DNA from: Bacteroidales bacterium | GTDB lineage: Bacteria > Bacteroidota > Bacteroidia > Bacteroidales > DTU049 | Length of the DNA: 36,972 nt | Assembly (NCBI GenBank): GCA_016937255.1 | Contig: JAFGWG010000067.1 | Location: 1 to 36,972, forward strand | Direction: 5' to 3' | Shown here: piece by piece, positions 1 to 36,972 of the stretch | How the letters are laid out: each line of letters opens with the position of its first letter | Position numbering within the stretch: position 1 is the stretch's first letter | Program-made: the position numbers and the translations under genes | The notes under the pieces: generated by a model | What the model saw: only the letters and a program-made list of their open reading frames with translations | Database searches by the model: none | Told to the model about the DNA's origin: nothing

Positions 1-1122
1 TATGATCCTGTGCTTGGCCGCATGCTTAGCCCGGATAATTATGTGCAAATGCCTGATTTTACACAGAATTTTAACCGGTATTCGTATTGTTTTAACAATC
101 CGCTTGTTTATACTGACCCGGATGGTAATTGGGCCGGATGGGACGATGTTATTGTAGGAACAATTGGGTTCGCATATGGTTATGTTTCCCATGGCCTTAC
201 AACAGGAAATTGGGGCTGGGAAGCGGTGGGTGCCGGGGCATTAAGCGCAGGTGTCTTTTTAGCAGGATACTATACGGCTGGTATGGGATCAGCAAGTTAT
301 GGAAGTATTGCAAGTGGTTTTTCATCAGCGGGACTTCAAGGTTATGCAAACACAGTTGGCTTATCTTTTGCAGGTCAAATGGTGGCAACAAGTACAATTT
401 CTTCTTTCTTTCCCTCTGTTTCTATTCCAATAGGTAATAATGCTTCAATTTCTATTTCGCCAGCAATGAGTTTTAGCCCTTCGGGTTTTAGCGGAGGGTT
501 TTCTGCTGTTGGTTCATTTCAGTCAGGAGATTTTGTATTCTCAGGAGGGTTTGGGCTAAATAATATAGCAAATTCAGTTTTTGGAGGGATATCTTATTAT
601 GACAGGCCGAATGATCAGTATTTCTCATATTATGCCACTAGGTTTGGTGGAAAATATAAACAGTCAGTAGGTGGTATTGGATTTAGCAAAGGTGATTTCT
701 CATTTCGCTGGGAAAATGATTTTTATACCATGTCCGGTGATAAATACAGAACTAATGCGATGGAGTTTATGTACAAAGATTTTGTATTGGGAACTAATCT
801 TTGGACAAATTATCCCGGAAGTTACTATGATGAAAATAATACCGATAAAAATGGCCGCAACTTGCGTGGGAAACTCAACAAACATAACAATGGTGCATGG
901 AAAAATGGCCAGGTGTGGAGTTCTCCGTTGTACCTGGGGTACAGAAACGGGAACACAATAACGAGAATTGGCGTGAGTAATCCCTGGATTCAGGATCGGA
1001 CCCAAAATTTTATGCACAAGAACTTCCTCCCTGCGTATACCAACTTTTTTAACAGGTATGATCAATTCACAGGCGGTGCATGGATGTATTCCGGATATTA
1101 TAACCCTTTTACACTGTATTAA
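1..1122 (+). CDS. Rhs-family polymorphic toxin, C-terminal part (5' end outside window)
   Basis: The reading frame is open from base 1, so only the C-terminus of a much larger Rhs/YD-repeat protein is present. Residues 1-40 are the end of the Rhs-associated core: YDPVLGRMLSPDNYV, then FNRYSYCFNNP and DPDG, the usual boundary before the variable tip. After DPDG the sequence is specific to this protein: a Gly/Ala-rich hydrophobic stretch, a Gly/Ser/Phe-rich segment, then a polar C-terminal domain (about residues 200-373) with FSFRWENDF, NGQVWSSPLYLGYRNGNT and a Tyr-rich end. From memory this tail resembles bacterial polymorphic toxin type 23; that is unverified. Rhs tips are normally released toxic effectors neutralised by the next gene. 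The following lipoprotein starts 2 bases after the stop. Rhs identity is clear; the toxic activity is inferred. Confidence 0.85.
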   Translation, partial: YDPVLGRMLSPDNYVQMPDFTQNFNRYSYCFNNPLVYTDPDGNWAGWDDVIVGTIGFAYGYVSHGLTTGNWGWEAVGAGALSAGVFLAGYYTAGMGSASYGSIASGFSSAGLQGYANTVGLSFAGQMVATSTISSFFPSVSIPIGNNASISISPAMSFSPSGFSGGFSAVGSFQSGDFVFSGGFGLNNIANSVFGGISYYDRPNDQYFSYYATRFGGKYKQSVGGIGFSKGDFSFRWENDFYTMSGDKYRTNAMEFMYKDFVLGTNLWTNYPGSYYDENNTDKNGRNLRGKLNKHNNGAWKNGQVWSSPLYLGYRNGNTITRIGVSNPWIQDRTQNFMHKNFLPAYTNFFNRYDQFTGGAWMYSGYYNPFTLY

Positions 1123-1124
1123 TT

Positions 1125-1775
1125 ATGAGTAGAAAAAACATTATCAGCCTTTTCATTATTGCTACTGTAATATGGTCATGTGATATTATCAGAGTTCCAG
1201 CCTATGTAAAAAGGGAATTTAACAATTATTACAGTGCAACCAACAAGGAATACGATACAGTAATTAATACACAGGGATACTACAGATATGTATCTGATAA
1301 TCGGGTACCGTATTATACTTTCATTATGTTTTTCCCGGATGGAACTTTCCTTGGCCTATTCAGCTCAAAAAATAATCTTGAAAATGATTTTTTCGAACAC
1401 CTCTTGAATAATGATAATGAAAGAAACATTAAACCTTTTTTAAAGCATTATTATTGGGGCTACTATTTTATTCACGAAGATACCATTGAAGCAATAAGTA
1501 TAAATCATGTTATATCATTTAATCAGTATTATGATGGGATTTCAAAAGATGTTTTCTTGATAAATAATGAACGAGATTTGTTTTTGATAGCTGAAAAATC
1601 AAAGAATGGGAAACAGAATAGATTTGTTTCTACCAATAAAAATAATATTAGTTATCCTGCCAAGTTAACATTCATTTCGCTATCAAAACTACCTCCTTCC
1701 GATTGCTGGTTGAAGAAAAAAAGGTGGTTTTGGAAAGACAAAGACGCATGGAAGGAATATAAGAAAGCACATTAG
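1125..1775 (+). CDS. Putative lipoprotein, possible immunity partner of the Rhs tip
   Basis: 216 aa. A short basic N-terminus and hydrophobic segment are followed by WSC at residues 17-19, a plausible lipobox with Cys19 as the lipidated residue. The mature part is rich in Tyr, Phe, Asn and Lys (for example HYYWGYYFIHEDT) and ends with a Trp/Lys-rich tail. No known domain is recognised. It starts 2 bases after the stop of the Rhs gene, the position normally taken by the cognate immunity gene, so a protective role at the membrane is a reasonable guess from context only. The strand, spacing and AT-rich composition match the surrounding Rhs locus. It could equally be an unrelated cargo lipoprotein. 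Confidence 0.7.
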   Translation: MSRKNIISLFIIATVIWSCDIIRVPAYVKREFNNYYSATNKEYDTVINTQGYYRYVSDNRVPYYTFIMFFPDGTFLGLFSSKNNLENDFFEHLLNNDNERNIKPFLKHYYWGYYFIHEDTIEAISINHVISFNQYYDGISKDVFLINNERDLFLIAEKSKNGKQNRFVSTNKNNISYPAKLTFISLSKLPPSDCWLKKKRWFWKDKDAWKEYKKAH

Positions 1776-1783
1776 TATATTAA

Positions 1784-3019
1784 ATCAGAGAGTTTAGTAT
1801 TTATACTCATGATAGAATAGCAGCTATGCGAAAAACAGTAAACGGAAATACAAACATGTATTATGTGCTTACCGATTATCTGGGAAGCATAGACGCTGTT
1901 TTGCCTGCTGTAAGTGGTGTTCTTCCGGTTGTTGAGTATTATAGTTATGACGCTTGGGGTAATCGCAGAGACCCCAGTGATTGGTCTCTATCTGAAACCC
2001 GCACTACATTTATTACAGACAGAGGTTACACCGGCCATGAAATGCTGGATGAATTTGATCTAATTAATGCAAACGGGAGGATTTATGAGCCATCTACGGG
2101 AAGATTTTTAAGCCCTGACAACTATGTTCAAGCCCCTGGTTTCTCGCAGAGTTTTAACAGGTATGCATATGGATTCAATAATCCTACAATGTTTACTGAC
2201 CCGGATGGAGAATTGGCATGGATTGTACCAGTTGCAATTGGAATGGTTGTAGGAGCTGAAATAGGAGGCACTTGGGCTGACAATTGGGAGCATTGGGCTC
2301 CATGGAATTGGAGTGATCAAAATAAAAGCTGGAAAGCAGCTTGGGTTGGAGCAATGTATGGCGGTCTTGCAGGTAGTATTGTCTCTGCAGGTCTTGGACT
2401 ATCAGGAACAGGATTTGGTCAAGGATTTAAAGCATATGCAAATCATACAGGCCCAACAAATGTTTGGTGGGACATGCTATCAAATGGATTTATCACTGCT
2501 AATTCTGAACAGTTCTGGAATCAAATTGTTAGAAACGAACCAATTGATGAGTTGTTTATTTATTCCTTATCAGGTTTCTTTTCAGGTGCAATAGGAGGAT
2601 TTTTTGGAAACATGTCCAATAGCGGTACTAATTCGAACTTAGATGAAGCGGGTGGAATAGCTTTTTCGTTTCAGAATCCTCCAAGATATAGAGGGAACTG
2701 GTCAGTTAATGCAATTCGAACCATGAATTTTACGACTAGTGTATTAAACACGAGTATAAAGTCATATTACATATACCGAGATGAAGACCCAGACAAAAGA
2801 TGGGCAAACACTATTACTGATGCAATTGGTGGTTCCATGGCTAATATTGCACCAAGTTTTATGGGAAATAATTCAACAGGTATTACTACCCTAGGACCTG
2901 GAAATCAATACGGAAAATATTTAAGTGCTATTGGTACACAATTTCCACTGGCCTATCATATTTATAAGGGACCTGCCATAAGTCTTGTAGTATATTTACT
3001 AATTCAACCAATCTTATGA
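1784..3019 (+). CDS. Orphan Rhs tip cassette (core remnant plus second variable C-terminus)
   Basis: The first ATG in frame is at 1826 (397 aa). Rhs-like sequence continues in frame upstream of it to about 1799 (IYTHDRIAAMRKTVNG), back to a stop at 1781, so this is a fragment of a larger gene rather than a gene with a natural start. Core features are YVLTDYLGSI, YDAWGNRRDPSDW, GYTGHEMLDEFDLINANGR, FLSPDNYVQ, FNRYAYGFNNP and DPDG. After DPDG the tip differs completely from the gene upstream: Trp-rich, Gly-rich helical or membrane-prone segments (GMVVGAEIGG, GAIGGFFGN) and a hydrophobic C-terminus. No toxin family is recognised. The layout matches displaced 'orphan' Rhs-CT modules that can recombine onto the full-length gene through the shared core. 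Whether it is translated on its own is unknown. Confidence 0.75.
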   Translation: MREFSIYTHDRIAAMRKTVNGNTNMYYVLTDYLGSIDAVLPAVSGVLPVVEYYSYDAWGNRRDPSDWSLSETRTTFITDRGYTGHEMLDEFDLINANGRIYEPSTGRFLSPDNYVQAPGFSQSFNRYAYGFNNPTMFTDPDGELAWIVPVAIGMVVGAEIGGTWADNWEHWAPWNWSDQNKSWKAAWVGAMYGGLAGSIVSAGLGLSGTGFGQGFKAYANHTGPTNVWWDMLSNGFITANSEQFWNQIVRNEPIDELFIYSLSGFFSGAIGGFFGNMSNSGTNSNLDEAGGIAFSFQNPPRYRGNWSVNAIRTMNFTTSVLNTSIKSYYIYRDEDPDKRWANTITDAIGGSMANIAPSFMGNNSTGITTLGPGNQYGKYLSAIGTQFPLAYHIYKGPAISLVVYLLIQPIL

Positions 3020-3783
3020 AACTTAAAGTGTGCATTCTGGTATTTGCACTGATAGTAGTTATTGGGTGCAAAATAGAGACTAAAACAGTTTACTATTGGA
3101 ATAAAAGTGGCGGACCTTCATATAAACTGCCAATTAAAAAAAGAAAGGTTGAAAAGCTTAAAATAATAAACTATAAAGATAGTGTTTTTCCTTCTGAAGG
3201 GATTACGAAACTGCCTTTGCTATCATCAATAGAGGTGATCTCTGCTAAAAATCTCATCATGGGACCATTAATTGATTCAATTTACTTGCGGAGAGCAGTT
3301 TTTAATGACTGTACATTTAGAAAGTTTCCTATTGAGTTGAATAACGTAATTAGTCTGAATGAAATTGGATTTGTTTTTTGTGGGATAAAGATGCTTTCTG
3401 ATTCAATTAATTATTTGACAAGAGTTAATGCTCTTGACTTAACAGGAAACAATTTAAGTAGCCTTCCAATTGAAATAACAGAATTAAAATCACTAGAAAC
3501 TATTATATTGACAAATAATAGTTTTGTCTCTATTCCAGAGGAATTGCTTTTACTTCCAAATTTGGTTTATATTGATTTGTCTAATGCTGAAGGAGAAGAG
3601 TTACCAAACCAGAACCAAATTGATTATTTTGAAGAGATTGAAACTCTAAAAATGCTCCTAAAAACTGAATCATTAGTGAAGCTTCGTATTCATGTTGAAA
3701 GTAAGCTTGAAATGGATAGATTGATACTTGAGATTAATGATGACAGTTTAGTAGATAAACTTGCTTTCCATTACTATTATTAA
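3016..3783 (+). CDS. Leucine-rich-repeat lipoprotein, possible immunity protein for the orphan Rhs tip
   Basis: 255 aa. The N-terminal signal segment ends in VIGC with Cys18 as the likely lipidated residue. The middle holds short leucine-rich repeats: VNALDLTGNNLSSLPIEI, LETIILTNNSFVSIPEEL and LVYIDLSN follow the LxxLxLxxNxLxxLP pattern, about 23 residues per unit. The C-terminus is charged. Its ATG overlaps the stop of the orphan Rhs tip by 4 bases (ATGA), indicating translational coupling. That placement, directly after a toxin tip, suggests an immunity role; LRR proteins also serve as general binding scaffolds, so the function is inferred from context. Nothing on the same strand follows within this locus. 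Confidence 0.7.
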   Translation: MKLKVCILVFALIVVIGCKIETKTVYYWNKSGGPSYKLPIKKRKVEKLKIINYKDSVFPSEGITKLPLLSSIEVISAKNLIMGPLIDSIYLRRAVFNDCTFRKFPIELNNVISLNEIGFVFCGIKMLSDSINYLTRVNALDLTGNNLSSLPIEITELKSLETIILTNNSFVSIPEELLLLPNLVYIDLSNAEGEELPNQNQIDYFEEIETLKMLLKTESLVKLRIHVESKLEMDRLILEINDDSLVDKLAFHYYY

Positions 3784-3905
3784 TAATTATTGTTTGGCTT
3801 ATAACTCGTCAACAAAACCTCAGTCTTTACAGGCCTCCCAATAATAATAGTCCGGTCATCCGGTATTAGTTGAAATAGAGAGGTTTGTGGGTTTATAATA
3901 AATTC

Positions 3906-3932
3906 CTTGTCGTAAATACAATCTACGACAAG
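3906..3932. repeat. REP-like hairpin, copy 1
   Basis: CTTGTCGTA and TACGACAAG form a perfect 9-bp inverted repeat around a 9-base centre. Its inner 17 bases share a consensus, CGTARATRCAATCYACG, with a second copy 53 bp downstream. Confidence 0.55.
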
Positions 3933-3962
3933 ATATCATGTAAAGTTATTCTGATAGTTTCG

Positions 3963-3981
3963 GCGTAGATGCAATCCACGC
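3963..3981. repeat. REP-like hairpin, copy 2
   Basis: GCGT and ACGC close a 19-base imperfect hairpin with GAT/ATC pairing inside. The 17 bases at 3964-3980 match 3911-3927 at 14 positions, and all three differences are transitions. The tandem arrangement resembles paired REP units associated with IS200-like (RAYT) transposases; no such transposase is in the window. Confidence 0.5.
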
Positions 3982-4018
3982 TAAGGGTATTGAGTGTGTG
4001 ACAATGAAAACCTTCGGT

Positions 4019-4142
4019 TTAGAAGCATTCTCCGGTTTCATTTTCCACAATCCTCCTGCGCCTGGCTCTTTCAAGCTGATCAGAGAAGTTATCAGGAAAA
4101 GGGTTAATGCCTTCAAATGCTTCGTTGGGTGTATTAAAACAC
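4019..4142 (-). pseudogene. Possible transposase C-terminal remnant
   Basis: On the reverse strand, in a different frame from the recombinase, an open stretch runs from the recombinase stop to a TAA at 4019-4021. It includes FNTPNEAFEGINPFPDNF and ends RRRRIVENETGECF. The pattern 'TPNEAFEG', then a basic helix, then 'ENxxGEC' resembles the C-terminal ends of Bacteroidota DDE transposases with an integrase core (IS3-like). There is no start codon and no catalytic region, so if the resemblance is real this is only a scar. The identification is from memory and tentative. Confidence 0.35.
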
Positions 4143-5279
4143 TTACACCTCCATCTTCCTCATCTCCCGCTCAATAGTCTTATCCTCCATCTTTGCATAA
4201 ATATCAGTAGTACGAATCTGGCTATGTCCTAATATCTTCTGAACAACATCTTTTGGTATTCCAAGGTTTAATGCTATGGTTGCAAAAGTGTGCCGTGAGC
4301 AATGATATGTAATTTTGCGGGTTATGCCTGCTCCTTCAATGGCTGTTTTAAGATATTTATTTGTTTTCTGGTTGCTTATAGTAGGGAAAATGTGTCTGTC
4401 GAGAGGGCTGTCATTTTTAGGTATGAGTTCTTTTGCTCTCTTCAACAGGGGAATGGATACATTATCTTTTGTTTTCTCCATTTTTACCTTAACCCATTCG
4501 CCTTGTATGTTGGAGTATCGTAATTTTGTTATATCGGTAAATCTAAGGCCAGTGTAGCAGGAAAAGAGGAAGTATTCAAGCACATTGTTTATATGGTTGG
4601 AGAAAGTGCCTCTAAGTGTAAATAAATGGTCTAATTCTTCTTTATATAGCCTCTCTCTAAATGTGGGTTCTGTTTTCATTCGGTATTTTGCAAAAGGACT
4701 TTTTGTGTAAAGGGCTTCATCTCTCCTCATGGCTTCGTTTACAATGGCTTTAATCTTTTTCATGGTTTTGGTAACCGTATTAGCCTTGTTTTTTAGTGTA
4801 GTATACATGTAATGCTCATATTCCATAATGAAACTATGGTCTATATCACTAAAACGCAGTGGGTCTTTAAACTTTTTAAGCTTTGACAATTCGCCTTTTA
4901 GTAGTCTTGTATATCCCGGAGAGAAGTTTCCTGTTTCAATATATACATGCGCAAACTGATAAAAGTCTTCAAGATCAGTATTATTTTTATAGGCTCTTTC
5001 AAACAATTCAAAATTTGGTGTTAATCCTTTCCTTTGAATGTTTAGAATAATTCTTTCAGCATTGTTAATAGAGTCTCTGATAAAATCATTAATCGCAAAA
5101 TCTATTGGTTTTGTTCCTGCAAGTTTTTCTTTGTTCTTGTCCCATTTTTTAGGGTCTATATAGTGCCCTAAAGAGTATTTCCTTGTTTTTCTGTCTATGG
5201 TTACCCACAAGTAAACCGGAGTTGTGCCATCTTTCTTAACATGATCTTTGCGGGGATGTGCTACAATTCTATATGCCAT
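4143..5279 (-). CDS. Tyrosine recombinase (phage/transposon-type integrase)
   Basis: 378 aa from the chosen start. The N-terminal part (MAYRIVAHPRKDHVKKDGTT) is the arm-binding domain typical of Bacteroidota integrases, followed by a helical core-binding domain (about residues 85-190). The catalytic domain shows CYTGLRFTDITKL (Arg), a Lys in VKMEKTKDN, HCSRHTFATIAL (HxxR), LGHSQIRTT (His) and the nucleophile Tyr in DIYAKM. All six catalytic positions look intact. An in-frame start at 5363 is rejected because a -7 box (5316-5323) and the tRNA terminator lie downstream of it. The gene begins about 150 bases from the 3' end of tRNA-Arg and reads away from it, the usual layout for an element integrated at a tRNA gene, which would then include the Rhs locus. 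The far attachment site is not in the window. Confidence 0.9.
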   Translation of the reverse strand: MAYRIVAHPRKDHVKKDGTTPVYLWVTIDRKTRKYSLGHYIDPKKWDKNKEKLAGTKPIDFAINDFIRDSINNAERIILNIQRKGLTPNFELFERAYKNNTDLEDFYQFAHVYIETGNFSPGYTRLLKGELSKLKKFKDPLRFSDIDHSFIMEYEHYMYTTLKNKANTVTKTMKKIKAIVNEAMRRDEALYTKSPFAKYRMKTEPTFRERLYKEELDHLFTLRGTFSNHINNVLEYFLFSCYTGLRFTDITKLRYSNIQGEWVKVKMEKTKDNVSIPLLKRAKELIPKNDSPLDRHIFPTISNQKTNKYLKTAIEGAGITRKITYHCSRHTFATIALNLGIPKDVVQKILGHSQIRTTDIYAKMEDKTIEREMRKMEV

Positions 5280-5315
5280 ATCTGTAAAATTAATTTTTGG
5301 AAAACATTTGGAAAA

Positions 5316-5323
5316 CAAATATA
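5316..5323 (-). promoter_or_regulatory. -7 promoter box for the recombinase
   Basis: TATATTTG on the reverse strand matches the Bacteroidota -7 consensus TAnnTTTG and lies 37 bases before the ATG at 5279. It supports that start over the longer reading. Confidence 0.55.
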
Positions 5324-5361
5324 GTGAAAAATTGACTAAATATTGCTTTTTATGAGAAAAC

Positions 5362-5399
5362 AAAAAATCCTAAATCATTTGTTTACAGACAATTTAGGA
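5362..5399 (-). terminator. Terminator of tRNA-Arg
   Basis: On the reverse strand TCCTAAAT (5399-5392) pairs perfectly with ATTTAGGA (5375-5368) across a 16-base loop and is followed by six T. It begins 30 bases after the tRNA 3' end. Confidence 0.6.
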
Positions 5400-5428
5400 C
5401 TTTCTAAGAAATTTATAGTAATTATTCG

Positions 5429-5500
5429 TGACTCCGACGGGATTCGAACCCATATCTTCAGAACCGGAATCTGAAATTCTATCCATTGAACTACGGAGCC
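5429..5500 (-). tRNA. tRNA-Arg (anticodon CCG)
   Basis: 72 bases. The acceptor stem is GGCTCCG/CGGAGTC, with one G-T pair and discriminator A. The anticodon stem TCAGA/TCTGA encloses loop TTCCGGT, giving anticodon CCG. The T arm GGG-TTCGAAT-CCC is standard. CCA is not encoded. A -7 box lies 9 bases upstream and a hairpin terminator follows. The recombinase gene lies just beyond its 3' end, so this tRNA is the likely attachment site. Confidence 0.93.
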
Positions 5501-5509
5501 AATAGGCTG

Positions 5510-5517
5510 CAAAAGTA
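5510..5517 (-). promoter_or_regulatory. -7 promoter box for tRNA-Arg
   Basis: TACTTTTG on the reverse strand fits TAnnTTTG and ends 9 bases before the mature tRNA 5' end. Confidence 0.55.
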
Positions 5518-5585
5518 CGAATATTTCCACTTCTCTATTTTCAAGAAAATCCATATCTTTAGCACCCCTAAATCATTAAAAATCA

Positions 5586-6014
5586 TTGCATATGAGTATC
5601 ATTAGCAGAGATCTTGCCTATAAAATGCATGAATATAGCGATTTTGAACTGGCTTTTTTATTGAAAAATCGTTATGGAAACTTAACCCCGGAGTCTCAGC
5701 AAACGCTGGTGTATGAGGTTAAGCAGCGAGAATTGAGCCCGGCTCGTCTTACCGATTTAATGGAAGAAAAGCTGGCGTATTCAGGCTCTTATGGAATGGG
5801 AGAGTGTTCAAAATGCAGCTCAGATAAAATAGAATTTCCCGAAGTAGTCAATAAAGGTAGAGAAAAAAAATATTATATCTGTAGTGTATGCGGCCATCAT
5901 ACATTTAAAGAGGCCATGCAAGCCAATGCCGCAAAATCAAAAAAAGTGGCCATTCTTGCTGCAGCAATACTTATAATTGTGCTTTCACTGGTTATGTTTT
6001 TGGTCCAAGCATAA
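5586..6014 (+). CDS. Hypothetical zinc-ribbon membrane protein
   Basis: 142 aa. The start could be codon 1 at 5586 (a non-ATG start reading MHMS...) or the ATG two codons later at 5592. The N-terminal 60 residues are helical and charged (FELAFLLKNRYGNLTPESQQTLVYEVKQREL). A zinc ribbon follows (CSKCSSDKIEFP then CSVCGHH, two CxxC pairs). A single hydrophobic segment near the C-terminus (VAILAAAILIIVLSLVMFLV) would anchor the protein in the inner membrane with the ribbon in the cytoplasm. A near-consensus -7 box (TATCTTTA, 5554-5561) lies upstream. Its stop codon sits inside a hairpin shared with the convergent next gene. No specific function is known. Confidence 0.75.
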   Translation: MHMSIISRDLAYKMHEYSDFELAFLLKNRYGNLTPESQQTLVYEVKQRELSPARLTDLMEEKLAYSGSYGMGECSKCSSDKIEFPEVVNKGREKKYYICSVCGHHTFKEAMQANAAKSKKVAILAAAILIIVLSLVMFLVQA

Positions 6015-6035
6015 GAATGCCTTTGGCTTATGCTT
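6007..6035. terminator. Bidirectional hairpin overlapping two convergent stop codons
   Basis: AAGCATAAG (6007-6015) pairs perfectly with CTTATGCTT (6027-6035) over an 11-base loop. The forward gene's stop and the reverse gene's stop both fall inside the stem. T-tracts are weak, so terminator function is inferred from the convergent layout. Confidence 0.5.
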
Positions 6036-6477
6036 CTTGAAGCATATCGCTAATTAAAAGCTGCTCTTTTTTAGTCTTTTTAAGCATATAATAGAAAATA
6101 TTCGCGGCAGACTCATTCAATGCGTTTTCGGCAGATAAAATATTATATAGTTTCAATAAACAATTATCAAAATGCATTGAAGTTTGAAGCATGTCTGACA
6201 TTTTAATGTTTTCTATACCAATAACTTTTTGTAAACAATCGTCTATCTGATTTGATAACTCTTCACAAGGAAATTCCAACCAACAATTCATCGCCTTTGC
6301 AACTTCGAAGTGTTTTTCAAGATATTTTGCTCTTTCTTTTTCAAATTTATGCAATTCAAGTGCCAATTCAGTAATTCTTGGGTCTTGTGTTTTTCCCAGA
6401 ATTTCATGATAAATTTCTGCAACACGATTATGGTATTCTTGAACTTTCGCAATGATTTCACTTTTCTTTTGATACAT
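6028..6477 (-). CDS. Helical hypothetical protein, possibly ferritin-like
   Basis: 149 aa, almost entirely predicted alpha-helix, consistent with a four-helix bundle. It contains E/H-rich helices (EYHNRVAEIYHEIL, ELALELHKFEKERAKYLEKH) reminiscent of ferritin-like or rubrerythrin-like bundles. A clean pair of ExxH metal motifs in the right spacing is not obvious, so metal binding is a guess. It has its own -7 box and lies downstream of the FNR-type regulator on the same strand, 139 bases from that gene's stop. That placement hints at a role in redox or oxygen response, but no family can be named with certainty. Confidence 0.7.
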   Translation of the reverse strand: MYQKKSEIIAKVQEYHNRVAEIYHEILGKTQDPRITELALELHKFEKERAKYLEKHFEVAKAMNCWLEFPCEELSNQIDDCLQKVIGIENIKMSDMLQTSMHFDNCLLKLYNILSAENALNESAANIFYYMLKKTKKEQLLISDMLQEA

Positions 6478-6509
6478 GATCTTTCTTTTAATTATTTATA
6501 CTTGGAACC

Positions 6510-6524
6510 TTGTATACAAAGGTA
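6510..6524 (-). promoter_or_regulatory. -7 box and adjoining palindrome upstream of the helical protein
   Basis: TACCTTTG (6524-6517, reverse strand) fits TAnnTTTG. It runs into a perfect 10-bp palindrome TTGTATACAA at 6510-6519, about 33 bases before the ATG, placed where a repressor or activator could act at the transcription start. Confidence 0.5.
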
Positions 6525-6616
6525 AAAAAGCGGTTTGCTGAATGCAAGAAAACACAGTCCGCTCTGCTCAAGTAATTTTTTGAGATTCCTCAATATTTTC
6601 GAAAAGATAAATGGGA

Positions 6617-7309
6617 TTAACCTTTACGATTCAAGACATGTAACTTTTCCATGTCTTTGATAATGATCTTTTTGCCTTTTAAATCAATGATGCCATCCTG
6701 CTTGAATTCTGAAAGTAATCTAACCACACTTTCCATCGACATGCCGGATAATTCAGCCAGGTCTGTGCGACTTATATGCGTAAAAACATCAAAACCCTCA
6801 AATTCTTTACCGCTCAAATACAATAAAGTGTTGGCCATTTTCCCGTTCAGTTGCCTTAGTCCAAGATTCATGCACTTGCTAAGCATTACATTGTAATTTT
6901 TGCAATACCATGCAGATAATTCTCTGGCAAATTTGCAACATTCGCTAATCAGTTCTTTAATGGATTCGCTGTTAATCAAGCAAACCTCGCAATCTGTTAG
7001 TGATGCTGCAGAAAAATAATAGGTATTGTCTCCAAAAAGTGAAGTGAATCCAATAAATTCATTTGCTTTTAGAATCTTAATGATTATGTTCTTATCAGAG
7101 CCTTCAATATATACTTTTACCAATCCATCAATTATGTACAAAATATCTCCTACCTGAGTGCCTTCTTTTACAATGGTTTCGCCTTTTTTAAATGTAATAT
7201 GTTTCTTGATTTTTTTGTGAAACTCAAGCTCCTTTTCAGTTTGCATGAAAAAGCAGGAGTCTTTTTCAGCACAATCGTGGCAATTTGTTTTGTTAAGATA
7301 CCGATCCAT
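6617..7309 (-). CDS. FNR-type Crp/Fnr transcription regulator
   Basis: 230 aa, the normal length of the family. N-terminal Cys10, Cys13 and Cys19 have the exact C-x2-C-x5-C spacing of Escherichia coli FNR. Cys110, in DCEVCLINSES, aligns with the fourth FNR cluster ligand (Cys122). The cyclic-nucleotide-binding-like beta barrel spans about residues 35-125 (KGETIVKEGTQVGDILYIIDG). A dimerisation helix and winged helix-turn-helix follow. The recognition helix MESVVRLLSEF keeps the Glu and Arg that contact TTGA in FNR but has Val where FNR has Ser212. It is predicted to sense oxygen through a [4Fe-4S] cluster and to regulate anaerobic genes; cluster binding is inferred from the cysteines. It is divergent from cysS and may be autoregulated. 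Confidence 0.88.
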   Translation of the reverse strand: MDRYLNKTNCHDCAEKDSCFFMQTEKELEFHKKIKKHITFKKGETIVKEGTQVGDILYIIDGLVKVYIEGSDKNIIIKILKANEFIGFTSLFGDNTYYFSAASLTDCEVCLINSESIKELISECCKFARELSAWYCKNYNVMLSKCMNLGLRQLNGKMANTLLYLSGKEFEGFDVFTHISRTDLAELSGMSMESVVRLLSEFKQDGIIDLKGKKIIIKDMEKLHVLNRKG

Positions 7310-7340
7310 TGTGTATCAAATATGTGGTATTTCTAATATA

Positions 7341-7360
7341 TTGATTAATAAACAAATGTA
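7341..7360 (-). promoter_or_regulatory. -7 box of the FNR-type regulator with overlapping palindrome
   Basis: TACATTTG (7360-7353, reverse strand) fits TAnnTTTG. It overlaps TTGTTTATTAATCAA (7355-7341), an imperfect palindrome with FNR-like TTG...CAA ends, at the expected transcription start. The position suggests negative autoregulation. Confidence 0.45.
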
Positions 7361-7454
7361 CATAATTTTCTATTATATCGCCTTTTTCTGAATGTTTTAA
7401 TTTGACATCTTGAGTTATAGGCCTTGATGTCTAAATAATTCCGATGAAAATTAA

Positions 7455-7462
7455 TACCTTTG
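7455..7462 (+). promoter_or_regulatory. -7 promoter box for cysS
   Basis: TACCTTTG fits TAnnTTTG, 16 bases before the cysS ATG. Confidence 0.6.
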
Positions 7463-7478
7463 TCATAGATTTAGTGCT

Positions 7479-8945
7479 ATGGAAAATAAACTGAAGCTTT
7501 TCAACTCATTAAGCCGCAAAAAAGAAGATTTTGTGCCTTTAACAGAAGGTTATGTAGGAATGTATGTGTGCGGTCCAACAGTTTATGGCGATCCTCATTT
7601 GGGTCATGCTCGCCCGGGAATTACCTTCGACATTGTTTTTAGATATCTGCAGCATATCGGATTTAAAGTTCGTTATGTTCGCAATATTACCGATGTGGGG
7701 CACCTTGAAAATGATGCCGATGAGGGCGAAGACAAGATTGGCAAAAAAGCACGTCTCGAGCAACTCGAGCCTATGGAAATAGTGCAATACTACACCAATC
7801 GCTACCATTCTTTTATGAATGCACTCAATGTGCTTCCTCCTTCTATTGAACCCCATGCCTCAGGACACATCATTGAGCAGATGGAAATTATAGACAAGAT
7901 TGTTGATAATGGATATGCCTATGAATCAGAAGGTTCTGTATATTTCGATGTTGAAAAGTACAACGAAAAACACCCGTATGGACTTCTATCCGGTCGCAAT
8001 ATTGAAGAAATGCAAGCCAATACCCGAGAATTAGACGGACAGTCGGAAAAGCGTAAGTCATACGATTTTGCCCTCTGGAAAAAAGCTGCTCCCGAACATA
8101 TTATGCGTTGGAAATCGAAGTGGAGTGATGGTTTCCCAGGCTGGCATCTCGAATGCTCGGCAATGGGCGCAAAATATCTTGGTGAAACTTTCGATATTCA
8201 CGGTGGTGGAATGGATCTACTTTTCCCACATCATGAGTCAGAAATTGCGCAATCAGTAGCAGCCAATGGCAGAATGCCGGTTAAATACTGGATGCATAAT
8301 AATATGATTACCATCAACGGACAAAAAATGGGAAAATCGCTGGGTAATTTTATAACTCTCGAGGAATTTTTCTCCGGAAAACATAAAATGCTTGAGCAAG
8401 CCTATTCTCCAATGACCATCCGCTTTTTTATCCTGCAGGCACATTATCGTGGCACAGTCGATTTTTCAAACCAGGCACTGCAGTCTGCCGGAAAAGCAAA
8501 CGAGCGAATGGTTAAAGCTTTTGGAAGACTTGATGATATCAAAACAACCAACGATGGCGAATTCGATGTTGCAGCACTGCGAAATTCTTGCTATACCGCT
8601 ATGAATGACGATTTCAATACGCCAATATTGATTGCTCATTTATTCGATGCAGTGAAATTTATCAATGCAGTTGCCGATGGAAAAGCAACAATGTCGGAAG
8701 AACAGAAATTGGCTTTGCAAAATATTCGACAGGACTTCATCGTTGATATACTTGGATTAAATTTAGGTGAAGATGAGAGTGCCGGTGAATCCAAAACAGA
8801 TGATATTATGGAACTTCTGCTTGATGTTCGTCGCAAACTCAAAGAAGAAAAGAATTATTCCATGAGTGATTATATTCGCGATGAGCTTGGTGCGAAGGGA
8901 GTTACAATTAAAGATACCAAAGACGGAACAACTTGGGAATTTTAA
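7479..8945 (+). CDS. cysS: Cysteine--tRNA ligase
   Basis: 488 aa class I aminoacyl-tRNA synthetase that charges tRNA-Cys in the cytoplasm. The HIGH-type motif is PHLGH (residues 39-43) in [16 protein letters not shown]. The KMSKS-type loop is KMGKS in [12 protein letters not shown]. The catalytic zinc ligands are recognisable as Cys31 (YVCGPT), the Cys of WHLECSAMG, and His/Glu in [15 protein letters not shown]. The C-terminal part is the helical DALR-like and anticodon-binding region. Length and motif order are normal. It is the first gene of a forward run with the M28 peptidase and the EF-G-like GTPase, and has its own -7 box. High certainty. Confidence 0.98.
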
Positions 8946-8952
8946 TTTAGAA

Positions 8953-9960
8953 ATGAAAAAAATGAATAGAATACTGATTTTTGCCCTTGCTGCATTATTT
9001 CTTGCATCCTGCGGAGGAAATAAAGATAACGACAATAACACTAATAATCCTGATACCAATCAGGTGCAAAACATTAATATTCCGCAATTTAACGCAGACA
9101 GTGCGTATGCTTATGTGGCAGCACAGGTTGATTTTGGACCGCGGGTTCCGGGCTCAACAGCCCATGAAAATTGTGCAGAATATCTGATTTCAGAACTTGA
9201 GCGTCACGGACTTGAAGTTACTGTTCAGGAAGCTACGGTAAGAACATACGATGGTACTATTTTTAACGGAAAAAACATCATTGGTAGTTTTGATCCCTCA
9301 AACACAAAGAGAGTAATGCTCTCGTCGCATTGGGATTCTCGTCCATATGCAGATTGGGATCCAGATCCTGCAAATCACCGCACTCCAATTCCGGGAGCAA
9401 ACGACGGCGCATCTGGCGTAGGTATTCTGCTTGAAATTGCACGTCTTTTGGTACAATCACCACCAAAAATTGGAATCGATATCGTTTTTTGGGATATGGA
9501 AGATTACGGCGAGCCCCACGATGGACAAAATAGTGGGAAAGAAGATACTTGGGGGTTGGGCTCTCAATATTGGTCGAAAAACATGCATAAGCCAGGCTAT
9601 AATGCAAATTATGGGATTTTACTCGATATGGTAGGCGCCGAAAATGCAGTTTTCCGAATGGAAGGGTTTTCACAACAATTTGCTCCATCTATTGTTCGTA
9701 AAGTGTGGAATCATGCCAAAGAACTTGGTTATGGCGATCGCTTTATTTTCGAAGAAAGCAACCCCATAATGGACGACCATTATTATGTGAACAAATATGC
9801 CAATATTCCAACAATAGATATTATTCATCAGGATAATACATCAGGTACGGGATTCTTTACTTATTGGCACACGCTTGAGGATAATATGGATAAGATTGAT
9901 AAGCAAACCCTGAAAATGGTTGGCGAAGTGGTTTTGAAGACCATATATTCCGAAAAATAA
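8953..9960 (+). CDS. M28-family zinc peptidase / glutaminyl-peptide cyclotransferase-like lipoprotein
   Basis: 335 aa. The signal peptide ends LFLASC with Cys20 as the lipidation site, followed by an Asn/Asp-rich linker. The M28 fold starts near residue 48. Zinc and catalytic residues are visible: His/Asp in SSHWDSRP, Asp in GANDGASGVG, Glu in FWDMEDYGEP, Asp in LLDMVGAEN and His in FTYWHTLEDN. The sequence, notably GFGPRVPGS-like VDFGPRVPGS and the HWDSRPYAD region, is of the type that includes bacterial glutaminyl cyclases, which convert N-terminal Gln to pyroglutamate on exported proteins. An aminopeptidase role cannot be excluded. The ATG at 8953 lies 7 bases after the cysS stop and gives a proper signal peptide, unlike a longer frame starting inside cysS. 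Confidence 0.88.
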   Translation: MKKMNRILIFALAALFLASCGGNKDNDNNTNNPDTNQVQNINIPQFNADSAYAYVAAQVDFGPRVPGSTAHENCAEYLISELERHGLEVTVQEATVRTYDGTIFNGKNIIGSFDPSNTKRVMLSSHWDSRPYADWDPDPANHRTPIPGANDGASGVGILLEIARLLVQSPPKIGIDIVFWDMEDYGEPHDGQNSGKEDTWGLGSQYWSKNMHKPGYNANYGILLDMVGAENAVFRMEGFSQQFAPSIVRKVWNHAKELGYGDRFIFEESNPIMDDHYYVNKYANIPTIDIIHQDNTSGTGFFTYWHTLEDNMDKIDKQTLKMVGEVVLKTIYSEK

Positions 9961-9970
9961 CATACTTGTT

Positions 9971-11929
9971 TTGAATTCCGAAATCAGAAATATTGCGGTA
10001 CTCGCTCATGTCGATGCCGGGAAAACTTCTTTTTGCGAGCAGATACTTTTTTATTCCGGAGAAATTAAAGAATCCGGCTCGGTTGATCATGGAAATACAT
10101 TCAGCGATTCGCTTCAGGTTGAAAAAGACCGAGGAATATCTGTTCGATCATCCGTTTTCAGTGTTCAGTATGGCGAAATTAAACTCAATATTGTTGATAC
10201 ACCCGGGCACGTAGATTTCTCTGCAGATGTACAACGAATTCTGCAGGTAGTAGATGCAGCCATTCTGATTATTTCTGCAGCCGATTCATTGCAGGCACAT
10301 ACCGAAACGCTGTGGAATGCTTTGCAGAAAAGAGAAATACCCGTATTGCTTTTATTGAATAAAATCGATCGAGAGAGCAGCGATGCCGAATCACTCATTG
10401 CAGAAATGAAGAGAGAATGGAATATCGACCCATTGCTTTTACAGAATTTGCATAATGAAGGCAGCTCTGATTGCCAAATTGAAACGAGATGGTCTTCTGA
10501 TTTGATGTCTGAAGACATTGTAGAACAGATTGTTAGTCAAAATGATGATTTGATGGAATCTTATCTGGAAGGCAATATACCCAAGTTTGATATACTCGAT
10601 CAGCAGATGAAAACCGATGTTTCGGCAGCACGAATTTTACCGGTCTTGTATTCATCAGCAAAAATGGCTCTGGGAATAGAGGAAGTACTTGAATTTTGCG
10701 CAAAATATTTTCCTGTACCAACAGTTTCAGATATACATGAATTTTCTGCACGGGTTTTTGCTTTAGATCAGGATAAAAACCTTGGTAAAATGGCCTTTGT
10801 AAGGGTTTTTTCCGGAAAAACAGAAAACAGACAGCCGGTTTTCAACAAAAGAACCCAAAAAGAAGAAAAACCGGTTCAGATTAGGCGAATTGCAGGCACA
10901 AAATTCGAAGATATTAATGAATTGAATGCTGGAGAAATTGGTGTTTTATATGCTCTTGGCGAAGCGCAGGTAGAAGATATTTTGGGCTCAGGAGATTTCG
11001 AAGTTCCTGAGGTTCAAGCTTTACATACAGCATTGCTCAGTGTACAAGTCAAAGCTGATGATGATAAAGATTATACTCAATTGGCCGCAGCCATGCAAAA
11101 GCTGAATGAAGAAGATCCTTCTTTGGAGCTTGATTGGGATCGCGAAGAGCAGGAATTGCATGTAAAAATATGTGGCTGGATTCAAATGGAAGTGATGGAG
11201 CGAATGATTGAAGATCGCTTTAATATCAAAGCTCATTTTGAAAATCCAACTGTGATTTATAAGGAAACCCCTTCGAAAAAGACCACTGGTTTTGTGCGTT
11301 ATTGGATGCCTAAACCTTGCTGGGCGATTCTGAAATTCGAAATTGAGCCTGCAGAAAGAGGCAGCGGAGTACATTACGAAAGTCTAATTTCTGTGGACGA
11401 TGTTGCTCGAAAATACCAGAACGAAGTGGAGGAAACCATAGAAAAATCACTGAAGCAAGGCATTAAAGGCTGGGAAGTGACCGATTTGAATATTAGACTT
11501 ATAGAAGGCGAAGACCACGAGGTGCATTCACATCCCGGAGATTTTAAGATTGCTACACCCATGGGCATAATGAATGGTTTGCAGAATGGCGGAACCACTT
11601 TACTGGAGCCCATTTTATCGTTTGTGATTAAAGCCGATGAGGATTTGCTGGGTGCGGTGAGTTCAGATATTATTAAAATGCGCGGCACATTCGAAAGCCC
11701 CATGATTCAAGAAGGAAGATTTATCTTGAAAGGAAGACTTCCATTGGCCACTTCGCAGGATTATGCCGTAAAACTCAGTTCTCGTAGTGGTGGACGTGCA
11801 TCTATTTCTACCTCATTTCTCGAATATTGCCCCTGCACCGACGAAGAAGGCGTGATGCGAGAATACCGAGGCATCAGCCCGCTGGATGAAGCCAAGTGGA
11901 TTTTGAAAGCACGTGGTGCGATGCAGTAA
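9971..11929 (+). CDS. EF-G-like translational GTPase of the Tet(M)/Tet(Q)-related type
   Basis: 652 aa, close to Tet ribosomal protection proteins in length. The GTPase domain has AHVDAGKTS (G1), DRGISVRSS (G2), DTPGHVDF (G3) and NKID (G4). EF-G-like domains II-V follow, including the domain IV region (ATPMGIMNGL) and domain V ending SPLDEAKWILKARGAMQ. Such proteins bind the ribosome and hydrolyse GTP. This copy sits among housekeeping genes and is likely a chromosomal paralogue, so drug resistance should not be assumed. The start is TTG, 10 bases after the upstream stop; no ATG or GTG lies between the in-frame stop at 9935 and the G1 motif, so TTG is the only reasonable start. Its last 33 bases are repeated twice downstream. 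Confidence 0.88.
   Translation: MNSEIRNIAVLAHVDAGKTSFCEQILFYSGEIKESGSVDHGNTFSDSLQVEKDRGISVRSSVFSVQYGEIKLNIVDTPGHVDFSADVQRILQVVDAAILIISAADSLQAHTETLWNALQKREIPVLLLLNKIDRESSDAESLIAEMKREWNIDPLLLQNLHNEGSSDCQIETRWSSDLMSEDIVEQIVSQNDDLMESYLEGNIPKFDILDQQMKTDVSAARILPVLYSSAKMALGIEEVLEFCAKYFPVPTVSDIHEFSARVFALDQDKNLGKMAFVRVFSGKTENRQPVFNKRTQKEEKPVQIRRIAGTKFEDINELNAGEIGVLYALGEAQVEDILGSGDFEVPEVQALHTALLSVQVKADDDKDYTQLAAAMQKLNEEDPSLELDWDREEQELHVKICGWIQMEVMERMIEDRFNIKAHFENPTVIYKETPSKKTTGFVRYWMPKPCWAILKFEIEPAERGSGVHYESLISVDDVARKYQNEVEETIEKSLKQGIKGWEVTDLNIRLIEGEDHEVHSHPGDFKIATPMGIMNGLQNGGTTLLEPILSFVIKADEDLLGAVSSDIIKMRGTFESPMIQEGRFILKGRLPLATSQDYAVKLSSRSGGRASISTSFLEYCPCTDEEGVMREYRGISPLDEAKWILKARGAMQ
11891..11923 (+). 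repeat. Gene-tail repeat, copy 1 (inside the EF-G-like gene)
   Basis: The 33 bases encoding AKWILKARGAM, followed by Gln and TAA. This is the resident copy of a repeat also found at 12311 and 13929. Confidence 0.75.
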
Positions 11930-12136
11930 AATGTAATAGAACGCAGAAGAACGCAGACTGGGTGATGATCGCTGATTTTTTATCTGCAGATTTGAGAGAA
12001 CACAGATTATTCAGATTTCACAGATTTGCTTGTAAAATTAAAACCGATACTCTTCATGACGGCTACGCCATCATTCTGAGCCACAGATCGTGTATGCACC
12101 TCGCTCGCTATGCTCGCTGGTGCTGAATTGCTCTTG

Positions 12137-12214
12137 GGTCAGACCTCTCTGCGTCAGCCGAGAGAACTAGCACCGGGGCTGACCTGTCCCGATTTTTATC
12201 GGGAGCGTCTGACC
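12137..12214. repeat. Three-way-junction-like structured element
   Basis: Three perfect stems nest together. The outer stem is GGTCAGAC (12137-12144) with GTCTGACC (12207-12214). One inner hairpin is GTCAGCC (12153-12159) with GGCTGAC (12177-12183). The other is TCCCGAT (12187-12193) with ATCGGGA (12198-12204) around TTTT. It may be a dispersed repeat or a structured RNA; no known family is recognised. Confidence 0.5.
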
Positions 12215-12310
12215 GCTTAGATACGAGAAAATGCTTCTTTGTGAAAACAATCACTAAAAGACATAGCGAAAAGTGAATAACCAGATTCGATTTTTCTATT
12301 TTCCTTTTTG

Positions 12311-12342
12311 AGGTGGATTTTGAAAGCGCGAGCGGCGATGGT
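12311..12342 (+). repeat. Gene-tail repeat, copy 2
   Basis: Reads AGG TGG ATT TTG AAA GCG and on to GTA TAG, encoding RWILKARAAMV and a stop. It differs from copy 3 at 5 of 32 aligned bases and keeps the reading frame and a stop codon. Confidence 0.65.
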
Positions 12343-12379
12343 ATAGAGTTTATATGAAAAACACAAGCGACGGGTAAGT

Positions 12380-12414
12380 GTTCCAAAACACATATTTTTG
12401 GGATAAATTGGAAC
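12380..12414. promoter_or_regulatory. 35-base palindrome, unit 1
   Basis: GTTCCAAAA at the left and TTGGAAC at the right enclose an AT-rich centre, 35 bases in all. A second unit of identical length starts 73 bases later. Confidence 0.5.
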
Positions 12415-12452
12415 GCATATAGGAATAAGTGTTAGAAAAAACAACTATAGGT

Positions 12453-12487
12453 GTTCCAAAACATAAATTTATTAGTATATTTGGAAC
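12453..12487. promoter_or_regulatory. 35-base palindrome, unit 2, overlapping the ATPase promoter
   Basis: GTTCCAAAA and TTGGAAC again delimit 35 bases. The -7 box TATATTTG (12476-12483) lies inside the right arm, 21 bases before the ATG at 12505, so a protein bound here would control the ATPase gene. Confidence 0.55.
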
Positions 12488-12504
12488 GGTAATAATTAAA
12501 TATC

Positions 12505-13913
12505 ATGAGTAGAATAATAGGAAGAGTCTTTGAAAAAGAGGTATTAGACAATGCTTTAAATAGTTCTAGGTCGGAGTTAATAGCTGTATATGCAGACGAA
12601 GAATTGGCAAAACATTTTTAGTTCGGGAGTTTTATAAAAAGAAAATAATATATAGTGTGACTGGCTATAGTGAGGGAAGCATGAAGGTTCAGATTAAGAA
12701 CTTCATGGCTAAACTCATTGAAGTCTCGAAGGAATTCAAAGATGAAAAGCCTAAAGACTGGATAGATGCTTTTGCCCTGCTTAAAAAATACATCATTCAG
12801 TTACCAGAGAAACAAAATAAAAAAGTAGTTTTTATTGATGAATTTCCATGGATTGCAACCAAGAAATCAGGCTTTTTAGCTGCATTTGAAAACTTTTGGA
12901 ATGACTTCTGTGCGGCTCGAACAGACCTTATTGTTGTTGTGTGTGGATCGGCTGCTTCCTATATGGTCAATAAAATCATAAAAAACCCAAAAGGTTTGAG
13001 TAAAAGAATCACAAGAAAGATACATCTTAAGCCTTTTGTTTTGAGGGAAGTTAAAGAATTTTTAGAGCAAAAGGATATACATATGCTGGACTATGAGATA
13101 TTGAAAATATACATGTCGCTTGGTGGAGTAGCTGAATATCTGGAACAGATTCAAAGAGGAGAATCGGCAACAAGTGTCATTGATCGTCTGTGTTTTCAAC
13201 CTGGGGCATATCTTGAAGATGAGTTCGATGAGGTCTTTGAGTCGCTTTTTAATACATCATCGTTTCACAAAAAAATTATTGACGTATTGGCAGCAGGAAG
13301 AAAGAAGGGGATGACGCGTAATGAATTATTACAAGAATGTGAGAATGATTCTGGCGGGCGATTTTCAAAGTCATTAAAAGAATTGGAGATTTCAGGATTT
13401 ATATTAAAATACAACTCCTACAGAGGAAAATCAAAAGAAATTCTTTATCGGATTTATGATGAATTCTGTTTGTTTTATTTGCAATTTATAAAATCGTTTA
13501 AGGGAGATCGCTGGCAGAAATTATACCAGAGGCAGGAGTATAATACATGGTGTGGTTATTCATTTGAAACAATATGTTTAAAACACATTACTGAAATAAA
13601 AAGAGCACTCAAGATTGAAGGCATAGCATCTGAAAACTATGCGTGGAGTAATAATAATGCACAAGTGGATCTTGTCATTGATAGGGCTGACAATTGGATG
13701 AATTTGATTGAAATGAAGTTTTTTAATGATGAATATACCATTGATTCCGACTATTTAATAAAACTCGAAAGAAAAAAGAAGGAGTTTAGAGATGATAAAG
13801 CCAAAAGAAAAGCTCTTTTCTTAACAATGCTTACAACACATGGAGTAAAACAGAATAAATACAGCACTGCTATTGTAGATCATGATTTGACTATTGAGTG
13901 TTTGTTTTCATAA
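12505..13913 (+). pseudogene. AAA ATPase fused to a PD-(D/E)XK-type domain (archaeal-type ATPase/DUF234-like), frameshifted in Walker A
   Basis: From ATG 12505 the frame reads MSRIIGRVFEKEVLDNALNS..., then ELIAVYADEELAKHF and stops. Adding one G at about 12592 converts this to VYGRRRIGKTFLVREFYKKK and joins it exactly to the long downstream frame, restoring a perfect Walker A. The rest of the protein (about 470 aa if repaired) is intact: Walker B KKVVFIDEFPWI, sensor VVCGSAASYM, a winged-helix segment (GMTRNELLQECENDSGGRFS) and a C-terminal nuclease-like motif (AQVDLVID, then LIEMKF). Such two-domain ATPases are multicopy in Bacteroidota and archaea and their function is poorly known. Either a recent one-base deletion or a sequencing error is possible. 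A start at the GTG at 12657 would lack Walker A. Confidence 0.85.
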
Positions 13914-13928
13914 TTATTGCTCTTCCAG

Positions 13929-13961
13929 GCCAAATGGATTTTGAAAGCACGTGGGGCGATG
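13929..13961 (+). repeat. Gene-tail repeat, copy 3
   Basis: Identical to the end of the EF-G-like gene at 31 of 33 bases. It encodes AKWILKARGAM, followed by Val and TGA. It lies 15 bases after the ATPase gene stop, so the ATPase gene is bracketed by copies 2 and 3. Confidence 0.75.
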
Positions 13962-14012
13962 GTCTGAGGATTTTTTAGCAAGCGTATATTGTTTTAACGA
14001 GCTTACTTCCTT

Positions 14013-14633
14013 TTATTCAATAAAGTTAAACACTAATGATATATTGTGAAAATACAGAGACTGAATGGAAGGGTGTTGATTAACATTTAATAAACCATAA
14101 GAGTACCTTAGTTCCGGAGAAAAATTGAAATAGGTAAATTGTTTATTTAACCCTATTCCAAAGTCAATAGCAAAATCAAAATTGGTAGAGAAAGAGCTTG
14201 TATTATCAGGTTTTTTTGAAGCAGGGATTTTAACATTAGGCCCAAAAAAGAAATATGGACTTACATTCTCATTGTTTTTTTTGAAGACAAAATGAGCCAT
14301 AAAATCTAAATCAATTGGCATTACTTCATATTCTGTCTGCGTACCGTCAATATTATTAAAAATGACTTTACTATTATTGAAAGACATTTCTGCTTTCGGG
14401 GAGATTGATAAAAAATTAGAAATTTTATAATCTGCCAAAATTCCTAATCTAAATCCAAAGTTATTTGACAAAGATGCATTGCTTGGAAGCGTTTCATTCT
14501 CAAGTACATTTGAGTAGTTTATCCCAAGATTAAATCCATACTTCATTCGCTTTTCATTCGCAGTGCCTTCTGATTGCGAGAATAAAGTTAAAGAGCTGAC
14601 GATTAGTATAATAACAAAAACTATTTTTTTCAT
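14013..14633 (-). CDS. Outer-membrane beta-barrel protein (PorT/OMP_b-brl type)
   Basis: 206 aa. A signal peptide (KKIVFVIILIVSSLTLFSQS) is followed by alternating amphipathic strands: YGFNLGINYSN, FGFRLGILADYKIS, LSISPKAEMSF, SPYFFFGPNVKIP and FAIDFGIGLNKQFTYFNFSPELRYSYGL. The protein ends in a strand with terminal aromatic residues, HNISLVFNF. This is the common small eight-stranded barrel family of Bacteroidota, often called PorT-like or outer-membrane beta-barrel protein. Specific cargo or role is unknown. No operon partner is obvious; about 300 bases without a gene lie upstream. Confidence 0.82.
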   Translation of the reverse strand: MKKIVFVIILIVSSLTLFSQSEGTANEKRMKYGFNLGINYSNVLENETLPSNASLSNNFGFRLGILADYKISNFLSISPKAEMSFNNSKVIFNNIDGTQTEYEVMPIDLDFMAHFVFKKNNENVSPYFFFGPNVKIPASKKPDNTSSFSTNFDFAIDFGIGLNKQFTYFNFSPELRYSYGLLNVNQHPSIQSLYFHNISLVFNFIE

Positions 14634-14929
14634 GGTTCAATTTAATTTAACGGTCATGTAGATTTTTGTCATTCACTAATTTTGATTAGACAGATGAACG
14701 AGCTTTGTGAAAATATATTGTGGCTAAATCATTAGTGGTGAATATTGTCCCGTCCACATAGTGAGAAGATTTGCTTGTGCTAAATATCAATCTTGATTTT
14801 TGATTTGTTTTTTATTAATTATATCGTTTCATATCTCAGACTTCAGAAGTTTTGCTGCAAAGCCAGTTTTGTTTATAATTTTGAAAAATATTGACTCGGT
14901 GCAGTCAAGTTCTTGAATTTGCCAATAAA
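14634..14929. other. Gene-free spacer
   Basis: AT-rich, no open reading frame of interest and no clear hairpin or repeat seen. Confidence 0.4.
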
Positions 14930-15454
14930 TTAATTGGGAATACTTAACACCTGAATCGTTTTATAATAAGGCAAACATTTCTCTTCAGAAATAGAATCAT
15001 TTGGCCATTTGTATTGAATACTCACAGTTTTTTTTGAATCATATGCTGTCGAGTCAGTGCTCATCATAAACTCATTATACAAATCAAGAAACTTAATTTT
15101 ATATATCACCTTTCCGTTGTATCTGAATTTGCAAAATTCTGTTGGCTTAGCAAATCCTATACCGCAAATTCTGTATCCTCCAAATTCAATTCCTCTTTTT
15201 GTAATGTGATATATTCTAAGAATTCCGAAACTGTCAGAAGAGAGTGTAACTGTCTGATAATTAGATATAGGCCAATTATATGCTTTGGTGTTATTATATC
15301 TAGAATGTAAAACTTCCAGTTGAACATTTTCTATAGGAGCTCCATTTTTGTCAATGAATTTTATCTCGTAATATGACTGGATATAACAACCATCCCAAGT
15401 GCTGCATGAGTTGAATAATAGAGTAACAACTAAAAAAATAGGGAAGTATTTCAT
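14930..15454 (-). CDS. Hypothetical lipoprotein
   Basis: 174 aa. The signal segment ends FNSC with Cys17 as the likely lipidation site. The mature part begins with a beta-rich segment (YEIKFIDKNGAPIENVQLEVLHS) that looks like a carboxypeptidase-regulatory/Ig-like fold. It also contains four further cysteines. No family is recognised with confidence. It stands alone on the reverse strand between a barrel protein and a toxin-antitoxin pair. Confidence 0.7.
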   Translation of the reverse strand: MKYFPIFLVVTLLFNSCSTWDGCYIQSYYEIKFIDKNGAPIENVQLEVLHSRYNNTKAYNWPISNYQTVTLSSDSFGILRIYHITKRGIEFGGYRICGIGFAKPTEFCKFRYNGKVIYKIKFLDLYNEFMMSTDSTAYDSKKTVSIQYKWPNDSISEEKCLPYYKTIQVLSIPN

Positions 15455-15487
15455 AAATCTATGATTATGCGATAAGTAAACAACCCT

Positions 15488-15817
15488 TTATTCTGGTAAT
15501 TCATTAATCAATTCCTTAAGTTCTTTATCCGTGATACTGTTTTTGTGAGACTTATCATAGATGTTAAGAAGATAAACACTTGTCTTCTTGTACACAACAT
15601 GGGTGATAATTCTTGCACCACCTGATTTTCCCGTTCCTTTTGAGCGAAATGACAATCTGATTTTGTAACAATTGTGTTTGAGTGAAACGCCTTGTTTAGG
15701 GTTTTCTTTTAGTGCGTTTATCAATGTTATCAATTCTTCTTTCAAAGATGGATATTTCTTAACCAAGCGCTTGGCTTGTGTTTCAAATACCGATATGGTT
15801 TATACTTTATAACTCAT
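15488..15817 (-). pseudogene. RelE/ParE-family toxin gene with an in-frame stop at codon 6
   Basis: The expected ATG (15817-15815) overlaps the antitoxin's 3' end, the standard layout. The frame then reads MSYKV, TAA (15802-15800), TISVFETQAKRLVKKYPSLK and continues open for about 100 residues. That includes CYKIRLSFRSKGTGKSGGARIITHVVY and YLLNIYDKS, which match RelE-type ribonuclease toxins of Bacteroidota. Only one codon breaks the gene; a TAT-to-TAA change would explain it. A shorter product could begin at TTG 15766 but would lack the first strand and part of the first helix, so it is probably inactive. Alternatively the stop is a sequencing error. Confidence 0.75.
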
Positions 15818-16013
15818 CTAAAAACTCATCGGCATCACGTCCCTCTTTCTTGCCTTCATAAATCTCATTCATTTCTTCAACAGCATCTAAAATCTCTTTT
15901 TTCAGTTGTGTTTTTTCATCTGAAATGCTTTGAATTTTTACAAAAGACAATTCTTTTAGAATTTTCAGCAATTGGGCAGCTTTATTGTCCTGTATTTCAA
16001 TAAGTATCTTCAT
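15807..16013 (-). CDS. Antitoxin of the RelE-like toxin pair
   Basis: 68 aa: MKILIEIQDNKAAQLLKILKE, then a helical middle, then an acidic C-terminus (GRDADEFLDEL). Small size, a beta-alpha N-terminus that could dimerise and an acidic toxin-wrapping tail are typical of antitoxins encoded just upstream of Bacteroidota RelE-like toxins. The ATG at 16013 is preferred over a 28-residue longer frame because a -7 box lies 17 bases upstream of it. Its last 11 bases overlap the toxin's original start, so the two were translationally coupled. With the toxin gene broken, the antitoxin may persist as a relic. Confidence 0.75.
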   Translation of the reverse strand: MKILIEIQDNKAAQLLKILKELSFVKIQSISDEKTQLKKEILDAVEEMNEIYEGKKEGRDADEFLDEL

Positions 16014-16029
16014 GTTATTATATCTAATA

Positions 16030-16037
16030 CAAAAATA
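16030..16037 (-). promoter_or_regulatory. -7 promoter box of the toxin-antitoxin pair
   Basis: TATTTTTG on the reverse strand fits TAnnTTTG and lies 16 bases before the antitoxin ATG. Confidence 0.5.
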
Positions 16038-16124
16038 CAATATTATGTTTGGGAAAGCAAATTGAAAAACGTTGCCTGAGCCTTCCGAAGTCTTCAAGAC
16101 TACTGAAGTCTTAACTGCGATGCC

Positions 16125-17051
16125 TTACCTCCTTCTTCCACTATTCTTTCCACCCTTTCGCGAGTCTTTTCCCTTCGCATTCCGACCACCAGCATTATTT
16201 TTACCGGGTTTGCTACGTCTGGAGCTAGAGGAATGTGTAGGCGAAGATTTATTTGAGTCTGGTCTTTTTGAACGAATTACAGTCTTTTTCTTTTTAGCAG
16301 CCTGATTTTCTTTTGGCTTTTTCTTGTCCTCTCCTATGGAATCTTCAAGCATGGTATTAATAACCATCATTTCGCTTTCGGATAAATCTCTCCAATCACC
16401 AAGAGGCAAGCCTTTCAAATCAATATTCATGATGCGAACCCGCTCAAGCTTTATGACCTCATAGCCAAAATATTCACACATTCTGCGAATTTGCCTGTTT
16501 AGCCCTTGTATCAAAACAATCCGGAACCTATTCGCTCCCTCCTGTACCACCTTGCATTTTTTTGTGGTTTGACCTAAAATGGGAACACCTTTGGCCATTT
16601 TGGTAATTATATCTTCAGTTAACGGCTTGTTTACCGTAACGACATACTCTTTTTCATGCTTGTTTCCAGCCCGCAAAATCTTGTTTACAATATCTCCATT
16701 ATTGGTCAGAAAGATGAGACCTTGCGAATCTTTATCCAAACGACCAATAGGAAAAAGTCGAGTGCTGTGGTTTACAAATTGCACAATATTATCGCGTACA
16801 GTTTCTTCGGTGGTTGATGTTATTCCGGGAGGTTTATTCAAGGCAATAAAAACGATGTCTTCGCTTTTTCTGGGCTCCAAATCAATTCCATTTACCCTTA
16901 CCCGATCACCCGCTTTAACCCGGATCCCCACTGTGGCTCTTTTCCCATTAATAAACACCACCCCGTTTTCAATAAAACGATCGGCTTCACGGCGAGAGCA
17001 GATGCCACTTTCGCTAATAAATTTATTAAGGCGGATGGAATTATCCTGCAT
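16125..17051 (-). CDS. rluF: 23S rRNA pseudouridine synthase, RluF-like
   Basis: 308 aa. An N-terminal S4 RNA-binding domain ([31 protein letters not shown]) is followed by the RluB/E/F-type catalytic domain with [19 protein letters not shown], where the Asp is the catalytic residue. The conserved [23 protein letters not shown] block follows. In E. coli RluF modifies U2604 of 23S rRNA; the site here is inferred from similarity. The C-terminal 65 residues are a basic, Ser/Gly/Lys-rich low-complexity tail, common in Bacteroidota pseudouridine synthases and probably RNA-binding. The ATG at 17051 is preferred because a -7 box (17091-17098) overlaps the alternative upstream TTG. Confidence 0.9.
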
Positions 17052-17090
17052 ATTATCCGGTTGATTTTCTACGTAAAGACTTCTTGTGTT

Positions 17091-17106
17091 CAAAGATACA
17101 AATTCC
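17091..17106 (-). promoter_or_regulatory. Promoter of the RluF-like gene (shared 16-mer, copy 1)
   Basis: Reverse strand GGAATTTGTATCTTTG contains the -7 box TATCTTTG. The identical 16 bases precede the next two upstream genes. Confidence 0.65.
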
Positions 17107-17202
17107 CCAATTCATTTAAAATGATAATCATTATGGCGGTGTCATTTTTAAGGGGAACTGTGATTTCGAGATTTGCTTTTGTACTTAATTCCCAAACGCA
17201 AT

Positions 17203-18780
17203 TTACTGCTTAATACACTTTTTTGTAATTATTCCATTGGATGAGGTTACTTGAACGAAGTATATTCCACTAGATAAGTGACCTAAATCAATCATTACGT
17301 TTTCAGACGCACTATTGTTTTGATGTGTTGATACCACTTTGCCATTTTGATTAAGCAAAACTGTTTTCATTATTCCTTCACCTTCTACCGTAATACTGGA
17401 AACAGATGGATTAGGGTATATTTTAATGTCTGGAATATTTTCAGATGATATTTGGCTAATTGAAAGAATTGTTCCATTCACAGACATTCGTTGAAACCAA
17501 ATATTAAGTTTCCCATTTCTGGTGTCACCCCAAGCAGCACTTAATGTATCATCTATTAATTTGATGCACATAAAATCATTTCCTGCAAAAGATAATATAG
17601 TATCATAAGGAGTAATATTATCTGATATTTGAAAATTCGAGGAAAAGTTTGTCGAGTCTTTACTTCTATATGCGCCCCATATTTCTGAAGAAGTAGTGTA
17701 TGTTGAGTCTGTACCGTTTCGCCGGTCTCTCCATGAAACAACGAGGTCGCCATCGGCATCAAAATCTGCCCAAAGCAAATCCTGCATACGATTATTGGCA
17801 ATTGGATCATCATTAATTCTCGTTGCATTTGTCCAATTCACCCCTTCATCAAAACTTTCTTTCATGAAGACATCAAGATCTCCATAAGTAAGATCCAAAT
17901 AGAAAAAGGCCAAATGATTTGCATCAGCAGGATTTGACCTAAGTAAATACCCTTTCTTTGCTAATGAATCTGAAATCCCGGAAGATGAATTCAGTACAGT
18001 GTGATAGGTAAAGCTATTTCCTGCATCAGAAGTAGAAGCAATAATATATCGTGCATAGAGACTTTGCGAAACAAGGTAGCTTGGATAAATAGCATGGAAC
18101 GTTCCATTTGATGTAACACAATTGGTTGGCATAGGTTGTGGGATTAAATTGCCTGATAACCAGTTTGTTGTGTCTAAATATTGCCAAGGACTAAAAGAAC
18201 TCCCGCTATTTGTGGAAACCATGAAATATGGGTGATAAGGCGGTAATAAAGGTCCAAATACATTTGGAGGCATAGTTGTGATGTAGATATTCCCGTTATT
18301 CACACCACCTGAACGGTCTATACTTATCCAAGGTCTATCTATTGGATATTTTCCTATATCAGAATGGGCATTAATAATTTCAACGGGTGTCCCCCAATTT
18401 AGACCGCCATCAGTAGATTTTACAACATAAACAGCTCCTGAATCAATACTACTACTATAATCAATATATGCTATGAATACGTTCCCTAAATTGTCAAATT
18501 CTATGGAGGGGTCCGCTGAACCATTAGCTAGGTTAGTATGTGGTATATTGTTTACTGTGCTCCATGATTGTCCAGCATCAAAACTAACTTTTGTTTTAAT
18601 AAATACATTGGTGAATGGCAAATAGCCCATCCAGGCTACAACCATATGTTGTGGATTTGATGGGTTTATTGAAAGATATGGTTCTCCATCAAAAATATTT
18701 CCGTTTGACACATTTTGGTTTTGTCCAAAAGAGTTCAAGAATGCAAACAAAAGAGAAATAATGATCAAAAATGCTTTCAT
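17203..18780 (-). CDS. Secreted Asp-box (BNR/sialidase-like) protein with type IX sorting domain
   Basis: 525 aa. The signal peptide is MKAFLIIISLLFAFLNSFGQ. At least five Asp-box repeats (S-x-D-x-G-x-x-W/F type) are visible: SFDAGQSW, STDGGLNWG, STNSGSSF, STSDAGNSF and SFDEGVNW. They indicate a six- or seven-bladed beta-propeller as in sialidases and exo-alpha-glycosidases. The sialidase catalytic Arg triad is not evident, so an enzyme activity should not be assumed. The C-terminal 75 residues (IKIYPNPSVSSITVEGEG to SGIYFVQVTSSNGIITKKCIKQ) are a type A type IX secretion sorting domain, so the protein is exported to the surface. The start at 18780 is chosen for the signal peptide and because the promoter lies just upstream. 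Confidence 0.85.
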   Translation of the reverse strand: MKAFLIIISLLFAFLNSFGQNQNVSNGNIFDGEPYLSINPSNPQHMVVAWMGYLPFTNVFIKTKVSFDAGQSWSTVNNIPHTNLANGSADPSIEFDNLGNVFIAYIDYSSSIDSGAVYVVKSTDGGLNWGTPVEIINAHSDIGKYPIDRPWISIDRSGGVNNGNIYITTMPPNVFGPLLPPYHPYFMVSTNSGSSFSPWQYLDTTNWLSGNLIPQPMPTNCVTSNGTFHAIYPSYLVSQSLYARYIIASTSDAGNSFTYHTVLNSSSGISDSLAKKGYLLRSNPADANHLAFFYLDLTYGDLDVFMKESFDEGVNWTNATRINDDPIANNRMQDLLWADFDADGDLVVSWRDRRNGTDSTYTTSSEIWGAYRSKDSTNFSSNFQISDNITPYDTILSFAGNDFMCIKLIDDTLSAAWGDTRNGKLNIWFQRMSVNGTILSISQISSENIPDIKIYPNPSVSSITVEGEGIMKTVLLNQNGKVVSTHQNNSASENVMIDLGHLSSGIYFVQVTSSNGIITKKCIKQ

Positions 18781-18821
18781 TTTTCGGGATATATGTTTAG
18801 TAAGGAATTGTAAACGCAATT

Positions 18822-18837
18822 CAAAGATACAAATTCC
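18822..18837 (-). promoter_or_regulatory. Promoter of the Asp-box protein gene (shared 16-mer, copy 2)
   Basis: Same 16 bases as at 17091 and 19404 with the -7 box TATCTTTG, 41 bases before the ATG at 18780. Confidence 0.65.
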
Positions 18838-18875
18838 TTTTTTCAGTTAGATCAGAGATTGAAAGGCGAGATCAA

Positions 18876-19370
18876 CTATGGTTGCACTTTTTTTCTCACT
18901 GCCACCAGAAAATTTTCTTCTGATTCGGGGTCTTCGCCTTTGTATTTTTCGCCCATAACGGCTAAGAAGGGTCTGTTGTCCATTTCATATTCTGAGTTTG
19001 GAAGCCATTTGCTATAAATGTATCTGAACAGTTCTTCGGCATTGGAGGCCATTCCTTTATAATGGAAAATTGCATATAAACCTTCAGGAATGATAAGCTT
19101 TTCCATGCCTTTAGGAATATTATCAAAATCATGAACTTCTATTGCAGCCCATTTTTCAAATGTTTTCGCAGGGTCGAATTTCGTATAAAATTCCGTTGTA
19201 GGATATATTTCTACGGAATACAGTAAAGGATTGGCAGCGCTAGCGATTTCTTTAATCCGGGGCGCAAATGCTTTCCATAGCTCAACGGTTTTGTTGTCAG
19301 TAAAAGACATGCTTGTCCGAATACCAATTAGTTTTGTGCTTTTTAACTTTTCTATTTGAGGAGTCATCAT
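18876..19370 (-). CDS. GyrI-like/AraC effector-binding domain protein
   Basis: 164 aa (ATG ATG start; 19370 or 19367 are equivalent). The sequence runs through KLIGIRTSMSF, LWKAFAPRIKEI, YSVEIYP, FEKWAAIEVHD, IPEGLYAIFHYKGM, LFRYIYSKWLPNSEYEMDNRPFLAVMGEKY, then EENFLVAVRKK. This is the two-repeat GyrI-like small-molecule-binding fold found alone or at the C-terminus of AraC/MerR regulators. Stand-alone members may bind or hydrolyse small hydrophobic compounds. No DNA-binding domain is present. It is monocistronic with its own promoter. Confidence 0.85.
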   Translation of the reverse strand: MMTPQIEKLKSTKLIGIRTSMSFTDNKTVELWKAFAPRIKEIASAANPLLYSVEIYPTTEFYTKFDPAKTFEKWAAIEVHDFDNIPKGMEKLIIPEGLYAIFHYKGMASNAEELFRYIYSKWLPNSEYEMDNRPFLAVMGEKYKGEDPESEENFLVAVRKKVQP

Positions 19371-19403
19371 GCTGTTTGAGGGAAATGTTTAGGTCTTGCA
19401 TTT

Positions 19404-19419
19404 CAAAGATACAAATTCC
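19404..19419 (-). promoter_or_regulatory. Promoter of the GyrI-like gene (shared 16-mer, copy 3)
   Basis: Same 16 bases with the -7 box TATCTTTG (19411-19404 on the reverse strand), 33 bases before the ATG. Confidence 0.65.
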
Positions 19420-19798
19420 TTTTATGCTCCTTTTTTATAGCACCTAAGCTAATAAGACATTAATAGGTCGTTTTTTGCCACGAGTGCAGCAACACGCAAT
19501 TGCTTGTCTGATTCGTGAATAACGCCTTGGCGTTATCATTCGATGTAATTAATTGAGAAAAAACTATTCGTGTAAACATGTGTTTCCCGATAGCCATCGG
19601 GACGTGGCTCATAAAACAAAAACTTGTTTAGTGGCAAAATTGCGGAGAATCAATTCTTTTTTTGTTGCGAAATGAATTATTCAAACTCATGTTAAAGCAA
19701 TTCAATATTTCTCTATCTGTATATCAAAAATTTTCGCACTTCGTCCAAAATATGCAGCGTTCGGGCGAAAAACACATTCACATGCAACAAATTCGATG
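19420..19798. other. Gene-free spacer with two hairpins
   Basis: No gene is supported here. TAACGCC/GGCGTTA forms a tight palindrome at 19520-19535. TCCCGAT/ATCGGGA around AGCC forms a hairpin at 19585-19602, reusing the stem sequence seen at 12187-12204. Either could be a transcription end or a dispersed repeat. Confidence 0.45.
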
Positions 19799-19806
19799 TA
19801 ATTTTG
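19799..19806 (+). promoter_or_regulatory. -7 promoter box for the CHU_C protein gene
   Basis: TAATTTTG fits TAnnTTTG and lies 22 bases before the ATG at 19829. Confidence 0.55.
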
Positions 19807-19828
19807 TCTTCTGTAAAATGATACTGAA

Positions 19829-20236
19829 ATGAATAAGCTGTTTTTTGCTATTGCAATAATCTTTTTTGCCGCAGCTGCACACGCTGCACCAGTTTGTCCC
19901 GACAATGAAGATGATACCATTTACGAAGGGCAAAACCTGAATGAAAATGTAATGTTGTTTATTCCCAATGCCTTTTCTCCAAATGGCGATGGACATAACG
20001 ATTATTTCGCTCCTGTAGGAACTGGCATTACCATCGATTATTTCGAAATGCGTATTTATAGCCGTAGAGGTCAGTTGATTTATCTTAGTCGCGACATTAA
20101 TCACCCCTGGAATGGAGATGTGAATGGTCGTAAATATGATGAAACTGCCACGGAAGTATTTGCTTATCACATCATTATAAGAACCAATAAAGGTTTTGAG
20201 AACGAATTTTTTGGCAGGGTGCTAAGAATTCCGTAA
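19829..20236 (+). CDS. Stand-alone CHU_C / type B type IX sorting-domain protein
   Basis: 135 aa. A Sec signal peptide (NKLFFAIAIIFFAAAAHAA) is followed by about 25 linker residues. The rest is a CHU_C gliding-associated C-terminal domain: LFIPNAFSPNGDGHNDYFAPVG, then YFEMRIYSRRGQLIYLS, a PWNGDVNGRKY turn, VFAYHIIIRTNKG and FFGRVLRIP. This domain is normally the last 90 or so residues of very large type IX cargo and acts as the export signal. Here it makes up nearly the whole protein. The next gene starts 12 bases downstream. Domain identity is clear; the purpose of a free-standing copy is not. Confidence 0.88.
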   Translation: MNKLFFAIAIIFFAAAAHAAPVCPDNEDDTIYEGQNLNENVMLFIPNAFSPNGDGHNDYFAPVGTGITIDYFEMRIYSRRGQLIYLSRDINHPWNGDVNGRKYDETATEVFAYHIIIRTNKGFENEFFGRVLRIP

Positions 20237-20248
20237 CATTGCCTTGCA

Positions 20249-21154
20249 ATGGCACTATTAAAAAGATTTTTAAACCTCTCCAAAACAGAGCGCTACGGTT
20301 TGTGGCTGCTATTAGTATTGGTGTCATTATACCTGATTTTCTTATTTGCTTTTGATGGTCACGCTTCAAAAAACAATTTGTACGATTCTTCTGAATTTCA
20401 AAAAGAAATTATGTCGTGGGAACAGGCAGTGGCAGAAAGTGATTCGCTCAGGCAGCAATATTATCTTAGCCTAGACAATCCATCGAAATCTTCCACACAG
20501 TCTAAACTAAAGCCATTCGATTTTGATCCCAATGAACTTTCACGGGAGCAATGGCTCGAAATGGGATTGAATGAAGGGCAGGTGCGATCAATTCTTAAAT
20601 TTAGAAGTAAGGGTGGGCAGTTTCGATCCAAAGAAGATTTCAAAAAAATGTATGTCATTAGCGATGTGGAATTTAGCATACTCGAACCGTTTATTTTGCT
20701 TCCTGATAAATATGTGAAAACTGAACGAACACAGCCTGAAATTGAAAAAGAGACAGTAAATATTGAAATAAATACTGCCGATACAGCTGCTTTGCAAAAA
20801 GTAAAAGGAATCGGACCTGTTTTTGCCACTCGAATTGTACGTTACCGTGAGAAACTTGGTGGATTTATCAATATTGAACAAATACTTGAGGTCAATGGTG
20901 TTGATTCGAGTAATTTTAATGAACTATCTTCTCAGCTATATGTAAATCCGTATGCCATTCGGAAAATTCGGGTTAATGAAGCCGATCTTAATGAATTGAG
21001 CGCCCACCCGTATATCAGCTATAATATTGCATTGAGTTTAATCAATTACAGGAATCAGCATGGGCGGTTTGAAGTGCTGAGCGACATCAAAAATTCGCTA
21101 TTGGTAAACGATGAAGTTTACGAAAAAATTAGTCCATATCTAACAGTTAGATAG
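20249..21154 (+). CDS. Membrane-anchored helix-hairpin-helix protein (ComEA-like)
   Basis: 301 aa. One N-terminal transmembrane segment (GLWLLLVLVSLYLIFLFAF) is followed by a polar linker and three helix-hairpin-helix units. Unit 1 spans LSREQWLEMGLNEGQVRSIL with FRSKGGQFRSKEDFKKMY. Unit 2 is the most ComEA-like: IEINTADTAALQKVKGIGPVFATRIVRYREKLGGF. Unit 3 spans VNEADLNELSAHPYISYNIALSLINYRNQHGRF. Such units bind DNA non-specifically, and ComEA proteins pull DNA through the envelope during uptake. The orientation would place the domains in the periplasm. It follows the CHU_C gene by 12 bases, so they may be co-transcribed. DNA uptake is an inference. Confidence 0.85.
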   Translation: MALLKRFLNLSKTERYGLWLLLVLVSLYLIFLFAFDGHASKNNLYDSSEFQKEIMSWEQAVAESDSLRQQYYLSLDNPSKSSTQSKLKPFDFDPNELSREQWLEMGLNEGQVRSILKFRSKGGQFRSKEDFKKMYVISDVEFSILEPFILLPDKYVKTERTQPEIEKETVNIEINTADTAALQKVKGIGPVFATRIVRYREKLGGFINIEQILEVNGVDSSNFNELSSQLYVNPYAIRKIRVNEADLNELSAHPYISYNIALSLINYRNQHGRFEVLSDIKNSLLVNDEVYEKISPYLTVR

Positions 21155-21214
21155 CGCGTTGTATCGAGAGCATAAAAAAAGTAAAAAGATATTTTGTTCT
21201 TCCTAATATTTTTA

Positions 21215-21222
21215 TAATTTTG
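21215..21222 (+). promoter_or_regulatory. Promoter of tRNA-Gln
   Basis: TAATTTTG matches TAnnTTTG. TTTG at 21193-21196 lies 18 bases upstream as a -33 element, so both parts of the Bacteroidota promoter are present. The mature tRNA begins 15 bases downstream. Confidence 0.65.
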
Positions 21223-21236
21223 CAGTCTCAAATCAT

Positions 21237-21307
21237 GTCCTGTGGTGTAACTGGCAACATGTCTGATTCTGGTTCAGAAGAGTCTAGGTTCGACCCCTAG
21301 CAGGACA
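21237..21307 (+). tRNA. tRNA-Gln (anticodon CTG)
   Basis: 71 bases. The acceptor stem is GTCCTGT/GCAGGAC with a closing T-G pair and discriminator A. The anticodon stem TCTGA/TCAGA encloses loop TTCTGGT, giving anticodon CTG. The T arm is CTAGG-TTCGACC-CCTAG. CCA is not encoded. A two-part promoter precedes it and a strong terminator follows 3 bases later. Confidence 0.93.
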
Positions 21308-21310
21308 ACA

Positions 21311-21337
21311 AAGCCGCTTAATTGCGGCTTTTTTTAT
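21311..21337 (+). terminator. Rho-independent terminator of tRNA-Gln
   Basis: AAGCCGC (21311-21317) pairs with GCGGCTT (21324-21330) across a 6-base loop and is followed by a T-rich tract. Confidence 0.85.
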
Positions 21338-21361
21338 TTCCCCTTGTGATTTGCGAATGCA

Positions 21362-23833
21362 TCAAAAATACACTTCCAATCCAAACATAATATGAAACTT
21401 TGCAATATCAGGATGATCCAGATAAGATAAACGCCACACTGCATCAACTCTCAGAATTTTAAAAATATTGTCAATACCTGCTCCTGCTTCAAAATAGGGT
21501 TTATTCAATGTGTACATTCCTTCTGGAAACTGGCTATAGTCTTTGTTTTTATCGCTAAGTCTACCGATCAGGCCTTTGCCCCAAATAACTTCTCTCCATT
21601 TTAGTTTCTTCAATAACGGTATCCGATTTAGAAAGAGCCCGTCGAAACGATGTGTATAATACAAACTTACCCATTCATCGCTTACAAACTCGAAATAATT
21701 CATGGTATTGAAAGAAGCTGCATCTAAGAAATAGGTTTCATTGCCTTCATGTAGTTTTAAGAATGGATATGGAAGAGTTTCCCATATTTTCCCTGCATCT
21801 ATTACGTATTTCGACCATCCTAAGGCGCCTACATTAAACCAATCTTCTATATTGACGTTTAGTCTTTGATAACTAAAATCAGCCCCCCAGAGGTCTTTAA
21901 TTCCCAAGCTATAACTGGTCTGTAAAATAGGATAGGTTGTACCAAGGCTACTTCTGTCAAATTCGCCGTACACATATTTTTCTTTGTAGGCAAATCGCAT
22001 TCCAATCGATATTTCACTGGTTCTAACCTGATTACGTTGTAAATTATTTCCGTTCTCGCCAAAATTAAATACAGTATCGCCAATGGGAAAGATGTCTTTT
22101 TTCATAAATCGAATGGAATTGGAAAACCCTGAAAACCATTCATGTGAGTAATTCAGCTTAAGCTCATCCACAAGGGTTAACTTATTGGTTGCATTTCTTG
22201 ACAATAAACTGGCTAGAATATAATCTTCACGAAATCCGTTTGAACTCATTCCCAATTGCTCCATATCGTGCTTATAATTGATATCAAAAACCCTTCTCGG
22301 TTTTTTATCCACCATCCAGGTGAATCCACTGCCATATTTGAATGTCTCGTCTTTGGTTCCATAAGCGATATACGCTGAAGGCATAATTTTCTTACTGAAT
22401 TTGTTTGAGGTTCTTCCTCCAAAACGAAATCGGGTTCCTTCAATATCATTAAAGCTAACCATTGATGCGTAGGGCCCAATTTCAAAATTCCCCCAGATAT
22501 AATATCCGGTTGTAAACAAGAAAACAAGGTCTTGCCAGGTTCTGAAAACGGGCATTTGTGTAACGCTATCAACCATGGTGTAAATATCCTGCTCCTCACT
22601 ACTTAAAGTATCGTGACGTACATTTTCCCAGTAAGACTCAGGTTTCTCGTATGCATCATCAGCCACAACTACTCGCTCAGGGTGACTATAAAAGCCACTT
22701 GATTGAGGATTATTGAATACATAATTTTCATACGAAGTGGTTTTGTGCCCATAGAAGCCAAGGGTTCCTTTCTGGTTTTTCTGAAATACATTGAAATCTG
22801 CAAGCAGTTTTTCTTTAGAAAGCATCCATCTGCCACTATCACCTCGGGTGAAATGCTGTTCAATTATCATGTCGTTGATAAAATTGACATTTGCGTCTGG
22901 CACAATCCGCATTTCATATTGCTTTATTGCAAAGCTGCTGTCATTAATCCACATTTCGCCGGAAAAAGTGAGCTCTTGTTTTCTACGAGGCCTAAACATG
23001 ACTTTGTAGCACCAGTCGCTGTCGATATAACTGCTATCTACCAAATAATATTTGTAGTAAGCAAGTCCAAAACCTGCAATAGGGCTAACAAAATTCTTAT
23101 CAAAAAGAGTGATGAGGTTATCGTAGAAGTTCACATTTTGGTACATATTGCCCAAATACTGAGCTACTGATTCGTTTTCAACGCCGGAAATTCTTGCAGC
23201 TTCAATAAATTCACGTTTCGATTTTGGGCTACCGCGATAATAGAGTTTACTCACGCTTTCTGTAAAGAAAATGGGTAAGTACACTTTGCCATTCACAATT
23301 GAAGTGTCGATATATTCAGAAATCCATTGAAACTTACGCATAGAACGGCCGTCTAGCATGTCTTCAATATTATTTGCATCGATCTGAACTTTATTGTATA
23401 CGTCTACGTCGTAGAAATCCTCTTTATCAGGATTATGTTCATCTTTTTTTGCCAGAACTTTTTTTAACAATATTTCTGCAGGGTTTTCGCCCGGAAGTAT
23501 AATTACTTCGTTTAATGTTATGTTTTTTGGAACAAGCTCAATAAAAACTTCCTGAAACTGTCCTTTTTTTATTGCAATGGTTTGGTTATAATATCCAATG
23601 CTGCTAATGAGTAAAGTGTCTGCATTTTCGTTGCTTTCTAGACTAAATGAGCCTTCAAAATCTGTGCTGGTGCCTGTGCTGGTTCCTTTCAGAGCAATGC
23701 TAACAAGGGGTAAAGGGGCTCCTGTAATTGAGTCGGTTATGGTGCCCAATACACGTGTGCTTTGCGCTGCGACTGGGGAACCCCATCCGCGCAATAGCAA
23801 TAGTAAAAAGAGACCGAAAATCAGGTTATTCAT
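21362..23833 (-). CDS. DUF5686-type outer-membrane protein with carboxypeptidase-regulatory-like N-terminus
   Basis: 823 aa. A signal peptide is followed at about residues 25-110 by a CarboxypepD_reg-like domain (VLGTITDSITGAPLPLVSIALKG, then TDFEGSFSL, then LLISSIGYYNQT), the module also found on SusC/TonB-dependent transporters. No TonB plug is present. The remaining 700 residues are a beta-rich DUF5686 region ending in barrel strands and an aromatic C-terminus (FHIMFGLEVYF). Function is unknown; the architecture indicates an outer-membrane barrel. The ATG at 23833 is chosen because it overlaps the upstream gene's stop (ATGAATAA), giving translational coupling to the AhpD-like gene; two in-frame ATGs lie slightly upstream. 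Confidence 0.85.
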   Translation of the reverse strand: MNNLIFGLFLLLLLRGWGSPVAAQSTRVLGTITDSITGAPLPLVSIALKGTSTGTSTDFEGSFSLESNENADTLLISSIGYYNQTIAIKKGQFQEVFIELVPKNITLNEVIILPGENPAEILLKKVLAKKDEHNPDKEDFYDVDVYNKVQIDANNIEDMLDGRSMRKFQWISEYIDTSIVNGKVYLPIFFTESVSKLYYRGSPKSKREFIEAARISGVENESVAQYLGNMYQNVNFYDNLITLFDKNFVSPIAGFGLAYYKYYLVDSSYIDSDWCYKVMFRPRRKQELTFSGEMWINDSSFAIKQYEMRIVPDANVNFINDMIIEQHFTRGDSGRWMLSKEKLLADFNVFQKNQKGTLGFYGHKTTSYENYVFNNPQSSGFYSHPERVVVADDAYEKPESYWENVRHDTLSSEEQDIYTMVDSVTQMPVFRTWQDLVFLFTTGYYIWGNFEIGPYASMVSFNDIEGTRFRFGGRTSNKFSKKIMPSAYIAYGTKDETFKYGSGFTWMVDKKPRRVFDINYKHDMEQLGMSSNGFREDYILASLLSRNATNKLTLVDELKLNYSHEWFSGFSNSIRFMKKDIFPIGDTVFNFGENGNNLQRNQVRTSEISIGMRFAYKEKYVYGEFDRSSLGTTYPILQTSYSLGIKDLWGADFSYQRLNVNIEDWFNVGALGWSKYVIDAGKIWETLPYPFLKLHEGNETYFLDAASFNTMNYFEFVSDEWVSLYYTHRFDGLFLNRIPLLKKLKWREVIWGKGLIGRLSDKNKDYSQFPEGMYTLNKPYFEAGAGIDNIFKILRVDAVWRLSYLDHPDIAKFHIMFGLEVYF

Positions 23834-24170
23834 TCGCATTAAGTTCATCCCAAAACTCTACAGCTCGCCTTGTGTGAGGTATTACAATGCTGCCACCCAC
23901 CAAATTGGCGATACCAAATACTTCAAATATTTCGGCTTCAGTGCATCCCAGTTCGTGGCATTTTTCAATATGATATTTGATGCAATCATCGCAACGAAGA
24001 ACCATAGAAGCCACAAGCCCGAGCATTTCTTTACTCTTGGCATCCAGCGCCCCATCCATGTATGCCAATGTGTCAACAGAATAGAGTCTTTTAATAACTT
24101 TATTGTTGGATTCCAAAATGCGTGTATTCATTTTTTCACGGTAGGAATTGAAGTCTTCTTTCAGCGACAT
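23826..24170 (-). CDS. Carboxymuconolactone decarboxylase/AhpD-like protein
   Basis: 114 aa, the usual length for the small members. The all-helical sequence carries the AhpD-type motif MVLRCDDCIKYHIEKCHELG, with the CxxC pair and the nearby His of the redox site, then EIFEVFGIANLVGGSIVIPHTRRA. Members act as alkylhydroperoxidase-like or thiol-disulphide enzymes; the true substrate here is unknown. The ATG at 24170 is preferred to an upstream TTG that overlaps the -7 box. It overlaps the DUF5686 gene by 8 bases. Confidence 0.9.
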   Translation of the reverse strand: MSLKEDFNSYREKMNTRILESNNKVIKRLYSVDTLAYMDGALDAKSKEMLGLVASMVLRCDDCIKYHIEKCHELGCTEAEIFEVFGIANLVGGSIVIPHTRRAVEFWDELNANE

Positions 24171-24191
24171 ATTCTCTGGGATTTTAATATA

Positions 24192-24199
24192 CAAATTTA
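24192..24199 (-). promoter_or_regulatory. -7 promoter box of the AhpD-like/DUF5686 pair
   Basis: TAAATTTG on the reverse strand fits TAnnTTTG and lies 21 bases before the ATG at 24170. Confidence 0.55.
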
Positions 24200-24282
24200 C
24201 AAGGATTTGTGTTAGAGAATAAAAAAACTAATTTTTTTTAAAAAACAGTGAAAAAATAATAATTCTTTTTACCTTTAACCAT

Positions 24283-24290
24283 TATATTTG
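24283..24290 (+). promoter_or_regulatory. -7 promoter box of recQ
   Basis: TATATTTG fits TAnnTTTG and lies 36 bases before the ATG at 24327. It overlaps an in-frame TTG at 24288 and so argues against that start. Confidence 0.6.
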
Positions 24291-24326
24291 CACACTTTAA
24301 AAATAAAGGCTGACGAGCAGCGAGCT

Positions 24327-26525
24327 ATGAAAGTAAAACAGGCAGGTGATTTGAAGCAGAATTTGAAGAAATTGTTCGGGTTTGAACGCTTCAAGGACAA
24401 CCAAGAAAAAATTATTGAGAGTATTCTTTCAGGGAAAGATACTTTTGTTATTATGCCTACCGGTGGAGGTAAATCTCTTTGTTATCAACTACCGGCGTTG
24501 ATTCAGGAGGGAACAGCAATTATTATTAGTCCGCTTATTGCCCTGATGAAAAATCAGGTGGATAATATTCGCAACCAAGGAACCGACAATGATATTGCCC
24601 ATGTAATGAATTCTTCATTATCAAAAGCAGAAATGCAGAAAGTGCATGAGGATTTGAGCAGTGGTAAAACAAAGCTTCTTTATGTGGCTCCAGAATCTTT
24701 AACCAAGGAAGATAATATTGAGTTTCTCAAGAGTATTAATATCTCATTTTACGCCATTGATGAGGCACATTGTATCTCGGAATGGGGACACGATTTTCGT
24801 CCAGAGTATCGTCGAATTCGCCCCATTGTGGAAGCAATTGGCAAAGATGTTCCTCTTATTGCATTAACAGCAACGGCTACGCCAAAGGTTCAGCAGGATA
24901 TTCTGAAGACTTTGAAAATGGAGGATCCAGATATTTATATTTCTTCTTTCAATCGACCAAATCTATATTACGAAATTCGACCTAAATATAAAGATGTTAA
25001 TAAGGATTTACTGAAGTTTGTAAAAAATAACAGCGGTAAATCTGGCATTATTTACTGTCTTAGTCGAAAAAAAACAGAAGAATTGGCAGAATTTCTTCAG
25101 GTAAACGGGGTGAGTGCATTGCCTTATCATGCAGGGTTAGAAGCGGCCGTTCGACGTCGTAATCAGGATATGTTTCTAATGGAAGAAGTGGATGTTATGG
25201 TTGCCACTATTGCATTTGGAATGGGAATTGATAAGCCTGATATTCGCTTTGTATTGCATTACGATATGCCAAAAAGTTTGGAAAGCTATTATCAGGAAAC
25301 TGGGCGTTCTGGGCGTGATGGGGGGGAAGGATTATGTATTGCATATTATAGCCTTGAAGATCTGCAGAAATTTGAGAAATTTGCCAAAGATAAAGGGGTT
25401 GCCGAGCAGGAAATAGCTCAACATCTACTATTTGAGACCATCTCCTTTGCAGAAAGTTCAGTTTGTAGACGCACTCAACTTCTACATTATTTTGGAGAAG
25501 TTTATCCCGATAAAAATTGCGAGTCTTGCGACAACTGCTTGTATCCTAAAGATAAATTCGATGCCACAGAGGAAGTAACACTGATTTTGAAAACAATAAA
25601 AGAAACACAGGAACAGTTTAAATCCAAGCAAGTTGTAGATATAATTATGGGCAGCTCATCTCCTTCAATGAAGCAGCTCAGAGCATCTTCGTTAGAATGT
25701 TTTGGTAAAGGATCTTCTAAAAATATTCGTTTTTGGAATTCGGTTATCAGACAAATTCTGATATTGAATATGATTGCGAAGGAAATTGAAAATTATGGAG
25801 TATTAAAACTAACAGAAAAAGGGAGTGATTTCTTAAATAATCCCACAGAAATGAAATTAACAAAAGACAGAAACATCGAAGAGGAAAAAGATGACTCCGG
25901 TGTAGCCTCTGGTGGACAGGGAGGAAGTGGCACAGATAAGACGCTGTTCAGCATGCTTAAAGATTTGAGAAAACAATTGGCAAAAAAGGAAAATCTTCCG
26001 CCATTTGTGATTTTTCAAGATCCTTCTTTGGAAGATATGGCCATCCAATACCCGATAACGGAGGAAGAATTGACCAATATTACCGGCGTAGGTACAGGGA
26101 AAGCTAAGAAATATGGCAAACCCTTCATAAAGCTTATTTCCGAATATGTTGAGGAAAATGATATCATGCGACCAATGGATATGGTGGTTAAATCTGCCGT
26201 AAATAAATCAGGACTTAAGGTTTACATCATTCAAACCATTGACCGTAAAATTCCATTGGAAGATATTGCAAAGGCTAAAAACTTGAAATTCAGCGAACTA
26301 CTCGATGAAGTTGAACGCATTGTGTCGAGTGGAACCCGCATCGACTTGCAATATTATATCAATGAATTTGTAGATTTGTATCATCAGGAAGAGATATTCG
26401 ACTATTTTCATTCGGCAGAAACCGATTCTATTCAGGCTGCCCTTTTGGAATTAGGAGAAAATGAATATTCTGAAGAAGAAATTCGTCTGATGAGAATTAA
26501 ATTTATGTCCGAAATCGGAAACTAA
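24327..26525 (+). CDS. recQ: ATP-dependent 3'-5' DNA helicase RecQ
   Basis: 732 aa. Helicase motifs are in order: FKDNQEKIIESIL (motif 0), MPTGGGKSLCYQLPAL (I), SPLIALMKNQV (Ia), YAIDEAHCISEWGHDFR (II, DEAH), LTATATP (III), GIIYCLSRKKTE (IV), VATIAFGMGIDKPDIRFVLHYDMPKS (V) and YYQETGRSGRDG (VI). The zinc-binding RecQ-C region has CRRTQLL, then CESCDNCLYP. A winged helix follows, then an HRDC-like segment (LRKQLAKKENLPPFVIFQDPSLEDMA) and a C-terminal extension common in Bacteroidota RecQ. It unwinds DNA in recombination repair. It starts a forward run reaching frr, with the next gene 27 bases away. Confidence 0.97.
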   Translation: MKVKQAGDLKQNLKKLFGFERFKDNQEKIIESILSGKDTFVIMPTGGGKSLCYQLPALIQEGTAIIISPLIALMKNQVDNIRNQGTDNDIAHVMNSSLSKAEMQKVHEDLSSGKTKLLYVAPESLTKEDNIEFLKSINISFYAIDEAHCISEWGHDFRPEYRRIRPIVEAIGKDVPLIALTATATPKVQQDILKTLKMEDPDIYISSFNRPNLYYEIRPKYKDVNKDLLKFVKNNSGKSGIIYCLSRKKTEELAEFLQVNGVSALPYHAGLEAAVRRRNQDMFLMEEVDVMVATIAFGMGIDKPDIRFVLHYDMPKSLESYYQETGRSGRDGGEGLCIAYYSLEDLQKFEKFAKDKGVAEQEIAQHLLFETISFAESSVCRRTQLLHYFGEVYPDKNCESCDNCLYPKDKFDATEEVTLILKTIKETQEQFKSKQVVDIIMGSSSPSMKQLRASSLECFGKGSSKNIRFWNSVIRQILILNMIAKEIENYGVLKLTEKGSDFLNNPTEMKLTKDRNIEEEKDDSGVASGGQGGSGTDKTLFSMLKDLRKQLAKKENLPPFVIFQDPSLEDMAIQYPITEEELTNITGVGTGKAKKYGKPFIKLISEYVEENDIMRPMDMVVKSAVNKSGLKVYIIQTIDRKIPLEDIAKAKNLKFSELLDEVERIVSSGTRIDLQYYINEFVDLYHQEEIFDYFHSAETDSIQAALLELGENEYSEEEIRLMRIKFMSEIGN

Positions 26526-26552
26526 ATGTGTGAATCGAAAAACCCATAAATA

Positions 26553-27173
26553 ATGAATGAAATGAACGAAAACACTGGAAAGAAAATTAAAGGACAATTA
26601 ATTTATAATATTGCGTCAGCAGCTGCGATTGTGGCTTTGTTTGTGCTTTTTTTCTTGAAAATGAACCCATCAGGATCCGGCTCAAATAATGTACGTGGAG
26701 ACGGGTCATCTATTAATATTGCTTATGTTAATTCGGATAGCCTGATGAATAATTATGTTCTTGTTGATACTATGATGGCTCAACTTCAGCGCTTGAACGA
26801 TAGCCTTGATAAAGATATTACGGGAAGAGAACAAACATTTCAGGCTCGTGTAATGGCATATCAGCAGAATCTTCAGAATGGAACCATTCAAACAGTTGAT
26901 CAGGCCAAACAACAGGAAGCAGCATTGCAAGCTGAACAGGAGCAATTATACAATCTTCGTGATCAGTATCTAAATCAAGTTGCAGTAATGCAAAATCAAA
27001 TGAATATGCAGGTTATTGATAGTATTACTTCTGTGATTGATCATAATCCTGATGACTTCCCTTACGATTTTGTTTTGGGATATACTAAAGGTGCAGGAAT
27101 TTTATATGCATCAGATCAGTTTGATATTACCAAAGATGTTCTTGAAATCTTAAATGAAAATTATAAGGAATAA
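26553..27173 (+). CDS. OmpH/Skp-like periplasmic chaperone
   Basis: 206 aa. One N-terminal hydrophobic segment (ASAAAIVALFVLFFL) acts as signal or anchor. A Ser/Gly linker and the Skp-family start (INIAYVNSDSLMNNYVLVDTMMAQLQ) follow. A long Gln/Glu-rich coiled coil (residues 75-160) forms the tentacle. The end (FVLGYTKGAGILYASDQFDITKDVLEILNENYK) is the conserved OmpH C-terminal segment. Members hold unfolded outer-membrane proteins. The retained anchor sets it apart from soluble Skp. Its stop overlaps the next gene's ATG (TAATG). Confidence 0.88.
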   Translation: MNEMNENTGKKIKGQLIYNIASAAAIVALFVLFFLKMNPSGSGSNNVRGDGSSINIAYVNSDSLMNNYVLVDTMMAQLQRLNDSLDKDITGREQTFQARVMAYQQNLQNGTIQTVDQAKQQEAALQAEQEQLYNLRDQYLNQVAVMQNQMNMQVIDSITSVIDHNPDDFPYDFVLGYTKGAGILYASDQFDITKDVLEILNENYKE

Positions 27174-27589
27174 TGAAGAAATTATTATTTATTTTTCTTC
27201 TACTGCCAGCATTTATTTCTTGTGGGCCGGGTACGGTAAAGGTTGTTGAGGAAACCTACCCTGATGGCAAGGAAAAGCTAGTGGTTTATTATACCGACAA
27301 TGATGCTCACGAAAAGGTACGGGAGGAAGTTTTTTACCCTAATGGAGACCTTCAGCGCTATGGGGAGTTTAAAAATAATCAAGCGCACGGAATTTGGCGA
27401 GTTTGGTATAAAAACGGAAATATCTGGAGCGAAGGAGAGTTTAAAGATGGTGAAGCAGATGGTTTTCGAAAAGTGTATTATGAAAACGCACAATTGAGAT
27501 ATCGTGGATTCTTCACTAAAGGACAAAAGTCTGGAACGTGGGAATTCTACGATGAAAATGGCAAATTGCAGAAAAAAGCGGAATACTAA
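27173..27589 (+). CDS. MORN-repeat lipoprotein (YwqK-like)
   Basis: 138 aa. The signal peptide ends FISC with Cys17 for lipidation. At least four MORN-type repeats are visible: YPNGDLQRYGEFKNNQAHGIW, YKNGNIWSEGEFKDGEADGF, YENAQLRYRGFFTKGQKSGTWEFY and an N-terminal degenerate one. Databases often label such proteins 'YwqK family antitoxin'. No toxin gene is adjacent here, so that label should not be read literally. Translation is coupled to the OmpH-like gene by a one-base overlap, which suggests a shared envelope role. Confidence 0.85.
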   Translation: MKKLLFIFLLLPAFISCGPGTVKVVEETYPDGKEKLVVYYTDNDAHEKVREEVFYPNGDLQRYGEFKNNQAHGIWRVWYKNGNIWSEGEFKDGEADGFRKVYYENAQLRYRGFFTKGQKSGTWEFYDENGKLQKKAEY

Positions 27590-27604
27590 CAGACCATGGA
27601 GATT

Positions 27605-28309
27605 ATGAAATACAAAAGGATTTTATTGAAATTGAGTGGAGAATCTCTAGCAGGGAAACAAGATTATGGTGTAGATGGTAGTATTCTTCATTATTTTGCC
27701 GATGAAATTAAAAGTATACATTCCGAAAGTGTTCAGGTTGCTGTAGTATTGGGGGGCGGAAACATTTTCAGAGGTCTTAGTGGAACAGAAAAAGGAGTAA
27801 GTCGTGTTCAGGGAGATTATATGGGTATGATGGCTACTGTAATCAATAGCCTGGCTTTGCAAGATGCGCTTATTCAAAAAGGAATTAAAGCCACTGTCCT
27901 TTCAGGTTTGGAAATTATTCCCCTTTGTAAAAAAATGAGTAGCTCTGCTGCAATTGGAAAATTGGAGAAAGGGCAAGTTGTGATAATTGCCGGTGGAACT
28001 GGTAATCCGTTTTTTACAACCGATAGTGCCGCAGCTCTTCGTGCGGTTGAAGTTAAAGCAGATCTTTTACTAAAAGGAACTCGGGTGGATGGAATTTATG
28101 ATGCGGACCCTGAAAAGAATTCAAATGCAAAGAAATTCGACTCGCTTTCTTATGATGAGGCACTGGATAAAGAGTTGAAAGTCATGGACATGACGGCTTT
28201 TACTTTGTGTAAGGAAAATAAAATGCCCATTGTGGTATTTGACATGAATGTGTCTGGCAATCTTAAGGCATTGCTTGAAGGAAATAATATAGGAACTATT
28301 GTGAACTGA
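27605..28309 (+). CDS. pyrH: Uridylate kinase (UMP kinase)
   Basis: 234 aa. It phosphorylates UMP to UDP using ATP in the cytoplasm and is essential for pyrimidine nucleotide supply. The amino-acid-kinase fold shows YKRILLKLSGESLAG, VAVVLGGGNIFRG, GDYMGMMATVINSLALQDAL, GGTGNPFFTTDSAAALRA and DADPEKNSNA with KVMDMTAFTLCKEN. All are characteristic of bacterial PyrH. The ATG at 27605 matches the family's N-terminus (MKYKRILLKLSGE); an in-frame ATG at 27596 would add three residues. It lies in the pyrH-frr cluster typical of bacteria, with a 2TM gene in between. Confidence 0.97.
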   Translation: MKYKRILLKLSGESLAGKQDYGVDGSILHYFADEIKSIHSESVQVAVVLGGGNIFRGLSGTEKGVSRVQGDYMGMMATVINSLALQDALIQKGIKATVLSGLEIIPLCKKMSSSAAIGKLEKGQVVIIAGGTGNPFFTTDSAAALRAVEVKADLLLKGTRVDGIYDADPEKNSNAKKFDSLSYDEALDKELKVMDMTAFTLCKENKMPIVVFDMNVSGNLKALLEGNNIGTIVN

Positions 28310-28315
28310 TTAAGT

Positions 28316-28636
28316 ATGAATACAGAACCTAATGACAAAGAACTGATGAAGGCTGCCAAAGCAAGGGTGGCTTTTAAAACCCATTTCATGATTTTCATAA
28401 TGGGCAATATACTCATTTGGCTTATTTGGCTAATGATGTACTATGTCTTCGAAGTTACTTTTCCATGGGCTTTATTTCCAACTATTGGGTGGGGTGTTGG
28501 CCTAGCATTTCATTTTTTCATTGTGTTCAAATGGAATGAGAAATGGGTGGAAAAAGAATATCAGCGTCTGAAAACAGAAAAAGAGGGGGAAGCAGACACT
28601 AATAATATTATAAGCAACCAAAACATTGAATCATGA
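28316..28636 (+). CDS. 2TM-domain membrane protein
   Basis: 106 aa. It has two transmembrane helices (HFMIFIMGNILIWLIWLMMYYVF and FPWALFPTIGWGVGLAFHFFIVF) joined by a short loop. They are flanked by a charged N-terminal helix (ELMKAAKARVAFKTH) and a C-terminal WNEKWVEKEYQRL. This is the 2TM domain also seen at the end of some Bacteroidota LytTR and histidine-kinase proteins. Function is unknown. It starts 6 bases after pyrH, and its stop overlaps the frr start by 4 bases, so expression is tied to both. Confidence 0.85.
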   Translation: MNTEPNDKELMKAAKARVAFKTHFMIFIMGNILIWLIWLMMYYVFEVTFPWALFPTIGWGVGLAFHFFIVFKWNEKWVEKEYQRLKTEKEGEADTNNIISNQNIES

Positions 28637-29196
28637 CAGAAGACTCCGATTTATTATTGGAAATGACCAGAGAGAATATGGCAGCTCCAATTACTCACCT
28701 AGAAAGAGAGTTGGTAAAAATACGCGCGGGTAAAGCCAGCCCGAATATCTTTGACGGTATTAAAATCGATTACTATGGTGTTTCTACGCCTCTTGCGCAA
28801 ACCGCCAACGTGAATATTCCAGATGCTAAAACCATTGTAATTCAACCATGGGATAGAAGTGTACTTGGATTGATTGAGAAAGAAATTTTGTCTGCAAACC
28901 TTGGCTTTACTCCTGTAAATAATGGAGAAATTATTCGCATTAGTATTCCACCTCTTACTGAGGAAAGACGTAAGGATCTGGTAAAGAAAGTGAAAGTTGA
29001 GGGTGAAAATGCTAAAATTGCCGTGCGAAATGTGCGTAGAGCATCACTTGATGAGTCGAAAGCTCTTCAGAAAGGCGGAACACCTGAAGACGAAGTGAAG
29101 AATCTTGAAAAGGAAATTCAGAATATTACCGATAAAAAAATTGAGGAAATCGATAAAATTGTTGGTGAAAAGGAAAAGGAAATTATGACGATATAA
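28633..29196 (+). CDS. frr: Ribosome recycling factor
   Basis: 187 aa, the standard length. With EF-G it splits post-termination ribosomes. Conserved blocks are present: LVKIRAGKASPNIFDGIKIDYYGV, PLAQTANVNIPDAKTIVIQPWD, LGFTPVNNGEIIRISIPPLTEERRKDLVKKVK and NVRRASLDESKALQKG. The C-terminal helix completes the coiled-coil arm. It begins in a 4-base overlap (ATGA) with the 2TM gene and is the last gene of the forward run. A hairpin terminator lies about 110 bases beyond the stop. Confidence 0.97.
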   Translation: MTEDSDLLLEMTRENMAAPITHLERELVKIRAGKASPNIFDGIKIDYYGVSTPLAQTANVNIPDAKTIVIQPWDRSVLGLIEKEILSANLGFTPVNNGEIIRISIPPLTEERRKDLVKKVKVEGENAKIAVRNVRRASLDESKALQKGGTPEDEVKNLEKEIQNITDKKIEEIDKIVGEKEKEIMTI

Positions 29197-29306
29197 TGAG
29201 ATAGCTCATTTATTCTGAATTCTACCATATTTTCAATCATTCTAACGAAAATCAGAAATTATTCCGTGAGAATGATAATTACAAGTGTTTTAAGAATCAA
29301 ATGTTT

Positions 29307-29336
29307 AAATATATCAGCCCAATTGCTGATATATTT
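29307..29336. terminator. Bidirectional terminator between frr and the Nudix gene
   Basis: AAATATATCAGC and GCTGATATATTT form a perfect 12-bp stem around a 6-base loop. It lies between two convergent transcription units with T-rich flanks on both strands. Confidence 0.75.
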
Positions 29337-29361
29337 TCGTATGCCTTGATAATGAATCATT

Positions 29362-29841
29362 TCAGTCTGACAATAAAGACTTCGTTGTGTAGTTCTCCCA
29401 CATCTCCCGGTCCCCGGGAAAACTGAAGAAGTTTTCATGAATGGTATTGATGTCAACCCAGAAAAGATTGACATCTCCGTTTTTCATGTTGCTTTCTAAT
29501 GAAAATTCTGATTCTGTTTTTATTTTCGCAATTTCTATGCTTGAAACCCTGTAATAAAGAGGAACAACCTGTACATTTTCATAAAATCTCGCAGGAATGA
29601 ATTTTTTCGGAATATAATGCAATTCAGTATCAGTTAGAGTGATACTGCACTCTTCCATAAACTCTCTTCTCAAGCACTCTTCAGGAGACTCGCCAAATTC
29701 CAAACCACCACCGGGAAGTTTAATCATTCTTGTGTCGAACCACTTTTCTTCGGCAACTAGGATTTTTCCCTCGTGGAGGAGAAGACCATACACGCGAATT
29801 GTGAATGGGAAATTGTGTTTTTTTGAAGATTTAATGCTCAT
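29362..29841 (-). CDS. Nudix hydrolase
   Basis: 159 aa. The Nudix box is GGLEFGESPEECLRREFMEE (G-x5-E-x7-R-E-U-x-E-E), with Cys-Ser where the usual final Gly occurs. The strand IRVYGLLLHEGKILVAEEKW is typical of NUDIX nucleoside-diphosphate hydrolases. The substrate cannot be told from sequence. The ATG at 29841 sits within the end of mnmD (ATGAGCATTAA, 11-base overlap), showing tight coupling, and is preferred to a longer start six codons upstream. It is the last gene of the lipoprotein-mnmD-Nudix unit. Confidence 0.9.
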   Translation of the reverse strand: MSIKSSKKHNFPFTIRVYGLLLHEGKILVAEEKWFDTRMIKLPGGGLEFGESPEECLRREFMEECSITLTDTELHYIPKKFIPARFYENVQVVPLYYRVSSIEIAKIKTESEFSLESNMKNGDVNLFWVDINTIHENFFSFPGDREMWENYTTKSLLSD

Positions 29842-30529
29842 GATGGTGAAAATCAGCAATCTTTTTGAACGCTCTGCTCATTTCTCTTTTTCCGCCAACT
29901 CCAGGTAGCTTGTCAACTTCAAAACCACATTCTTCCATAGTTCTACGCACTTCACCTTTTGATGAGTATGTGAGAAGCCAGCCTTCAAATCGCATGGCAT
30001 TATATAGTTTTTGAAAAACTTCTTTTGTCCATAATTCAGGCTGAACACCCGGCGAAAATGCATCGAAATATACAAGGTCAAAACTGTCATTGGGGAATTG
30101 AATGTCTTCTAGTTTGGCTTCCAGATAATTTAAAATAAAATTTTCGCCCAAATAAAACGGATATTTGCGATTGCTTGAATGAATTTTCATTATGCATTCG
30201 CGCATTTTATCACCACCTATTATTTCGTGAAAATTTAGCTGAGATCCCTCTGATAGACTTAGTGGATATGCTTCAATTCCAATATAATTTATTTGAACTT
30301 TTTTGAGCTCAGTTTCAAGAAAACTAAGTGCAGCATTTAAGCCGGTTCCAAGTCCAACTTCTAAGATATTTATCTTTTGTTTTTTCTGCAACATAGGCTT
30401 TAGCCCTGCTTCAATAAATACATGCATGCTTTCTTGTACTGCTCCATGTGTAGAATGATAATGTTCGTTGAGTTCAGGTACAAAAATACTGTTTGATCCG
30501 TCTTCTGTTACAATGAGTTTTCTTTCCAT
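29831..30529 (-). CDS. mnmD: tRNA 5-(methylaminomethyl)-2-thiouridine-type methyltransferase MnmD
   Basis: 232 aa. It matches the stand-alone methyltransferase half of MnmC: an N-terminal HYHSTHGAVQESMHVFIEAG, an S-adenosylmethionine site ILEVGLGTGLNAALSFL, an acidic residue after the next strand (YIGIEAYPL) and the signature LVYFDAFSPGVQPELWT, ending in TYSSKGEVRRTMEECGFEV. MnmD methylates the wobble uridine side chain of certain tRNAs. No FAD domain (MnmC1) is present, as usual in bacteria that encode MnmD alone. Its ATG begins the base after the stop of the upstream lipoprotein gene. Confidence 0.9.
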   Translation of the reverse strand: MERKLIVTEDGSNSIFVPELNEHYHSTHGAVQESMHVFIEAGLKPMLQKKQKINILEVGLGTGLNAALSFLETELKKVQINYIGIEAYPLSLSEGSQLNFHEIIGGDKMRECIMKIHSSNRKYPFYLGENFILNYLEAKLEDIQFPNDSFDLVYFDAFSPGVQPELWTKEVFQKLYNAMRFEGWLLTYSSKGEVRRTMEECGFEVDKLPGVGGKREMSRAFKKIADFHHHEH

Positions 30530-31813
30530 CTATCTATTGTATAATATGTGAATATCCCTTATGCTGTCGGGCATTACAAGTGGTCCACTTTCTACTGCTC
30601 CCGGCCAGGTATAGGAATATATTTCTTTGCCGCTGCTAAGGTACAGTCTTTCGTCCACTTCGTCAAATGTGAGTATGCCATTTTTCGCTCCGAGATCAAA
30701 ATCGCTCGAAGTGTTTGAATTATAATTATATACAACTAATCCATTGTTGTGCGAGAGCACAAATGTATTATTTCCACAATCGGTTGCGCTATAAATATTT
30801 CCGCTGTTAAAACTGCTAATTTGTGTGAAAATTAGTGTATTAGTGTTTAGTGTATAAACCTCTGATTGAGTTCCATTATTGGCAAATACCAAAACCAATT
30901 CGCCGCTTACTCTGAAAAAATCTACTACATTAAACGAAGTGAAAATAATGTCTTTTACCATACCCGAAATTTCATATATAACACCAAATGCCTCTGCTCC
31001 ACCAGTGTGATATTGGAAGCTGCCTAAAATATATGTTCCGTCGTATTTAAGTTTTTCTGGGCGAAAAAGGCTAACCAAATATGAAAATTTTAGGTTTCCA
31101 TTTCCATAATAGCCATTGATATAGCCTTCGTATAGCCCCAATAGCAAATCTTTATTCTGATAACTAATGCAATTAAAATATGAGAATGGTGGATTTATTA
31201 TAGCTGGTATTTCGTTATTTATTGCCCCGCTATTAGCATCAATAGTGAAAAAAGAGCCTGTATATTTTCCAATGCTATAAATATTTTGGTTTTCGGAATT
31301 TACTGCACCGCCTGCAAAATCACCATTAAGTTCTTTAAATTGTTGCGATTGCAGGAGACTGTCAACTTTGTATATGTGTGTTTGAAGGCCAGTTTCATAG
31401 CAATACGCGATCAAAGCTAAACTTCTTTTAGGAATGGATGACAGGGAAATATTTACATACTTCCTTTCGGTGTCATCTCCATTTGAAGCTTCAATCATTA
31501 AATAGTACTGCCCGCTCTCAATATTGCTATTGCTAATGGAATAGTATTCATTAATGCTGAAATTTGAGCCATTCGGAATAATGCTCAGTACCGGATTTAC
31601 ATTAATGAGATCAGTATTGAGTAAATTAATCTCAATATACTCAAGATCAATGCTAGATTGTACGTTTGCTAAAACATGAATGCTATCACCAACAGACCAC
31701 CCAGACAAATGACTTGGGCTAAAAATTTCTATTACAGGGGGCGGAGCAGTTTCCTTTTTGCACGAAAAAAGAAACGCAACACCGAATACCAAAAAAGTGA
31801 TAATTCTGCCCAT
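30530..31813 (-). CDS. Ig-like plus beta-propeller lipoprotein
   Basis: 427 aa. The signal peptide ends FLFSC (Cys18), followed by KKETAPPP, a typical surface-lipoprotein linker. Residues 28-125 look like an Ig-like domain (IEIFSPSHLSGWSVGDSIHVLANVQS). The remainder is a run of beta strands with repeated blade-like units (YIYSIGKYTG, LLLGLYEG, YILGSFQY, VLVFANNGTQ, YSATDCGNNTFVLSHNNG, ERLYLSSGKEIYSY) consistent with a beta-propeller. No enzyme motif is visible. The stop codon abuts the mnmD start. Start ATG 31813; a 12-base palindrome lies 16 bases upstream. Confidence 0.8.
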   Translation of the reverse strand: MGRIITFLVFGVAFLFSCKKETAPPPVIEIFSPSHLSGWSVGDSIHVLANVQSSIDLEYIEINLLNTDLINVNPVLSIIPNGSNFSINEYYSISNSNIESGQYYLMIEASNGDDTERKYVNISLSSIPKRSLALIAYCYETGLQTHIYKVDSLLQSQQFKELNGDFAGGAVNSENQNIYSIGKYTGSFFTIDANSGAINNEIPAIINPPFSYFNCISYQNKDLLLGLYEGYINGYYGNGNLKFSYLVSLFRPEKLKYDGTYILGSFQYHTGGAEAFGVIYEISGMVKDIIFTSFNVVDFFRVSGELVLVFANNGTQSEVYTLNTNTLIFTQISSFNSGNIYSATDCGNNTFVLSHNNGLVVYNYNSNTSSDFDLGAKNGILTFDEVDERLYLSSGKEIYSYTWPGAVESGPLVMPDSIRDIHILYNR

Positions 31814-31828
31814 ATTTGAAAATTATTC

Positions 31829-31840
31829 GCTAAATTTAGC
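31829..31840. promoter_or_regulatory. Palindromic divergent -7 region
   Basis: GCTAAATTTAGC is a perfect 12-bp palindrome. It places a near-consensus -7 box (TAAATTTA) on both strands between the divergent lipoprotein and exonuclease genes. Confidence 0.4.
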
Positions 31841-31869
31841 AACGAAATCTATAAAATCAAAATATAGTT

Positions 31870-32577
31870 ATGAATAATAAAGGAAAACTTGAGGAAATTA
31901 TGTTTCTGGACATAGAAACGGTTCCATTATTTGAAAATTATTCTCAATTGAATCCTCGCATGCAGGGATTATGGGATAAAAAAGCGTCTTATTTGCTGAA
32001 AAATGAAGACGATACTACAGAAAAAGTGTATGAGAAGGCTGGTATTTTTGCTGAATTTGGAAAAGTGATTTGTGTGTCTGTTGGTGTGATTCAAGGCGAC
32101 AAGTTGCATATTAAGAGCTTTTACGGGGATGATGAAAATTCTGTGCTTAAAGATTTTTCAAGATCTCTAAGTTTGTTTTCTAAAGGCCCTAATTACAAGC
32201 TCTGTGCACATAATGGAAAGGAATTCGATTTTCCATTTCTTTGTAGGAGAATGCTTATTCATCAAATACCCATTCCTGAAATTCTGAATTCTCAGGGCAA
32301 AAAACCTTGGGAGATATTGAATATTGACACCATGGAGCTATGGAAGTTTGGTGATTATAAGAATTTCACTTCATTAGATTTGTTAACCGAATTATTCGAT
32401 ATTCCTTCTCCAAAAGACGATATTTCGGGTGCTGATGTGGCAAGAGTGTATTATGAAGAGAAAGATCTGAAGCGTGTAGTCGAATATTGTCAGAAAGACG
32501 TTGTTAGTCTCACACAGGTCTATCTTCGCCTCACCATGCAGCCGTTAATTCAGGATGTAAACATTTATTTTGTATGA
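31870..32577 (+). CDS. Predicted DEDD-type 3'-5' exonuclease (PolB-like exonuclease domain)
   Basis: 235 aa. Three exonuclease motifs are present: MFLDIETVPL (Exo I, Asp14 and Glu16), LCAHNGKEFDFPFLCRRM (Exo II) and VEYCQKDVVSLTQVYLRL (Exo III, YxxxD type). The arrangement matches predicted PolB-like 3'-5' exonucleases, probably acting on single-stranded DNA or RNA ends with two metal ions. There is no polymerase domain. The downstream Cas4-like gene begins in a 4-base overlap (ATGA), so the two are co-translated and probably work on the same substrate. Confidence 0.88.
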   Translation: MNNKGKLEEIMFLDIETVPLFENYSQLNPRMQGLWDKKASYLLKNEDDTTEKVYEKAGIFAEFGKVICVSVGVIQGDKLHIKSFYGDDENSVLKDFSRSLSLFSKGPNYKLCAHNGKEFDFPFLCRRMLIHQIPIPEILNSQGKKPWEILNIDTMELWKFGDYKNFTSLDLLTELFDIPSPKDDISGADVARVYYEEKDLKRVVEYCQKDVVSLTQVYLRLTMQPLIQDVNIYFV

Positions 32578-33983
32578 GTGAGAAGAAGAAAAGCAAGAAA
32601 AGCCTTTCCAAATCAGCATATATTCGTGGCCGCCAATGCCTAAAATCATTATATCTTTACAAGAATAGATATTTTCTTCGCGATCCTATCTCTTATGAGC
32701 AGCAACTTAAATTCAGAAGAGGCCATAGTGTTGGTGATCTGGCACATGAGCTTTTCCCCGGAGGGGTTAATCTAAAGCCAGGGCATGCTTCTAAATATGC
32801 AAAAGCTGCAGAAGAAACAAAGCTTGCAATTTCTACAAAAACCCCGAACTTGTATGAAGCCGTTTTCATGACGGATAAATACGTGGCTATCATGGATATT
32901 CTTTCGCTAAAAAATGACGTGTATGGCGCATGGGAAGTAAAAAGCTCTCTTCGAATATCAAAAACATATTTGTGGGATCTGGCTTTTCAATATTTTGTAA
33001 TGTCAGAACTTGAATTTAGACCAGAGAGTGCTGGAATTATTCACGTAAATTCAGAATATGTTTACAATGGGAACTTGAATCCGTTTGATTTTTTTACAAA
33101 AGTAGATCTAACGAAAGAGGTCATTGCTCTTCAGGATGAAACAAAACCGGCAGCCGAGGAAGCGTTTGAAATATTGTTTGCCGATTCATCGCCATCAATA
33201 GATGTTGGACCACATTGTTTTGATCCTTATCCCTGCGAATTTTATTCGCATTGTCATAAAAAACACCTGAGTTCTTCAGTTTTAAAACTGGCAGGACTAA
33301 GTTTGGAATCAAAATATAGGCTGCTTTTGAACGAAAACAGTGGATCTGAATTATGTGATTTCGGAGATGAGTTTCTTCGCAGGCAATATGAGGCTATTAA
33401 AACCAGAAAAGAAAGCTTTGATGAGGGTTTAATAGAAGAATTATCGGAAAATATTTTGTCTGCAGTTCAGCCTTCGTTTCTTCATGTTTTAAGTACACGT
33501 AAAGCTGTTCCAGAACATGTTGGGGATAAGCCGTTCACTGTAGTGCCATTGGCTGCAGCTATTGTTTGTGGCGAGATTGTGGAGTTTAGGTCTTTTGAAA
33601 ACTCCGATTTGCCTATGCAAGAATTACTTGGTTTTATTGATGATATTGGAAGCCAGCTTCTTGTGTTTTTAGAAACAGATGAATTTCTGCCTTCAGATTT
33701 TTATAATAGATGCGAAGAAAAGGAAATTCAATTGGTGAATCTTTATAATTATTTTATGGAGGGAATCTGGTGCAGTCATGTATTCTCGCCCGATTATTCG
33801 GCGGAGCGTATTAGAAATTCTGCCATGAAATCAAGGTCGCAATATGAAAATCGCCTTGCACTCCTACTCGATATCGATAAGAAAAAAGTGGAGAATATTC
33901 CCTTAAGTATTCAGAACTATTGTACATCAAATGCTATTGCCGTTAAAAATATTCTTGGTTCAATATATGAGAATAGAATATAA
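32574..33983 (+). CDS. Cas4/RecB-like PD-(D/E)XK nuclease with predicted Fe-S cluster (DUF2779-like)
   Basis: 469 aa. The N-terminus SLSKSAYIRGRQCLKSLYLYKNR and the nuclease core match the Cas4/RecB/DUF2779 group. His58 (GDLAHELF), Asp108 (AIMDIL) and Glu121/Lys123 (AWEVKSS) form the PD-(D/E)XK site, with Gln139-Tyr140 beyond. Cys22, Cys215, Cys221 and Cys227 are spaced as one upstream plus three downstream cysteines, as in Cas4-type [4Fe-4S] clusters. The C-terminal 230 residues resemble the position of the RNase H-like exonuclease half of DUF2779 proteins but lack an obvious DxE motif. That function may be supplied by the overlapping upstream exonuclease. No cas genes or CRISPR array lie nearby. 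Confidence 0.8.
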   Translation: MSEKKKSKKSLSKSAYIRGRQCLKSLYLYKNRYFLRDPISYEQQLKFRRGHSVGDLAHELFPGGVNLKPGHASKYAKAAEETKLAISTKTPNLYEAVFMTDKYVAIMDILSLKNDVYGAWEVKSSLRISKTYLWDLAFQYFVMSELEFRPESAGIIHVNSEYVYNGNLNPFDFFTKVDLTKEVIALQDETKPAAEEAFEILFADSSPSIDVGPHCFDPYPCEFYSHCHKKHLSSSVLKLAGLSLESKYRLLLNENSGSELCDFGDEFLRRQYEAIKTRKESFDEGLIEELSENILSAVQPSFLHVLSTRKAVPEHVGDKPFTVVPLAAAIVCGEIVEFRSFENSDLPMQELLGFIDDIGSQLLVFLETDEFLPSDFYNRCEEKEIQLVNLYNYFMEGIWCSHVFSPDYSAERIRNSAMKSRSQYENRLALLLDIDKKKVENIPLSIQNYCTSNAIAVKNILGSIYENRI

Positions 33984-34118
33984 GTGTTTGAAATTGTGAA
34001 TGTTGCTTTATTTATATAAATAGAAATCCAATTAATATAGATAAAATACAAAATAAATTCGTTAAAATAAACTTTTCAACAGATAATCAATAGAATCATA
34101 TAATGAGTATTTTTGAGC

Positions 34119-35654
34119 ATGGAAGATAAGCAGAATAAAAAGACAAATTCTATACGAAAGAACGGTACAAATAAACGGACAGCCTTGCCTGTTGAGCATG
34201 GTCGTGTACCCCCGCAGGCAATTGATCTTGAAGAGGTTATCCTTGGGGCACTTATGCTGGAACAAATGGCTGTAAATACTGTTATAGATATTTTGCGTCC
34301 AGAAATTTTTTATAAGGATAGTCATCAGGTTATTTTCATGGCCATTCAAGATCTCTTTGCAAAAAGTTCTCCTATTGATATGTTGACCGTTACTGATGAG
34401 TTGCGGACAATGAGCAAGCTTGAAGAAGTGGGGGGAGCTCATTATATTGCTTATCTTACCAATAGAGTTGTTTCTGCTGCAAATGTGGAATTTCATGCGC
34501 GCATTGTTGCGCAGAAATATATTCAACGCCGACTTATTGAAATTTCTTCGGAAATAATAAATGATGCTTTTGAAGACTCCACCGATGTGTTTGATTTACT
34601 TGATAAAGCAGAGGATAAGCTTTTCAAGGTTAATGAGCAGAATTTACGCAGGGGTATAGAATCTATGCCAAATCTTTTGCGTGCAGCCAAAGAGCAAATT
34701 GAAAAAGCTTCTCAAGTTGAAGGTGGTCTTAGTGGAGTTCCATCTGGATTTAAGGATCTCGATGCTTTAACAGCAGGTTGGCAACCTTCCGACCTCATTA
34801 TTATTGCGGCACGTCCTGGTATGGGTAAAACGGCTTTTGTTTTGTCAATGGCTAAAAATATGGCGGTAATCAGCGAACGCCCGGTTGCTGTTTTTTCTTT
34901 AGAGATGAGTGCTACTCAGCTTGTTATGCGATTAATTTCTTCGGAGGCAGGAGTCAGCAGCGAAAGCTTGAGAAAAGGAGATCTTTCTCCTACACAATGG
35001 AAAAGTTTGAATGATAATATGGACAATTTGTCCGGGGCACCTATTTTTATTGATGATACACCAGCATTGTCGATTTTTGAACTCAGAGCAAAAGCACGAC
35101 GTTTAAAACAACAACATAACATTCAGTGCATTATTGTTGATTATCTTCAGCTAATGACCGCGCAGGTGGATAAGAGCGGAAACCGTGAGCAGGAAATTTC
35201 TACCATTTCCAGATCCTTAAAAGCTTTAGCCAAAGAATTGAGTATTCCTGTTATTACCTTATCACAATTAAGTCGTGAAGTGGAAAAGCGGCCGGGTATG
35301 AAGCGTCCGCAATTATCTGACCTTCGTGAATCAGGCGCCATTGAGCAGGATGCCGATATGGTATTGTTTATCTATAGGGAAGAATACTATTTTAAGGATG
35401 ATCCAAAACATGAAAATCAGGATATACAGAATAAAGCAGAGTTGATTGTTGCCAAGCATAGAAATGGGCCGTTGGATACTGTTCATCTACGCTTTGTTAA
35501 TCAGTTTGCAAGATTTGAAAACAGCGAAGGAAGTATGTCTGACTTTAACGACTATATGGGAGGATCAGATTTCAATTCTATTGCGGTGACGAGGCAATCA
35601 AAAATGAATGATGAGCCACCTGAGGACATTATTCCTAAAGATCCTAATTTCTAA
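34119..35654 (+). CDS. dnaB: Replicative DNA helicase DnaB
   Basis: 511 aa. The N-terminal domain (RVPPQAIDLEEVILGALMLE...DILRPEIFYKDSHQVIF) interacts with primase. The RecA-like C-terminal domain has IIAARPGMGKTAFVLSMAKN (Walker A), VAVFSLEMSATQLVMRLIS, CIIVDYLQLM (Walker B), ITLSQLSREVEKRPGMKRPQLSDLRESGAIEQDADMVLFIYREEYY (including the arginine finger region) and a C-terminal acidic tail. It unwinds the fork ahead of the polymerase. No intein is present. The ATG at 34119 is preferred over an in-frame TTG two codons earlier. A TATTTTTG box at 34108 is very close to the start, so the real promoter may be farther up. Confidence 0.97.
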   Translation: MEDKQNKKTNSIRKNGTNKRTALPVEHGRVPPQAIDLEEVILGALMLEQMAVNTVIDILRPEIFYKDSHQVIFMAIQDLFAKSSPIDMLTVTDELRTMSKLEEVGGAHYIAYLTNRVVSAANVEFHARIVAQKYIQRRLIEISSEIINDAFEDSTDVFDLLDKAEDKLFKVNEQNLRRGIESMPNLLRAAKEQIEKASQVEGGLSGVPSGFKDLDALTAGWQPSDLIIIAARPGMGKTAFVLSMAKNMAVISERPVAVFSLEMSATQLVMRLISSEAGVSSESLRKGDLSPTQWKSLNDNMDNLSGAPIFIDDTPALSIFELRAKARRLKQQHNIQCIIVDYLQLMTAQVDKSGNREQEISTISRSLKALAKELSIPVITLSQLSREVEKRPGMKRPQLSDLRESGAIEQDADMVLFIYREEYYFKDDPKHENQDIQNKAELIVAKHRNGPLDTVHLRFVNQFARFENSEGSMSDFNDYMGGSDFNSIAVTRQSKMNDEPPEDIIPKDPNF

Positions 35655-35691
35655 TACAAGTTTTGCACTGTTTTTGCGTTACTAATCTGTC

Positions 35692-36951
35692 ATGAAAAAA
35701 CTATTACTTCTTGCCACTGTATTATTCATTTGTTTGTCGGGGTATTCTACGCATCTTCTCATTCCTATGGATAAGAGTCAAAAGAACCACCTGAAAGCAT
35801 ACGGTATTACCTATTGGGTTTTGCAAAACAATCTTGAAGCAGAATGGTTATTGAATTATCGTGGAGGTAGTTTTTTGATGGATTATTCCAAAACCATTCA
35901 GGATGAGTGCAGCATACGTGGGGTAAGTGTTGAAGTTGTTTCTGATGCTCAGGCAGTTAGCATTCACGATGAAATTGCCGCTCCTTCAGCCAATATGGAA
36001 GTAATGAAGCTCACCCGGGCTCCAAAAGTAGCAGTATATGCTCCAAAAACCAATCAGCCATGGGATGATGCAGTTACACTAGTGCTTACGTATGCAGAAA
36101 TTCCATATGACCAGATATATGACGAGGAAGTATTGAAAGGTCTTTTACCAACATACGATTGGCTGCATTTGCATCATGAAGATTTTACGGGCCAATATGG
36201 AAAATTCTGGGCGAATTACCAAAATACACCTTGGTATGTAAATGATGTGCGGGAATCGGAAAAATCAGCAAAATCGTTGGGTTTTAGCAAGGTGTCTGAA
36301 CTGAAACTTGCAGTTGCAAAGAAAATTCGCGATTTTGTAGCAGGAGGAGGATATCTTTTTGCCATGTGCAGTGCACCCGATAGTTACGATGTAGCTTTGG
36401 CTGCGGAAGGGGTTGATATATGCGGCCCCATGTTCGATGGAGATGCCATGGACCCCCAAGCACAAAGTAAACTCGATTTTTCTAAAACTTTTGCTTTTAC
36501 CAATTTTAAAATCAGCATTAATCCATACGAATACGAGATTTCCACCATCGATGTTACTAATTTCAGGCGTGCAGTAAGACCCGAAGATGATTTCTTTGCC
36601 CTCTTTGAATTCTCCGCTAAATGGGATCCCGTTCCAACAATGCTATGTCAGAATCATACGCAAATGATTAAAGGCTTCTATGGGCAAACCACCGGATTTA
36701 GAAAAGAATGCATAAAGTCTGAAGTTCTAATTATGGGCGAAAATAAGGCTTTGGGGGAAGTTAGGTATATTCATGGTGAATATGGTAAAGGTACTTGGAC
36801 CTATCTGAGTGGACACGATCCTGAAGATTATCAGCACTTTGTATACGACCCGCCTACTGATCTTAATCTCTTTTCAAATTCTCCAGGATATCGCCTTATC
36901 TTAAATAATGTACTTTTCCCTGCTGCTAAAAAGAAGAAGCAGAAGACTTAA
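35692..36951 (+). CDS. Secreted protein of unknown function, often labelled 'asparagine synthetase B'
   Basis: 419 aa. A signal peptide (KKLLLLATVLFICLSGYS) precedes HLLIPMDKSQKNHLKAYGITYWVLQ, a start recognisable from many Bacteroidota proteins that databases call asparagine synthetase B. There is no N-terminal catalytic Cys, no glutaminase domain and no PP-loop, so the name is not supported. Residues 110-260 (KVAVYAPKTNQPWDDAVTLVLTYAEIPYDQIYDEEVL, WLHLHHEDFTGQYGKF, VAGGGYLFAMCSAPDS) resemble a glutamine-amidotransferase-like or ThuA-like alpha/beta fold. A Lys-rich C-terminus follows. Its role in the envelope is unknown. Confidence 0.75.
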   Translation: MKKLLLLATVLFICLSGYSTHLLIPMDKSQKNHLKAYGITYWVLQNNLEAEWLLNYRGGSFLMDYSKTIQDECSIRGVSVEVVSDAQAVSIHDEIAAPSANMEVMKLTRAPKVAVYAPKTNQPWDDAVTLVLTYAEIPYDQIYDEEVLKGLLPTYDWLHLHHEDFTGQYGKFWANYQNTPWYVNDVRESEKSAKSLGFSKVSELKLAVAKKIRDFVAGGGYLFAMCSAPDSYDVALAAEGVDICGPMFDGDAMDPQAQSKLDFSKTFAFTNFKISINPYEYEISTIDVTNFRRAVRPEDDFFALFEFSAKWDPVPTMLCQNHTQMIKGFYGQTTGFRKECIKSEVLIMGENKALGEVRYIHGEYGKGTWTYLSGHDPEDYQHFVYDPPTDLNLFSNSPGYRLILNNVLFPAAKKKKQKT

Positions 36952-36972
36952 AATTCATTATTTTTGTCAAAA

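Follow-up and report, generated by a model that had tools for sequence, protein, structure and literature searches.

Two adjacent nuclease genes, exo and nuc, overlap by four bases in a Bacteroidales genome, and the second encodes a protein whose C-terminal half has the look of an inactivated exonuclease. Do their products form a single machine for processing DNA ends, in which the separate exonuclease does the work that the inactivated half has given up? The genes lie in a 36,972-nucleotide stretch of DNA, referred to here as the window. A sequence-only reading had described a DEDD exonuclease gene preceding, with a 4-base overlap, a gene for a Cas4/RecB-like nuclease of DUF2779 kinship that has a full PD-(D/E)XK site, four cysteines placed as in Cas4 and no CRISPR context; it suggested that the C-terminal half was RNase H-like and lacked catalytic acids, and proposed a split two-nuclease machine for repair or defence. 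The anatomy so described was borne out, from the two plus-strand reading frames and their shared ATGA (Table 1) to the fold of the C-terminal half. The functional proposal fared less evenly.

The DUF2779 family is widespread, and related genomes amount to nature's own domain dissection, the C-terminal half being intact, dead (i.e. with its catalytic acids replaced) or deleted while the other half is unchanged. With these three natural states, it can be tested which half matters and whether a separate exonuclease takes over. The series also bears on the role of stand-alone Cas4-like nucleases beyond CRISPR.

Table 1. Features of the exo–nuc locus and its conserved neighbours, in window coordinates
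Feature	Position	Strand	Basis
exo, stand-alone DEDD 3'-5' exonuclease, 235 aa, predicted active	31870..32577	+	PF10108, PHROG, DEDD residues
exo motif I, D14-I-E16	31909..31917	+	
exo motif II, H114NGKEFD120	32209..32229	+	
exo motif III, YCQKD210	32485..32499	+	
ATGA overlap of exo stop and nuc start, 4 bases	32574..32577	+	sequence
nuc, DUF2779-type protein (diverged) of 469 aa: Cas4-like nuclease followed by a dead RNase H-like domain	32574..33983	+	alignment, tree, AlphaFold2, Foldseek
nuc C22, candidate cluster cysteine	32637..32639	+	invariant 134/134
nuc D108, PD-(D/E)XK aspartate	32895..32897	+	invariant 134/134
nuc E121-V-K123, PD-(D/E)XK	32934..32942	+	E, K invariant 134/134
nuc Q139, RecB-type motif glutamine	32988..32990	+	invariant 134/134
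nuc C215, C221, C227, candidate cluster cysteines	33216..33254	+	invariant 134/134
nuc C-terminal RNase H-like domain, residues 292-469, catalytic acids replaced	33447..33980	+	profile match, models, fold search, residue tally
dnaB, replicative helicase, downstream neighbour	34119..35654 (ATG 34119; ORF-list start 34113)	+	PF03796 2.7e-112
MnmD-type methyltransferase, upstream flank of exo block	29831..30529	-	PF05430; cluster in 29 loci
427-aa protein c4, no Pfam match, same conserved block	30530..31813	-	cluster c4 in ~23 loci

The separate exonuclease

The exo product matches the Pfam family PF10108 (DNA_pol_B_exo2; E 4.9e-18) as well as a PHROG family of 3'-5' exonucleases (3.8e-40), and its DEDD residues D14, E16, D120, D153 and D210 are invariant in an alignment with ten homologues. 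On profile match and motifs alike, it is thus a member of PF10108 (COG3298), a family labelled 'predicted 3'-5' exonuclease related to PolB', in which it is ordinary apart from its neighbour. Whatever the state of nuc, 48 of 50 genomes have a single copy of exo, and genomes with an intact DUF2779 protein retain it too. Within a sample of the order comprising 198 genomes, 25 of them with nuc relatives, exo was found in 14 of 15 dead-form genomes versus 122 of the 198 overall. No exo was detected in one 99%-complete genome (G101), in which a dead nuc adjoins dnaB.

A diverged DUF2779 protein with a Cas4-like N-terminal domain

The nuc product matches nothing in Pfam at E up to 1 or in NCBIfam, and its PADLOC match to Cas4 is weak (E 0.0027). 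Its relatives were gathered from a scan of public genomes with a profile of the dead forms, which yielded 80 loci, and from class-wide samples, together giving 134 aligned proteins. The protein aligns end to end with members of DUF2779 (PF11074), a family matched by 20 of the 24 aligned homologues; because nuc of the window itself falls below the PF11074 threshold and has one of the longest branches in the tree, it is best filed as a diverged relative rather than a standard member. According to an earlier prediction, DUF2779 is an RNase H-like exonuclease; it occurs together with DUF83, a Cas4-type nuclease (PMC3985635), and a search of the literature found no study of its function.

The D, ExK and Q motifs of Cas4/RecB-like PD-(D/E)XK nucleases are all present in nuc. 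Nine N-domain residues (C22, E95, D108, E121, K123, Q139, C215, C221 and C227) are invariant in 134/134 relatives, so neither the active site nor the four cysteines can be put down to chance. The AlphaFold2 model of the whole protein (pLDDT 87, pTM 0.82) has two domains, the first of which was matched by Foldseek to Cas4 (4r5q, E 2.4e-4), Cas4-Cas1, RecE and MGME1. From their Cas4-like layout, the four cysteines are putative iron-sulfur cluster ligands. In fold and cysteine layout, the N-domain is akin to Cas4 and solo-Cas4 proteins (PF01930) such as Pcal_0546, and like solo Cas4 it lies outside cas loci; however, nuc has the additional C-domain, and the short nuc forms, which look like a solo Cas4, derive from its loss.

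A C-terminal domain that has lost its catalytic acids

The C-domain is intact in 55 of the 134 proteins, dead in 60 (nuc of the window included) and absent from 19, counts that are not population frequencies, since the 80 loci were drawn with a dead-form profile. Proteins of the last group are only ~230-300 aa long. In a tree of the N-domain, the dead forms make up essentially one clade with moderate support and most short forms are nested inside it; the exception is an intact spirochaete protein (L123) that is placed within the dead clade, and dead or short forms outside the main clade imply additional, independent losses. In one genome (G027), a dead nuc directly beside exo (L148, G027:C17:10000-22000) is accompanied by two intact DUF2779 copies elsewhere (L026, L028), and dead and intact forms can thus coexist. 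At another locus (L202, G537:C8), a DUF2779 gene is in several pieces, has internal stops and is apparently a recent pseudogene.

The identity of the dead domain was settled by comparing its profile with that of intact DUF2779 C-domains (99.9%, E 7.9e-32). Modelled alone, the domain reached a pLDDT of 83.7; Foldseek paired the second domain of the whole model with RNase H-like exonucleases and also with exonuclease regions in family-B polymerases, and a search with the domain only had the latter as its best meaningful PDB matches (TM 0.51-0.52 by query length), along with integrase cores, at modest E-values. Judging by the models, the RNase H exonuclease fold is retained in the dead domain. 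All five acids are present in 55/55 intact members and are variably replaced among the 60 dead ones. The window protein has the changes D304H and E306L in motif I, D389N in the IDL motif and D453N in motif III; it has E370 at the motif-II position, where only 11 of the 60 dead members have a glutamate, and the IDL aspartate is retained in 31 of the 60. Compared with DUF2779 proteins, then, nuc shares the Cas4-like N-domain, four cysteines and RNase H-like C-domain in a single chain, but it has lost the C-domain acids and adjoins exo and dnaB.

Among pairs of dead forms, dN/dS is 0.16-0.34 for the C-domain versus 0.06-0.13 for the N-domain, whereas intact pairs (C-domain 0.07-0.08) have no such relaxation; by this measure, dead C-domains are under relaxed but purifying selection. 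That nuc might be a pseudogene was ruled out by its open frames and by dN/dS values well below 1. The dead domain was also compared with the neighbouring exo; that profile comparison (2.3%) was not significant and gives no sign that exo is a detached nuc domain.

Gene neighbourhood

Where nuc is dead or short, the genes usually run mnmD and c4 on the minus strand, then exo, nuc and dnaB, with exo directly 5' of nuc in 30 loci and dnaB directly 3' in 30. The spacing of exo and nuc, on the same strand, is typically 8-50 bp; in the window, their overlap makes translational coupling of the two genes possible. The survey of neighbourhoods that the earlier reading called for found exo within 4 kb of nuc at 44 of 74 dead or short loci and at none of the 53 intact loci, and dnaB within 4 kb downstream at 42 of 52 assessable dead or short loci and at none of 10 intact ones. 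Because the rows share ancestry, the raw contrast in linkage (Fisher p 1.8e-14) is not counted here as independent evidence. On the tree, exo linkage has essentially one ancestry, and a test of independent pairs, of which there are too few, was not significant.

Evolutionary distances offer a second view of the pair. Those of nuc track dnaB (r 0.84), and nuc thus appears to be mostly vertically inherited. With dnaB controlled for, N-domain and exo distances retain a partial correlation (r 0.33-0.37, p 0.001; in the smallest set 0.28, p 0.03), and C-domain and exo distances do not. This covariation hints weakly at a functional tie that bypasses the dead domain.

The c4 gene is the divergent neighbour upstream of exo and is kept in ~23 loci; its product may be secreted or exposed at the surface. 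A gene for a 419-aa protein (c10; 35692-36951, plus strand in the window) that has no significant match in Pfam lies downstream of dnaB in 14 loci.

Proposed function and rival explanations

We propose that nuc is a DUF2779-type nuclease whose N-terminal domain, with its PD-(D/E)XK site and putative four-cysteine cluster, would attack DNA ends that are single-stranded or flapped, probably with 5'-3' polarity, as in Cas4 and MGME1. Its C-domain would have lost 3'-5' exonuclease activity and persist as a dispensable structural or binding module. In the window's lineage, the gene would have settled between dnaB and the gene for an active DEDD exonuclease, and during replication or repair the two nucleases would most likely process DNA ends jointly. 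The 3'-5' step would then fall to exo, whereas intact family members would perform it in cis through their predicted exonuclease half. Cas4 nucleases degrade single-stranded DNA ends (PMC3466216, PMC4176176), and in mitochondria the human protein MGME1 works with the POLG 3'-5' exonuclease and with Twinkle, a helicase, to degrade linear DNA and trim flaps (PMC5928156). That trio likewise combines a RecB-like single-strand nuclease (the Foldseek match), a DEDD 3'-5' exonuclease and a DnaB-like helicase, and by analogy Exo and Nuc may attack both strands of an end, or both sides of a flap, with opposite polarity. The likeness is one of analogy only, since the two systems are not homologous as systems and the POLG exonuclease sits within a polymerase. 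MGME1 is not known to have an iron-sulfur cluster or an RNase H-like domain.

Taken whole, this reading of a housekeeping end-processing pair, with exo as the 3'-5' trimming enzyme and a dead C-domain, has in our judgement an even chance of being right. Gene order and distance covariation are compatible with cooperation between Exo and Nuc, and a link to DnaB may exist as well. The chief rival is neighbourhood without partnership, in which nuc entered an mnmD-exo-dnaB block once, its C-domain decayed for unrelated reasons and its product does no joint work with exo, an account that we consider possible, if somewhat doubtful. The block, in part or whole (mnmD-c4-exo-dnaB-c10), does occur without nuc (G050, G130, G012, G134 and G152), or with an FKBP-type or other gene in its place (G124, G005 and G117); since exo-dnaB synteny exists without nuc, the latter may only fill a slot. 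The DEDD acids have also been lost elsewhere without exo linkage, at least two other families (f141 and f133) containing dead or short nuc with no exo nearby, the linkage is phylogenetically clustered, and exo is near-universal and single-copy. Yet exo and nuc abut without dnaB at three loci (L062, L071 and L078) and, in G027, amid different neighbours outside the dnaB block, and both the ATGA overlap and the residual covariation of exo with the N-domain speak against mere adjacency.

Three further explanations compete with the housekeeping pair. An anti-phage defence module is very improbable: two nucleases do share one operon, and a defence role has been put forward for solo-Cas4 genes (PMC5704561), but nuc has no relatives in phage or viral collections, its recurrent neighbours include no defence-type families, and its distances follow those of dnaB, as expected of vertical inheritance. 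So is a C-domain that remains catalytic through a rearranged active site; for all that E370 is kept in the window, the IDL aspartate persists in about half of the dead members and dN/dS lies below 1, the D and E of motif I and the D of motif III have given way to unrelated residues, which vary from member to member, and relatives have deleted the whole domain. It is likewise very improbable that nuc works in the genome's CRISPR adaptation as a stand-alone Cas4, as its fold, its cysteines and a Cas9/Cas1 locus on another contig of the same genome might suggest, because the neighbours found for it are housekeeping genes, with no adjacent cas1 or cas2 that would mark a CRISPR-associated Cas4, and Cas1 was undetectable in 8 of 14 other dead-form genomes. 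A mobile element was also rejected, the plasmid matches being distant DUF2779 proteins and both the viral scan and the phage search being empty of nuc relatives.

How much of the split two-nuclease machine survives? The RNase H-like half is real and the pair is kept in many genomes, so that neither of the refuting outcomes named in the earlier reading came about, and a two-enzyme unit split between two proteins may exist. The notion that exo replaces the dead half is weakened by its single-copy presence across nuc states, the unlinked dead and short forms, the genome without exo and the block without nuc; because one insertion into a conserved block could also explain the linkage, the split-machine idea is not established. 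As for repair or defence, a repair or replication role is plausible for the pair and nothing favours the defence half of the suggestion. In its boldest version, by analogy with the mitochondrial trio, Exo, the Cas4-like nuclease and DnaB would form a bacterial end-degrading or flap-trimming unit born of an un-fused two-nuclease protein, whose cis 3'-5' domain died, was replaced in trans by Exo, became a docking platform and finally disappeared; we consider this unlikely.

Other genes of the window and its genome

The CRISPR locus of the window's genome is of type II (L204, G000:C86, 3156-10141) and encodes a Cas9-like protein of 1369 aa and Cas1, between which lie 217-aa and 377-aa ORFs with no PADLOC family match. 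Near the start of the window's contig is a gene (10-1122, plus strand) for a protein with a Bacterial toxin 23 domain (Ntox23, PF15528; E 1.4e-24), followed by genes for a leucine-rich repeat (LRR) protein and two proteins of unknown family. The window also contains another DNA repair gene, encoding a full-length RecQ helicase with DEAD, RQC and HRDC domains (24288-26525, plus strand), which lies ~5 kb upstream of the exo-nuc pair.
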